Source: Puccinia triticina (taxonomy: Eukaryota; Basidiomycota; Pucciniomycetes; Pucciniales; Pucciniaceae). Taken from it: a stretch of DNA of 64,000 nt. The notes under the pieces were generated by a model, which saw only the letters and a program-made list of their open reading frames with translations, had not been told where the DNA came from and made no database searches. The stretch covers positions 2,294,501 to 2,358,500 of the forward strand of contig NC_070574.1 in assembly GCF_026914185.1 (NCBI RefSeq). The letters are read 5' to 3'. Numbering within the stretch: the stretch's first letter is position 1; each line of letters starts with the position of its first letter. Of the stretch, positions 1 to 64,000 are shown in pieces. Position numbers and translations under genes: made by a program.

Positions 1-155
1 TTCGGGAGTCGGAATTATTATTCCGGGAGTCGGAATTATTATTCCGGGAGTCGGAATTATAATTCTGGGAGTCGGAAATTTAATATTGGGAGTCGGATGC
101 ATATTAATGCGGGTCGGATGTCAAAACATGGGAGTTGGTCATTTAAATCTGATAC
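1..155. repeat. GGGAGTCGG tandem words (21-bp period)
   Basis: The first about 66 bases are three direct copies of a 21-bp unit built on CGGGAGTCGGAATTATTATT. Degenerate GGGAGTCGG words continue to about 140. The same word, in both orientations, returns at 2680-2840 beyond the OTU gene, so the gene may lie between the ends of one repeat or mobile element. That is inference; no terminal duplication could be verified because the left side is cut by the window edge. Confidence 0.7.
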
Positions 156-184
156 AGCGCTGACATTTCTTTTCTTTGCCCCCC

Positions 185-1612
185 ATGTCCATCCAGTCCT
201 TGCGCCTCACCAAGAAAACCCCTGATGAAGACCTTGTTTGCGCCATAGACGACATCAAGCGCAAGCTCCTGGCCATGAATCCCGCGCAACTGGACTTTCA
301 ACTCGCCGCAATCAACCGTATCATTGAAGGCACCGGCACCGTCATTGACATCAAGCTTCCTACTGAACCTCAAAAAACGCGTGGAAGACCTAAAGGATCC
401 ACGAACAAACCCAAATCCACTCGCAGGGACCCTTCAAGCTTCGAACACCTCGAAAAGAAGCGCAAGAAAGAAGAGAAGCACGCCGAGAACGTCAAGAAGC
501 AGAAAGTTGAAGATTCAAAGCCTGCGGAGAAGACAAAGAAGAAAACGCCAGCCAAAAAACCCCAACCGCCGACAAATAAAACCACCCTGCCCCCCGCAAA
601 AACTGAAGAACCACCTAAGAAGAGGATCCTCCCAGCGCGCAAAGGAAAATCAGCCCCGCCCAAAAAAGTGGAAGAAGTCGAAGAAGTCGAAGAAGAAAAA
701 GAACCGTCGGAATTTTCAGCAAAGGAGGAATCTTCAGAAAAAGACGACACCTCAGACAATGAGAAACCAGCACCAAAGAAGAAATTCCGCCCAATCAAGG
801 CTGCCAACCAAATCCCACCCTCACCGCCCGCAGAGCCTGAAGAAAAACCCGCCCCAAAGACTAGATCACGCGCAATGAAGACCACCGTCGCCGTTTGTCC
901 TCCGCCACCGCCGCCAGGGCCTGTCTCTTGTCCGCCACCACCCCCAGGAGCCTCCAAGAAACTGCCAGTCCCCCCTCGACCCAAAGAACCACGCCAACAG
1001 CCTGCCGCCGAACCCCCTGAAGATAATTCTTTCATTCCCTCCCTCCCCTTCATCATTCAGGATAGTGTCTCGAAGGTCTCGGACGTCGACGCAGATGGAA
1101 ATTGTGGATTCCGAGCAGTGGCCTGGGCTTTGGGACGCGGACAGGACGATTACAAGCATATCCGTGACGAATTGATTGACGAAATCACCAACCGCCGCAA
1201 ATGGTATGTCCAGCACCAAATCTTCCACAATATCGACGCTTTCTTGCACCGACTCAGGGCAGCACCAGGCTTTGTGGATAGGAATAAGTGGATGTCTATG
1301 CCATCGACGGGTGAAGTCATGGCCAATGCCTTCCAGCGGCCAGTTTTTTTCTTCTCCAAAAACTGGTCTCAGACTTTCCTCCCATATTTCTGCCCCCCCA
1401 ACCAAAATCCCCCCATTTTCCTTGGTCTGGTCCAAGATCACTTTGTTCCCCTAGTCCTCAAAGTTCCATTCTTATTCCCTGCTCCCCAGCTTCTTCGCAA
1501 GGATTGGGTTTCCAAGGCTTCTCCTGAAGCTCTCCCTTGGGAGAAAAAATTCTCTGACTGTTTCAAATGTACTGCTGGGAGGAAGCTATTGACTCAAGCA
1601 ACCCATTACTAG
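185..1612 (+). CDS. OTU-domain cysteine protease-like protein, 475 aa
   Basis: The protein has a lysine/proline/glutamate-rich disordered N-terminal half (about residues 65-290, with poly-proline runs) and a C-terminal OTU domain. The OTU signature DADGNCGFRA places the catalytic Cys at residue 307 with the preceding Asp at 304, and DHFVPL places the expected His at 419. OTU enzymes cleave ubiquitin or ubiquitin-like conjugates; nothing here shows the substrate. The first ATG in frame is at 185; the frame stays open a few codons upstream but only by a TTG. No intron is needed. The reading frame is undamaged although the neighbourhood is repeats, and OTU genes are often carried by transposons, so it may belong to a mobile element instead of being a host deubiquitinase. 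Family is secure; role is not. Confidence 0.85.
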   Translation: MSIQSLRLTKKTPDEDLVCAIDDIKRKLLAMNPAQLDFQLAAINRIIEGTGTVIDIKLPTEPQKTRGRPKGSTNKPKSTRRDPSSFEHLEKKRKKEEKHAENVKKQKVEDSKPAEKTKKKTPAKKPQPPTNKTTLPPAKTEEPPKKRILPARKGKSAPPKKVEEVEEVEEEKEPSEFSAKEESSEKDDTSDNEKPAPKKKFRPIKAANQIPPSPPAEPEEKPAPKTRSRAMKTTVAVCPPPPPPGPVSCPPPPPGASKKLPVPPRPKEPRQQPAAEPPEDNSFIPSLPFIIQDSVSKVSDVDADGNCGFRAVAWALGRGQDDYKHIRDELIDEITNRRKWYVQHQIFHNIDAFLHRLRAAPGFVDRNKWMSMPSTGEVMANAFQRPVFFFSKNWSQTFLPYFCPPNQNPPIFLGLVQDHFVPLVLKVPFLFPAPQLLRKDWVSKASPEALPWEKKFSDCFKCTAGRKLLTQATHY

Positions 1613-2015
1613 TTGTATTTTCTTTTATCTTTTGTTAGTTTTTCTCTTTCTTAGTCATTTATTCTTATTTTCTGCTGTCTTTCTCCCCCCCCCCTCCGAA
1701 ATGATTTAAGTTGTTGGAGAATCTTATGAAGTTATAATGACATGTTTGAATCAGTGCTGTGAAATTTTGGGGCACTTGGGGGCACTACAGCATTAGCACA
1801 CCTCAGGGAGACCCTGTGTACCCGCGGGGTAGTTATTTATTCATATTGTGTATAGTCGTAGTTTTCTTCCTCTGCGCGGTCCTACGCCGTTAGGAATATT
1901 TTTACGGTCTGTATCGGTAATTGTAGATATGAGGGCGGGGAATCTTTTGAGCGTCTTCCGTTTTTTTATATCTCTTCTTGATCAGAAGATATAGAGGGTT
2001 CAAGTGAGGATAAGT
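1613..2015. other. 3' flank of the OTU gene, non-coding
   Basis: No gene is seen. The stretch is T-rich just after the stop, as expected of a 3' UTR. Bases 1791-1820 are an inverted copy of 2208-2236 (CTCAGGGAGACCCTGTGTA against its complement), so the downstream tandem repeat is represented once here in the opposite orientation. Confidence 0.6.
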
Positions 2016-2660
2016 AGTAGGAAATCCGCCAAATCTGCCCCCCCGGCTACACAGGGTCTCCCTGAGGTGTTCTAATGCCGTGAAGATTAAAATATGCTCT
2101 AGAGAGTGTATTTATGTTGCAGAAAAATTTTGGGGGCATTTGGGTCACCGTATCTCAGGACATGGCGCATTGCGTTAGTAGGAAATCCGCCAAATCCGCC
2201 CCCGGCTACACAGGGTCTCCCTGAGGTGTGCTAATGCCGTGAAGCTTAAAATATGCTCTGGAGAGTGTATTTATGTGGCAGAAAAAATCTGGGGGTGTTT
2301 GGAGCACCATAGCTCAGGATGTGGCGGATTGCGTCAGTAGGAAATCAGCCAAATCCGCCCCGCAGCTACAAATGGTCTCCCTGAGGTGTGCCAATGCCGT
2401 GACGCTGAGTATATGTTTAAAAAAGTTTGTTTTTATGGCAGAAAAAAAATTGGTGGCTTTTGGAGTACTGTAGCTAAGGCTTTGGCGGATTTCCTTAGTA
2501 GGAAATCCGCCAAATTAGCCCCCTGGCTATTTAAGGCTTTTCTGAGGGTTCAGACTCACGTACATCTCATCATAATTTCTAGAAAATGTATTTATATTGC
2601 TGTAAAAATATGGGCGCGTTTGGGTGCTCCAGTGGCGAGATATGAATATTTCTATGTTTT
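2016..2660. repeat. 160-bp tandem repeat, four copies
   Basis: The word AGTAGGAAATCCGCCAAAT begins at 2016, 2177, 2336 and 2497 (the 2336 copy reads AATCAGCC), spacings of 161, 159 and 161 bp. Each unit also carries a CAGGGTCTCCCTGAGG palindrome and a TATTTATG segment. Copies diverge toward the right end. Short open frames here shift with each unit and are not convincing genes. Confidence 0.8.
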
Positions 2661-2679
2661 CTGGGATTTTTGGGAAATT

Positions 2680-2845
2680 AAATGTCCGACTCCCTTTTCA
2701 TATTTGTATTTTTGACTTCCGACTCCCAAAAAATCCCGGGGTCAATTTTTGGTCCTGGTGACCCGGGGAGGACGTCATTTTGGGGTCCCCAGGACGTAAA
2801 CCCATTTTGGGAGTCGGAAGTCGAAATATTGGGAGTCGATTAATC
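2680..2845. repeat. Inverted and direct GGGAGTCGG words
   Basis: CCGACTCCC occurs near 2686 and 2719 and GGGAGTCGG near 2809 and 2832, on either side of a GGTCCTGG...CCCCAGGAC dyad. These match the repeat words at the left edge of the window and bracket the OTU gene and its tandem repeat. Confidence 0.55.
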
Positions 2846-2856
2846 AAGCCCCTTTT

Positions 2857-3356
2857 TTTATTTCATTTCATAATCATTCTTAGGAACCTATTTTCCAGCC
2901 CTGTAGCCAATCTCATGAGTTATAGGCTGTGGCCTGAGCTTCTGCATTCAAAAATGTGGTACCAAAAGCATTAGATGACCCACTGTACATCTTGCCAGAT
3001 TTTTAAAAAGTTATTGATAAAGGCCTTAAAATTGGCTCTAAAGTTTTATTTTTATCCTATTGTGAACCCCCTTATTCGAGGGGAGACGCCGTCCCGCAGG
3101 GACCCTCAGAAGGAGAGACTTATGCGCTATGTTGACCCTGTGGCAGCAGAGAATTAGAAAAATGATGTTTTTCAATCCTCTCTGGATGCACCATTTGTCA
3201 CCAGGTAACAAAATTTTGGGGGAGCAAAATGTGCACAACATCATGGAGTTTCTTGTACATATTTTACAAATTTTTTGGGGCCTTGGGTGCCCCATGAAGT
3301 CCTTTTAAGTGTCCACTTCTTTGTGCATTCCACATTTTGCACTGTACAGAATCTGA
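2857..3356. repeat. Dispersed repeat, also found at 5208 and 58110
   Basis: Bases 2857-2970 (containing CATAATCATTCTTAGGAACC) recur in direct orientation at 5208-5330. Bases 2980-3075 are the right half of the TA-flanked MITE described at 6551, 32677 and 58417. Bases 3095-3356 recur inverted at about 58110-58410. No coding potential is supported. Confidence 0.75.
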
Positions 3357-3376
3357 AATTCACAATGTTACAACTA

Positions 3377-3687
3377 CTAGAGGCCAAGGCGGTTTTGCCG
3401 CTGCAAATTCAATGACCATCCTGCCTCTTTCAATTACCCCCCCCCCCCCCCCTTGAAAGGCTAGCCATATTAGACAGGCAAAAATGATTTTAAATTTGGC
3501 TAAGTAGGCTGTTGTGAAGCATCTCCCATTCCCTGCTAAGGAAAACACACTCCATTGCATCCCATGCATTCAACAAATACATATTTCTCATTCAAATCAA
3601 TTTCATGCAAAGAAATTGGATTGCACAATTCTTTAATTAATCTGACTAAGTCAAGCCCTGATGTTTCTGTGAGACTGCTTAATATAT
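3377..3687 (-). mobile_element. Helitron 3' terminal fragment
   Basis: Read on the minus strand, this ends GCGGCAAAACCGCC, then CTTGGCCT, then CTAG (plus-strand 3377-3380), next to an A on the plus strand. The hairpin about 8 nt before CTAG is the Helitron 3' signature. Bases 3395-3685 match 43615-43905 closely, including a poly-C run of different length. The corresponding 5' end was not found, because later insertions (3688 onward) break the element. Confidence 0.65.
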
Positions 3688-5175
3688 CGGACCTACTTCA
3701 CGCAGCAGCGGAAAACTCTTTGCGCACAGAATTGACCGTCCCCCAACGTTGAGCCCGCTGTGCGCGCAAGCCAAAAAATACTTTGCGCACAGTGACTTCC
3801 CCCAAAAGAAGGAGGTGATTTTTCCGCATTTTTTCTCGATTGATCAAAAGAGGGGGTCTTACTTGCCCCCTCCAAAAAATATTGGATTTTTTGAAGGCGT
3901 CCTTGTGATGCAAAAAGGAATCATAATATTAATCCAAAAAAAAGGCACCCGCTACCCCAATAGCCCACCCCAGGGAATTCGTACCTGCTGTAAAACTTAA
4001 GTGGTCGGGTACCCAGCCCCTCGAAAAGAAAGTTCGAGGGGCAGCAGCTCCGGGCCCGGCTATCCCCCAGCCGCCGTGCCAATGGCTGGCACAGGCCATC
4101 GAGCGGAGTTGCACACTCCCCCAATGACCGGCCAGCACATGCGGTGCCACATATGTGGCACAAATTACCGGTCATCAAGGGGATTATGTACTCCTCTCAA
4201 TGGCCAATCTATCCCGGTCATCGAGTGAAGTACATACTTCCCTCAATGACCGGGTCCATGCCGGTCATCGAGAGGAGTAAATCCTTCCCTCGATGACCGG
4301 GTCCGTTCTGGTCATCAAGAGGAATGTTCACTCCTCTTGACTACCGGAGCTTGGTGACCTGGTTGCTCTGGTTGGCAAGAGGAGTGAACACTCCCCTTGA
4401 TGACCGGAACGGACTCTGTCATCGAGGGAAGGATGTACTCCTCTCGATGGACGCCCTGTTCCGACCAGACGCCCTGTTCCGACCATCGAGAGGAGTGCAC
4501 TCCCCTGGGTGACCTGATTACTCCGGTCGTCGAGAGGAGTGAACATTCCTCTCGATGACCGGAATGGACCCGGTCATTGAGGGAAGGATGTACTCCTCTT
4601 GATGACCGGCATGGAACCGGTCATCAAGGGAAGTATGTACTCCACTTGATGACCGGGATAGATTGGCCATTGAGAGGAGTACATAATCCCCTCGATGACC
4701 GGTAATTTGTGCCACATGCACGCATGTGCTGGCCGGTCATTGGGGGAGTGTGCAACTCCGCTTGATGGCCTGTGCCGGCCATCGGCACAGTGGCTGGGGG
4801 ATAGCCGGGCCCAGAGCTGCTGCCCCTCAAACTTTCTTTCCAAGGGGCTAAGTACCCACCACTTAAGTTTTACAGCAGGTACAAATGCCCCGGGGTGAGC
4901 TATCGGGGTAGCGTGTGCCTTTTTTTTGGATTAATATTATGATTTTTTTTTGCATCACAAGGACACCTTCAAAAAATCCAATATTTTTTGGAGGGGGCAA
5001 GTAAGACCCCCTCTTTTGATCCATCGAAAAAAAATCCGGAAAAATCACCTCCTTCTTTCGGGGGAAGTCACTGTGCGCAAACTATTTTTTGGCTTGCGCG
5101 CACAGCGTGCTCGACATCGGGGGACGGTTGATTCTGTGCGCAAAGAGTTTTCCGCTGCTGCGCGAAGTAGGTCCG
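3688..5175. mobile_element. Foldback (long-TIR) element, 1.49 kb
   Basis: The outer ends are inverted copies: the left begins CGGACCTACTTCACGCAGCA, and the right is its near-perfect complement ending GTAGGTCCG at 5175. The inverted arms run about 500 bp with scattered differences and enclose an array of GATGACCGG palindromic units. There is no transposase. The related sequence at 43880-43930 lacks the element: 'GCTTAATATAT' there runs on to 'TTAAAAAAAATCC', so it acts as an approximate empty site. A clean target duplication is not seen; about 13 bp seem lost at the junction. Confidence 0.8.
4130..4740. repeat. GATGACCGG palindromic array A
   Basis: Head-to-head units made of CCGGTCATCGAGAGGAGT and its complement, about 50-60 bp each, fill the middle of the foldback element. 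Related arrays lie at 44895, 47785, 50425 and 51415. Open frames through it are periodic on both strands and not coding. Confidence 0.85.
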
Positions 5176-5207
5176 AAAAAAAATCCACATTTTTCATTTT
5201 TTTATTT

Positions 5208-5332
5208 TTACTTTTTTTTATTTCATAATCATTCTTAGGAACCTATTTTCCACCCCTGTAGCCAATCTGATGACTTAAAGGCTGTGGTTTGAGCTTCTGT
5301 ATTCAAAAATGTGGTGCCAAAAACATTAGTTG
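5208..5332. repeat. Second copy of the 2857 repeat, interrupted by an LTR
   Basis: This matches 2857-2980 and then stops at the 5-bp sequence AGTTG (5328-5332). The expected continuation (CCACTGTAC...) resumes at 6429 after the solo LTR. The uninterrupted copy at 2980 therefore shows the pre-insertion arrangement. Confidence 0.8.
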
Positions 5333-6423
5333 TGTCAGGCGCGGTGATGCCAAGAGTAATATTACTCCTCTAGCTACACCGGCGACAGAGCACGGTGCGA
5401 TGTAGCGCGCAGCAAATGCGGGGTAGAAGTACGAAATAGCTTAAACAAGCTATTTCTAATGAACCAAAAAAGTAGGTAAACGGAGGGGCCAGGGGCGCCT
5501 GGGGTGTTTTAGTGCCCTCCGCAGTTCATACAGGGCCTGCGCACGAGATGCGCAGGGGTTTTTAAGGCCTGTGACGTCTGGGGCCCTTGAAAAGGGGGTG
5601 ATTGCGCGATAAATCGCTCCCAGGATAGTACTAGGGATAGAAATCCCGGTAGAAAGACAAAAAAAACGCAAACTTACTGTTTTAAGGTAGGTTTGCGGGA
5701 AAAAAAGCGATTGATTCCGAAGAAACCGTAATTGGAGCTAGGTCAGAAGGCGCGCTGGTCGGATAGGACGAGGGCGAGTCTGGCGAGGCTGCGAGTCGGT
5801 TATAAAGGTATCTGAGGGGCCTTCCTTCGCCCAAAGGCCCTTGTTTAAATATCCGAGCTACAACCGGTAGGGTTGTAGCTTTTCTTGCACAGGCTTCCTC
5901 GGGTTCTCGGCCGGAGGAAGCGTGCTTCTGACAAGAGTGACGGGAGTGAAGGGGGATTCTATTGGTCCCTTCACTCCCGTTCGTTTTCTATTTGTCATAA
6001 GATCCATTTGCTATTCCTCGGCTCGAGCAATAGCGTGATCAGTTGTTTAATCGTCGGCCGGGGGAGGAGGAATGGTATAGTTCTGTTTCTCTCCTCCCCG
6101 GCCGAAGTCTTCTATTTCTCATGGGGACTACTCTCGGTTTAGTATTCTCCTGAGATTATCTGACGGCCCGTTCTCTTGGCTTGAGAACGGGTTTGAACTA
6201 ATGTTCTTTCTCTTGCCGATTCTTCGGCCGGAGCTTTGTTTTCCTTACTCGTCTAAGGAATCTTTATTTTTATGTACGCGGCGCTCTGCGCCGCAGTTAG
6301 GTCTTTTTACCAGAAAGAACCATATTTTGTACGTGGCGCTCTGCGCCGCTATTATTACATACAATTTTTGTTATGCTACAATAGTTAGCCGGGCTCTAAC
6401 TTATTATAGTAGCCCGGCTGACA
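5333..6423. mobile_element. Solo LTR, 1,091 bp, target duplication AGTTG
   Basis: The element begins TGTCAGGC and ends GGCTGACA, flanked by AGTTG at 5328-5332 and 6424-6428. It interrupts a repeat whose intact copy is at 2980. No internal retroelement genes are present, so it is a solo LTR left by recombination. It is unusually rich in perfect hairpins: for example near 5536 (CTGCGCA/TGCGCAG), 5669, 5857, 5939 (ACGGGAGTGAAGG/CCTTCACTCCCGT), 6055, 6166 and 6390. The superfamily is not shown by the sequence; a 5-bp duplication suits Ty1 or Ty3. Confidence 0.9.
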
Positions 6424-6550
6424 AGTTGACCCACTGTACAAGATTGAGTGTCCCTTGACAATCAGAGAAACTTCTTCATTTTTACAAAAGTTGTTCATAA
6501 AGGGCTTAAAATTGGCTCTAAAGTTTTATTTTTATCCTATTGTGAAAATA

Positions 6551-6750
6551 GGGGGGTTCACATTAGGATAAAAATAAAACTTTAAAGCCAATTTTAAACC
6601 CTTTATGAACATAATTTTAAAATTTTGGCAAGATGTCCAGAAAAAGGTGTGACTGTTCAATCAGTGCAACTTATCAACTTTCTAAAAATATGTTCATAAA
6701 TGGGTTAAAATGGGTCCTAAAGTTTTACAAATTTTAATTGTGAACCTCCC
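6551..6750. mobile_element. MITE with TA target duplication (copy 1)
   Basis: The 200-bp element begins GGGGGGTTCACATTAGGATA and ends with the approximate complement (TGTGAACCTCCC), flanked by TA on each side. Better preserved copies lie at 58417-58617 and 32677-32870, and right halves at 2980-3075 and 6440-6545. TA duplication and long inverted ends suggest a Tc1/mariner-type non-autonomous element (inference). Confidence 0.8.
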
Positions 6751-6752
6751 TA

Positions 6753-7600
6753 ATAGAGGGACTTGGTTAAGTTAGCTGTTAATCTGGGATGCGCGCAACC
6801 GATTCAAAATTCCTTGCGCGCGCCTGTTACAATCTTGCATCTGAGCTAAACTCGGGGGACAACAACCCAAGGGTTTTGTCTAACTTAACAAAGTCCCTCC
6901 TCTGCGGGGCTGAGTGGGGAGCAGAGTGCCGCCGACCGCAGGGAGGGACTTAGACCCAAAGCGGGAGTGCTTGCCTGAGACCATCAGGCAAAATCCTGGT
7001 TCAACTTTGAGAGCCTGTAGCTTGCTCGTTATGCGAGCTACATATGAGGTCCCAAGCATCGACAGATGCACCTGCACCTCATCTTCCTTCCTGTCAGCTC
7101 AGATTTTCAAAGGAAAAAGTATAGCAGACAAGCAAAGCCAAAATAAGAGAAACAAAAACTTGACCCGCACAGGCCTGCGGGGCCAGGCACCGCCTGTGAA
7201 GACCGCCGTCTTGAGTCTGGGTGGGCTTTGCAAAAATTTATCAAAAAAAAACTTGGAAAATGTGATGTTGATGTGATGAGCTCAAAAAATCAACAAAGTA
7301 TAAAGCAGCTTAAGTTCCGATAATGGGGGGGGGGGGGCAGCGTTGAAGCTGCAGGCTACAAAATTCAAAGAGTGATTTTCCATCACTTTTTGGTGGGTGG
7401 TCTCCCACCCAAACAGTCGCTTTAGCCGTAAGTCCCTCCCTGCGGGAGGGGTGGCTTTGCCACCAGCCAAACTTAAGCTCCACCCAAATGAGTCACCCCC
7501 CGGACCACCACCCGAACTCCGAACTCCGACCTCCCGCATGGGGAGGGACTTTGATAAGTTAGGGGTTTTGTCACCTGAGTTAAAGTCGGCTGCTCGGAAG
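6753..7600. repeat. AAGTCCCTCC / GGAGGGACTT inverted words
   Basis: AAGTCCCTCC (6891-6900) faces GGAGGGACTT (6942-6951), another pair lies at 7430-7441 and 7542-7552, and a half-site is at 6756. The same inverted word recurs at 44183, 44779, 57873, 58368 and 63495. Open frames crossing the region change register at each palindrome and are not accepted as genes. Confidence 0.6.
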
Positions 7601-7629
7601 CCAAGCCAAAATCGGACCACTGTATGACC

Positions 7630-8010
7630 AACGAAAAGATAACTTCGGCCGGTGGTCAGCCGAGGGACCATCGGCCCACACCAACCGATGGGTGTCAGCT
7701 CGGTTGAAGTTTCAACTGAGAATCGGTTGTGGGAGACCGATGATTCTGAATCAGCCTGTTGTTGGCCATAATTGGCAGTTCTGATGGCCCCGATCGACTC
7801 AGAACATGCTCTGACGTCTTCATCATTCATTGAACGGGCCGGGCTAGAGCTGGCCCCATCAGTGACAAACATGCGAATATCGACGTCTCCTTCTCGGTTG
7901 GTTTGACTCGGAAACCAGATGATGCAACGAGCTCCCGAGCCGGAGGAGAGTCTTTTTAGCACGTCACTTCTCATTTGATTCTCTGCCGGGAGCTTGGATG
8001 CATAAATCAT
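7630..8010 (-). CDS. Unidentified open frame, possible gene fragment
   Basis: From an ATG at 8010 the minus strand reads about 125 codons with balanced codon use and no low-complexity sequence. It then runs into the AAGTCCCTCC repeat region, where the frame continues only by chance. No domain is recognised. It sits about 300 bp upstream of, and divergent from, the secreted-protein gene. The plus strand also has a short frame (8035-8181) opposite its start, so the coding strand is uncertain. Confidence 0.25.
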
Positions 8011-8177
8011 AAAGCTGACTATTGCCTATGTTGACATGGACACCGGAGGCTTCGTCGGGCACTTGGTACTGATTCAAGGGGATGCGGATCTGGGCAACCG
8101 ATGCACCCTTTTTGTACCGTTGCTGCTTGTGCAGCTGGCCTCCGTGGACAAGCTAGAGAAGGCGCCGTTCTCGCGAC

Positions 8178-8184
8178 TATAAAA
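8178..8184 (+). promoter_or_regulatory. TATA box of the secreted-protein gene
   Basis: TATAAAA lies 131 bp before the start codon at 8315. Transcription would begin about 30 bp downstream, giving a leader of about 100 nt that is A/C-rich as expected. Confidence 0.55.
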
Positions 8185-8314
8185 GGACGACTGATGCCCC
8201 GCTTTCATGATCTCGTCATCCACATCTATCACTACCAAAAATCTCGAACCAACAAACGCAAATCCCTTTAAAAACTTCTTTGAAAAATTATCTCTATCAT
8301 CTCTTACTTTCAAA

Positions 8315-8763
8315 ATGAAGTTCACGGTCACTTTGCTTGTAGGTATAACAAACCTCTGTTCAGTTCAAAGCAAAACAAGCAACCCCGGAAACTTTTTATG
8401 TAATCTTGACAAGGATAAGCCACAGGGAACTTGCACCCTCAAAAGAATAGACCGAGGAGAAGTCACCTACTTTTGTAAATCTTTCTTCCCTCATATTCAT
8501 CCAGCAGGTAAAGATTTTGATTGATATAAGGGAATCTAACCATTCTTCTTTCCCTTTACTCCCGGACAGTCAACAAGGCAAATTCTATGGGTAATAATCA
8601 GTTTAGCTGCGTGCATGGTGTGACAGTCAATGGGGCTTATCCAACGGGTGTTGACTGTTGTCGTAAGGACCAAATTAAGCCTGTGGTTCGTAGCAATTTT
8701 GTTGATTCTGCTAAAAGCTCTATTTCAGAAAGAAATCTGATTTGTAAATCCTGCCCTCTTTGA
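8315..8763 (+). CDS. Small secreted cysteine-rich protein (effector-like), two exons
   Basis: Exon 1 is 8315-8507 and exon 2 is 8570-8763. The 62-bp intron (8508-8569) starts GTAAAG, ends ACAG and has a CTAAC branch site, and joining keeps the frame for 128 residues. The first about 19 residues form a signal peptide (hydrophobic TVTLLVG, cleavage likely after VQS). Nine cysteines are at 15, 29, 40, 54, 78, 94, 95, 123 and 126; eight lie in the mature part. Small size, secretion and paired cysteines fit a plant-pathogen effector or apoplastic protein, but no family is recognised. Just after the stop the -1 frame stays open from 8748 to a TAG at 8874-8876 with a further cysteine, so a second small intron or an indel in the A-rich tract near 8764-8773 may give a longer natural product. 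Confidence 0.75.
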
Positions 8764-8879
8764 AACAAAAAAAGGCCCCCACTGGTGGCGGTGGTGTAAA
8801 TTCCAAGGGGGTGGATGATACTACATATAAAAAACTCTGTTCAGATGCTAATTTCAAGGTGGATAACTCCAAATAGACA

Positions 8880-9314
8880 TCTGCCCCCCCAGGCCCACAA
8901 AATATGTTGAGAGCCTCAGAATGCTGAGATAGTGTATTAGCATTTCCTTATGCATTATGCTTCTAATCTATACACCCACAACTTAGCCTATATTGTACAT
9001 GTATATAGTCTAGTTGTTTCCCCTCACTGTGATCCTCACTGAATGATGATCATACTTTGACTCATTGTGCTGGGAATTTGTCCTTGACATCTTGTAAAAC
9101 TTCTCTTAGTCTTGTGTCACCCAAGTTACCCTCAACACAGAAATGGTTCAGTTATCCATGCAAATTTAATATTAGTTAGAATTGAAATATTCAGAGAGTT
9201 TTATCAGAAATCCAATGAAGCAACACAGGAGCTTTCTCAGAACTCCCATGCAATTTTGATTGATAATAATAGTCAATAATCCATGAAGATTTTTTCTTCA
9301 AATTTTACAGTGAT
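8880..9314. other. Downstream flank of the secreted-protein gene
   Basis: AT-rich sequence with no coding signal. It probably contains the 3' UTR and intergenic DNA. Confidence 0.5.
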
Positions 9315-9461
9315 TGTCAGCCTTAGAGTCAGCACAGCCAAACTAAAGTCTGCCTTTTCTACCTTTTTACATATGAATTACTTCATATTGTTTTCAAATT
9401 GAGAGATATCCTTGTTGAGACTTCATATTCTGTTTCCCCATGCAATTTCAACCCTAGTTAC
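9315..9461 (+). repeat. 5' fragment of the TGTCAGCC LTR
   Basis: It begins TGTCAGCCTTAGAGTCA and runs to AACCCTAGTTA, matching the first about 150 bp of the complete solo LTR at 42662-43629 and the inverted fragment ending at about 47453. The rest of the LTR is missing. Confidence 0.7.
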
Positions 9462-10338
9462 TAGAGATGGCACTTGGCACCCGCCGGCGGGTACCCGTCA
9501 CAATTCTGTACATAATTCTATGCGCCTGCAGGCACCCATGGCGGGTGCCAGGGGTTCTGTAAGGACTGGAAGTCCTTCACTGAGTGATCAGTGGAGCGGA
9601 GGGCCAAAGGCCTGAAGTTCTATGAAAAGAGTGTGTATTTTGAAGGAATGACAAGAAAGGGAAAAACATGGTGAAGTCCAGCTTGAGGAAAAAAGGAGAG
9701 AGGAGTCCTTCAAACGGGAGTACAAGATATATTGGGCAACAATATCATGTATAAGCATAAGTACATATGTGTCTAATGAGTTCAGTTTGAGTAAGTGTGA
9801 AACCTGAGTGAAACTCTTACAGTCTCCCCTCCTATAAAAAAAGGAAAAGAAATAAAAAACACAAGTTCAATGAGATAGAGAATTGAGTAGATTTCAGGAG
9901 GTAAGAGAGGAGGAAGGGAAGGGGAGAAAGGATTGAGGTTGATGGGGATGAGATTTACAGTGAGAGAAAGGGAAGGTAAGAAGATTTGAGAAGAGGTGAG
10001 TGTTGAGTAGGAGGAATGGGGTGAAGTTAGAGAGTGGATGAGAGCTGAGGATGAGGGAGAAAAGAAGAATGGTGTTGATTGGGAATTGGGAATGAGCAGA
10101 GTTGATGTTGGTTGAGAGTTGGAGTTGAGTTTGGATAAGTGGGTCGGGAAAAGAGTTTGAGTTGAGTTCAGATAAGTGGGTCGGGAAAGTTGTAAGTCAG
10201 TCAAATCTGGCGGTCAGTCACGCCGGTCCGTTTGGTTCAGATGTAACCAAGTTGTGGCAGAGTCCGGTTGCTGAAGCCATGATGAATTCATTTTGAGATG
10301 ATGCTCAATTGAACTTGAGGCATGTTGGAAAGGGGTTG
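9462..10338. other. Purine-rich spacer, no gene
   Basis: It starts with a GGCACCCGCCGGCGGGTACCC dyad near 9475 and then becomes strongly A/G-rich on the plus strand. The open frame on the other strand (9782-10204) is serine/threonine/proline low complexity from base composition only. Confidence 0.5.
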
Positions 10339-10343
10339 GAGTC

Positions 10344-10583
10344 TGTAGAGCGCAGAGGTGATAGATGTGATAGAAATAGGAAAAACTCCCCCAAGAGGAA
10401 AATAATATTGTGAGAGCAGTAAGGTATTTATAGTATATACAGCTATGTATTTGGGTTGGTGAGAAACTAAACCTAGAGACATACTAATACTATGTAAATA
10501 AATGTATGTAAATAGTATGTAAGTATGGAGTATGTAAATGAGAAATATGAAATAAACTATAAAGCCATAATCTTGCCACAACA
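10344..10583 (-). repeat. copia LTR (3' LTR of the minus-strand element)
   Basis: The plus strand begins TGTAGAGCGC and ends CCACAACA. It is the direct counterpart of 17934-18173 with the same length. The 3' position follows from the minus-strand gene order. Confidence 0.92.
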
Positions 10584-10594
10584 CTCCCCCCCTC
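10584..10594 (-). other. Polypurine tract of the copia element
   Basis: Read on the minus strand, GAGGGGGGGAG abuts the LTR start TGTTGTGGC. This is the expected plus-strand primer site for reverse transcription. Confidence 0.8.
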
Positions 10595-10915
10595 AACAAC
10601 CCCAAAAAGAAAGAAAACAAAGAACAAAGAGAATTAAGATGATAAAGAAGAATGGAAACTTTAACAACCAACAGTAGAAAGAAATCAGAATAGAAGAAAA
10701 TGACAACCAAACAGAGAAAAACAACACAAGGACTGAGAAAAATTGAAAGACAGGAACCACGGTGAAGTCTTGAAGTAGCCATAACCGTGAGATGGAAGAA
10801 TGCAGCCCGGTTGAAAACCTGTAGGACCATCAAAAATCCACAGAATAAAGCAAATTGGGTTAACTTCCGTTGAACCAATCATCACGCGGCATTTTTCTTG
10901 TCAATCAGGAGAATC

Positions 10916-11304
10916 AACAAAGGGTAGTTACGCTACGCGTAACGCGTAGATAACGGTAACGTAACGGAATTTTTGTTGTTATCTACGCGTTACGCGTAAC
11001 GGCGGTGCAATTACGTTATCGCACCACATTAAGCCAGTTTTTTTATGCTCGTTGCGTTATCCGGGCGCGCGGAGCCCCTGAGAACGGGCAAAAAAGGTGG
11101 CTAAAAAGCCTTAAACGGTCCGTTATTGCGTTATCCGGGGGATAACGCGATAACGGGCCTCAAAAATGAGGCCCGTTACATTACGCGCGGGGCCTAAAAT
11201 GGCCCCGTTACTAGTAAAGTAACGGGGGGGGGGGCGGATAACGGGGATAGTTACGTTACCAAAATTGCGCGGATAACGCAACGTAACGTAACTACCCTTT
11301 GTTG
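10916..11304. mobile_element. 389-bp MITE with 8-bp target duplication, inside copia
   Basis: The ends are inverted (AACAAAGGGTAGTTACG and CGTAACTACCCTTTGTTG) and the flanking GGAGAATC is repeated at 10908-10915 and 11305-11312. The interior is built of GCGTAACG-like words, with dyads throughout. An 8-bp duplication points to a hAT-type source. It interrupts the 3' non-coding part of the copia element, so it is younger. Confidence 0.88.
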
Positions 11305-11312
11305 GGAGAATC

Positions 11313-12159
11313 CAGAGGGAGACAAACAATCGCGGGGGGCGTATGATCATTGCAGCCAGCGCATACTTTCCCCCCAATACTTGCCAAGGTGTGAGACGGC
11401 GGCCTCAGCCCCGTCTGAGACAAAAATTCCGAGACCTTCCGCCAGCCAAGAGCCTTGGTGAAGATATTGGCCAGCTGATCGTTGGTGGAGATCCATTCAA
11501 GGCGTACTTTGTCCGTGTACAAGCTCATTGATGACGTGGAACTTGCGGTCGATGTGCCGATGTTCTTTTCTCGTCTCAGAGTCCCTTGCAATGTAGACTG
11601 CCGCCTTGTTGTCCGAACAGATGCGAGGAGGAAGGACTGGAAAGAACCCTGAAAGAAGTGACCTGATGAAACAAGAGTCTTTTGACGCGAAAGAAAGCGC
11701 CATGTACTTGGCCTGACACGTTGACCTTGCAACGCACAACTGTCTTTTCAAAGCCCATGAAATGGGAGCCCCCCAGACGTTGGTGATGAACCCATGTACA
11801 GAACACCAGCCTTTGCCTCCCCAATTTGCATCCACAAACGTCTTGATACAGTCTGACTTGTTGCCCGAAGCCTTGATTGGCAAAGAGAGGTTGGCAGTGA
11901 ATCTGATGTAGGATATGAGATTACTGAGGGTGTCCCAATGAGACTGATCAGGAGCCATCAAAAACCTAGCCAGGTAGTTAACCGCAAAAGACAGATCGGG
12001 TCAAGAACCCTGAGCCAAGTACAGGATACAGCCAATCCTGGACAAATAATCTCGGTCCATTTCTACAGAGGGGTTAGAAAACAGGTCCGAAGACGGGAGC
12101 GGCGACCTTGTCTTGATGTTGGAGGGGTCATAGCTCAGGATTTTCTTGATCAGCATTGG
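11313..12159 (-). pseudogene. copia RNase H region
   Basis: The frame from 11961 down contains FVDANWGG and CSDNKAAV, two of the acidic RNase H positions. The usual acidic residue in the central motif reads STCQAKYMAL, where glutamates are expected. The C-terminal piece (EWISTNDQLANIFTKAL) lies in a different frame near 11440-11520, so at least one frameshift separates it. The domain follows directly from the RT segment. Confidence 0.85.
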
Positions 12160-13452
12160 TTAATCCAGTGTGAAACCGCCATCCACCTCACAAACACAAA
12201 TGCCAACAATTCTAGACAGACGCTCATCCCATTTCAAGTCAAGAGCCGAGTCAAGCGCCTTCTTCAATTGATCCATCAACATCTGAGAGCTCACCGTGAA
12301 CAGTCCATCATCCACGTGGACCCAGAGGAAAGCCAAACCATCCAATCCCTTGTAGATGTAAATCAACTGGTCTTCAAGGTTGGGAAAGAAACCAATAGTT
12401 GCTAATTTGGTCTTCAAATGAAGCCACCAGCACCGACTCGCCTGTTTTGTTCCGTACAACGTCTTCTGGAGTTTGAGGACGCAGCCGGAAGAAACTTTGA
12501 CACCAGGCCGAGGTCAAATGTAGACATCATAGTCGATACCACTGTGAAGGAAAGCCGACTTTACATCAAAGGAAGCCACCGGCCACTTGAAGCGCAAAGC
12601 CATTGCCAAGAGCAGCCGAAGAGAAGGGAAAGTGGGTGTAGGCGCAAAGGTTTCTCCTATATTCACTCCATTGACTTGTTGGAATCCCTGCGCAACTATC
12701 CTTGCCTTGAACTTGACGATCTCCCCCTCCTGGTCCCGTTTGAGAGCAAAAACCCAACGACAGTTGAGGACTTCAAAGCTATCCAAGGCCAGAACTTCCT
12801 CCCAGACATTTAACAAGAGCATCATGTAGATTTTGGCATCACATGCCTTCATCCACTCAACGCTCAGTTCCGAGTTAATCGCCTGGTGATAAGTGGTGGG
12901 AGCATCTGACAAAAACGGCAATAAAGACACTGCCAAAGCAAGGGAGGCGTCCTGAATTTCAAATTCCCAAATCTGAGTGAAATCCCCTAGATGAAGTGCC
13001 TGTATGGAGTTCAAGACGGCATTCAGCGTTCCAGAGTTAGTCATTTGGGAGGGAAGATTGTCCTCATGAAAAATTACTGAGGCTCCAGTCTCAAGCTTTT
13101 TGGAGTTTGGATTCCAGAGGATCCATCCATGAGAGGTGTCCGAGGTTCCAACGTGAATGAGGGGGGATGACCGCGGCACGAACTGCTTGGTGTATTTAAT
13201 GTTATGGAGATAAGCTCGGCACCCAAAAACTTTGACCATGTCTAGCGAAGGTGTCTTGCCCATGCATAACTCATAGGGAGTCTTGACCGCATTGTCGTGC
13301 ACGATCCTGTTAAATATGAAGGCCTCCTGTTTGAATGCAAGAAACCAAAGTGAGTTTGGAAGCTTTGCATGAATCAAAAATGTTCTGGCCATGTCCAGGA
13401 GCGTCCGGTTGGTTCTCTCTACACTGCCATTTTGGTGGTGCTCGTAAGGTAC
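12160..13452 (-). pseudogene. copia integrase C-terminus and reverse transcriptase
   Basis: From 13452 down, the frame reads the integrase C-terminal region (VFGCRAYLH), then the RVT_2 reverse transcriptase: WVFALKRDQEGEIVKFKARI, QGFQQVNG, and the active-site box as WVHVDDGLF. In-frame stops are at 12514-12516 (TGA) and 12160-12162 (TAA). The reading frame is otherwise continuous across both stops, so these are point mutations. Confidence 0.9.
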
Positions 13453-14383
13453 CTACAATTTGTGCCAAATCTCATGCTTCTTCAGGTAGTTGTTGAACTT
13501 GTTGAAGGTGAACTCTCCGCCGCAATCCGACCTAATACAGAGTAAATCATGAGAACAGTGCTTCTTGAAATTCTCGGTCCAGGACATAACCTCCTTCGCC
13601 GCCAAATCCTTTGACTTCAAACCAAAAACCGACATCATCCAAGAAAAAATATTGTGGACAACAAGTCCATATGTGCTACCATCTAAAGCAGCCGGAAATG
13701 GTCCAACCAAGTCTACTGAAACTATGGAACCAGGCTTGTCCGCAATCTGTCGGGTCGGCGACTTCACCGCAGAATGGGTCCTTTTCCCAAGGGAACGCAA
13801 ATTGCACTTCTTTGACGGCTGACTGATGGGCTTGTCAGGCAGCCCTAAGACTGCGTTGTTTGTGATGGACTTATTAAAGGTTTGCATTGCTAAATGACCC
13901 AGGCGGGCATGCCAGGTATGAGAGGACAGAGAAGACAAAATTGGACTGGAGTGGCGAGTATCAGAGGCGCAAGAAACAGAGGAATTTGGGGCAGTGGTTG
14001 AAATATACCACCAATAGTTATCCAGATATGACAGGAATCGCCGACCACTTTGACTGAAAGTGAAAGATCCGTTTGAGAAACCAACCGAGCCGTCCCACTT
14101 GTCGAAGAAACCAACCGATAAGACCATGCCACGAACATGCTTGCATAGGAGAACGTTGCTGAGGAGTAGGGTACCGTGAGCAGTTGGAATCTTGGCATCT
14201 CCAATTCCGTCTACGGGAATGCATTCTTCAGATGCAACACGGAGTCAAATATTAGCCGGTCGCAGGGAAATGAAGAACTAACTGCGACGTTACATGATTA
14301 GTTGCTCCCGTATCGCAGAGTACGTCTCCTGCGTTTTCCGGATTGGCCGAGACGGACGCCAGGGTTCCATCAGAGACTACTAA
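13453..14383 (-). pseudogene. copia protease and integrase core
   Basis: Protease: CDTGATNHVT near 14285-14317 gives the aspartate motif DTG. Pre-integrase zinc region: HARLGHLA is followed by KKCNLRSLGK, where the second Cys of the usual CxxC is replaced. Integrase core: SVDLVGPF and RSDCGGEF supply the first two acidic residues. A TAG at 13453-13455 then interrupts the frame just before VPYEHHQNG, which continues in the same register. A frameshift near 14220-14260 separates protease from integrase. Confidence 0.88.
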
Positions 14384-15289
14384 TCAAGTTGATAAGACTG
14401 AGGACTTCTTCGGTTGCCATCCTGGGTTTTGCCTCCGGGGATCTTCGAGTGGTGGTAGCCCCTTCTTGACCCTGGGGCAGTCCTGCGCCCAATGGCCCCA
14501 ATCCCAACAAACATTGCAGGGAAACTCAGCCGTTAGATACTTCTTTCCCCAATAGTCAGGTTTGTGTTCCTTCTGAGCCAACAAAGATTGACCGCCGCCA
14601 CGACCTCTTGAGCCTCTCGAAGCAAAACCGCCACGGCCTCTTCCTCCTCTCGAGGACCCAGTCCCTCTCTGAGATGACATTCCCATCAACGACGACGACA
14701 ATCCCGCCTGATGAAGCCTTGACGCCATGTTGAGAATCTCGGTCAACTCAATGACAAGGTTGGGCATAATCGCTGATTGAGAGTCAATTGTGTTGGTTAG
14801 CGCCTGACTGTATCGTTTGAGGCTGGTGTGGAAAGAAAGGGACAACAACTTATCTGTTGTCAACCCTCCCAGTTGCTTCTCCAAGTCAAGCCAGCTCCTC
14901 TTTAAAGACTCATAGCTGGCAGCAGGTGAATCTGAGGCATCCGGGGCTAGCGTGATGTCAGACCATCGACTGATGAGAAGCGACCAAGAGGGGTTTGCAA
15001 ATCTCTTCTCCAGAGAAATCCAAGCCCCGTGCGCATTCATACCGTTGAGCGATGAGCGCAGCGCCGGATCAATTGAGGCCTTGATGACCGCAAGAACTCC
15101 ACAAGAAACGTCCGGGTTTTCTTTGTATTGGTCCATTTTGAAGTAATCGAGTCTCTTGGTGACCGTGTCCACCAAGTCCTTGACCGACGCCGCCCAGTGT
15201 GGATAGTTCAATCCGTTGAGAGCTAGGGAGGGTTGAACATCCTTTCCGAGTTGTTGCCACTTAAGTTGATTATGATGAGATGAATCATC
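14384..15289 (-). pseudogene. copia Gag with zinc knuckle
   Basis: The protein has the copia Gag core (LNYPHWAASVKDLVDTV near its start), an RGG-like Arg/Gly tract and a CCHC zinc knuckle CNVCWDWGHWAQDC. A TGA at 14384-14386 separates it from the protease in the same frame. The open frame has no ATG near its start. At 15290-15391 the minus strand shows a possible 102-bp intron (GTGAGT...CTCAG), whose two boundaries are copies of a 45-bp direct repeat. A further upstream frame (15538-15834) may be the Gag N-terminus. Confidence 0.8.
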
Positions 15290-15537
15290 CTGAGACAGCA
15301 GAACACAAGATGAAGGAGTTCGTGGAAGGATGAGTTCATTTCATATAGAGAAGGAAAAGAAACAGAAAAAGGAAAGAGGAGAATAACTCACCTGAGACAG
15401 CAGAACACAAGATGAAGGAGTTCGTGGAAGGATGAGGAAAGAGCCTTCCACGTCTCTGCTGCCTCAGTTGACTACACTACAAGATGTCACAGAATGTGAA
15501 ATGAGAGAGAAAGGTTGGGAGCACATAAGGAGAAAAC

Positions 15538-15834
15538 TCAACAACAACCATGTAGCACACAACACCTCAACAGATTATTGACGGTGGCCGATTGAGAGAC
15601 TGAAAGATTTTTGATGAGTAGTAGCTGGAGCATGTTGCCATCGAAGTTTGACAAGCCATTTTGGATGATCTCCTGATTCAGCATTGCCGTGAAGTCGGGT
15701 TCTGGAATCATTTCTTGTTGGGGAGGATCTGGGCGGGACTGGTTGTGTTCTGCCTCTTCTTGTTTGTCGAAAGGATTGACTTGGACTCGGGCCTTACCTT
15801 TCAAAGGACCGACAGAAGGTTTGTTGGAGGTCAA
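15538..15834 (-). pseudogene. Possible N-terminal Gag segment of copia
   Basis: This about 98-codon frame, rich in Gln, Asn and Pro, lies just upstream of Gag on the same strand. It has no ATG at its start and no recognised domain. It is assigned to Gag only by position. Confidence 0.35.
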
Positions 15835-16115
15835 GGGGCTGTTTGAGGGTCGTCCCGTTGGAGAACTCTGAGGATAAAGACCGGGTAGAAATGGGTTTCA
15901 AGATTCCTTGTGTTCCAACATGTCCGATGAGGAACTCTGGCCGGTGCTGGGCCGGCAGCAATTGGAGGAGGGGAATAAGAAATGAGAATCTGAGATGTGT
16001 GTGCCCTTGGGGGTGGTTGGCCGTGAATGGGCGCGGTGATCAGTTGTGTAAGCGTGGGGGGGGATGATTTTCTGACGGCTTGGAGTTGCGCGTCGGCGGT
16101 TTTTGTTTGAGGAGG

Positions 16116-17028
16116 CACTGCAAGAAAAACTCTAGAAACTGCTTGCAGTTGAGATGCAGCAAGCTTCAATCAAAGATTGTCTCAAGCTGGAGTCAAGCAC
16201 CCAAATTCTGTGCTGGCACACCTTCACTGTGTACCTTGTTCAGCATTTCAATGTTGAACATGCTGTAGTGCTCATGCAGTAGGCTGAGGCAAATGAGCAT
16301 CCCCCTGAGCACCCTTTTATTTTCTTCTATTAAACACTCCATGTGCCATTGAATTCAGCCAGAATAACATAAATAGGGTATGTACACATGAAAGGGATAT
16401 GTACAGATGAAAGAAATATGTACGCATGAAAGGGCAATGTGAGAAGGTGTCTAAACACATAAAAGGGATATGTACACATGATGAAAGGGGTATGTATGCA
16501 TGAAAGGGGTATTCATGCATGAAAGGGGTACGTGCAGTAAGAGGTATTTGCACATGAAAGGGATATGTAAACATCAAAGGGGTATGTAAACCTGAATGAT
16601 GAAAGGGGTATTGAAAGGGATGTAAAAAACTCAAAGGGGACATGTAAACATGAATGGGTCATGAACACATGATGAAAGGGGTATGTACACATTGTGAAAG
16701 GGATACATGCACATGAAAGGGATATACACACATGAAAGGGGTATGTGCACATAAAGGGCTATGTACACATTATGAAAGGTGAATGCATACAAAAGGGATA
16801 TGTGCACATGAAAGGGGTATGTGCAAATGAAAGGGGAATTTTCACATGAAAGGGGAATTTGCACAGGTATCAACTCCTGTACTCAGTTTTTTGTACCTTA
16901 GACTCACTCTTGCATAAATTAGGCAATGTGCATGGAATCAACCAGTGCTTGATTCATGCATGAGGCATAGCTTGCCTTGAGCTCTTGCATCTCAACTGCA
17001 AGCAGTTTCTAGAGTTTTTCTTGCAGTG
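16116..17028. mobile_element. CACTG-ended (CACTA-like) non-autonomous element
   Basis: Terminal inverted repeats of about 43 bp begin CACTGCAAGAAAAACTC; the right end is the complement ending CAGTG at 17028. The 3-bp sequence AGG is repeated at 16113-16115 and 17029-17031. CACT termini plus a 3-bp duplication are the CACTA/EnSpm pattern. The interior holds only a minisatellite. Related right ends lie at about 53226-53262 and 56597-56635. Confidence 0.88.
16370..16870. repeat. Minisatellite of ACATGAAAGGGGTATGT-type units
   Basis: About twenty-five degenerate copies of an about 20-bp unit (CATGAAAGGGGTATGTACA) fill the CACTG element. Apparent proteins on the minus strand (repeats of YPFHV and IPLS) are translations of this array. 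Confidence 0.85.
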
Positions 17029-17031
17029 AGG

Positions 17032-17933
17032 GAGCTGGGGATACTGCCAGCGGGGTTGTGATCTAAACCAGAAAGCTGGAGGAGATCGGCGTTGCGGGGA
17101 TAATGAGCTTAAAAGACGTGGGATTCTCAGGATACAGGCAGAAGGCGCCAAGACTTATAACTTTGAATTTTGATGGAGAACTGAATTTTACGGTTCAGAG
17201 TGGGTCCATGCCGCTCCAAAGCCTGAGTTCCAACTGAACTCAAACCTTGGAGTTGGTGACATGTAGCAGGCATCTCATCACAACCTAGCGCGCACGCGCG
17301 CGCTACAACAAACAAAACAGCAGAAACAAAACAAAACAAAATGAAACAAGACAAAAAACAACCATCCTCATCCAAAACCTAACCAATATGCGCATATAAG
17401 AAAAGAAAATAACAAACATGATGAAAGAGAAACTGACAGGAAAACAGAACCATGAAAACAGAAACAAAAGAAAAGAAAGGAAAAGAAAACCTGAAACGCC
17501 TTGAGGAAGCGCGCCACGCCGCGCCATTGAAACTGAGAAAGCCTGGAAGTTTGAGAGCATGAGGCCTTGATGTCTTGAACCTTGACGTCCTCCGGCGCGT
17601 GCCACGCGCAATAAAATCTTGATCCCTCCGCGTGTACCAAACTGTCCACCACACCGATGAATCTTCTTCTGCTTGTTTGGTTTTGGTGGGAGTTACTTGC
17701 GTGGTGAAGTCCGCGTTATAGTTGGCAGGCGTTTGGAACAAGTATGAACCATAAAGATGTTTTCTTAAGATATCAATATAGAAATTGAAAAATCTTAACT
17801 GAAAATGGGGATATCAAGGCTTGAGCTTGAAAGATCCCGGGCTTGAGAGTGCGGATATCAGTTGAAGTCTGAAAGATCCAAATCCTAATCTATCTTTGCC
17901 ATGCTCCGCTGGTGACAGCACGGGCTCATAACC
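17032..17933 (-). other. copia 5' untranslated leader
   Basis: Between the CACTG insertion and the 5' LTR there is no recognisable coding domain. A GCGCACGCGCGCGC tract is at 17289-17302, followed by A-rich sequence. The frame at 17379-17741 lacks an ATG and a domain. Confidence 0.5.
17913..17933 (-). other. Primer-binding site, half-tRNA-Met type
   Basis: Immediately inside the 5' LTR the minus strand reads GGTTATGAGCCCGTGCTG. Its complement, GGGCTCATAACC, looks like the anticodon loop region of an elongator tRNA-Met and not the 3' CCA end. The second copia element (55602) has the related GGTCATGAGCCCCTGAC at the same place. Priming by a tRNA half cleaved in the anticodon loop is known for Drosophila copia; here it is inference. 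Confidence 0.6.
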
Positions 17934-18173
17934 TGTAGAGCGCAGAGGTGATAGATGTGATATAAATAGGAAAAACTCCCCCAAGGGGAAAATAATATTG
18001 CGAGAGCAGTAAGGTATTTATAGTATATACAACTATGTATTTGGGTTGCTGAGAAACTAAACCTAGAGACATACTAATACTATGTAAATAAATGTATGTA
18101 AATAGTATTTAAGTATGGAGTATGTAAATGAGAAATATGAAATAAACCATAAAGCCATAATCTTGCCACAACA
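17934..18173 (-). repeat. copia LTR (5' LTR of the minus-strand element)
   Basis: 240 bp, TGTAGAGCGC to CCACAACA on the plus strand, about seven differences from the other LTR. The target duplication GAGTC follows at 18174-18178. Confidence 0.92.
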
Positions 18174-18178
18174 GAGTC

Positions 18179-19750
18179 AACTTGGAACCAACTTTAACTT
18201 GACTCTATGTTTTATTGGAACTATTTTATAACACATTTGAAACTGCAATGCAAAGCAATATCAAATACTTGGCAGAAACAAGGGATTTTCCACGGGAATC
18301 ATAAATTTCAATTTATCATGTGTTTATCATAAATTTCAAAAAGCTTTATATCTGTTAGTGTGTCAAAAAAACATGCACATGTAAATTTGTGTGACACATT
18401 CTTCAGTTGCTGAAGTTTTTGCAACATAGTTCAAGTTAAGGGACAAGTACAGGGGGACAAACCTTGGATTGACCAGGACTTGGGTATGACTTTATAAAAT
18501 CTCCCTAAAATTATTTTTGTACATATTTCTGAAAATTACATACAATTTGTGAAGGTTTCATCTAAGCCCTTGGTGCTGCATGCGCACTCAGCTTGGCATC
18601 ACTTGGCAAAGTGATGAAAAATTTGACATACTAGCACTAAGCACGCATATGTAAATTTATCTAAGTTTATTAAAACCACAGTTTCACCAAAAAAAAAATT
18701 CAAGGGTTTCCCCTATAGACATGCAGTAACAAAAAAAAAAGATACATGCTATAAACAAACAAAAAATACAAATTATAAAAGAAAGTATTTACAAGAAGTC
18801 CCAAAGATTTAATGAACTCCCAGCCTGTGACATGCCACAGGTGAAAAGAGACCGGAGTTAACCCACTCAGCCTGGCACAAGTGTGAGAAGCAAAAGTTGG
18901 GGCTGTGAGGCCATCAACCCGCGCAAGTGCAACGGGGGATGCCCTGAAGGACATCTGCCACTGCTTTGTGGCCGTTTTATATAGCCTTGTCAGCCCCCCC
19001 CCCCCCTCACAACTCGACCATACTCACTGTTGCCAAGCACACAACTCATCAACCTGCCGACCAGCCACATCCATCAACCCCTCCGTTTCAGCCCGCAAGA
19101 AATCCCACGCCAAGGACAGCCACATACCCGCAAGTTCAATCTGGCTGTATTTGTTGCCTCTGATTATACACCCCCTCCCCCTTTTTGCTGGCTTGGTGAT
19201 CACCATCATACACACTTTCTTCCCCTCCACCCATGCCCAGCTCCGGGAGACCACCAAGTGGGGCTGGTCCGAACACCATGTTGGGCTGAATACTTCCAAC
19301 CCTCCTCCATGTGCTTGCAAGAGCCGCCCAAATTCCACCTCCAGTCTCCTCGCCGCCGTCGGATCATAGCAGTTCTGGGCCAAAAGGCGCCTCGTCGGCA
19401 GTGCGGTCAAAGATAGGCAGTGCGAGGTGGTCGATTCTGTCGACAATGGGCTTGCCGGGCCGGCTGTTCGGCCTCAACTAACGCTCACTTGCCAACTCCG
19501 TGCCCTCCTTTGATTAGCAATACATCTCCAGCCCCGGCCTTGCCAGCTCTCTGCGCCACGGCCAGACTAAAACCCTGCGCTACTACCCCTGTAAGGCCAG
19601 CGTTGAGCACGCCTTCAAACTTGCTCTCTCCCACAAACTCAGCGAGAAGAAACAGCTTGACCGCTCCTTGACAACGGAAAATCGAGCTGACTGCTGAACC
19701 AGCTAGACAGCTTAGTGGCGGACAACTGCCATCCGCGAGACCGTGCGCTG
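18179..19750. other. Spacer before the acyltransferase remnant
   Basis: 18179-18960 is AT-rich without coding signal. 18960-19750 is C-rich, with open frames on both strands but no recognised domain. It may contain unrecognised 5' parts of the acyltransferase pseudogene that follows. Confidence 0.45.
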
Positions 19751-20371
19751 GACAAAGTTGGCCTGCTCATCCTCCCGGAGGGCACGCTGGTGAAGGTGAT
19801 GACGCGGGCAGCCAGTGCAAGCATTAAGGTCAAATCTATCATTGTGAGTTTGTCTCTGACCACACTCTTCCTTTGAAACCGGGCGCTGATCCTGGCTTGT
19901 GCCAGTGGGGGGCGAAGGACGATTTGAAACACTCCTTGCCGCCTCAGTTGACTGGCCCGCTGTTCTGTCTGCATGCGCTGAGCCAAAAGGTGCCAAATCT
20001 GCAGCTCGCTGACCTGACCATTGGCTACCCAGGCATCCATCCAGACGGGTACGTTCCCAGAAGCCATTCCAAGCTCCAGCCAATCTTTGGGCATGGCCAC
20101 CCGCCGCCAAAGGTGCACATTCACATCAAGATCATCCCCGTCGCTGCCATCTCCATCGAACTCCTGCCCTCCTTCTCCCCAGACCCAGCAATAGCGGGGA
20201 AGAGAAGAAGATGGGCAGGGCCCACCCATCCTCCAAGGAGAACACCCGGTTTGATCAATGGCTGCGCGCCCGATGGATTGATAAGGACTGGCTGCTGACC
20301 GGATTCTATGCCCTTGGAGCCTTTGATAATCCCTCCCTTGCCTCAGCCAACAACCTGCCCTCCTCCGACTG
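19751..20371 (+). pseudogene. Acyltransferase (lysophospholipid/CST26-like) C-terminal remnant
   Basis: The plus strand reads GLLILPEGTLV (the acyltransferase motif PEGT), then after a frame change TGPLFCLHALSQKVPNLQLA and DLTIGYPGIHPDGY. After a second frame change near 20190-20215 it reads FDQWLRARWIDKDWLLTGFY, ending at a TGA at 20369. These are the C-terminal hallmarks of the membrane lysophospholipid acyltransferase family that includes fungal Cst26. The HxxxxD motif and membrane segments are not found, and two frameshifts make it non-functional. It lies upstream of a same-strand Helitron 3' end (21442) and may have been captured. Confidence 0.75.
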
Positions 20372-21418
20372 AATGCTCTTATCCAACAAATTTAGCGCTA
20401 AGAAACTGTTGCCAGAGAAACTGGCTCCGGTGAAAAATAGAAAATAGTTCAAGTGTCCCTTCTGCTGACCTTATCAGGACACTCTTGTTGACTGGCCCCG
20501 CGCTCAGCCTGCTCCTCTAACTCTCCCATCATCTCTTCTTCTAACCCAGCCCCCTCCTTGTTATTTCTCTCCCTTTCTTACTCGTCTATCTGTAGCATGT
20601 GCATGTGTAGCTCTCCAGCTTTGTTTTCCTGCTTTCAGCAGCTTGGTTGCTTTTTTCTCTGTTTCTCTTTTTTTTCTTCTTCTTTTTTTTTGAGTTTGAA
20701 CACACACAACTGCCACCTTTTTCTTTGCCAGTGGGCTCTTATTTCAAATTTTTGTGTGTGCATCCACATGGTTGTGTAGATTTTTTTAGTCTTTCTGTCA
20801 TTTGTAATTGTAGGCACCAACTTTTCAAGGCTGCTAGACATAGATAAACCATTCAATACAATTGATCACTTGGATTCTGTTCTCTCATCCCTCCTCCCAC
20901 AACAAATCTCATTAACCTGCCTCTGTCTCCCTATTTCCATTGCACCCTCCTCAGAGTCACATCCATTTACTCTCACTCCTGATCTGATTCTTTTATAACA
21001 CCTTTTAAAAGGCTTTCTTTTTCTTTCTCTCCCCCTCTCTTTTTATTGCTCATTGAGTTTAGAGTTTTCCGTCACTGCATGCTTGCAAAAAAATCTACAC
21101 ATGCACTTAGTGTTCTTGACTTATTTTTTTGAAGGGGTTGGAGTTGGGGGAGTAAAAATAACTGTTTTCTTCATGGGATGGAGGGTTGGTGGTGTGAGGT
21201 CTTGGGGTTCTTCTTAGGTTTTATTTGTGTGAATCAGCTCAGATAAAGTAACTTTACTGCAATTGTGAAGGTGTCTTCATATTATATTTACATGAATCTA
21301 TGTTTTTTCAGATTTGAGGATAGCAATGATGCAAAATTTCAAGTGGGGGATGGCTGAACTGGGCTTTGGGCACAGTGGGGGTTGGGAAGAGACTGAGAGG
21401 GGTTCCTTCAACCAATTC
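20372..21418. other. Pyrimidine-rich flank up to the Helitron end
   Basis: Long C/T-rich tracts (20520-20740, 21005-21050) and no supported gene. It forms the sequence just inside the plus-strand Helitron 3' end. Confidence 0.45.
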
Positions 21419-21442
21419 CGGCGTAGCCGCCTTGGACTCTAG
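21419..21442 (+). mobile_element. Helitron 3' end, plus orientation
   Basis: CGGCGTAGCCGCC forms a slightly degenerate hairpin, followed by TTGGACT and CTAG (21439-21442) and then T. The sequence to the right is the 180-bp satellite. The 5' end was not located, so the length of the element is unknown; it would include the acyltransferase remnant if it extends past 19.7 kb. Confidence 0.55.
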
Positions 21443-22600
21443 TTTTCTCATAATGTAAGGTTCAACTTTTGTTGAATCTCAAGAGATTGATTGAGTCTGG
21501 TCAGTCTAAAACTATCCCCTAATTATTAGGCAGTGTTTTTTGTGCTTCTGCCACTATGTCTCAACCAGGTCTAAGATTTATTTCATGATATTGGTACCAT
21601 GAGGATCATCAATTTCCAAACATCAATTTGAGAAATCTTTGGTCCATGAAAATACCAAAATGTTGCAGCTACAGTCTTATAACTGTGAAATATTGCTTGC
21701 CTATTTGGTTGATTTTGTTGTGTTTCTATGACTATATCTAAAGCAGCAATGGGGATGATCTCATGATATTGGGAACATAATTAGGAGTAACTTTGAGAGA
21801 TTATTTAGGAAAGATTTTCCCCATGAAAATCTCCAAATGTAGCAGCCCCAGTTAATCAGTCTCAAACCAACGGTGGGCCAATACACTAACATTATTTGTT
21901 AGTGTAGTGTATTTTAGCCAAAACCAGCTAACAATAAAAACATTTTCTGTTATCTTGTTTTTTGTGTTGCTAACAATACAGGAACTTGCCCAGGAAATAG
22001 TGATGGATAACAGCAATAACGTTTATTGTATCCTGTTAGTAGCAATAAAAGGCCTGTTATTGTTTTTATTGCTGTTATTTCTTGTTATTGTTAGTCTGGA
22101 TACTTGTATCTCAGATAACAAATAACATGAATTTGGGAGTCAATAAAATGGCTACACTCACAGTTATTGTCCAATAACGTTAGTGTAGTGCAGTGGCCCA
22201 TTGCTGCTCAAACTATTGCCTCATTATTTGTGTTTCTGCCACTATATGATTATTTCATGATATTGGTACCAAAATGTTCATCAATCAAGAAATATGGTTT
22301 TGGTATGCCTTCCAGGGATGAAAATCCTGAAAAGGAGCTGGTGTAGTCTGATTAGTCTCAAAATGTTGCCTAATTGGGTAGCTTTTGGTGTTTCTGCCAC
22401 TGTATCTCAACTGAGGCTAACATTTGTTATATTATATTGGTAAAATTAAGATCAACAATGTTGATAGATTAATTTGGGTCAGCATTTTGCTCATGAAAAT
22501 CCCAAAATGTGGCAGCTACAGTCTGATGGGTCTCAAAATATTACCAAATTGGTTTTTATTTGTGTTTCTGCCACCATATCTCAACCAGGAGTGGTGCTTA
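21443..22600. repeat. 180-bp satellite, block 1
   Basis: Repeated segments of the form GTTTCTGCCACTATATCTCAAC, TTTCATGATATTGGTACC and CAGCTACAGTCTGATG recur about every 175-185 bp, with moderate divergence. The same satellite occupies 35040-35190 and 38453-39485. A possible MITE interrupts it at 21874-22200. Confidence 0.8.
21874..22200. mobile_element. Probable MITE within the satellite
   Basis: The ends are TGGGCCAATACACTAAC and, inverted, TTAGTGTAGTGCAGTGGCCCA. The interior is made of AATAAC/GTTATT dyads. It separates two parts of a satellite unit. The target duplication is ambiguous (CTCAAAC occurs on both sides, slightly offset). Confidence 0.55.
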
Positions 22601-23879
22601 TTTAAGGCGGCTACGCCGCTGTATATTTCAGGGAAAGTTTTCCAGCTCACCACCAGCTAGTTAATATCACCTACAATCAGATCCCCCACAAACAGCAGGA
22701 CAAAGGGTGCCAATCAAAACGTTGTAGCATGAGCCCTGGAGGCTTTTACCGGCGTCACTGACGGCGGGCGCGGAGCTGACAGAGCTGCTGTACTGCAGAT
22801 GCGGAGGCACATTGCCGACCCTCTGGCTTCTGGGCTCACCCACACCTGCATCCGCCAGCTCCTCCTCCGCTTTGCTTAGCTCAACAGCCAGGCCCAGCTC
22901 AAAATAGATACTGCTTGATTATTGATTTGTGATGCAGGGTTTTTCTAGGATCACCAACAAAATTGTTGCACTCAAACCCCCCTCGATACTGAGGAAGGTG
23001 CTCTGTAAACTGCAAAGTAGATTATTCTCATGAAAGAACTCTAGCACCCCAATATTGTGAGATTTACAATGTCATCCAAGCAAGATCAAACTGATACTCA
23101 TCTTTGTGTCCATGTATCTTGATCAAAGTAACATGATTACTCATGGTGGACATGGCGTTCTGGAGGCCCTGGCTGTACAAATTTTTATGTATCAGGTGGG
23201 GTCCTGTCTCTTTAAAATAGAAATTTCTCATTCTCCGCATCTAAATTCTGCTGTCCACTTGACCAAATCCTGAAATTCAATTCTTTTTGTCACAAAAATC
23301 ATGTGCTTCATCTCAGGACTTAAAAACTGAAAGTTTGCTTATTGATAAATGTGGAAATCTGAAGCCCGCTTGTGACTTTACGGAGTCATGTTTAAGCACC
23401 ATTGAATAGCTCCCCAGCCCTCCAAGTGCAGCTGGTGACCATGGGCATACTCCTCTGGACACCGTACACCCCCTCCTGCCAGATCTTGTGCAGACAGGCT
23501 GGTGAGCCACCGGGGCGCTATGGAGCTCCGCTTGGTGCTAGGCCGGAGGCAGCGCTGGGAGGGGAAAAAGGTGCTCTGGGAGCTGCCCTTACGAATTGTC
23601 CGGATGAGTTGTATGTATTCAAAGTAATAGCTTTGGGGAAGTGGTTTTGAGTTGTTTCTCTGGGGTTTAGATCCGCGGCGGCGGTTGGTTTTTTTTTTGT
23701 AGGATTCTTGATGGGGAATTGGACTCTTGGAAGGGGCTCTTGATGATTTGGACTCAGAAAAAGATTGATAATATTGATAACCCCTGACTTGGATCAGAAC
23801 AGGATGCTATGGCCTCCCATCCTCCAAGTTCACCCGGAAATTTGATTCCTGGAGGCCTGTGACAAGCATGTCATAATCT
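22601..23879. other. Mixed spacer with a small possible gene fragment
   Basis: 22604-22620 resembles a Helitron hairpin without its CTAG. 22740-22880 reads as one ordinary-composition frame on the plus strand (RRHIADPLASGLTHT) ending in TAG and may be a scrap of a gene. The rest shows no coding or repeat structure I can define. Confidence 0.35.
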
Positions 23880-24811
23880 CCTCACGCGCCGTGCGCGCGG
23901 ACTACACAACCAAACCAAACACAAGAGAAGAAGAGGGAAAGAGAGTAAAACAAGATAAAAAAAAAAAGTTCAGAAGAAGGAAACCAGAAATGAAACTGAA
24001 GAAGAGCTAAGAAAAGGAGAGAGAGCCAAAATCTGAGATATGAGAGGAAAGAAAATAAACAAGAGCCAGAGAAGAGAGCAGGGGGAAGAAAAGCAGAAAC
24101 AACACACAAAAAAAAAGAAATAAACCCGCAGACAACTCTGTGTTAGGACCAAGAAAGAAGAAGGAGAGAGGGGAGCTGAGAGGGCTTGAGAAGATGAATC
24201 TTGAGGGTTGGATCTTGAGGCTTGAGGATTTGGGGCTTGAGTCTTGATGCTTGCTGAGTATCTTGATGATCTTGCTGGCGGCGGTGATGCTCCTGACTAG
24301 CTGACCACAAAATGGGTCACCACAGCGCTTGGCAGGATCTAGATGGAGCTGTTAATGGAACGTAACCAGCCCATCCTGCCACCCTCTTTGATGTTCTTGT
24401 TAATCTGGGTTGATCAAAATGTGTTTTATCTTTCAAGGAGAACTGTTTTGTGTACAACTCAAATTCTTCCCAATCCTCTTGTGCCTTCCTGCATCTGTTC
24501 TTCTGTATACTTGTTTTATTTGCCCACATTCTTTGGTAGGCACTTCTATTTCTACTGGATTTGTGCCTTCTGTTTTATGTATGATGATGTTGTGAGTGAT
24601 TAGATTTTGAATGAATCCAAACTCTTGAGCATGCTCAAATTTCAAGAACTGATGGTCAGGAAGGGGCTTAGCATGATCTTCCCCAAACCAAACAGTTTCC
24701 AGATTTTTTGCAGATTGCCTTTATCTTGCAGGGTTGACCACATTGAAACCCAAGATAAACAGATTATTTGAATATTTGATCTGGGGAAAAATGAGTTTTG
24801 TCCCTTTTTTC
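23880..24811. other. Purine-rich then unique spacer
   Basis: 23890-24180 is A/G-rich on the plus strand after a GCGCGCGG tract, similar in style to 17289-17500. 24250-24811 has no supported gene. Confidence 0.4.
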
Positions 24812-24929
24812 CTTTGGCTACACCAGGAAAAATCAGTAGTCATTAGATGACAACTGACATGACGCCTGCTCCAGCTGGCTATCCAGCCTCTAGTGCAATT
24901 TTCACCAGCTGCTCCTCAGCTTTGTCCCA

Positions 24930-25345
24930 GGCACAGCTGCTGCTCAGCCTTGGCCCGGGCCCAGCTGCTGCTCAGCCTTGGCCCGGGCCCAGCTGCTGCT
25001 CAGCCTTGGCCCGGGCCCAGCTGCTGCTCAGCCTTGGCCCGGGCCCAGCTGCTGCTCAGCCTTGGCCCGGGCCCAGCTGCTGCTCAGCCTTGGCCCGGGC
25101 CCAGCTGCTGCTCAGCCTTGGCCCGGGCCCAGCTGCTGCTCAGCCTTGGCCCGGGCCCAGCTGCTGCTCAGCCTTGGCCTGGGCCCAGCTGCTGCTCAGC
25201 CTTGGCCTGGGCCCAGCTGCTGCTCAGTCTTGGCCCGGGCCCAGCTGCTGCTCAGCCTTGGCCCGGGCCCAGCTGCTGCTCAGCCTTGGCCCGGGCCCAG
25301 CTGCTGCTCAGCCTTGGCCCGGGCCCAGCTGCCCCTCAGTTTTGG
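24930..25345. repeat. 28-bp minisatellite, about 15 copies
   Basis: The unit CAGCTGCTGCTCAGCCTTGG plus CCCGGGCC repeats exactly every 28 bp (for example 24963 and 24991). Because 28 is not a multiple of three and the unit lacks stops, all three forward frames stay open, which explains the long Ala/Leu/Pro-rich frames here. A short inverted counterpart is at 27137-27215. Confidence 0.95.
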
Positions 25346-25549
25346 CACAGGACAAGCCACTGCTCAGCCTTTGCCTGAGTAAGAAAGGGCGTTGATAAAC
25401 ACACACCCGTCCCCCGGGGGCACACCCACGCCCACACCCTTTGAAAAGGGCGTGTGGGACCGCACGCCCTTTATCAAGGACGTGCACGCCCCTGTATGGG
25501 CGTGCGAGGGCGTGCACGCCCCCACATAGGCGTGCACTATGCCTGCTCG

Positions 25550-26935
25550 CCGGGAGCCCCTCGGCGGGCAGGTGCAAGTATACCTGCTCGCCGAGAGCCC
25601 CTCGGCGGGCAGGTCCAGATCCCACCTCGCCGAGAGCCTCTCAGAGAGCAGGTATACATGCACCTGCCCGCCAAGGGGCTCTCGGTGAGCAGGCTCGGCG
25701 GGTAGGTGTATGTATCCCTGCTCGCCGAGAGCCTTGCCTGCTCGCCGAGAGGGATAACTCTTGGCGAGCAGGTATACAAACACCTGCTTGCCAAGGGCCC
25801 CTCGGCGGGCAGGTGCATGTATACCTGCTCGCCGAGAGAAATCCTTGGCGAGCAGGCATACAGATCCCACCTCGCCGAGAGCCTCTCGGCGAGCAGGTAT
25901 ACATACACCTGCCCGCCGAGCTTGCTCACCGAGAGGCCCTCGGCGGGCAGGTGCATGTATACCTGCTCGCCAAGTGAAATCCTCGGCGAGCAGGCATACA
26001 GATCCCACCTCGCCGAGAGCCTCTCGGCGAGAAGGTATACATAAAACTGCCCACCGAGCCTGCTCACCGAGAGCCCCTCGGCGGGCAGGTGCATGTATAC
26101 CTGCTCGCCGAGAGAAATCCTCGGCGAGCAGGCATACAGATCCCACCTCGCCAAGAGCCTCTCGGCGAGCAGGTATACTTGCACCTGCCCGCCGAGGGGC
26201 CCTTAGCGAGCAGGCTCGGCGGGCAGGTGTTTGTATACCTGCTCGCCGAGAGTTATCCTTCTCGGCGAGCAGGCAAGGCTCTCGGCGAGCGGGGATATGT
26301 ATGCCTGCTCGCCGAGAGGTGTATGCCTGCTCGCCGACGATTTCTCTCGGCGAGCAGGTATACATGCACCTGCCCGCCAAGGGGCTCTCGGTGAGCAGGC
26401 TCAGTGGGCAGGTGTGTGTATACCTGCTCGCCGAGAGGCTCTCGGCGAGGTGGGATCTCTATGCCTGCTCGCCGAGGATTTCACTTGGCGAGCAGGTATA
26501 CATGCACCTGCCCGCCAAGGGGCTCTGGGTGAGCAGGCTCGGCGGGCAGGTGTATGTATACCTTCTCGCCGAGAGGTTCTCGGCGAGGTGGGATCTGTAT
26601 GCCTGCTCGCCGAGGATTTCTCTCGTCAAGCAGGTATACATGCACCTGCCCGCCGAGGGGCTCTCGGTGAGCAGGCTCGGCGGGCAGGTGTTTGTATACC
26701 TGCTCGCCGAGAGTCATCCTTCTCGGCGAGCAGGCAAGGCTCTCGGCGAGCAGGGATACATAAACCTACCCGCCGAGCATGCTCACCGAGAGCCCCTCGG
26801 CGAGCAGGTGCATGTATACATGCTCTCCGAGAGGTTCTTGGTGAGGTGGGATCTGTACCTGCCCGCCGAGGGGCTCTCGGCGAGCAGGTATACTTGCACC
26901 TGCCTGCCAAGGGGCTCCCGGCGAGCAGGCACGGT
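25550..26935. repeat. TGCTCGCCGAGAG palindromic array
   Basis: About 1.4 kb of alternating CCTGCTCGCCGAGAG and CTCTCGGCGAGCAGG separated by GTATACATGCACCTGCCCG-like linkers. The array is roughly symmetric about 26230, so it is open in several frames on both strands. The frames up to 450 codons long are not proteins. Confidence 0.93.
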
Positions 26936-27499
26936 GTGGCGGCGTGCACGCCCTCGCACGCCCATACAGGGGCGTGCACGCCCTTTGACTCGCACGCCCT
27001 TGAAAAAGGGTGTGCGGTCCCACGCGCGCTTTTCGAAGGGCGTGGGCGTGGGCGTGCCCCCGGGGGACGGGCGTGCGTTTATCAACGCCCGTTCTTGCTC
27101 AGGCAAAGGCTGAGCAGTGGCTTGTCCTGTGCCAAGACTGAGGGGCAGCTGGGCCTGGGCCAAGGCTAAGCAGCAGCTGGGCCAAGGCTAAGCAGGAGCT
27201 GTGCCTGGGACAAAGCTGAGGAGCAGCCTGTGAAAATTCTAGAGGCTTCAGCTGTGCCAAAATGGGCACTGAGCTGTGTGCCAGCCAGCCCTGCACTAGC
27301 AGATGGAGTAGCTTGGTAGCTGAAACCAGAGCTGTGTTATGTCAGTTGTCATCAACTGACTACTTTTTTTTCCTGGTGCTATTAGCCAAAGAAAATGATG
27401 CATTTTTCTTTGGCTAAAAGCCAAAGGACAGCGGAGCTGGCCAGGCCAGCTCCACTGGAGCTGGTGCGCTGGCTAGCGCTGGCTGGCGCTGGCTGGCGC

Positions 27500-27715
27500 T
27501 GGAACATACCAATACAATGTACATACCAATATGTATCCGCTACTTACCAACACATATCCAATACGTATCTGATACATATCTGATACGTATCCGATACATA
27601 CCAATACGTATCCAATAAGTATCCAATACATACCAATACGTATCCAATACATACCGATACGTATCCGAGACATACCGATACGTATCCGATACATACCAAT
27701 ACGTATCCAATACAG
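27500..27715. repeat. ATACGTATCC minisatellite
   Basis: Tandem degenerate copies of ATACCAATACGTATCCGAT, about 19-20 bp, each with the self-complementary core ATACGTAT. Confidence 0.9.
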
Positions 27716-27741
27716 TGTACTATACACCTTGCCAAGTTTTT

Positions 27742-27800
27742 TTAAAAAAAACTGCCCTAACCCCTAACCCCTAACAAACCCGCCCCCTAACCCCCAAATG
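27742..27800. repeat. Telomere-like CCCCTAA words
   Basis: CCCTAACCCCTAACCCCTAAC, then CCCCCTAACCCCC. The unit resembles but does not equal the fungal telomere repeat CCCTAA. It may be an interstitial remnant or the tail of the adjacent SINE-like sequence. Confidence 0.4.
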
Positions 27801-27811
27801 GGGCATGGGGG

Positions 27812-27888
27812 CAGTGGGAATTGAACCCGCAACCTTGCTGTCAGGAGGTTGCTGCAAACCACTAGGCTAACAACCATTGGATGCGCCA
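27812..27888 (-). repeat. tRNA-derived (SINE-like) sequence
   Basis: On the minus strand, box A TAGCCTAGTGG and box B GGTTCAATTCC are both good Pol III promoter matches at tRNA spacing, and CAACCT/AGGTTG can form an extended anticodon stem. The acceptor arms do not pair, so it is not a functional tRNA. A SINE head is the likeliest reading. Confidence 0.5.
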
Positions 27889-28149
27889 CCCAGGTTTTGT
27901 GGCTAGGTTTCTATGAACTCAGCTCCGCCTATGGATTTTTTATGGTAGACTTAAGCGCTCATCAGCCAAGTTGAGGGGGGTAAGATGGAGCCAGCAGGAG
28001 TGTGCAGGGATTCAACGGTTACACCTGGATTGGGTGTGGGAAGAATGGTGATGGTAGCAGTGGTAAGCGGCAAAAATCAAGGCGGTGGCGATGTGCAGTA
28101 CAGTCTTTGGCAGCAAGTGGTGGGTGGAATTGACAAGTATTTAAGGGAG

Positions 28150-28255
28150 GGATTTGAAGCCATTTTTCCCCCCAGGGGATCTGGTTTTGTCCTACCCCCT
28201 CCCTGGGAGCCTCCTAATTGCTTGGTTAGGTCCTCCCTGGACTAAAGAATGCATC
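28150..28255. repeat. Dispersed repeat shared with 48120-48225
   Basis: CCCCCCAGGGGATCTGGTTT followed by CACCCCCTCCCTGG-like sequence and a TTGGTTAGG dyad recurs at 48120-48225 with about 80-85% similarity by eye. Identity of the repeat is unknown. Confidence 0.6.
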
Positions 28256-30146
28256 CGGTTACTCGCCACAAGTACAAGTACTTGCCCAAAAATTCTCAAA
28301 TCCTGGACACCCACACCCCCACCTGCACCCGCAAGCGCAGGAGGGGGCAAGTACTGGCGGGTGTGAAAACCTTTTTGCCGCAAAAGCGGTTCACCAGAAT
28401 CTCATTGCAGGCATGTACATTGTAATCAGCATGTATTCTTCTACTTTTAATTTATCTTTGCCCTGATTTCTCCTTTGTTTTCTTGTTGTTTTTCCTTTTA
28501 TCTAGCTTCCATTTGTACAGAAGCCCCTGCTTAATCTTACCATTTCTCAAATAAAATGCCACTTTCATTCCTCTAGTGACTGACCGTGCGCTGTCAAAGA
28601 AACGTAGTCCCTGCCAAAGCTAAATGATTGCTCCACGTCAACGGTGGTTGCTGTTGAAGACGCAGGCCAATTAGTGTGAAAATTTGGTTTAGGTTATCTA
28701 GATAATAATATTGTACCTGGAAGGCTCAGCACATCCAGTGCCATCTGGAGCAGCCCTCCGTGAATATTACCGGCGCTTTGTTGTTGCTTCCACCATTTGA
28801 GGGGACTTACTGGCCTTCTTTCTTTGGTCAGAGCCAACCCTCCAGAAAGCCAAATTTGAAGAGGATTGGTGAGGCTGGTTCCCCCGCGGGCTTTGGAAGC
28901 CTTGATCAACCCCGCAAGGACACCTGTTGTGGGCTAGTTTATATCATGTTAGCTTGAACGTACAAAAAACATGGAATAACAGGAAAACATTACCTGGGAA
29001 TCTCGTCGACTGGGTGGCTGGCTTGTGGTTGGCTGAGTTTCAGGTTTGCAATAAGTTTCTCACATCTCGCAGGTGAGTCTCATTGCCTCGCTGATCCACT
29101 AGGGCTTCCATTTGGCTAGGTTAAAATACTTGTCTTTGAATGAAGGGTGAAGAACTGCAACAAGACAAAACTGTCAGTAAGGTGCTTTGGGGAAGAAATA
29201 CAAAGAATAGCTTACCCAGAGCAACTCGGTATGATGGGGAGCAGTTGGTGAGAGTGCAATACTTATTTGTTAGCTGCAGACCTGCCCGACAGGCGTTCCT
29301 TAAAGCTGGCAGGTATTTTTCTCGCTTATCAGGAATTGCAGAAGAAAAGTGACCGGTGATCTGTTTGATGAAGACCACAATTTCTGATATCCTAGCGGAA
29401 CCGCCAGTTGCTGGGTGATATTGTAGAAGGATTGGAGGACCTCCAAAAGGTCTCTGGCTAAATTGAGATTGTTCTTGTTGATGCAAGAGTCGCGGGAGGG
29501 GCCATGATGTTTATCTTTCTGCCAGTCAATACTAACAAAACATTGATGATATTAGGGAGGTGTTATTTGTACTAGAGGCTAAGGCGGCTTCGCCGCTGCA
29601 AATCTCAGGTACAATTTCCAAGGAAAGAGCAAACAATGTCAAGTTGATAGGTGGACCCTCATATCCTCTTTTGTGAATGAAAGTTCAAGTTTGTTCTCAA
29701 AAAAAGTGGCAAAGGCACATTCAAGCCAAATTGTACTAAATCCCTTGGCAGTTTGATTTTTTCCAGCAAAATTTGTAACCACCAATCTGCAAATTCACAT
29801 GCAAGAAATGGTGCATTCTCTGTGCTACAGAAACTGTAGCACATCTTTGCTCTTCTGTACTGTGTCCCAAGGTGTGACCAGACTACCATGCACTGTGCCC
29901 ACAGTCAACATGATGCAAGCCAATTTGATCTCTGTTCTGATCAACTGATTATTTGTGCATTCTATGTTCACACATGGGTACCTCAAGTGGCACATGTAAC
30001 TGAGAAGGAAAATTAGGAATTCCAATTTGCAAAAACAAAATATTGGTTTAGAAAAAAAAGTTAATTTATTATTACTGAAGGTGTTCGCTAAAAAAGGGGT
30101 TTTAATGTTGAAGAGATCCGTGTCAGTAAAACGGAGGCGGGGAGAT

Positions 30147-30760
30147 TCAAGTGAAGGGTGGGTACAATGATGAGGGTACATAGTGCATGGCGGGGTGGGT
30201 GAGGTGCTCGGCCTTTCTAAGGGAGTAGAAATAGATGCACCTGCGATTGCGGACGCCAATGCCTGTGAGTCCACACGTGTCCGCCTGGGCATAGTCGGCA
30301 GACATCAGAGAGGTGTTGGCAGTTTGGTTGGCTGACAAGGTCGTAAAGGAGAGCTTGGAGGACATGATGCTCCAATGAACATCCAAAAAACACTGCCTTC
30401 CTTGACTACCTTGGGCTTTGTCCTTGACTGTCTCAGGCTTTGTCCTTTACTGTCTTGGGCTTCGTCCTTGACTGTCTCGGGCTTCTTGTATCCGGCGCCG
30501 CGACACCCACCAACTGCTCGCCGTCCGGATAGTTCCGCGCGCAAGCTTGGGGAGAGACTGAGACGCTTCCAAGATGCGTGTGAGGCTCGCAAGGGAGATT
30601 TCAGCAAGCTTGGGGTAGCACATACTCCTTCCGCCTGTTTCAGACAGTACAGCTAGCTGTTTTTGTCGCGACTGAGGCTTGGTATTGTCTTCTGGAAGCT
30701 CTGGAAGGGAGCTGCAGTGATAGATTGAATGCGGGCAAGGAGGAAGCATACATTAGCCTT
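30147..30760 (-). other. Unidentified captured segments and a 24-bp tandem repeat
   Basis: 30147-30370 reads on the minus strand as an ordinary-composition frame (MSSKLSFTTLSANQTANTSL) without a recognised domain. 30399-30485 is a short tandem repeat of TTGACTGTCTCGGGCTTCGTCC. Both lie inside Helitron 1, downstream of the ATG3 remnant. Confidence 0.4.
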
Positions 30761-30829
30761 GCACCATTCTTCGAAGTACAAATGAAACACATCAATCCTG
30801 TTCATTCAATCTCAAATTTTCAAATAGCA

Positions 30830-32070
30830 CTATTCATCCTGTAGGATGTGCCAATTTAATGGTGGTCTTCTCGACCACCCTGCCGATCCAGCCTTTTCTT
30901 TACTGATCAAGCCACCATTACCGGCTCCACTGGAGGAGTACTTCTGTTGGGCTTCCTTGAAACTTCCCTCCATCCTCTCGATCATCTTTTTCATTACACT
31001 TGAATGTTTACATGGATGGACTGAGGCCAGATTCAGCCCATTCAGATGCGGAAAGGGCTCGATTGTCATCGTATTCTGCGCATTGCCTGACAAAATATCT
31101 ACAAACATTTGGGATGGCGTTAAGGGTCTTTTGTGTTCATTGTAGCCCATTAACCACATTCTGTGTGTTTGATAGTATCTAAATACAGATTCAGATATTG
31201 ATTTCAGTTAAAATTATGTGGCACAAAACACACCTCCTTTAATAGTGAATATGAAGGACAAGACTTACTTGTCATAAGTGATCAGACAGTCATAGTTACA
31301 AATGCTGACGAGGTTACTGGGGTTGTTTTGTCCAATTTCGGTCTGTTGGTTAGCAGCAGCTTGAGTGCTTGCTGTTGCATCATCCTCAGCCTTGACGACC
31401 CCACCAGCATCACCCAAGTCATCATCCATATCTGGGATGTCATCTAGATTGGGTACGGCTTCCTCAGCGTTATTCGACGGATCCGGATTACGGCCGGCTC
31501 CGGTATTAGCTGACAAGGAGAGCGAGTTGACGTTATGGTCTAGATTGGGGATTTCGCTGATATCATGGGCGGCAGATTGGGTCGCTTTTGATCATCTGGG
31601 CAATCCAATATTTGGGGTTGATTTTTTGATTGAGGTGGAATGGGGGCAAATGTGAGGTTAACACAGTATCAGATGGCTGTGATCACAGAAGAAGTCAAGA
31701 GCTCACGTCAAGTGGTATGTGTCACCGCCCATTCTTTATCATCTGCTCCAACTGCGCCTTCGGCAGCAAAGCTCATCATCGTCTCTGCGTCTTCATCTTT
31801 GTCGGTGTAGACCATCTGAGAAGCCCTACGCAAGCAAGCCACTTTGATTTCACAGAAGAATGATTTTCAAATGGTATAAATATTCTTTGCTCCTGAGCTG
31901 TTGTTTCAACAGTTGGAGGTTGATACATACCATTTTGAGAGATGAAGTACTGTTTATTCTTGAGCAGGAAGTCTCGTCGATTGGTTCCATCGCCTGCTTC
32001 CCAAGACCAGGTCGGAAATTTGTAGCACAAAAAATCGCCGGCTGCCGCGAACTCCTCTGAAAACATCCCG
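30830..32070 (-). pseudogene. ATG3: Autophagy E2-like enzyme ATG3, broken copy
   Basis: ATG3 conjugates ATG8 to phosphatidylethanolamine. Minus-strand pieces in order: EEFAAAGDFLCYKFPTWSW (31990-32066); ACLRRASQMVYTDKDEDAET (to about 31710); an acidic linker; NYDCLITYDK, which splices through a 90-bp intron (31179-31268, GTAAGT...TTTAG) to [14 protein letters not shown]; then [15 protein letters not shown] with the catalytic Cys in HPC. Defects: a TGA in frame at 31708-31710, a frameshift near 30885-30905, and loss of the conserved C-terminal region after the HPC segment. The N-terminal exon is not identified. It lies inside Helitron 1, which suggests capture of a host gene; the working ATG3 should be elsewhere. 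Confidence 0.88.
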
Positions 32071-32676
32071 AGATTTTAATGTGAGAATTGAATGGTGTGA
32101 GGAAGTTGCCAATTGAATATAACTTGAGACTTAACTGGTGTGATTCAACCATGTTCTTTGAATTTGGATTCTCTCAGGACTGGTGCGAGATAGTCCCTGA
32201 CAGCCCAGAAGTGAGTTTGGGTGAACTGCTGGAAGGACTGCATTCTTATTCTGGAGATATGCTTGTATTGTTGGTCTTCGTCTCCGTCGTGATAAAGGAG
32301 GGTGGGCAAAAGAGGTGGCGAGGGAGGGGCCGAGTCCCAGGGATCAGATGAATGTAGGGAGAAAAGACGATGAGGGCGTCAGTGGCACAGAGAAGAAGCT
32401 GTTGCCATTCTCATCTGCCTAGCCAGACCACGGCCACCAAAACATTGGGTTTGGTTAGGTAACAGGACCAAGTTCTCTTGAGGGCCAGCTATACCAAACA
32501 TTGTGGGCGCATACATAGATGGTTGAGGTGCCCGTGCGAGCAGTTGATCAGGAGACGACCGAAAAAAAAACTGTGTATGATATTGGGGGTCCGTTTGCCT
32601 AGAGTTTTTGGTTGGTGTTTGGTGGATTTTCAGCGAAGCAAACCGCGTTTCCTGCCTTTGCTGTACATACATATTA

Positions 32677-32870
32677 GGGGGGTTCACAATAGGATAAAAG
32701 TAAAATTTTAGAGTCAATTTTAAGGTCTTTATCAACAAATTTTTAAAAATCTGGCAAGGTGTACAGGACTGGGTATCCCCTGAGAATCAGAGCAACATCT
32801 TTATTTTTTAAAAAGTTGTTCATAAAGGTCTTAAAATTAGCTCTAAAGTTTTATTTTTATCCTATTGTGA
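32677..32870. mobile_element. MITE with TA-type ends (copy 2)
   Basis: It begins TAGGGGGGTTCACAATAGGA and ends in the complement CCTATTGTGA, truncated before the terminal CCCCCC. It is the same family as 6551-6750 and 58417-58617. Confidence 0.8.
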
Positions 32871-35039
32871 TTGGTGGTGGTGTTTGTTCCATGGCGGTGG
32901 TGTTTTTGCCATGGCAGTGTTGGTGGCGTTGTTGTTGTGAAACCAGCGGTAAGTCCAAGTCAAAGCCAGAGGCCCCGCGGGGGCTCGGCTATATAAAACC
33001 GCGAGCTGGCCAGTCAGGTTCTCCCCCCAGGCGCATCCGTTTTTGCTGTAATTCCAGCTGGCGGTGCGTCTCATGCTCTCCCGCTGCTTCATATGCATTT
33101 GTACAGCCTGGGGGGTTAAAGAGCTGGCCCCCACTTAGCAGATTGCCACTGCGCTGCTGGGGGCCTTCCTTACATACTGTTTGACCCATCCGGTGAGTTG
33201 GGCGGCAGTATGGGCCTGGGTGCAGCAGCTTTGGCTGGTGTTGGGCTAGGTTGTGTTTTCTGTGGAGGCTAACCTCAGATAGGGGAAGACTTTTTTGCTT
33301 TTTTGTGATTAAAAGATAGGGAAAACCCTTTCTTTGTTGTTTTGTGGATAAAAAATAGGGGAAACCCTTGAATTTTTTTTCCACAAAACTCTGGTTTTAA
33401 TAGACTTGGATTTCTGGGAAGAGAAATATACACTAACATGGCTGCCGAGCATCTTAAGATACTTACCAATTGCAAAAGAGTTGATTTCCACCTTGTCCTC
33501 ATGTCCTGGGGAATGCTGTGTGGCTTCAAACACTCTTTCTCCTGACAGAGCTCAACAAAAAGAACGTTTGAATTTGGGGACTTCTTTAGATTGCAAGAAA
33601 TAGCTTGAAACTGATCAAACCAGTTCATATGTTAGTAAAACTGAAAAGTGAGGTAGATAGACAAGGGTGACTGACCTTAGCAAGTTTTTCTTTTCAGGAT
33701 TGGGAAGTGTATCAATCATTGTCCTCTTCATCACTCAACTCTTCAACATCCTCATCTTTGAGCTCAATCTCTTCCTTGTCAATGAGCTTTGCCACCAGCG
33801 GGTTATTTGCAGGAGGTCCTTTGGCTTCCCCAAACGCAGTTTCATCTTCAGATTCACTCATATCTTCTGTTATCCTAGGTAGGTGCCCAAAGAATTAACA
33901 TTTCATCAATGATCACCACCACCAATTGCAATGAGAAGAACATGAGAAACACACAATTTTATTTGGTCCTCTGGATTGTCGAACTCCTCGTAATTTTCTG
34001 AGTCTTCTTCAAGAGATGCAAGCCTTTTTTTTTCTTGTGGCTTCCAAAAGGTTGCAAAATGACCTGAGCAATTGAATTTAAAATGTGAGTAAAACACCGT
34101 ATCCATTGCGGTTCACCTTTAAATCAAGGCCAATGAAAGCTTCCGACTGTATCAATCATTTTCTGGTTGTTGGTAGCGTTATCAGTTACAATCCCACAGA
34201 TCTGTGAGAGAAATAATTGAATAAGACATAGAATAGAAGCTAAAGAAAGAAAAAAAAATGGAATAATGGTGCTTACCTTGTCCTTCAACCCAAACTTTTC
34301 AGCAATTGCCTGGACTGTTTGAGCAAGATACTCACCCATGTGACTTTTTTTGAGTCTGACAAATTCCAGAGGCATGGCCTCCAAATTAACCCCAATATTG
34401 TCTCCTTCAAGCTTGACCAAGCGGTAAATCACGGTTCCTAATATGTCAAACCCATTCGGGGACTGCCAGGCATCAAGACCTCAATACATCGCACCCTTGT
34501 GATTCTTTAAATAGAAAAATAGTCAGCCCAATGAAACAGGTGAGGAAGAAGAAATCAACAACCTTGAGAGATTCTATGAAAGACTCCTGCATGGCCATGT
34601 ATAATCAACCAATATCTTTAGATACTACCTTATCTCTTGGTAGATTTTGTATGACAAATGGGTGCAGAATTGCTTTGTGTGAAAGTTCCCAACAGCTGAA
34701 AATGGGTGGGCCGCTTCCACACACCAGATTTCGCAAAGCTGTGGTACCTATTGCATTGTGAAAATCAGTTCAATATGCATAAAAGGGATTGATCCAAGAA
34801 GAAGAAGAAGCCGCTGTAACCTCTTGCGCATCAGCATTGCCTGTGCCAGAAATACCCAGAGCTGCAAGGCTTTGCAATTCTGATTCCTTCACCTTCTTCA
34901 TACAAGTTGCAACATGCTTAGAGAGATTGCTGGGTGAAGTGTCATAAATTGGACAGTTGATGTTGTTGCTGCAGCTGGAAAAAAAAATGTAGTTTGAAAG
35001 ATGAAAGGGAATGAAGTAGGTGATAGTCCGACTTTAATA

Positions 35040-35190
35040 TGGTTTTCATGGATGAAAATCCCAAAATGAATCTGGTATAGTCTCATTAGTCTCAAAATAT
35101 TGCCTGATTGACGTAGTTTTCTGGTGTTTCTGCCACTGTAATACCTGTATCTCAACTGGGGCTAACATTTTTTTCCTGATATTTGAACTA
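35040..35190. repeat. 180-bp satellite, left of Helitron 2
   Basis: One unit of the satellite seen at 21443-22600 stops at GATATTTGAACTA (35190), where Helitron 2 is inserted, and continues at 38453. Confidence 0.8.
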
Positions 35191-36109
35191 CTAGAGGCCA
35201 AGGCGGCTGCGCCGCTGCAGATGTCATGGCAAGTGTCAGGCCAACTCTGGTTGGCTGAGATAATGAAGATGGTACCATGGTAATATCTCATAAATGTTTG
35301 CTGTGTTTCCCCTTCACCTACCAGTAACAGCGGTGCACTACCAATAATCAAATTATCTCCCAAAACCCACATGACCATTTTAACTATGGCATCATTGAAA
35401 ACTTTTTGATGTCTGTAACCTCAAATTGTTTTACTACTTGATCTCAATTTGATGACATTTTTTTATGCACATAATGTAAAGTGTAAGGCAAGCTCACACT
35501 TTCAATGCCAGTTTCTGCAATTCCAGCCATCCTTACCCCAGAAATTGGCCCAATTGAGGTGTTCCTTCCTGTTAAATCGGTTGATTGACAAGAAAAATTT
35601 CATGATTACACTGGGAATTCAGTTCAAATCAGCATTGCATGTACCTTGTGTGCATTGCCTCAGGCCATAAACTTATTCAAATTTAATTTTGTGATTTGAT
35701 TAATTCAAAACTTGAGCCAAATTGGCTCATTTCTTGTCGGGTTTTGGGGATTTGGCTACAGCACTGCCTTGATTTATCTTCCTGTTGTTTCCTTTTGACT
35801 GTAGCTGCCTGTTTGAACCCCCTTTTACAGTAGGAAGGCCCTAACACTTCACAATTACCAATTGCAAAAGAGTGATGTTATGGTAATGATTGGTCAATTG
35901 ATCTCCATCACAACAGTTTTTTTTTACAAAAAAACTTCATTTTAAGCCTCATTGTACACTGCATTTAGTTTGTTTTTAGGGGCACTTTATGTATTCTTCA
36001 TGTGACAAGATCACAAAATAGAGGTGAGATTGTCCGGCAAGAGAAGAAACTGTGATTTGGAGGAGAGCGAGAGAGATGTATAAATATGCAATGAAGCAGA
36101 AGGGGTGGG

Positions 36110-36335
36110 AGGATCAAAGCAGGCCGGCAGTATTGGTTGCGAGTCCCAAAAATTTGAGTTCATGCAGGAGCACGTTAGGCTGGATCTTAATGGCATCGCC
36201 GAGGGCCAACAAGACCTCATAGGTGGGGCCAAGGGTGCGGAGTTGGAGGCTCGAGAGGACATTTTTGGTCCGGATCACTTGGTTCTTGAGGATCGCCGCG
36301 AGCTCTTGGTTGGTTGAATCCAGCCGGATCGGGTA
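36110..36335 (-). pseudogene. Unidentified captured gene fragment
   Basis: The minus strand reads about 70 codons without low complexity (LRTLGPTYEVLLALGDAIKI, LHELKFLGLATN) ending in a TGA. Codon use looks genuine but I do not recognise the family. It lies inside Helitron 2, upstream repeats on one side and the SDR remnant on the other. Confidence 0.45.
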
Positions 36336-36839
36336 GATCAGCAGATTGCCGTTCAGGCGCTTTGACTTCAGACAATTCTACTCACCCCCACTCCCCCGGA
36401 ACCGTCCGCTAGCTTACTCGGCGGGTTTGGCGAGCTGGGGCTGAAGCTTAAGGGCGCATTCGCCATTGCTAGGAGGGAGGAAGGGAGGGGGGCTTATCAG
36501 CCTTGAGTCTGACAATCAGTGCAGCCAACTGTATGATATGATTGACGTCCAACATTCTGGCCCCACGTCTCTTGGCGGTGCTCGCGGGCTTTGTGACGCT
36601 CGGAAAAAGGGGAAGTACATATACACAAATGAAGGCAGGAGAGAGGACGCGCAAGGAGGGTTTCGTGGTTATACAACTGGCGGGGGGCATTCATGGAGAG
36701 ATGGGGATCTTTTATGCCGAGGCCAGACTCTTGGGGGGATCGGACGCAGGCTCCCCGGTCCGAGTCTAAGAAAAAACAGACAGTCGGTCAGTGGAGGGAG
36801 AGAAGCAGAGGGGAATGAGTGGCGGCGGGTGAGACTGAC

Positions 36840-37700
36840 AACATAACAGGCATGTGCGCCGCCGTCGACCATAAAGTCTGTGCCGGTCACATAGCTGCTG
36901 TCCTCGCAGGCAAGGAACAATGCGCCCCGGGCCTGCTCAACTGCCTCGCCTAACCGGCCCATTGGCAGATGGAACACCCTGCGCTCGCGCTTCTTGGGAG
37001 TGTTCAAAAAGTCCATTCGCAGGGCTGTTTGGCGACCGCTTCCGGGTGTTAGCTTTTGCTCGAAACGTCATCATCTGGGCCCGAGCAACTCACGCGTGCG
37101 AAGAGGACCTCTACATGGCAGAGAGGAGAGCCGGTGAGGTGGCGTCTTTGCAGTGGCTGTAGCTCGAGCAGTACTCACGGACAAAGCACATTCACTTGGA
37201 TCCCGTCTCGGGCGTGGACCATCGCCAGTTCTCAAGTCATCGCCAACACGGCGCTCTTGCTTGCGGTATCTGGAACCATGTTGAAAATATCAGTGGACCA
37301 TGGCAGTGATGAGAAGGATGAACAAGAGATGTTAGTGCGCACAAGCGAGTTGGGGAGTGGCGGCGCCGAGCTTGGCCACAAAGCTGGCCGTGTTGATGAT
37401 GCTTCTGCCCGGCTTCAGGCCCTTGCTCTCATCCACGGGGTTAGCGAGCATTGCCTGGATGCCATACTTGCAACCCCACCAGACCCCTTTGCAGTTCACA
37501 CGCATCGTGAGGTCCCAGATCTTCTCCTCCGTCTGGACGGCATCCGAGTCGTCGGGATGCATGATCACCGCACTGAATGTCCCAAGACCTTCAGCTTGCA
37601 TGATCGGCCGCTCTCGGGTCAGGAGAGCAAACATATTTGTTAAAGATCACGTCCAAGCGGCCGCCCACCTTGACAGCCTTGATGTGGGTGGCGGGAGATA
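36840..37700 (-). pseudogene. Short-chain dehydrogenase/reductase remnant
   Basis: Pieces in order on the minus strand: GGRLDVIF; DLTMRVNCKGVWWGCKYGIQ and SIINTASFVAKLGAATPQLA; after an intron, YTASKSAVLAMT with the SDR Tyr and Lys; ELAMVHARDGIQVNVLCP; then LPMGRLGEAVEQARGALFLA and SSYVTGTDFMVDGG. This is the order of a classical SDR. A TGA at 37232-37234 interrupts the frame after LAMT, and the N-terminal NAD-binding glycine motif is not found. The substrate cannot be told. Position inside Helitron 2 suggests capture. Confidence 0.85.
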
Positions 37701-38452
37701 CGGGTATGAGGCATTGTCAGGCTGGGGGCAAGTTGGCGTGGTGGCGGGAGGCTAGGGGGTGGTTATGACGGATTGGTTGGGGGCGGAGGGAGGGGTCGCA
37801 ATGGGTGTGGGTTGGGCGGCGGAATAAAGCTAAGTTGTCATGGAGTGGTAGTGGCTGCTGAGGCAATGGGTTGGCATGGAGGTGTGGAGGAGGCTGGTTG
37901 AGGTGGAAACGAGGTGGTTGGTGGTTATTGCCTGGGTGACTGGATGGATTGATAGGTGCAAGTAGGGTGGTTGGTGGTGAGTGCGGGCATCAAGGAGGGA
38001 TGAAGGTGGGGGCCAGTGGCTATAAGAAGGTGTGCGGACTGGTTGGTTAATCCCCAGGCAACTCCCAAAGCTGTAATTCCAGCCAAGGGGTTGTCTCACC
38101 ACCGTCCGCTGTTGCAATTGCGCAGTCCGGCGGTGGATATTCGTGGACCCCCCTGTGCTTTAGGGCTGGGGGTCTTCTTCCCAACACTTTTTGACCCTGC
38201 TAGACAGGGATGGGTGTTGGGCCACGGTGTGTCAGCTTGCTGCGCTGGGTGGCTGGGTGCGGGCTGGTTTTTTTGTAGCAATTTGTGTGCATTCTTTTTG
38301 TTTTTTGGGTTTTTGTGGCAAGATTTATTGTTTGTTGTTTCTGTGGTTTGTAAAAGGGGAAACCCTTGATTTTTTTTTTTTTTTTTTGGCTACTTTGTAG
38401 GGTGAACCCTTGAATTTTTTTTGTACAAACCTGAGGCTTTAATATACTTGGA

Positions 38453-39485
38453 TTAAGATAAGCAATGTTGAGAAAGTGATTTGGGTCAGCTTTTGCCCAT
38501 GAAAATCCCAAAATGTGGCAGCTACAGTCTGATGTGTTTCAAAATATCACTAAATTGTTTTTTTTTTTGTGTTTCTGCCACTATATTTCAATAGGGAATG
38601 GTGATTATTTCATGATATTGGTACCAAAATTTTCATCAATTACAAATGATGATTTTGGTATGCCTTCCAGGGATGAAAATCCCAAAAAGGAGCTGGTGTA
38701 GTCTGATTAGTCTCAAAATTTTGCCCAATTGGGTAGCTTTGGGTGTTTCTGCCACTGTATCTCAACTGGGGCTAACATTTCTTTCATGATATTGGTACCA
38801 TTAAGATAAGCTGCAATGTTGAGAGAGTAATTTGGGTCAGCCTTTGCCCATTCACATCCCAAAATGTGGTAGCTACAGTCTGATAGGTGGTCTCAAAATA
38901 TCACCAAATTGTTTGTTTTTTTGTGTTTCTGCGGCTACATCCCAACAGGGAATGGTGATTATTTCATGATATTGGTACCAAAATGTTCATTGATTTCAAA
39001 AGATGGATTTGGTATAGCTTTGAGGGATAAACAATACCCCAACTTGATTTTTCAACATTAATTTTGATCATTCTTGCACCAATATAATCATGTAACAATA
39101 AACATTCCCCATTGAGATATAGTGACAGAAACACCCAATTAGGTGATACTTTGAGACTTGTGAGAGGCTACCACATTTTGCCATGTTTGTGGGAAAAGGC
39201 TGATTCAAATTAACCTATTAAGATTTCTGATCATATTTGGTCCAATATGCTGAAAAAAATGTTAAGCCCAGTTGAGATACAGTGGCAGAAACACCAAAAA
39301 ACTACCCAATTAGGCAATATTTTGAGACTAATCAGACTTTAGCAGCTCCTTTTTGGGATTTTCATCCATGAAAATTCCACCATGGAGTCGCTATAGTCTG
39401 ATCAGTCCCAAAATATCACCCACTTGAGCAATTTTTTGGGATTTCTGCCACTAGATCTCAATTGGTGCTAACATTTATTTCATTA
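38453..39485. repeat. 180-bp satellite, block 2, mixed orientation
   Basis: GTTTCTGCCACT recurs at about 38569, 38744 and 38924. From about 39060 several units are inverted (CAGTGGCAGAAACACC near 39280), so the block turns head to head. Confidence 0.85.
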
Positions 39486-40560
39486 TATTTTTGCCGTGTA
39501 CCAGTGCGGTAGAAAAGGAAGGACCTCCTGTAGGAAATGGCCAGAGCAGACCTTCTTCCACGCAAGATATTCCCAAGTAGTCGAGGGAAACTCCAAAATC
39601 AGTGTAGCATAAGCATAAAATAATTCCGCAGAAGAAAAGTAACCCATAAAGCAATAATAATAACAGTAAAATGTTGAAATAGTACAGCAAATACCGTAAA
39701 ACACCGCAAGAAGTAGCCATAAAGAATGATAACCATGATAAACCATAAAAATCCATCTGCAATCACAATCTGCAGAAACGAGTAAAATTCCGCAATATAA
39801 TGAACAAAAGTCCCTAAAAAGATAGCATGATAAGATCCCCCGCAGGGAGAAAACACTTCTCCCTTACATAGACAAATTTTCACTGCTCTGCTATAGAGAA
39901 TGAACCAAGAAAAAACTCCGCCGCTGTGATGAACAAAAGTGGTCACTGCGTAGAAATGTCAGGACCCCGCCGCTCCAAGATGATTCCCAGGTAAAGTCGG
40001 GTGATCTGGAGAAACTCCGCTGCACAGCTCCGCTGTGTTGTAGGGCTCTGAGTGGGATAAATAAAGTAAAGCACGTAAAATAATCTAGCTCCGCAAAGTA
40101 AACAGTAAAATAAAGCTCTGCCGCATAAAGAAGATAACTCCGCCACAAAACTCCGCAACAATTGCAAGAAAACAGCCGTAAAGCCAGCGCAACCGTAACA
40201 CATAAAGCAAGTCCGCAACGTAAAAACTCCGCTCTGCAATGTATGCAAAGTAAAAGAAGCACAAAAATCCGCAAAGTAAAGTAAAAGCCGTAAAAAGGAG
40301 AGTTTGTGGGGAGTATGATGATGAATCCTCCCTCCCCCACTGTGGTTTTATAGAGAAAAAGGAAGAGAACTAAAAGATATCCTCCGCCCGCCAGCTCCCA
40401 CGCACGCCATCCGCTAACTCTGTTCACACACGCACACTCGTCATCCGCCAAGCGCTACACGCGCATGTCATCTGCCAAGCTCCGCTCTCACACCAACTCC
40501 TGTCGCCTCTGCCGCTGTGGTAGACGGAAAAGTGAAAAATCAAAAGTTTTTCCTCATACA
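39486..40560 (-). repeat. Dispersed element related to 50600-51080
   Basis: GACCCCGCCGCTCCAAGATG with flanks (39955-40020) recurs at 50640-50705, each followed by plus-strand AGTAAA/CCGCAA-rich sequence and then a C-rich CATCCGCCA segment. A minus-strand TATA (CTATAAAACCACAGTG, near 40355) suggests an LTR-like regulatory region. Long minus-strand frames here are hydrophobic low complexity and not accepted. Confidence 0.5.
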
Positions 40561-41520
40561 TATATTTACTCACCCTAGGCCTCAAGATATCACCAAATAG
40601 ACCTCATAAATGAATTCTACGGCCAATTTTACCCCTAGTCACCACTGGAAGCGTCACTGGAACCCCGCAGGATTGGAAGTTACACCCTCTTGGACCCTCA
40701 TGGACACGGCCAGCCTCAGTCATTAACCTGTCACACCCCTCAAGTCACCTTTCCCAAGTATATGCATATTCAGCCCTGCCAAACACATACTCTTTTCCAT
40801 TCCTCCTATCTCCACTGCTTATGCAGGGGACCAACCCCATTTCCTCTGTATTTGACATGTCCCTGCTTCATTTATGCACCCCTTGCAGCTGCATGCAGTC
40901 TTCTGACCCCATTTCTGCACTCCTTGCATCAGTCTGACATCACTCATGCACCCCTTGCATGAATTACCTCTGTATTTGACATTTCCCCGCTTTGTTTATG
41001 CGCTCCTTGCATTAGTATGACATCATCTTTCATTTCTCACCCCACTTTCTGCCTGTACTTAGTATCTTCTGACACCACTTGTACGCAGCCCACCAGCTAA
41101 AATACCTCATCCAGGGTCCCCCTTGTAGCTAAAATCCCTCACATTTGTCTATATAAAGAGCTCTCTCCCCCAGTTGTTTTTCCCTCAGCTCAGTATTCCC
41201 CAGTTATTTACATACCACCCTTCACACTTACCATCACCTTCACCCATCACTACAACCCTTATATTTGCAAATAACTACTGAAATCACTCTCAAATCTCAC
41301 ATACCTGTCATCAAACAACTTCATCTGGAACTAGACCAGACCTATCACTTGATTAAAACTTGCCAAGCTTAGCTTGGTGGGTCTTGTTATCTGATAGTAT
41401 AGAAGGGCAGAGTTTGCACCTCCATCATCCCCTTCTCCATTCAGCAAAAGGGTTTCACAACCACTTTTGAGTCTTACACCGCTTGCCTTTGACCGCTGTC
41501 AAACTCCTCTCTCTCTAGCT
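40561..41520. other. Spacer with a possible TATA promoter
   Basis: TATATAAAG at about 41159 is followed by a C/T-rich leader, which looks like an LTR or promoter start, and TGTCACACCCC at 40730 could be an LTR edge. No flanking duplication or coding frame was found. CACCCCTTGCAT-type segments repeat between 40860 and 41010. Confidence 0.35.
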
Positions 41521-41670
41521 TCCACGCCCCTGTCTAGCCTATGATGTCAGGATCCCACACGCCGCCCTTCTGGCTACCATGGCTTCCCCCAATCACCACC
41601 TCCGCTATCCAGTCCGCGCTGGCCTGCTTAGTCTGAGTCCAGTTCCGCCGTCGAGCTCCGCGCGCCGCCG
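41521..41670. repeat. Dispersed repeat, also at 48720 and 51120
   Basis: CCTGTCTAGCCTATGATGTC through CAGTCCGCGCTGGCCTGCTT recurs at 48718-48880 and 51120-51260 with substitutions. Nature unknown. Confidence 0.6.
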
Positions 41671-41896
41671 CCTTCAGTTATGCGCTCCGCTCCGCTCCAT
41701 TCTGCACCGTTTCTGCATCGTTTCCGCACCGTTTCTGCACCGCCTGTGCGCCGCGCTGATTGCTCCGTGGACAATTTGACACAAGTTCCAGAATTGATCA
41801 CCACACCGCATATCATAAACCAATAGAAAAAGTAATAACAAATAGAAATCCTCCTCCCATCCCACGCCAACTTTGTAACAGCTGCGCTGCTTGTAG

Positions 41897-42392
41897 CAAC
41901 ACTGGGTCGCTACGCTAACCATAGCGGTTAGCGTAGCGTAGCGCAGCGCGAATGCGCTATTTTTTAGCGTAGCGTTAGCGCAATTGCACGCATATGCGCT
42001 AACACTACGCGCACGCGGTGCGCAGCTATTTTAGCTGATAGCGTAGCGTTAGCGCAGATGCGCGCAATTGCGCTAACGCTACGCATGCAGGGCGCAAAAG
42101 AGCGCGCGCTACGCTGCGCTACAGCGCCTTTAGCGGGAAAAAAGGGCTTTTTTTCCGCTAAAAGCGGTGTAGCGCAGCGCAGCGTAGCGTAGCGACTGTA
42201 GCGGCGCGCTAACGCTAACAAAGAATTGGCGCGCTGTTAGCGCCGCTGAAAATTAGCGCAGCGTAGCGGCGCTAACAGCGCGCTAACGCTATGCAAAATA
42301 GATGGGCGCTTTTTGCCGCTACGCTAACGCGTAGCGCTGAAATAGCGTAGCGTAGCGTAGCGTAGCGTAGCGTAGCGTAGCGACCCAGTGTT
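41897..42392. mobile_element. 496-bp MITE with 8-bp duplication, built of GCGTAGCG words
   Basis: The ends are CAACACTGGGTCGCTACGC and, inverted, GCGTAGCGACCCAGTGTT. GCTTGTAG is repeated at 41889-41896 and 42393-42400. The interior is almost wholly GCGTAGCG/CGCTACGC words in both orientations. An 8-bp duplication indicates a hAT-type source. The plan matches the 10916 MITE with a different core word. Confidence 0.88.
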
Positions 42393-42661
42393 GCTTGTAG
42401 CGCAGCGGGTTTTTGTGCCGCTGCACTAAACGCCGCGCGCAGCGGCCAGACCGCTGCACAAACCACTTTTTGTTTTCCTCAGAAAAAAAAAAAGACAATT
42501 TTAGTGCACTAAAAAAAGGGGTCACATAGCGCTGAACTGCTGCGCTTCAGAGGTAGCGCAGCGGTTTGTAAAAGAAGAAAGAAAATGGTTTGAATCATGT
42601 TAAAAGAGGTTTAACATGCAACTAGAGGCCAAGGCGGCTTTGCCGCTGCAAATTCAATGGC

Positions 42662-43629
42662 TGTCAGCCTTAGAGTCAACTCAGCTGACCTAAAGTCTGC
42701 CTTTTTCTACTTTTTACATATGAATTAAATTATATCTTTTTTATCTTAAGAGATAACCTTGTTTTGACTTCATATTTTGTTTCCTCATGCAATTTTAACC
42801 CTAGTTACAACTCATCAATTCCTTGTAACTATACTCCTTCCCTGAGTTATTGAGTTGTGACGCGCATGCGCAGTTGTGACGTGTCAGCGCTACCAGGCGC
42901 GCCAAACCACATGTACATATGTAAATTACATAAGCAAACTGTGAAAATTTTCCTAGTCAGGATCCCCCTTGCCTGAGGCGGATCTACAGACTCCAGCACA
43001 CCAGAACCACACCCCAGAGAACCCCAGGATCACCACCAAAGAGATTACTACACTCCCAGTATACCTACCGTCACAGGCGCCTAGGATATTGACAGTAAGT
43101 AACGTCTTTCACTGAACCTTGTTTATCTCAGAGGTACAACTCTTTGTCTTGCTTGATCTTCTCTTTTCTGCTGGTTTTGTCTTCTTCTTGATCACAGGGC
43201 TGTCCCTCCAAATCTACTGGCCTTTGCCTCTATCTTGATCACAGGGCTGTCCCTTCTTATCATTTGGCCTTTGCCTCAAAATCTAGGTTCTGGGCTGTCC
43301 CTCAGGTTTCCCTTTAAGAAACTTGACTATCCAGAAGGAAGCTAAAAAATTGTGGCTGGATTAAACTTATCTAATCCAGATACCCTCCTGAGAGGAAGCT
43401 GTAGCACTTCTTAGCACAGATTAGCAGCACTCTTCTGAAGAGTAGCATTGCCAGTGGACGTGCATTCCCACTAGAATAACCTAGTACTTCTCTTCATCTT
43501 GATCCTGCTCAGTTTTCTCTTTTCTCTTTCTCTCTCTTTCTTATAGTTGTATTTTCTTTATCCCAAGAAATCCAACTATTGCCCCCCATTTCTTGTGTCC
43601 TGCTGTCACTATAGAGACTCAGGCTCACA
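42662..43629 (+). mobile_element. Solo LTR, 968 bp, target duplication ATGGC
   Basis: It begins TGTCAGCCTTAGAG and ends AGGCTCACA, with ATGGC at 42657-42661 and 43630-43634. Without it, the flanks join into the sequence found uninterrupted at 3390-3410. Fragments of the same LTR lie at 9315-9461 (direct) and about 46865-47453 (inverted). Confidence 0.88.
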
Positions 43630-43634
43630 ATGGC

Positions 43635-43905
43635 CATCCTGCCTCTTTCAATTACCCCCCCCCCCCCCCTTCACAGGCTAGCCATATTAGACAGGCAAAG
43701 ATGATTTTAAATTTTTCCAAGTAGGCTGTTGTGAAGCATCTCCCATTCCCTGCTAAGGAACACACACTCCATTGCATCCCATGCATTCAACAAATACATA
43801 CTTCTCATTCAAATCAATTTCATGCAAAGAAATTGGATTGCACAAGTCTTTAATTAATCTGAATAAGTCAAGCCCTGATGTTTCTGTGAGACTGCTTAAT
43901 ATATA
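43635..43905. repeat. Helitron terminal region shared with 3400-3685
   Basis: Over about 270 bp this matches the fragment at 3400-3685, including poly-C and GCATCCCATGCATTCAACAA. It shows that the 3377 and 42622 Helitrons are one family. Confidence 0.8.
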
Positions 43906-44890
43906 GCAAAAACAATTAAAAAAAATCCAAGGACACTTTAGTTATGATTCATCTAATCACTTCATACTCCTCCATATCAAAGCAAGCTCTGTCCATGATC
44001 CCCACCATTCTTGTGTGACCCAGTCTGTCTGGAGTTTGATCAATGTTGCCGGGAGGAGGGCCCCAGTGAGAAGCATTGGGAGTGGGGGCCGCAGGGATTG
44101 CCATTGACACTTGCAAGTTGGTCTGCGCAAGTACCACCTGCGCAGGGGAAAGGGGTTTGGTCAAAGGGGGCTGAACCTAACTAAGTCCCTCCTCCGCCTT
44201 CAAAGGAGGGACTTACAAAAAAGAGTTTTCTTTTCTTTTTGGCATGACAGGTTTGCTCAATGTATGCACATCAACAGGCAAGAAGCCTGAACATCTATGA
44301 GTATTTGTTTTTTATATAGCACCCCACCCTAATTGTTGAGAAATCAGCTAGAAAGAAAGCCCCATAATGGGTCAGACAGGGGTCCCTAGGAGCATTGTCT
44401 CACAGATTGCAATCCATTTGATGTCAGTGTCATCAAAAAAAAGCAAAATTGCTTTTCATCCTCTGTACATACACCTGTCAGAGCTATGGAAAAAAACAGA
44501 CAGATGTGTCACTTTTTTGCCTCAAAGGAACTGTGTGTACATCACTGTATTGGGGTACCTGGCGGAGTGTCTCACAGTTCATCTTCTGATGCTGATTTTT
44601 TGTTGAAGGAGGGGTGGTACATCCCCAAACTTTTGTGCGGTTGTAGGCCAAGTGTGGACCTTCATCATGGTCTTTACAGTGCCACAATAGCTATTGTTTT
44701 GAAAAAGTTATTGCAGACTTAGGATTTTCTCTGCAAAATCTGAAAAACTCGTCACACCAAAAATTTCCACTGATTGAGAAGTCCCCCCTTCGGAGGCGGG
44801 CGTGAAGCGCCCAGGAGGGACTTTTGTAGCTAAGTTTGGGATGGGGCCTTTGACTCGCGAGCGGTATGGCAGGGTGGGGGAGTCAAATTC
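43906..44890. other. Helitron 3 interior, no gene; two GGAGGGACTT hairpins
   Basis: Inverted AAGTCCCTCC/GGAGGGACTT pairs lie at 44183-44214 and 44779-44823 (with GGCGGGCGTGAAGCGCCC between in the second). Between them is unremarkable AT-rich sequence. Confidence 0.5.
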
Positions 44891-44894
44891 TCAC

Positions 44895-45560
44895 ATCTAC
44901 TCTTGATGACCGGTCTGACTGGTCATTGAGAGGTGGTGAGACCGGTCATCAAGAGGTGGTGAGTCCCCTTGATGACCGGTCTGACTGGTCATTGAGAGGT
45001 GGTGAGTCCCCTCAATGACCGGTCTGACTGGTCATTGAGAGGTGGTGAGTCCACTCAATGACCGGTCTGACCGGTCATTGAGGGGAGATGTGAGTCCCCA
45101 CGATGACCGGCAAAGACCGGTCATTGAGAGATGCGAGTCCCCTTGATGACCAATCTGACCGGTCATTGAGAGGAGATGTGAGTCCCCTCGATGACCGGCA
45201 CAGATGGGTCATCAAGAGGAGATGTGAGTCCCCTCAATGACCGGCACAGACTGGTAATCAAGGGATGTGTGTCCCCTTGATGACCGGTCTGACGGGTCAT
45301 CAAGAGATGTGAGCCCCCTCAATGACTGGTCTGACTAGTCATCAAGAGGAGATGTGAGTCCCCTCAATGACCGGCACAGACTGGTAATCAAGAGGAGATG
45401 TGAGTCCCCTCAATGACCGGCAAAGACTGGTCTCAAGAGGAGATGTGAGTCCCCTCAATGACCGGCACAGACCGGTCATCAAGAGGAGATGTGAGTCCCC
45501 TCGATGACCGGCAAAGACTGGTCATTGAGAGATGCGAGTCCCCTTGATGACCGGTGTGAG
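44895..45560. repeat. GATGACCGG palindromic array B
   Basis: About fifteen units of 43-48 bp (ATGACCGGTCTGACTGGTCAT then TGAGAGG...GAGTCCCCT). Adjacent units at 44972 and 45015 are exactly 43 bp apart. Each unit is nearly self-complementary. Confidence 0.92.
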
Positions 45561-45748
45561 AAAGAATGCTGGTTAGCTGGTGTAGAATGTCCGCTGACCG
45601 CCTTCTTCAAGAATATTGATGTCTGGGCTGTGTGATTGTGGGTAACTCGGCTCCGCACTGCTACTTTCCGCTAGCCTTCAGCGCTCCTCTACCAAGCCTG
45701 ATCTATAGCATAATAATCCGCAAGTGAACAAAGCTCCGCACTTCGTAA

Positions 45749-46107
45749 GTGTTGAAATTAATCAGGTTAAAAGAATTGTGTGTTGTGGGATTTGAACCCA
45801 CAACCTTCTACGTTCATGAGAGCTGCTCTTATACCACTGAGCTAAACACACAGTTGGTCTTACTGGTGATATTTGGATATTAGATCATATAGCTTGGCCC
45901 CTCAAATGGAGCTTGAAGCATATATTCCAACACACCCCCTTGCTTCATGCACCATGAACAAACTATGAATATTGCATATGCAAATCATGTATGTTTGTCA
46001 TGCATCACAGATAATGATTAATGCATAACAATTAGGAAATTTAATATTGCATATGCGTATGGAAGCATGAATATCAAGTATTCACAGGGTTTAGCCAACT
46101 TTAATTC
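45749..46107 (-). mobile_element. Inverted partner of the tRNA-bearing TIR element
   Basis: The left end TGTTGAAATTAATCAGG, a tRNA-like sequence and the body match the complement of 46155-46518 to about 95% by eye. The right terminal repeat is degraded. The two copies face each other with tRNA-like sequences at the outer ends. Confidence 0.75.
45777..45851 (-). tRNA. tRNA-like sequence, probably a pseudo-tRNA
   Basis: Acceptor GTGTGTT/AACACAC, D-arm GCTC/GAGC and T-arm GTGGG-TTCAAAT-CCCAC all pair. The anticodon arm does not pair properly (GCTCTCATGAACGTAGA), though CTCATGA resembles a Met (CAT) anticodon loop. Likely transcribable by Pol III but not a decoding tRNA. Confidence 0.45.
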
Positions 46108-46137
46108 AATTCACTGAGAGCATCCGTACTGATAATA

Positions 46138-46518
46138 TGTTGAAATTACTCAGGTGAAAAGAATTAAAGTCGGCTAAACCCTGTGAATACTTGATATTCA
46201 TGCTTCCATATGCATATGCAATATTCAATTTCCTAATTGTTATGCATTAATCATTATCTGTGATGCATGACAAACATACATGATTTGCATATGCAATATT
46301 CATAGTTTGTTCATGGTGCATGAAGCAAGGGGGTGTGTTGGAATATATGCTTCAAGCTCCATTTGAGGGGCCAAGCTATATGATCTAATATCCAAATATC
46401 ACCAGTAAGACCAACTGTGTGTTTAGCTCAGTGGTATAAGAGCAGCTCTCATAAACGTAGAAGGTTGTGGGTTCAAATCCCACAACACACAATTCTTTTC
46501 ACCTGAGTAATTTCAACA
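46138..46518 (+). mobile_element. 381-bp TIR element carrying a tRNA-like gene
   Basis: Perfect 28-bp terminal inverted repeats begin TGTTGAAATTACTCAGG and end CCTGAGTAATTTCAACA. A tRNA-like sequence abuts the right repeat. No duplication of target could be fixed. TG...CA ends and internal tRNA raise a TRIM-like alternative, but the terminal repeats are inverted, not direct. Confidence 0.7.
46417..46491 (+). tRNA. tRNA-like sequence, second copy
   Basis: Same fold as the minus-strand copy at 45777: acceptor, D and T arms are intact and boxes A (TTTAGCTCAGTGG) and B (GGTTCAAATCC) are present. The anticodon arm reads GCTCTCATAAACGTAGA and does not close; CTCATAA resembles the Met anticodon loop. 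Confidence 0.45.
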
Positions 46519-46864
46519 CATTAAGAATAAGAACACAGATAATCTCCCAATAATTCTTGCACGTCCGTAGTTGTAAGTACAATGATCAGTGAAATCCCCA
46601 ATAATTCGTGGGATAAAGATAATAGCATGATCAAAAGAGAGGAGAAAACCCTGAGACAACTCCGTCCTTCCCTCCACGCATGTCACCATTTCCACCCGAT
46701 CCTGCACACCTGACACTTTCTCGCACTAGTCCTCTACTCCTTATAGGAGGATCCTCAAAAGTCAACTTGAATCACCTGGAAAAGTGATAAGGACAGCTGT
46801 GCCAGACCAACTGGGGCTACAGCCTCCGCGCGCACCAAGGAGACGGTGGGGGGACACAGAATAG

Positions 46865-47453
46865 CAATACTAATCTGCTCTGATTTTTAGACTGAGTCTA
46901 GGATTAACAGAGTAACCTGTGATCTTGAGCAGAGTTGAAGTGAAAGCAAGAAAGAGGAGCAATCAAGAGACACAGAGAATCACTCTGGATAATCAAGGTT
47001 CAAAGGAAGAGTATACTTACTGTCAATAACCTAGGCGCCTGTGACGGTAGGTGTACTGGGAGCGTGGTATCCTCTTGTAGGGTGATCCTGGGTTATCTCC
47101 GGCGTGGTTCTGGGTGGTCTGAAGTCTTTAGATCCTCCTCAGGCAAGGGGGATCCTGACTTCGAAAATTTTCACAGTTTGCTTATGTAATTACATATGTA
47201 CATGTGGTTTGGCGCGCCTGGTAGCGCTGACACGTCACAACTGCGCATGCGTGCCACAACTCAAGAACTCAGGGAAGGAGTAGAGTTACAAAGAATCTGT
47301 AAGTTGTAACTAGGGTTAAAATTGCATGAGGAAACAGAATATGAAGTCAAAACAAAGATATCTCTTAAGATGGAAAAGATATAAAGCAATTCATATGTAA
47401 AAGTAGATGAAAAGGCAGACTTTCGGTCAGCTGTGATGACTCTAAGGCTGACA
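46865..47453 (-). repeat. Inverted fragment of the TGTCAGCC LTR
   Basis: This is the complement of about 42662-43210, sharing TGGTTTGGCGCGCCTGGTAG and CTAGGCGCCTGTGACGG segments, and ends AAGGCTGACA at 47453. The other LTR end is missing. Confidence 0.75.
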
Positions 47454-47784
47454 CCGGTTCCACCCGCTGGTGGAACCCGCTCTGGCTGTCATGGCTCACC
47501 CGCTGACGCGCCGCTGCTACCAGTCCACGTGTGTAGTCCCACCGCAGTCCAGCCCTGTCTTTTCCGCTCCAATCCAAATACCCAATCCGAAATCCGCAAT
47601 CCGCAATCCGCAATCCATGCATTCCAATCCGCGCGTGACTTTCCGTAAGCTTTCCTAGCATGCTTTCCTGACCTCATCCTCAGTGCTTATGTCACCGGAA
47701 TGCACTCTGCCTGAGCGGCTTTGTGCATTCCCCGCCCGCGCTATCCCCGCAGGGACATTCTACAGCGCTTGCCTATATAAATCA

Positions 47785-47940
47785 CCACACCGGTCATCCA
47801 GAGATGTGAGTCACCTCAATGACCGGCCCTTTGCCGGTCATGGAGAGGAGATGTGAGTCCTGATGACCGGTACAGACCAGTCATTGAGCGGAGATGTGAG
47901 TCCCCTCAATGACCGGTCCAGATCGGTCATAGACATAACT
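47785..47940. repeat. GATGACCGG palindromic array C
   Basis: Three to four units of the same type as array B (GAGATGTGAGTCCCCTCAATG, GACCGGT). A TCCGCAATCCGCAATCCGCAA simple repeat lies upstream at 47590-47615. Confidence 0.85.
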
Positions 47941-48399
47941 GTACTGCATATGTACTGACGGCTGAGTCCCCTCTCCACCCTTGAGCTGACCTGTAACCAC
48001 TCGACAAGTGTGTACAGGCCAGCATTGTGTCTGCCCAGGCGCAGGGCCCTGGCAACCAAAGTTGAGGTGCTCAGGGTGCAAAGCATAAGGACCCAGGTCT
48101 TGTGCAGCTGGGTCGGATACTTAAAGGGTGTGAGGGAAGCTGTTTGTCCCCCCAGGGGATCTGGTTTCGCCCCACCCCCTCCCTGGAGCCCACTAATCAC
48201 TTGATTAGGGCCTCCTTGATTACATTTTTGACCAACCTTTTTTTGCCTGTTGCTCTGGCACGGGCTGGAGGGTCAATCCAAGGTGCCCTCTGGGGTGTTT
48301 GGGGATTAATTTAAACTTTTATCGGATTTTTGCTAATGAGCAGAGGCAAAAACTTTGATCTTGCCTTCTGTGTTTCTGTGATTTTAATAAACTTGGATT

Positions 48400-48620
48400 A
48401 AATTCCACTATCCGCTAATTTAGCAGATAGCGCAGCGGATTTCCGCTTCTGCTGCGCTATTGCTAATTGCCCTGGGTGGGTAGCGCCGCCGTCAACCGCT
48501 GCGCGTAGCAAGTAGCACAGCGGTTTTTTCAACAGCTTCCGCTACATGCCCCTGGGACGTAGCGGTGTGACCACTGTGCTGCGCTATATGACAGCTTTTT
48601 TTAGCGCAGCGCAGCGTTTA
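48400..48620. repeat. TAGCGCAGCGG-rich sequence right of Helitron 3
   Basis: It continues the GCGCAGCGG words seen left of Helitron 3 (42400-42600), which supports one interrupted locus. Confidence 0.6.
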
Positions 48621-48968
48621 CAACGTTGCCCACGCACACCACATGCCTCCACTCCCACATTGTCATCTGTGCCTCCACTGCTCGCCGTAGACAGCCTTCA
48701 AACTCCTGATCATCCATCATCCACGCCCCTGTCTAGCCTCCGGTGTTGGGATCCCACACACCGCCTCCACCCCAGCTACATCCGCTGACATAGCCCGCTT
48801 CAGCTGCCATGGCTTCCCCAACTCACTGCGCCACTCTAGATGGTCCGCGCTGGACTGCCTGGACTCAGAAAGCCTGCTCCGCTGTCTTTGACCACACGCT
48901 TCGTGCCCGGCTTGTCAGCCGGGCTATCATTCCAGAAGCCAGCAGACGTAATATGTAAAACAAACTTA

Positions 48969-49129
48969 GGCCTTGTTTGGCTGCCGCGTTATACGTCATA
49001 AATTGTTGAATTTATGACGCCGCAACCCAAAGTTTGCCCCCCGTTGCCACCAAAACTTTGAAACCCCCGGGGTTTGCGCCTCATAAATTTGACCATTCAT
49101 GACGTATAACCCGGCAGCCAAACGGGGCC
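48969..49129. mobile_element. 161-bp MITE, TTA duplication (PIF/Harbinger-like)
   Basis: The ends are GGCCTTGTTTGGCTGCC and, inverted, GGCAGCCAAACGGGGCC, with TTA on both sides (48966-48968 and 49130-49132). Inverted arms continue through GTTATACGTCAT. A 3-bp TTA target and GGCC ends fit PIF/Harbinger. Confidence 0.88.
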
Positions 49130-49359
49130 TTACCTGCGGAAGCGCAGCTAAGAGATAAAAATGTTAAACAACAAAGACACCCGCAACGCGCGCGCGGATA
49201 AGTAGATAATACACATGTAAAAAAGTATATACAAAAATAGATAGAAAATATAAAAATATTATAAAAACATCTTAGAGAGCACTCCTTGAAAACAGAGGCT
49301 CTAACACTGAAACATGAAGAGTACGCTTTCCGCTGAGGAAAGCGTATCAACTACAATTG

Positions 49360-49890
49360 TATGAAAAGAACCCTCCTCTCACGACCCGCAACCAGTCGCA
49401 AAAGCAACAGCCGCGGAAAAATAGCGGTGCCGTCTCTGCAACTATAATAGCTAGGAGACTAGACTGCTGAGAGGCTATACTCCTGAATTTTGTACTAAAA
49501 ATATTATTATGAAACTAGAATACCTCGCGACTCTTATCAAGAAGTATAGGGTCGCGAGGGGAAAGCATTGGGAGCACCAAGGTTCTAAGAACTAGAACCT
49601 TCCTACGAGACTGGTACCTCGCGACCCTCCACTCGAGAGCAGATAATTGCAGAAGTACTGTTTCCTGTAGGAAGGATAGACCGCCTCCTACAAGAGTTTC
49701 GTCTCCACGGGACCCGTAGCCAAGAGCTACGGGTCAGAAGAGCTTCTTTCTCTGTACCAGGGCTGTATCCTCCAAAAAGAAGTATTGGAAGGCCAGCCCG
49801 GAGACTAGAGAGCCGAAGCTGCAGTCTCCGAAAGGCTTCAAAGGGCAGGCCTCTGAGGGACTAGAAATCCCCAGAATCATCAACCACTTT
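49360..49890. other. Hairpin-rich tract
   Basis: Repeated perfect dyads: GACCCGTAG/CTACGGGTC (49708-49733), GTCGCGAG/CTCGCGAC (49552 and 49616), GGAGACT/AGTCTCC (49800-49830), AAGGTTCTA/TAGAACCTT. The hairpin density resembles the solo LTR at 5333. LTR remnant or structured transcript; no coding frame. Confidence 0.45.
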
Positions 49891-50424
49891 AACCGCCCAG
49901 CAGTGCACTACTTCGCCAAACATATTTTGTTGATTAGTTTGCTCTCAGCTTGTGTTAGATTTTTTTGGATTCATTGCTTGTCGCTGGACTCCTGCTCCAA
50001 CAGTAAGTCCAGCTCATTTCTCTTTATCATCTCAGGTGTAATCCCCATCAACTATATACTTGGGAACCTGTCAAAAAACCCCCGCTTGTTGGACCAGGAT
50101 ACACTACCCCTGCTAGTCAGGCCCTGTAAGAACCGCCCCGGAGGGCACCATAACCATTCCGCTGCTCTTGCAGCCCCTCCGTTACATCCCATTAGGAATA
50201 TAAATCTTTAACACCATCATACTACCGCGTCTACAGACGCACTCACTTGCCGCAGTCACTCGTGTAGCTAGAGGACTTCATGTCTTGGCATCACCAAGCC
50301 TGACACGGCTTGTGCGCTCTGCCTCCGCCGCCCCAGTTGCCTGCGGAACCCTTGTGCCCCGCAGCAGCCGCGCGCCCAAACCTTCTGGTCACTTTGGTGC
50401 CCCGCGCCAAACTTAACCACCACA

Positions 50425-50600
50425 CTGGTCATTGAGAGGGTGTAGAAAACTTTTTGATTACCGGCCAAATGGTCATCAAGAGGGTGTAGAACCCTTCTCA
50501 ATGACCGGTCAACCGGTCATCAAGAGGGTATAAGGTCTCTCTTGACAACCGGTCAACCAGACGTTGAGAGAGTGTAGAACCCTTCTCAATAACCGGTTGA
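50425..50600. repeat. GATGACCGG palindromic array D
   Basis: Units of CAATGACCGGTCAACCGGTCA and AAGAGGGTGTAGAACCCTTCT, about 46 bp, related to arrays A-C but with a different linker. Confidence 0.88.
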
Positions 50601-51300
50601 CCAGTGTGATGAACATAAGAGGTCCCTACTTAGAAGTGACAGGACCCCGCCGCTCCAAGATGATTCCCAGGTAAAGTCAGGTGATCTGGAGAAATATGCA
50701 CCACTCCGCAAGTAGGTATAGGGCGCAAAAATTGTAGAGCAAAGTAAAAGTAATGTATAGAAATAGCCGCAAAACACGTATAAAGCCGCAGTAAAACAGT
50801 AAAAATCCGCCAAGAAGCACACAAAAGAAAAAATCCGCCAGCCAAAACAACTCCAACTCAGTAAGTAAAATCTCCGCCGTAAAGAATCCGTACCGGAGTA
50901 ATAACAAGAATGAATAAAAACTGTAAAAGTTATATGGATGATGAGGGGAGAAAATCTCCCTCCCCCCTCTGTAGAAAAGGAAAACAACATGAGAGAAAGA
51001 AAAAACATCCTCCTCTGCACGCCATCCGCCAAGCCACGCACATCATCCGCCCATTCCGCTCTCACGCGGTTCTTCTGTCAACTTCTCTGCATGTCATCAC
51101 CCACTTTTGGACTCCTCTTGCCCATGTCTATCCTTCAATGCCAGGATATCACATGCCGCCTCCACCCCGGCTACACCCGCTGAAGTAGCCCTCATTGGCT
51201 GCCACGGCTTCTCCGGGTCACAGTACTAGCCAGTCCGCGCCGGCCTGCTCAAGTTGATTCCAGCTCCGCCACCGCCGTGCCATGTACATAACCCCGCACA
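50601..51300 (-). repeat. Second copy of the 39486 element, plus the 41521 repeat
   Basis: 50640-50705 matches 39955-40020 and 51120-51260 matches 41521-41660, so the two dispersed repeats are neighbours here and near 40-41.7 kb, probably parts of one larger element. Confidence 0.55.
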
Positions 51301-51414
51301 CCACCTCATAGACATCATTGGCGCTGTGCCGCTCCGCACCAGCCTTGCGGAATCTGCAGTCCGCAACCTCTGCAAAACCATGCAGTCAATTTGGGTCCCC
51401 AACCTGGATTTACC

Positions 51415-51885
51415 ACCACACTGGTCATCAAGAAAGACCTTATACCATCTTGATGACTGGTCAAATGTTCATTGAGAGAGTGTAGAACCCTTCTCAATGA
51501 CTGGCCAACTGGTCATCAAGAAGGTGTAGAGCCCCCCTCAATGACCAGTCAAACGGTCATCAAGAGGGTGTAGAACCCTTCTTGATGACCGGTCAACCGG
51601 TCATTGAGGCGGTGTAGAGCCCCCCTTGATGACCAGTCAACTGGTCATCAAGTCTCAAGAGGGTATAAGATCCCTCTTGATAACCAGTCAACCGGACATC
51701 AAGAGGGTGTACTTCTTGAAGACAGGCCAACCGGGCATGGAGAAGGTGTAGAGCCCCCCTCAATGACTGTCCAACTGTTCATTGAGAGGGTACAAGGTCC
51801 CTCTTGATGACCGGTCATCCGGTCATTGAGGAGATGTACAGCCCCTCTCAGGCTCTCTATGACTGGTCAACCAGTCCAGCTAGTT
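51415..51885. repeat. GATGACCGG palindromic array E
   Basis: About ten units of the array D type (TCAACCGGTCAT, AAGAGGGTGTAGA), including one inverted block. Arrays D and E bracket the 50601-51300 repeat. Confidence 0.88.
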
Positions 51886-52051
51886 ATATACTGGCCAATC
51901 CCATCTATGTATGGCCTGTTCACCCCCACCTGGCAACCTATGTACTGTAGGACTGCACCAGAGTGGAGCGACTGATGTCCGCTGCGCATTTGCCTTAGGG
52001 CTCAGTCTGGTGCATTGTGCACTGGAATTTAGCTGAAAAACTTCCAAATGT

Positions 52052-53172
52052 TCCAGGGTATACACCAGGGGAGATATGTTCCCACTCCCCAGGGAGTGCC
52101 AGAGCTGAATTTTATGTGAGTTTTGATGGGATGTGAGCCTGATGTGGATTAGTAACTCATCCCCAAAATAGTAAATTGGATGGAGAAGTTAGTGAAAAGT
52201 CAGTCACAATTGATTTGGAAGTCAACACAATGTTTTGTAGAATTCTTTTGTTTTCTAGGTACAACTGTAGGAAAAAATATGATGAAATGATATTTCACCA
52301 AAGTCCAACTCATCAATTGCTCCTGTCTACTGATTTTTAAGGATAGCAAAGCAAAATTCCCATTCTCAAAAGTAATTCCTCCAAAAAAATGGGTTTCTTG
52401 TAATTCACATTATATGCCCTGATGTACAAAATTAAACTAAAAGTCGACTTGGTATTATTGGGTTTAGATTTTTGGAATGTGGTAATGTTGCAGTCATTGA
52501 AATTGAAACCCATTTTCTTGGAAATGCGGGAATTAATTTGAATTTGGCTGATAAAAATGACAAAAAACTGTTTTAATAGGGTGAAAGTCTGAGTTAAGTC
52601 AAGGTTGGATTGCGGGCCAATTCACTTTGGCCATATATCCTGTCCTCCTCACAAACATGATCTAGTGAATTTTGTATTTTTTTGCTTTTCAAAATTCACA
52701 TGTGCACATGCAAGTTAACCTTTTTGCACTTTGCTAATAGTCACCCTGATGTACGCGCGTACATTGAGGTGGAAATATCACAGGATGGGCCTTTCACAGC
52801 CACATGAAAAGTAAAAAATTTGTTTTGAGACACCAATTGTCCCCCTGATGATTGCAAGTACATGAGGGGGAAAAAATCACAGGCTGGGCCTTTCACATCT
52901 CCATGGAAAGGACACACTGGTCATGGAGCCAAGAAAGGACTATATTCTGGATGAGTTCTGGATGAATTATAGATGAGTTCTGGATAATTTTTTGGCAAGT
53001 TATGGTTTATTTCAGGATGATTTCCAGCTGATTTCCACGCTGACTTCCAGTCTTGTTCATACCTATTCACTATTGCTTTACCAAAGGCCTCCAGCACAGT
53101 TATGGAAAAAATTTACGGTAAGGCACTCCCTGGGGAGTGGGAACATATCTCCCCTGGTGATACCACCCTGGA
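52052..53172. mobile_element. 1.1-kb TIR element
   Basis: The ends CACCAGGGGAGATATGTTCC...CTCCCCAGGGAGTGCC (left, from CCAGGG at about 52050) and their complement on the right (to about 53172) form inverted repeats of about 48 bp. The inside is AT-rich without a transposase. A diverged relative lies at 55950-57045. Confidence 0.8.
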
Positions 53173-53225
53173 ATTCATTTGTCTGAGCCTGGTATCAACT
53201 GGGAATGAACTTGAGTATCCTGCAT

Positions 53226-53262
53226 GTCAACTGACAGCAGTTTCTTGGTTTTTTTCATAGTG
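53226..53262 (+). repeat. Right-end fragment of the CACTG family
   Basis: AACTGACAGCAGTTTCTTGG then TTTTTTTCATAGTG matches the right terminal repeat of the element at 16116-17028 with changes. No left partner was seen. Confidence 0.5.
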
Positions 53263-53712
53263 GTGAATAAACAAATCACACAATCAAAGGTTGATTCAGA
53301 TGTTGAATAAACCATGTTACCTATGTATAAAATTGTTGCAAGCCCTGCCCTCTTCTTTTAGAAAACTGAATGGGGGATTTTGTGCCCCTTCACTTGCAAA
53401 GCTACGAAAAAACAGCAAATCACAACACCCATGCAACAAAGCAATGCTCGTTCAAGGAAGGAAAGAGGCATGGTAAGCAATTGGCCACACATGTTTCTTT
53501 TGCTGCTTGATAAGGAGTGACAATCCAGTCACTATATCTCTCTCATATGTCATTCGCTGAAAAATAAAGAACTGACTGGATAGGCTATGATTCAAGCAAC
53601 CATATAGTACTACTTTTGAAAAGCTTGAGCACAATTCTTTTATGAAAAAAAAGAAAATTGCGAAGCAGGGAGAGAACTATGTAGAGGATGGGAGGGATGT
53701 TATTTTTTATCT

Positions 53713-54400
53713 TTAGCGAGGGTTGAGGAGACCAATACCTTTCTTAGCGTCCCAAGGAAAGATTTCAGAGTTAAGGTTAACGAGGGAGTGAGCAGAGAAT
53801 TGGGAAGGTTGTGAAGGAGGAGTGGATAAGACAGGATGGTTAGATGGACGAAGGGGATTGAAGGAGGGGTGAAGGATGACGGGGTCGAAAAGGTCGCATT
53901 CGTAGCAATTTAGGGGGGCCATGAGGGCCTCTTCGAGTGCGGGGAAGGTGTAATAATGATCGACGGAAGGGTCGACCAGGACGGGGTCAACGGGGCCATA
54001 AAAGAGGGAGTCGACTCGCCGGGAGTCGTAGTCGTCGTCGGAGCGGATTCGCAGGAAGGGCCCGTTGAGCCGGGGAGGCGAGCTGCGCTCAGAACCATTC
54101 ATCCCGGCCCGGCTCGGCTTCGGGGTCGTCAACGTGCCCCCCGCTGACGAGCTTCCTTGGGACGCTGGTCCTGTCATCCCCCGGCCCGTCTTCATTAGTA
54201 GCGACGGAAACGGTACTGGGTTCACCGGGTTCTTGAGGTAGGCTTTGATCAGTAAGTTGGAGTTGAACGTCGCATCCCTACGAGTCCGTTTCGAGTGTCG
54301 AGAAGCTGGCCGAGTTGCATCGAGACCTACTGATTGTGCCCTGGGAATCACTGGCTGAGATTGATGCTTGCTGGACTTTGAATTTTCCCGGTTAATTTTT
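53713..54400 (-). pseudogene. Unidentified protein-coding remnant
   Basis: The minus strand is open for 212 codons from 54351 to 53713 but begins with GTG, not ATG. Composition is proline/serine-rich with a well-formed segment (VDHYYTFPALEEALMAPLNC). Upstream, to about 54520, other frames read coding-like sequence (KKRPKDDLIDWHSDADT) interrupted by a TGA and a TAA. A degraded multi-exon gene is the likeliest reading. The family is not recognised. Confidence 0.45.
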
Positions 54401-55150
54401 TGGAGATGTCAGATTTCAAGTGTCAGCATCTGAGTGCCAATCAATCAAATCATCTTTAGGTCGCTTTTTTGGAGATGATGTGGATGCAAACCTTGAGCTT
54501 TTGTCGATCATCACTCGCACGAGTATTACTGAGCGAACTAAGAATCGTGGTGGGGCAAGAAAAATCACAAGAAGAACGAGTTGACATAAGTACCTGAATG
54601 CATTTATGTATAAGGCTGGATAGATGAGAGGTTTATCACCTTGATCCCTGGCGATCGGTTGGAAGTAGGGCCGGTGTGTGCTGCTTTAGTAGTACCAAAA
54701 TAAAAATCGGCCGATGGCTTTTGGAACAAGCGCAGCTTGAGAGAGGTGAACACTTACTAGGGTTTGTCGGATAGGAGCATCTGTTGGTAATTGCTGTGGG
54801 ATTGAACGAAATGAGGTCGAAGCAAAGCAAAGCAGAAAATGAACCAAAAAGCTTTGAGCTACTCACTGGAACTTGAAGTGATTCTCGGTGCCGAAGGGTT
54901 ATGGCTGAGCCTAGTCGGCTCCGATCGCTCCTCATCTTTCTTCGAAGGTTTCGTGGGTATGCTTCCACTTCAACGCATCACCAGATATCTCATGCGGGAT
55001 ATCCGGTAGTGAATCCGGGATATCCGCTATGGACACGCGGACCACATCAGATAGCTGAGATCTGAGGGTTCCAAATCTGAGGATATGGGCGGATATCCGG
55101 ATAGATGCAGATATCTCTGGTTCACACCAAAGCACTCCTTGGATGAAGTA
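54401..55150 (-). other. Possible 5' part of the same remnant; GGATATCC words
   Basis: 54880-54968 reads as coding-like sequence on the minus strand (RSDRSRLGSAITLRHRESLQ) followed by a GTGAGT donor. 54980-55120 contains several GGATATCCG palindromes and GATATC words. No start codon or domain can be fixed. Confidence 0.3.
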
Positions 55151-55267
55151 GATGAAAAGAGGTGATTACCAAAAGCAGCAATGGGAAGTTACATATACAA
55201 TATCCAGAGGGATTTTTGTAACATAACTTCCTCCTGTTACCAGATAACACATTATTGTTATCTGGTA

Positions 55268-55440
55268 AAATGGAAGACTTCCTGTCACTTTTGAACAGAT
55301 CTGGAATTTCAGATTTTGCAGGGAAATCTGAAATCGGGAACTCTGGATCACTTCAGGGATCTTCAAGGACCTAGATTTCCCTGCAAAATCTGAAATCTGG
55401 CTGGTCAGATCTGACTTTCCAGATTGACAGGAAGTCCTTG
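55268..55440. mobile_element. Small foldback sequence
   Basis: The outer GACTTCCTGTCA faces TGACAGGAAGTC, and the inner TTTCAGATTTTGCAGGGAAA faces its complement at 55370-55395. The whole 170 bp is one imperfect palindrome, MITE-like. Confidence 0.7.
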
Positions 55441-55949
55441 AATGTGTCTGTGCACATTTGGATAGAGGGCTTTTCCCAATGTTGTGGCCTGTGGGCTACG
55501 CACTCTGAGCCTTGCCGCAGTTGTGGTATCTACTCCTTCCCGGATACCAATCCGGGAAGGGGAGGGTGTGAATCCATCCACTTGGTCACTTGGTCACAAC
55601 AGGTCATGAGCCCCTGACACTTATTCCTCTGCCTTGCTTATCACACCTCCAGTGGACCACTAATAATCATAGTTCATTAGTTGTCAGACTAACTACAAAT
55701 ATTTTTTCTCTATCTCTCCTCTCTGACCTCTCTGAATTCTCCCAGCGGCCACCATTCTTAAAAAGCTTGCTTGTCCAATATTCCAATCCTATATTGGAAG
55801 GTCACATACCCATCTCAAGATGTGTCACAGCCAAACCTTGGTTGTTCTGGATATTCATCAACACTCCGGCAGGAATCTCCCTTGTGTTGTGAAATCCAAA
55901 TCTTGCTCTTCTGTGGTGACCAATGAACACAGTGACTTTTAGAAGGTAG

Positions 55950-57045
55950 CTAGGGTAGTATCTACACTTGCACCAGGGGAGATTTTGACGCACTCTCCAT
56001 AGAGTGCCATACTGTACCCTTTTTCTGTAACTGTGCTGGATGCCTTTGATGAAAGTAGTGTAAGAATTAATGAAAAATTCTGGAACTAATCCACAAATGA
56101 TCTGAAACTGATCCTGGATTCATGCATAAACCATCCAGAAGTCATGCAGAAGTCAACTGGAAAACAACTGGAACACGGTTGAGACCACTAAGACACAATG
56201 GCCACAATCAAACCAGAATTCAATTTGAACTGTTTATTGATTGAGATGACTGCTTGGGGTTCAATTCACATTATTTACATGCTCATGAAGGTGGTCAGTT
56301 TTTTCACTTTGATAATGTCACCCTCATGTGCCCACATACAAGGATGTTAATTGCAGGTTAGGCCTCCCGCACATCAACAACAAGTACACCCCTGTTAGAA
56401 TGATGTGAAAAATCCATCTGAATTGGTATATTTCCCTAAAAAAGGCAGGTATCATCTAGAATCAAGCCAAAAAAGGATGAAAATGAGTTGAAAATATGAG
56501 TCAAGTCAAGCTTGGAGGTGTGTACTGGTACCAAATTTCAGATAGACATCCTGGCTTAACAAATATAAGCTTAAAGGCGCCTTTGTCATATTGAATCTCA
56601 ACTGGCAGCAGTTTCTTGAGTTTTTTTCACAGTGTTGGGGTGACAGGTCACCAGAGGGGCCTTTCACAGCTCCATGACAAGTACAAACTTGTCAGAAAGC
56701 CATTAAAGCCCCAGATAGTTACATCTATGTTTTTTGAGACCCCTTGCAGAAATTGATCAACAGAAATTTGCCATAAATGATTAATCATTCGGCATTGAGT
56801 AACTATCATTTCATTATAGGCTGTAATTGAGTTATCCTTAGAGAATGAAATGGTTCTATACAAAATTGCACAAGGTCCTCTGACAATTCCACATCATTTC
56901 TGACACACTTCCCATTGACTTCTGAAGAATTTATCAATAATTTCCTAATCCACATCTGACTCACATCAGAACCAGAACAACATAAAATTGGACTCTGGCA
57001 CTCTCTGGAGAGTGTGTCAAATCCACCCCTGGTGACTCTGGGATT
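55950..57045. mobile_element. 1.1-kb TIR element nested in copia 2
   Basis: CACCAGGGGAGATTTTGACG...CACTCTCCATAGAGTGCCA on the left faces TGGCACTCTCTGGAGAGTG...CCCCTGGTGACTCTGG on the right. It is the same family as 52052-53172. A CACTG-type right end lies inside at 56597-56635. Confidence 0.72.
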
Positions 57046-57277
57046 TTTTCAAGAAAGATTTTGTAGGTCATCTCTTCTGCAATAGGGGGTTTCAAACATG
57101 GTGCAGGTACCAGTTCAGGAACCCCAATTCAGGAAAACAAAGTTCCTGCAAAATGAATTTTCAAATTATTTCTGTATGTTTTTTGGGTAAAATTGGGTGG
57201 GTGTGCTGCAGGTGCCCTGATTTTGTGAATTGGGGGTTCCTGAAACAGGACCTGCGCCATGTTTTAAACCCCCTAAT

Positions 57278-57486
57278 AACCAGTTGGCCATTAAGGTGTC
57301 CACAGATGATGCATCAAACAACAGAATAAGGCATACTGGCCATGATTTCCACATAAACAAGTCACTTTTCCAGAAGAAGACAGCACTTGAGTGGGTCAGC
57401 ACAAAAGACCAACTAGCTGGCATCTTCATGAAGTGCATGCCCCCCAAGATTTTTACAGCCCTGAGAGAACAAATGATGTCCGGCTG
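57278..57486 (+). pseudogene. copia RNase H C-terminal fragment
   Basis: The plus strand reads HDFHINKSLFQKKTALEWVS, then TKDQLAGIF and LREQMMSG before a TGA. This is the conserved C-terminal end of copia polyproteins, placed as expected just before the polypurine tract and 3' LTR. Confidence 0.88.
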
Positions 57487-57762
57487 ATCCTACCACTATT
57501 ATGGGATCTCATTTTTTCCTACAGCAGGGCTCAAACTTTGCCATGCTTTGTATTTTCTGTGACTCTCCGTTGTTAACTTGTTTCTTTCTCTGATTGTTTT
57601 CCTCACTTGTACATTTGCATACCGGATCTGCAGCAAGAGAGGGGGGGGGGGGGTGTTGTAGCCTGCGGGCTACACACTCTGAGCCTTGCCGCAGTTGTGG
57701 GATCTTCTTCTTCCAGAAAGGGGAGGGCGTGAATCCATCTACTTTGTCACTCAATCACAACA

Positions 57763-58416
57763 CTCAATTCCACAAAAAATACCCGTTATAACACCAGTAA
57801 CGTGCTAACCGCGGTATCTGGCGTGAAAACGCTGGAAAATTGGCAAAAACCCCCGTTATCCCTAACTTAGCTAATTCCCTCCTTGGGGGAGCAAAGCAAC
57901 CTCCAAAGGAGGGACTTGCGCGCTATGTCAACCCCGCAGCAGTAGAGAATTAGGCATTTTGGCGGGGAATTTCTTAAAACCAATCTGCCGCATGAGTTTC
58001 TGAACCTTCTTTTCTCTACCTTACATTTCTGGGATGGCTTAAGCTGTCCCCTTCTTTCTACTATAGTTTCTCATCCTGAATTCCTCTGGTTGAGCTGCAA
58101 TCATAGTTGTAACATTATCAATTCCAGATTCTGTACAGTGCAAAATGTGGAATGCAAAATGAAGTGGAAAATTGTCAGTCACAAAAAAGGACTACATGGG
58201 GCACCCAAGGCCCCCATAAATTTGTAAAATATGTACAAAGAAACTCCATGATGTTGTGCACATTTTGCTCCCCCAAAATTTCATTACCTGGTGACAAATG
58301 GCGCGTCCAGAGAGGATTGAAAAACATCATTCTTCTAATTTTCTACTGCCACGGGGTCAACATAGCGCATAAGTCCCTCCTTTGGAGGGTCCCTGCGGGA
58401 CGGCGTCCCTCCAATA
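57763..58416. repeat. GGAGGGACTT hairpins and inverted copy of the 3095 repeat
   Basis: Inverted AAT/AAGTCCCTCC words face GGAGGGACTT at 57873-57917, and another is at 58368. Bases 58110-58410 are the inverted counterpart of 3095-3356. Confidence 0.7.
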
Positions 58417-58617
58417 GGGGGATTCACAATAGGATAAAAATAAAACTTTAGAGCCAATTTTAAGGCCTTTACAGACAATTTTTTAAAAAATGAAGAAGTT
58501 CCTCAAATTGCCAGGGGACACCTAATCCTGTACATCCTGCCATATTTTTGAAAAGTTGTTGATAAAGGCCTTAAAATTGACTCTCAAGTTTTATTTTTAT
58601 CCTATTGTGAACCCCCC
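58417..58617. mobile_element. MITE with TA target duplication (copy 3, best preserved)
   Basis: 201 bp, beginning GGGGGATTCACAATAGGATA and ending TCCTATTGTGAACCCCCC, with TA at 58415-58416 and 58618-58619. The arms pair for about 65 bp. Confidence 0.88.
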
Positions 58618-58718
58618 TAATAGAGGGACTTAGTGAAGTTAGCGTTATGCGCACGTTATCCCCCTAAGATTGCGGGGGATGGCATAACAGGTATAATAAC
58701 TGAAAAAAATCACGCCTG

Positions 58719-59318
58719 GCAACAACGTTTGATAAAAGGCTCAGGCTTCCCCGTAGAAGAGAGTCATCATTCATAATGAGTCGTGGCGCTTCCAAGTGAT
58801 CCCGGGCCGTACTTCAGTTCCATCATCATATTGTACATATCTTCATTCTGGACCATCCATTGTTGATTTCATCTGACATTGTATCTTCGATCGTTTGGCA
58901 GCCATAACGTTCGCGCTACGAGGTCTTACTTGCACAAGGCTCACCGACACCGTCGAGAACATGTGCATCTCCCAGGCAATCGTTCAAAGGCCATCAAGGT
59001 TGACTTCGCTGAATCCCGTCAGCCTTCGGACAGCAGTGACGACCAGGGAGGCGATTACGACGAGGACGATCACGTACGATCGTCGCTCGGAACCGTGTTC
59101 TTCATGCAACCACGGCCCACACCTACGCTCCAGGACATCCTCAGCAAATGGCAATCAGATCTACTGAAGCTCTTCCCGCTCAAGCCGGAAAGTGGAGCTG
59201 AATGACGTTGATAATGGTTTGCCGGAGACGGAAAATATGGTTGTAAGCGCCACGACCCATTATGAATGATGACTCTCTTTTACGGGGAAGCCTGAGCCTT
59301 TTATCAAAAGTTGTCAGT
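58719..59318. mobile_element. 600-bp TIR element enclosing a short open frame
   Basis: Inverted arms of about 65 bp: TTTGATAAAAGGCTCAGGCT on the left and its complement AGCCTGAGCCTTTTATCAAA on the right, differing at few sites. Inside, the plus strand reads about 100 codons to a TGA at 59205 (SDDQGGDYDEDDHV, LSKWQSDLLKLFPL) with no ATG at the start. The frame looks like a captured or resident C-terminal exon of unknown identity. Confidence 0.75.
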
Positions 59319-60105
59319 AGGCGTGCAGCTAAGATAGATTACCGGTTAACGATAACCGGTTAACGCGATAGCCTCCTCGCTAGCGCCCCCAGCTTCTTCA
59401 CCGCTGAGCGCCACTTGCGTGATCCTGTAGCGACGTGACGAAAGGATGGCCAGGCTGAAACCGTAATTTGCCGGAGTGGCGTGATGCGCTTGGCCATGAA
59501 AGCTTTTTAGCTGAACTTGTCACACACACACATGCGCCCGATCGGCTGTACCGTGTTCTGGGTTAATCAACGCGACGATCGTCAGTAGCAAGATGACCTG
59601 ACGAGTTGACGCCTCGCGCACGCTCACATCCATGACGCCTTTTCCAACATTTTTTGAGCAGCGCGCGTCAGCTTCAGGTCATGTCTCAGCTGATCAGCAC
59701 GCCATCTGCTTATCGTCCAATCAAACCTGGAACCTGGCACATGCGTACATACATGACGCCTTTGAACATTCAGCTGGGCTAACCCAAACCCGTCATGCCA
59801 AGAAGCTAGGTGGAATTTTTGTGTCAGGTGCCTTGTACCCTCAGGCGATTAGAAGTTGGGGGCGCATCATTGCACCGCTGATTGGTTTTTTTCACTAATT
59901 TTCCCGGCGTAATAGTAACGAGGTACTTTAGGACATGTGACACACTTCTCCCAGCTTCATTTGTCTCTGAGAAGAAAGCAAATGTCCCCATATCTGATAA
60001 AATTGTCACCAACATCTGCGCCGAAGATATATCAGAAACCAACCAACCAACCATCAGGTATGTTATCCTCGCCACTCTGGTTGCTTGAATTAACATACAG
60101 CAGCA
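59319..60105. other. Upstream region of the unknown gene pair
   Basis: An ACCGGTTAACGATAACCGGTT direct/inverted repeat lies at 59340-59365. The rest is moderate-GC sequence without a supported frame. 60031-60105 (CAGAAACCAACCAACC, TAACATACAGCA) is repeated before the next start codon at 60405-60479. Confidence 0.5.
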
Positions 60106-60432
60106 ATGGCCACCGCATCGACCCCTGCGAAAACCCAACGCTACCGCGCCCTCGATGTCTGGAATGCTTTGAAGAAGCGGGATTTTGAATACGGCCTCAA
60201 CCTGCTTATCACCGGCAAGTGGACCGTTGACGGCGTCGTCAAGGACGGCCTCAGCTTTCTCGACACTCAGGCTGGCAGCGAGCGATGCCAGGAGGCGGCT
60301 GCAATCGCCTTGTTCCTTCGTTGTATTGTCGTCGATTTCCTCAAAGAGGATGGTCTCGACAAAGAGTTCGATGATCTCGTCACCGATTACCGTGTGACAT
60401 CACCAATCAGAAACCAACCAACCGACCATTGA
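60106..60432 (+). CDS. Truncated 5' tandem copy of the unknown protein
   Basis: This ATG-started frame of 108 codons matches the first 97 residues of the following gene at about 82% identity by eye (17 differences). It then diverges after DYRV into 11 unrelated residues. The start codons are 374 bp apart and the upstream leader is duplicated too, so the unit is promoter-proximal region plus the N-terminal coding part. Amino-acid divergence shows the duplication is not recent. It may be expressed as a short N-terminal module or be a pseudogene. Function unknown. Confidence 0.5.
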   Translation: MATASTPAKTQRYRALDVWNALKKRDFEYGLNLLITGKWTVDGVVKDGLSFLDTQAGSERCQEAAAIALFLRCIVVDFLKEDGLDKEFDDLVTDYRVTSPIRNQPTDH

Positions 60433-60479
60433 TATGTTGTCCTTGCCACTCTTATTGCTTGAGCTAACATACAGCATTA

Positions 60480-61445
60480 ATGCCCGCCTCATCGACCCCT
60501 GCAACAACCCAACGCTACCGCGCCCTCGATGCCTGGAATGCTTTGAAGAAGCGGGATTTTGAATACGGCCTCAACCTGCTTGTCAGCGGCGAGTGGATCG
60601 TTGACGGCGTCGTCAAGGACGGCCTCAGCTTTCTCGATGCTCGGGTTGGCAGCGAGCGATGCCAGGAGACGGCTGCACTCGCCTTGTTCCTTCGTCGTAT
60701 TGTCGTCGATTTCCTCAAAGAGGAAGGTCTCGACAAAGAGTTCGACGATCTCATCACCGATTACCGTGTGAAGCACGTTTCTGACAGGGACTGGACTGCA
60801 ATTTTCAAGATCGAAGATGTCCGCCTCGAGAACGCGCCTCAGTATGACTTCATCAAGCAGGCCATCATCGACAAGATCGGCAGCAAATGGGCAACGTTCC
60901 TCGGATTGGCCCGCACGCTTACCTCGTTCAGCGTCCTGACCGACATGGAGGCGGGTATGCCTATCCGCTACCGTCGCAAGAACGACGTCTTGGTCGAAAC
61001 CTCAAAGGAGCAACGCGATACCGGAATGGGTGAATATCACGATATCGAGTTTGCGATGCGCAAGGAATTCACCGCGCTCTCATTCGATCTTATCGAACAC
61101 GTGGCCAGTACCGTTCTTGGCAAAAAGGCCTTACCGTTCGGCGAGGAGGCTCGTACTCTGCCTCACATTCTGGAACAGGCGCGTGAGATCTTCCACTTCT
61201 CCAGCGCCAACAAGATCAATCCGGGCCACAAGGAATACCCCATCACAATCGGCTCGTTCTCCGCGTCCACGATCATCCTGATTTACGCCTGCTACCACTA
61301 CAGCATTCCTATCACGGAATGCATGCCCCGCCTCAAATACGACGGACCAATTCGCGCAGCTCATGACGAGCCTGCTGAGAAGACCGACTCCGAGGCGCTG
61401 GAAGCCCTCAGCCTGGATGATCGGGCCTCCGGCGCCCCTTGTTGA
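60480..61445 (+). CDS. Unknown protein A, 321 aa, intact
   Basis: The frame runs uninterrupted from ATG 60480 to TGA 61445. The protein is mostly soluble and probably helical, with no signal peptide and no clear membrane anchor; one hydrophobic stretch is SASTIILIYACYHYSI near residue 260. The C-terminus is acidic. Third codon positions are strongly G/C (GCC, CTC, GAC, AAG), unlike the AT-rich surroundings, which suggests a selected gene, possibly of different origin. I do not recognise the family. It is followed by 150 bp and then the intron-bearing leader of protein B on the same strand. Confidence 0.7.
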   Translation: MPASSTPATTQRYRALDAWNALKKRDFEYGLNLLVSGEWIVDGVVKDGLSFLDARVGSERCQETAALALFLRRIVVDFLKEEGLDKEFDDLITDYRVKHVSDRDWTAIFKIEDVRLENAPQYDFIKQAIIDKIGSKWATFLGLARTLTSFSVLTDMEAGMPIRYRRKNDVLVETSKEQRDTGMGEYHDIEFAMRKEFTALSFDLIEHVASTVLGKKALPFGEEARTLPHILEQAREIFHFSSANKINPGHKEYPITIGSFSASTIILIYACYHYSIPITECMPRLKYDGPIRAAHDEPAEKTDSEALEALSLDDRASGAPC

Positions 61446-61592
61446 ATTATATGCATATTCGAATTATGAATATGAAGCTTTCAAATCAATTCTCACTCGC
61501 ATCTTGAATATCATCGAGTTAAACCTAACCTATCCGAAAATTCCCCCACATACAAAACCGACTCGACCCGCACCAACTGCTAGTCTTTTCTT

Positions 61593-61994
61593 CACGCGTT
61601 TACATCACAAAGACCCGTGAAGAAGAGACTAGTAAGTAAAATCACCTTCAACCTCAACAGCAACAACAAAAAACTAACAACTCTTTCTATCCTCTTTGTT
61701 TTCTCTTTTCCCTTTATCATTTTTCCTATACGTAGATCAATTATCTCTTGTGCGCGTCCTTCACCCGAATCTATCATCCAAATCAAATCAAAAATCATCA
61801 TAAAATATCCCTGCGCTATCGCAGGTAGGCTCTTTTTCTATCTTATATGATTCATCCTTTTCTTTTCGTCATCACTCAATTCTAACTGTTTTATTCTATA
61901 TTTTTCATGTCATCGTATCTTAGGTGTGTGTGTTTGAGAGTCGTCGTTGTCGTCCGAGTCGTTGTTCATCAAGGATATTATCTTCATCATAAAG
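61593..61994 (+). other. Intron-containing 5' leader of gene B (native copy)
   Basis: Three exons are defined by comparison with the spliced copy downstream: 61593-61631 (39 nt), 61736-61824 (89 nt) and 61924-61994 (71 nt). Intron 1 is 61632-61735 (GTAAGT...CGTAG). Intron 2 is 61825-61923 (GTAGGC...CTTAG, branch CTAAC). A third donor, GTTCGC, follows at 61995. Exon 2 ends in a CTGCGCTATCGCAG dyad. The exons have stops in all frames and are likely untranslated. Confidence 0.75.
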
Positions 61995-62066
61995 GTTCGC
62001 TAGTTTATACATTTTATTGTTTTTCATTTCTCATTCATCTATATTATCAATAATAAAAAAAAAAAA

Positions 62067-62336
62067 CACGCGTTTACATCACAAAGACCCGTGAAGAAGA
62101 GACTAATCAATTATCTCTTGTGCGCGTCCTTCACCCGAATCCATCATCCAAATCGAATCAAAAATCATCATAAAATATCCCTGCGCTATCGCAGGTGTGT
62201 GTGTTTGAGAGTCGTCGTTGTCGTCCGAGTCGTTGTTCATCAAGGATATTATCTTCATCATAAAGGTGTGTGTGTTTGAGAGTCGTCGTTGTCGTCCGAG
62301 TCGTTGTTCATCAAGGATATTATCTTCATCATAAAG
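62067..62336 (+). repeat. Spliced (processed) copy of the leader, exon 3 doubled
   Basis: Exons 1 (62067-62105, 39 nt), 2 (62106-62194, 89 nt) and 3 (62195-62265, 71 nt) are joined exactly at the native splice sites, and exon 3 is repeated (62266-62336). Only a few substitutions separate it from the native copy. A run of 12 A lies directly before it. Exact intron loss shows an RNA intermediate. Confidence 0.85.
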
Positions 62337-63287
62337 ATCGTCTGGTCGAATTCACCCAGAATTTACACCCCTGCCTCTACCACTTACAAGGTTACGGCAC
62401 CGCCCGTCCTCACGTATGTCAAGAGCGAAGCAAACGGCGGATGCTACCGGTTGGTCAAACCCGAGGAATACGGAATTGAGAATGAACCATCTTGGAAGCT
62501 CGGCGGCTTTAGCATGTACAACATGCTGCAGACAGGCTCCCTCCTGTCATCATCTGATGACAGCGAATACGTCGCCACCTTGGAGAAGAACGACGTCACC
62601 CACCGCCTCACGATCTTTGGCTTTTTCCACAACGAATATCCAGCGGCCACCGAGAATGGAGGTATCGATCTCGTTACATTGATCAACAAGGTATGCGGAG
62701 CGGGCGCCAGCGTTGTGAACGTGACCCTGGAGAGCATCGAAGGTGGTTTGAAGCTGGACGTCAATGATCAAACCGAAACGATCAGTTTCCTATCGCTTGC
62801 CGCTGCATGCAGCAGCCTAGCCAGACAGCACAATCTCCACGACACGTTCCTTGCGCATCAGCGCGACCCGGCCATCAGCAGCGCGTATCGGATGCAGAAC
62901 AAATCCATTCCCTACACCTACAACCACATTGAGATCTCGACCTCCGCGCATGAAGAGAGGAAATGGGGCAAGCTTCTGGAAAAGGTTCAGTCGACTGAGG
63001 AGCCGCTGTATGCCAACCTCTTCACAGCCGGCAACGCAGCATACAGCATCCGCGACCAGACGGAGGCCGATGCCTTGATGCGGGTCAACAATGTCAATCA
63101 GAAGATCAAGAGGTTGCTCGCCGCCCATCCCAACCACGCGGTCTACCTGACTGATGAACATCGCGCTAAATGGGAGGCATCCACATTCGCCGGGCAGAAG
63201 GGCGGCAAGAAGCAGAAGAAGGGCGGGAACGCTTCCAGGGCTCAAGGAAGTGATATTGAGGTTTTGTCCATAGTTATGTCATACTAG
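62337..63287 (+). CDS. Unknown protein B, about 316 aa, start unresolved
   Basis: The frame is open from 62280 to TAG 63287 and has gene-like, G/C-ending codons from about 62340. The first in-frame ATG is at 62514 (MYNMLQTG), but coding-like sequence precedes it (PPVLTYVKSEANGGCYRLVK), so the true start is upstream, non-AUG or lost. It follows directly on the spliced leader copy. Visible features are an Ala/Ser/Leu-rich helical middle and a basic Gly/Lys tail (GQKGGKKQKKGG) that could bind nucleic acid. There is no signal peptide. I do not recognise the family. It has the same codon style as protein A and is co-oriented with it. Confidence 0.6.
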   Translation: MVWSNSPRIYTPASTTYKVTAPPVLTYVKSEANGGCYRLVKPEEYGIENEPSWKLGGFSMYNMLQTGSLLSSSDDSEYVATLEKNDVTHRLTIFGFFHNEYPAATENGGIDLVTLINKVCGAGASVVNVTLESIEGGLKLDVNDQTETISFLSLAAACSSLARQHNLHDTFLAHQRDPAISSAYRMQNKSIPYTYNHIEISTSAHEERKWGKLLEKVQSTEEPLYANLFTAGNAAYSIRDQTEADALMRVNNVNQKIKRLLAAHPNHAVYLTDEHRAKWEASTFAGQKGGKKQKKGGNASRAQGSDIEVLSIVMSY

Positions 63288-63319
63288 ACAATACATCCTC
63301 TCCTCAAATCCTCCTGGCT

Positions 63320-63420
63320 TAGAGCATCTCCACCGCGGTCCCTATGCAACCAAATAGGGACCGCGGGTCCCAAAACCACAGCCACCGCAGTCCCTATGTG
63401 GGGCCCTGAAATACACCACC
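63320..63420. mobile_element. Possible MITE end with GAGCATCTCCACCGC motif
   Basis: AGAGCATCTCCACCGCGGTC is followed by a CGGTCCCTAT...ATAGGGACCG hairpin and a second GCAGTCCCTATG. GAGCATCTCC ends are typical of several MITE families. The other terminus is not seen in the window. Confidence 0.4.
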
Positions 63421-64000
63421 GGGCAACTGGGACGGGACATTGGCCCAACGTGTGCTTCGATGGTTGGGCTAACCAAACAGCAGCCCTGGCTCCGGAGCAA
63501 CCCCTCCAAAGGAGGGACTTCAGTCTAAAACCGGAGCGTTACAGTCGGCCAGTTTTGGTGTAGCCAACTTTTGGACGGCTGCACCTCCTGTACATCCATC
63601 TCACCAGAGGTAAAAAGTTGGGTTGGAGATAGAGGAAGATGGTGTGGTCCTCCTCATCCACTTTTCAAAAGAAAATGTTGAAAATTGGACCAGAAGGAAT
63701 TTTTGCAAGATCACAAAAATCTGAAAATCTGACTCTTCAAGATTGAACTGAAGTTGGTTCTTGGCTTCTCAATCAGAATCCAAGTCATGTTGGACTAAAT
63801 TTGGCTTGTAAAAAATCCTACACATTATACAATTTTTGAAAAATTCAAAATCCTTCTTGATGGGATGAAGGCCTCCATCTTGGGCACACCCTGCCCAACC
63901 TTATTATCCACTGGGTGGTTGTGTATACTTTATATGATTTTTACAAAAAAAAGGACCTCAGAAGCCCAACTGTGACACACAAGCATGCACATTTTAGTTA
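63421..64000. other. Right-edge spacer
   Basis: One CCTCCAAAGGAGGGACTT half-palindrome lies at 63503-63520, the word shared with eight other places in the window. The remainder is AT-rich with no supported gene. Confidence 0.45.

What the first reader, a model, noticed from the sequence alone, without database searches (positions are those of the whole stretch)
61593..62336. A 5' leader present twice: once with introns, once exactly spliced with exon 3 doubled
The native exons of 39, 89 and 71 nt reappear at 62067-62336 joined precisely at their GT-AG borders, in tandem with the original and directly ahead of the intronless coding region of protein B. Exact intron loss implies reverse transcription of spliced RNA. 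Finding the copy reinserted in the third intron of its own gene, with exon 3 repeated and a poly-A run on the 5' side, is unusual: it suggests cDNA recombination with the source locus or template switching.
Basis: seen in the sequence. Interest (0 to 1): 0.88.

Follow-up and report, generated by a model that had tools for sequence, protein, structure and literature searches.

The report
Retrotransposon LTR carrying spliced, unspliced leaders
The stretch is a lone long terminal repeat left by a Ty1/copia retrotransposon of a rust fungus, and the repeats of this element family typically carry their RNA leader twice, once with introns and once already spliced, which would let an element copied through RNA keep introns that splicing should erase.

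Summary
Exons of 39, 89 and 71 nt recur spliced at 62067-62336 with exon 3 doubled. The setting was misread: 61440-62367 is a solo LTR (928 bp, TG...CA, 5-bp target duplication CCCCT) of a Ty1/copia retrotransposon. It sits inside an unrelated ORF, of which "A" and "B" are the two halves. The same LTR flanks a full element on C8. Related LTRs, diverged to under 80% identity, share the plan: U3, intron-bearing leader (E), usually AATAAA, spliced leader (e), PBS. In 13 clusters each E matches its own e at 94.6-100%, but no other cluster above 79.6%. E-e divergence tracks LTR-LTR divergence (11 elements, Spearman 0.78). So e is rewritten from spliced RNA at, or close to, every replication cycle; it is not a one-off insertion. 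A 17-bp hairpin across the inferred start site should hide the first splice donor only in 3' LTR RNA, which would explain spliced 5' ends and unspliced 3' ends. Foamy viruses mask a donor comparably. I found no description of intron-bearing LTRs propagated like this in the listings of the searches named. RNA evidence was not available. Novelty: new variant of a known kind.

The parts
61440..62367 (+). solo LTR of a Ty1/copia retrotransposon, 928 bp, TG...CA
   Evidence: 99.4-99.5% identical over 929-931 bp to both LTRs of a full element on C8; boundaries checked
61435..61439 (.). target-site duplication CCCCT, left copy
   Evidence: 5-bp duplications also at 8 of 8 full elements examined
62368..62372 (.). 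target-site duplication CCCCT, right copy
61440..61592 (+). promoter part of the LTR, upstream of the inferred transcription start
   Evidence: inference from where the spliced copies begin: (T)(C)A|CGCG
61580..61596 (+). 5' arm of the 17-bp hairpin across the inferred start site
61616..61632 (+). 3' arm of the hairpin; covers the end of exon 1 and the first base of intron 1
61593..61631 (+). exon 1 (E1), intron-bearing copy
   Evidence: 39/39 with 62067-62105
61632..61735 (+). intron 1, GTAAGT...GTAG, contains one CTAAY
61736..61824 (+). exon 2 (E2)
   Evidence: 87/89 with 62106-62194
61825..61923 (+). intron 2, GTAGGC...TTAG, contains one CTAAY
61924..61994 (+). exon 3 (E3)
   Evidence: 71/71 with both downstream copies
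61995..62066 (+). start of intron 3 (donor GTTCGC), ending in the proposed poly(A)-signal region
62052..62057 (+). AATAAA just before the spliced copy; proposed poly(A) signal
   Evidence: exact AATAAA within 22 nt of e1 in 10 of 13 cluster representatives vs 1.0% of background windows
62067..62336 (+). spliced leader copy e1 (62067-62105), e2 (62106-62194), e3a (62195-62265), e3b (62266-62336)
62337..62367 (+). LTR tail; in full elements followed directly by the primer-binding site TGGTAGCGAGAG
60480..61439 (+). 5' half of an interrupted ORF ('protein A')
   Evidence: 78% to residues 6-292 of P0003
62373..63287 (+). 3' half of the same interrupted ORF ('protein B')
   Evidence: 65% to residues 293-537 of P0003; the only other match in the genome is a partial duplicate just upstream of A

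Best explanation
Each typical LTR of this family holds an intron-bearing leader (E1-i1-E2-i2-E3), a third-intron segment usually ending in a poly(A)-type signal, and then the same leader already spliced (e1-e2-e3[-e3]) up to the LTR end and primer-binding site. Proposed cycle: (1) transcription starts at E1 in the 5' LTR (inferred from where e copies begin). (2) At the RNA 5' end the introns are spliced and E3 is joined to an acceptor in the downstream e copy, which doubles exon 3 and removes the promoter-proximal AATAAA. (3) At the RNA 3' end the same introns stay, because the transcript now contains the U3 arm of a hairpin that hides the first donor; the AATAAA directs cleavage just inside e1. 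(4) Minus-strand strong-stop cDNA, copied from the spliced 5' leader, anneals to e1 at the RNA 3' end and is extended through the unspliced leader. The new LTR again carries both forms, so the introns survive reverse transcription and e is rewritten from E at, or close to, each cycle. Shown by sequence: the anatomy, the recurrence, the concerted E/e identity and its scaling with element age. Inferred: start site, 3' end, splicing in vivo, the hairpin's role, the strand-transfer site.
For: LTR identity: TG...CA, CCCCT duplication, C8 full element. 5-bp duplications, PBS and PPT in 8 of 8 elements. One open 1483-codon copia polyprotein frame in the C10 element. Recurrence: 31 neighbouring exon-1 pairs under 600 bp apart among 96 pattern hits; 43 of 55 LTRs examined hold both forms at least in part. 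Concerted copies: 31 LTRs in 13 clusters, own E-e 94.6-100%, nearest other cluster at most 79.6%. E-e divergence follows LTR-LTR divergence in 11 elements, Spearman 0.78, P 0.005, pooled 1.14% vs 0.50%. E/e differences inside clusters: 58 private, 5 shared in 8 of 9 groups (the dropped group is told under Tried and rejected). Splice signals: of 38 LTRs, GT...AG in 36 (intron 1) and 35 (intron 2); CTAAY (recalled branch motif) in 11 of 13 intron 1s and 9 of 12 intron 2s, against 0.39 expected per 100 nt from U3 plus exons. AATAAA next to e1 in 10 of 13. Hairpin: 98% of cells paired vs 47-55% when slid; covariation score and cells with two-sided change exceed all of 500 shuffles. Predicted donor accessibility 0.10 with U3 vs 0.52 without and 0.50 with another U3 piece of equal length; lower with U3 in 37 of 37 LTRs, many of them sister LTRs. 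By-products the cycle predicts: e-only LTRs (both of L016, L035), a leader with intron 3 kept (L018), exon 3 count 1-3.
Against: No RNA data were available, so start site, poly(A) site and splicing are inferred. Hairpin covariation is thin: one strongly compensatory pair (C-G 14, U-A 12). The count of pairs with two-sided change (3) is reached by 79 of 500 shuffles and the count of further pair types (10) by 340 of 500; related sequences can also exceed shuffles without structure. Three of 13 clusters lack an exact AATAAA before e1. E-e divergence is about twice LTR-LTR divergence, so rewriting may skip some cycles, although parental LTR divergence would also explain this. Seven of 55 LTRs carry only E (L031, L053, L036, L039, L044, L056, and L038, which also lacks intron 2), so the two-copy state is not universal. 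e3b is about as close to E3 as e3a is, which needs a mixture of splice acceptors.
Confidence: 0.75

Rival explanations
1. In each cycle cDNA jumps without homology from the capped 5' end of spliced RNA onto the poly(A)-proximal 3' end of the RNA, so the spliced copy is pasted after the poly(A) signal by template switching rather than by annealing to e1.
For: A run of 12 A at the junction in the window and about 13 in the C8 LTRs; the last three bases before CGCG vary at the junction (TCA 16, ACA 11, TAA 6, GTA 2, AAA 2, TTA 1 of 38) while U3 always ends TCA (38 of 38).
Against: Most of the junctions listed have no long A run; intron-3 length and sequence are largely conserved inside clusters, which a fresh jump to a poly(A) tail would not preserve.
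Confidence: 0.2
2. One ancestral spliced duplication was inherited by all families, and E and e are kept alike by gene conversion.
For: The plan is shared by all 13 clusters and so probably arose once; conversion between neighbouring repeats is common (general knowledge).
Against: E-e divergence grows with element age after insertion, so no continuing conversion is seen. Conversion would tend to remove introns from E or insert them in e. Differences are mostly private to single insertions, 58 vs 5 in 8 of 9 groups.
Confidence: 0.07
3. Host-gene leader retrocopied into its own third intron and driving protein B.
For: Exact exon junctions and adjacency to an open frame.
Against: LTR boundaries with target duplication; the same unit is dispersed in the genome as LTR pairs around copia elements; A and B are two halves of one ORF.
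Confidence: 0.01
4. The LTR architecture is as described, but the hairpin is a DNA-level promoter element, and introns stay at the RNA 3' end simply because cleavage there outruns splicing.
For: The inverted repeat is also near-perfect as DNA; covariation is limited.
Against: The commonest state at one pair is U-G (21 of 26) and G-U is common at another (11 of 26), states that pair only in RNA; predicted donor accessibility falls with the U3 arm in 37 of 37.
Confidence: 0.25

Closest known systems
Ty1/copia LTR retrotransposons
   Same: gag - integrase - RT order, TG...CA LTRs, 5-bp target duplications, PBS beginning TGGTAGC, purine-rich tract.
   Different: LTRs carry spliceosomal-type introns plus a pre-spliced duplicate of the leader; ordinary copia LTRs are simple U3-R-U5 (recalled).
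Foamy virus control of LTR poly(A) sites (PMC3694450; abstract, outline and section 11 read)
   Same: A splice donor near the RNA start; U3 nucleotides present only in 3' LTR RNA extend a stem-loop and leave the donor less exposed there than at the 5' end.
   Different: The parts read do not describe introns or a spliced duplicate inside the LTR. Here a 17-bp stem and three introns are involved, in a fungal copia element. In foamy virus the suppression does not need splicing (section heading seen in the outline).
Penelope-like elements that keep introns (passages of PMC3846280 read; Arkhipova et al. 2003 seen only as a cited reference)
   Same: Retroelements whose introns survive retrotransposition, with terminal repeats.
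   Different: Their intron retention is explained there by a different replication mechanism, perhaps self-priming on an antisense template; the pLTRs and GIY-YIG endonuclease differ. Here PBS, PPT and rve integrase indicate classical LTR replication.

Membership tests
Ty1/copia LTR retrotransposon | direct LTRs with TG...CA and short target duplication | tested here: met
   8 of 8 full elements examined and the window's solo LTR
Ty1/copia LTR retrotransposon | polyprotein with integrase before RT, RVT_2 and copia-type gag | tested here: met
   C10 element, one 1483-codon frame: Retrotran_gag_2, Pol_BBD, gag_pre-integrs (below its cut-off), rve (just above its cut-off), SH3_retrovirus, RVT_2 in that order
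Ty1/copia LTR retrotransposon | primer-binding site complementary to a host tRNA | tested here: inconclusive
   TGGTAGCGAGAG in 6 of 8 and TGGTAGCAAGAG in 2 of 8 directly after the 5' LTR; a first tRNA pattern gave 0 hits and a wider one did not complete
Foamy-virus-type donor masking | donor less accessible in 3' LTR RNA than at the 5' end because of U3 nucleotides | tested here: met
   folding prediction only: 37 of 37 LTRs
Foamy-virus-type donor masking | U1 binding at the donor suppresses the 5' LTR poly(A) site | not testable with these tools
   needs RNA experiments
Retrovirus (foamy virus) membership | retroviral pol order (RT before integrase) and env | tested here: not met
   integrase precedes RT; no env family among the 7 Pfam matches of the single frame
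Penelope-like element | GIY-YIG endonuclease and Penelope-type RT | tested here: not met
   rve integrase and RVT_2 instead

The most novel reading that the evidence does not exclude
A lineage of LTR retrotransposons carries spliceosomal introns inside its LTRs through reverse transcription, by storing an intron-bearing and a pre-spliced copy of the leader side by side. A hairpin that senses position lets the same sequence be spliced at the RNA 5' end and left unspliced at the 3' end, and the pre-spliced copy serves as the homology for first-strand transfer and is rewritten by the spliceosome and reverse transcriptase in each cycle.
Probability: 0.6. Interest if true: 0.88.

Novelty: new variant of a known kind. 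Interest (0 to 1): 0.8.

Why it matters
Passage through spliced RNA is expected to erase introns, and LTR elements must also silence the poly(A) site of the 5' LTR while using the same site in the 3' LTR. If the model holds, this architecture answers both: the promoter-proximal poly(A) signal sits in an intron, and the introns are restored from the unspliced 3' end. Each genomic copy would then record which splice acceptor its parent RNA used, so splicing history could be read from DNA alone. The pairing of E and e would also give a clock inside a single LTR, which could date solo LTRs that lack a partner.

Tried and rejected
Ideas rejected. (a) A phenuivirus-like terminus in exon 1 (recalled, not tested): dropped once the LTR pairs appeared. 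(b) The A12 run as a remnant poly(A) tail: not general, since most junctions listed lack a long A run. (c) A host gene with a retrocopied leader: refuted. (d) The answered pattern for the primer tRNA gave no hit. (e) The exon-1 pattern gave no hit in viral contigs.

Analysis slips and rows dropped. One search stopped on an error and was redone. One search failed and was redone. mis-parsed the C4 element because other sequence interrupts L049, and its U3 segment included flanking bases; one search corrects both. The C2/C4/C9 group (118 private, 2 shared, inflated by the mis-parse) is left out of my 58 vs 5. L018 and L020's second LTR were left out of the 31-LTR cluster analysis. In one search, L020 used only U3 and intron 3 for the LTR-LTR figure, C4 used U3 and intron 1, and L049's e copy was excluded. 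One search left out one LTR (L020's second). The hairpin alignment took 31 of the 32 rows; L009, same sequence as the window there, was left out. The parser's intron-3 start for L018 is an artefact.

Literature. Ten searches were answered. Six asked about introns or splicing in LTR elements, one about Penelope (38; 10 of 14 papers listed), one about Puccinia copia and solo LTRs (39; 12 of 91 listed), and two about other points (62, 80). In their listings I saw no description of introns inside LTRs kept by a spliced duplicate; I did not open most of the listed papers, and the library lacks most subscription papers, so absence there is weak evidence. Two word matches proved unrelated: PMC5542766, an intron in a vector leader, and PMC4256276, the bacterial gene ltrB. 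In PMC10886601 and PMC8957140 I saw passages only.

Full report
What is there. The window is part of contig C17 of a genome of 122.8 Mb in 18 contigs. The nearest named polyprotein relative is from Puccinia striiformis (72% over 82% of the queried region), and size and contig number point to Puccinia triticina: a published assembly of that species has 18 chromosomes per haplotype and haplotypes of 124.4 and 107.0 Mb (Nanopore) or 123.9 and 121.6 Mb (HiFi) (passages of PMC8957140). The species name is an inference. The finding's coordinates are right to the base. Exons of 39, 89 and 71 nt with GT-AG introns reappear spliced at 62067-62336, with exon 3 twice.

What it belongs to. The unit is 61440-62367: 928 bp, TG...CA, flanked by CCCCT on both sides. 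The same 929-931 bp occurs twice on C8 at 99.4-99.5% identity, 5343 bp apart. In eight full elements the 5' LTR is followed by TGGTAGCGAGAG (6 of 8) or TGGTAGCAAGAG (2 of 8), the 3' LTR is preceded by GAATTGAGGGGG (8 of 8), and five-base target duplications are present in 8 of 8. The C10 element holds one open 1483-codon frame with copia-type gag, integrase and RVT_2 domains. The window copy is therefore a solo LTR. It splits an ORF: the upstream part matches residues 6-292 and the downstream part residues 293-537 of one Dissoconium aciculare protein. 'Protein B' is thus the 3' half of an interrupted ORF and not the product of this leader.

A plan shared across the family. A pattern for exon 1 has 96 exact hits (49 + and 47 -, reversed control 0), of which 31 neighbouring pairs lie less than 600 bp apart. 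I examined 55 LTRs. 43 carry the intron-bearing (E) and the spliced (e) leader at least in part, 3 carry e only (both L016 LTRs and L035), 7 carry E only (L031, L053, L036, L039, L044, L056, L038), and 2 are interrupted before e could be seen (L043, L054). In the 38 parsed in detail, intron 1 is GT...AG in 36 and intron 2 in 35; five LTRs depart somewhere (L018, L020's second, L024, L048, L049), through a deletion, a lost intron, a changed acceptor, an interruption or a parsing artefact. Exon 3 in the spliced copy is present once in 6, twice in 30 and three times in 1 of 37 (L049 left out).

The spliced copy is rewritten. Thirty-one LTRs fall into 13 clusters. Within an LTR, E and e are 94.6-100% identical (mean 98.3), whereas cluster representatives differ from each other by at least 20% (best 79.6%), and the tree groups E with e by cluster. 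Across 11 elements with both LTRs, E-e divergence rises with LTR-LTR divergence (Spearman 0.78, P 0.005; pooled 44/3845 against 20/4038). Within clusters, 58 E/e differences are private to one insertion and 5 are shared, in 8 of 9 groups; the ninth was dropped because of a mis-parse. One old duplication would give shared, large differences. The factor of about two fits rewriting at the parent's cycle plus the parent's own LTR divergence, or occasional skipped cycles.

How it probably works. The spliced copies begin at (T)(C)A|CGCG, while the sequence upstream of E1 ends TCA in 38 of 38, so the start site is inferred there. Exact AATAAA lies within 22 nt before e1 in 10 of 13 cluster representatives, against 1.0% of windows elsewhere in these LTRs. 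A 17-bp stem joins the last bases of U3 to the end of exon 1 and the first intron base. It is 98% paired in 26 distinct sequences and 47-55% when slid, with a C-G/U-A exchange at one pair and many G-U states. Covariation score and cells with two-sided change exceed all 500 shuffles, but the number of pairs with two-sided change is reached by 79 of 500 and further pair types by 340 of 500, so covariation is modest. In the window the U3-containing RNA folds at -31.7 kcal/mol (z -7.4) and the start-site RNA at -6.7 (z -0.3). Predicted accessibility of the first donor is 0.10 with U3, 0.52 without, and 0.50 with another U3 piece of equal length; it is lower with U3 in 37 of 37 LTRs, which include sister LTRs. 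The start-site RNA cannot form the stem because it lacks the 5' arm. This suggests that introns are removed at the RNA 5' end and kept at the 3' end. Strong-stop cDNA from the spliced leader would anneal to e1 at the RNA 3' end and be extended over the unspliced leader, which recreates both copies. Joining exon 3 to an acceptor inside the resident spliced copy explains the doubled exon 3.

By-products. L018 carries two e blocks separated by intron 3, as expected if intron 3 was retained in the parent's 5' leader. L024 has lost only intron 2; L038 has lost intron 2 and has no e copy. L016 has lost everything between E1 and e2, as expected if strand transfer used E1 instead of e1. E-only LTRs could arise by deletion between E3 and e3; in what looks like one element (L055/L056, 4.8 kb apart, pairing not checked further) one LTR has both forms and the other only E.

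Against precedent. Foamy viruses also leave a donor more exposed at the 5' end than in 3' LTR RNA through U3 nucleotides (PMC3694450, abstract and section 11). Penelope-like elements keep introns by a different route (passages of PMC3846280). The listings of ten searches of the held library (six of them aimed at introns or splicing in LTR elements) showed no account of LTRs that keep introns through a pre-spliced duplicate. Most listed papers were not opened and that library is partial.

Limits. No RNA data were available. Splicing, start and end sites, and the strand-transfer point are inferred. Only this one rust genome could be searched (a scan of viral contigs with the exon-1 pattern gave 0), and the similarity search scores only the best candidates, so its copy counts are lower bounds.

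Noticed in passing
window 60480-61439 and 62373-63287: The interrupted ORF has very few relatives: one Dissoconium aciculare protein (78% and 65% to the two halves), three Fusarium oxysporum proteins and two without a named organism; no Pfam match and no PDB match; a single locus in this genome. The patchy distribution suggests horizontal transfer or an endogenised mycovirus gene.
   Followed up: partly
window 60031-60397: Partial duplicate of the start of ORF A and its upstream sequence, 91-93% identical; the one frame tried over 60107-60430 has two stops.
   Followed up: no
window 61736-61824, end of exon 2: Exon 2 ends in a small hairpin directly before the intron-2 donor (CTGCG..CGCAG in several clusters inspected by eye, CTGCA..TGCAG in L023), suggesting a second structured donor.
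   Followed up: partly
exon 1 and exon 2 of the LTRs: Exon-1 GTGAAG goes with exon-2 CCTTCAC (15 rows) and GTGAGG with CCCTCA (16 rows), 31 of 31 rows where the exon-2 motif was found (32 rows; L043 lacks it), so exon 1 might pair with exon 2 when U3 is absent. Two states only, clumped by lineage.
   Followed up: partly
e1/e2 junction of the spliced copy: Joining exon 1 to exon 2 creates CTAAY in 9 of 13 clusters, a possible branch site for intron 3 that exists only in the spliced copy.
   Followed up: no
L011 2026-3413: Long tandem array (units of about 42 or 84 bp) directly beside the C16 element.
   Followed up: no
window 45776-45852 and 46416-46492: Two tRNA-Phe-like genes on opposite strands, one with anticodon aaa; tRNA-derived LTR elements are reported for Puccinia triticina (passages of PMC10886601).
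   Followed up: no
L049, L054, L045: LTRs of the family interrupted by other sequences, probably nested transposons.
   Followed up: no
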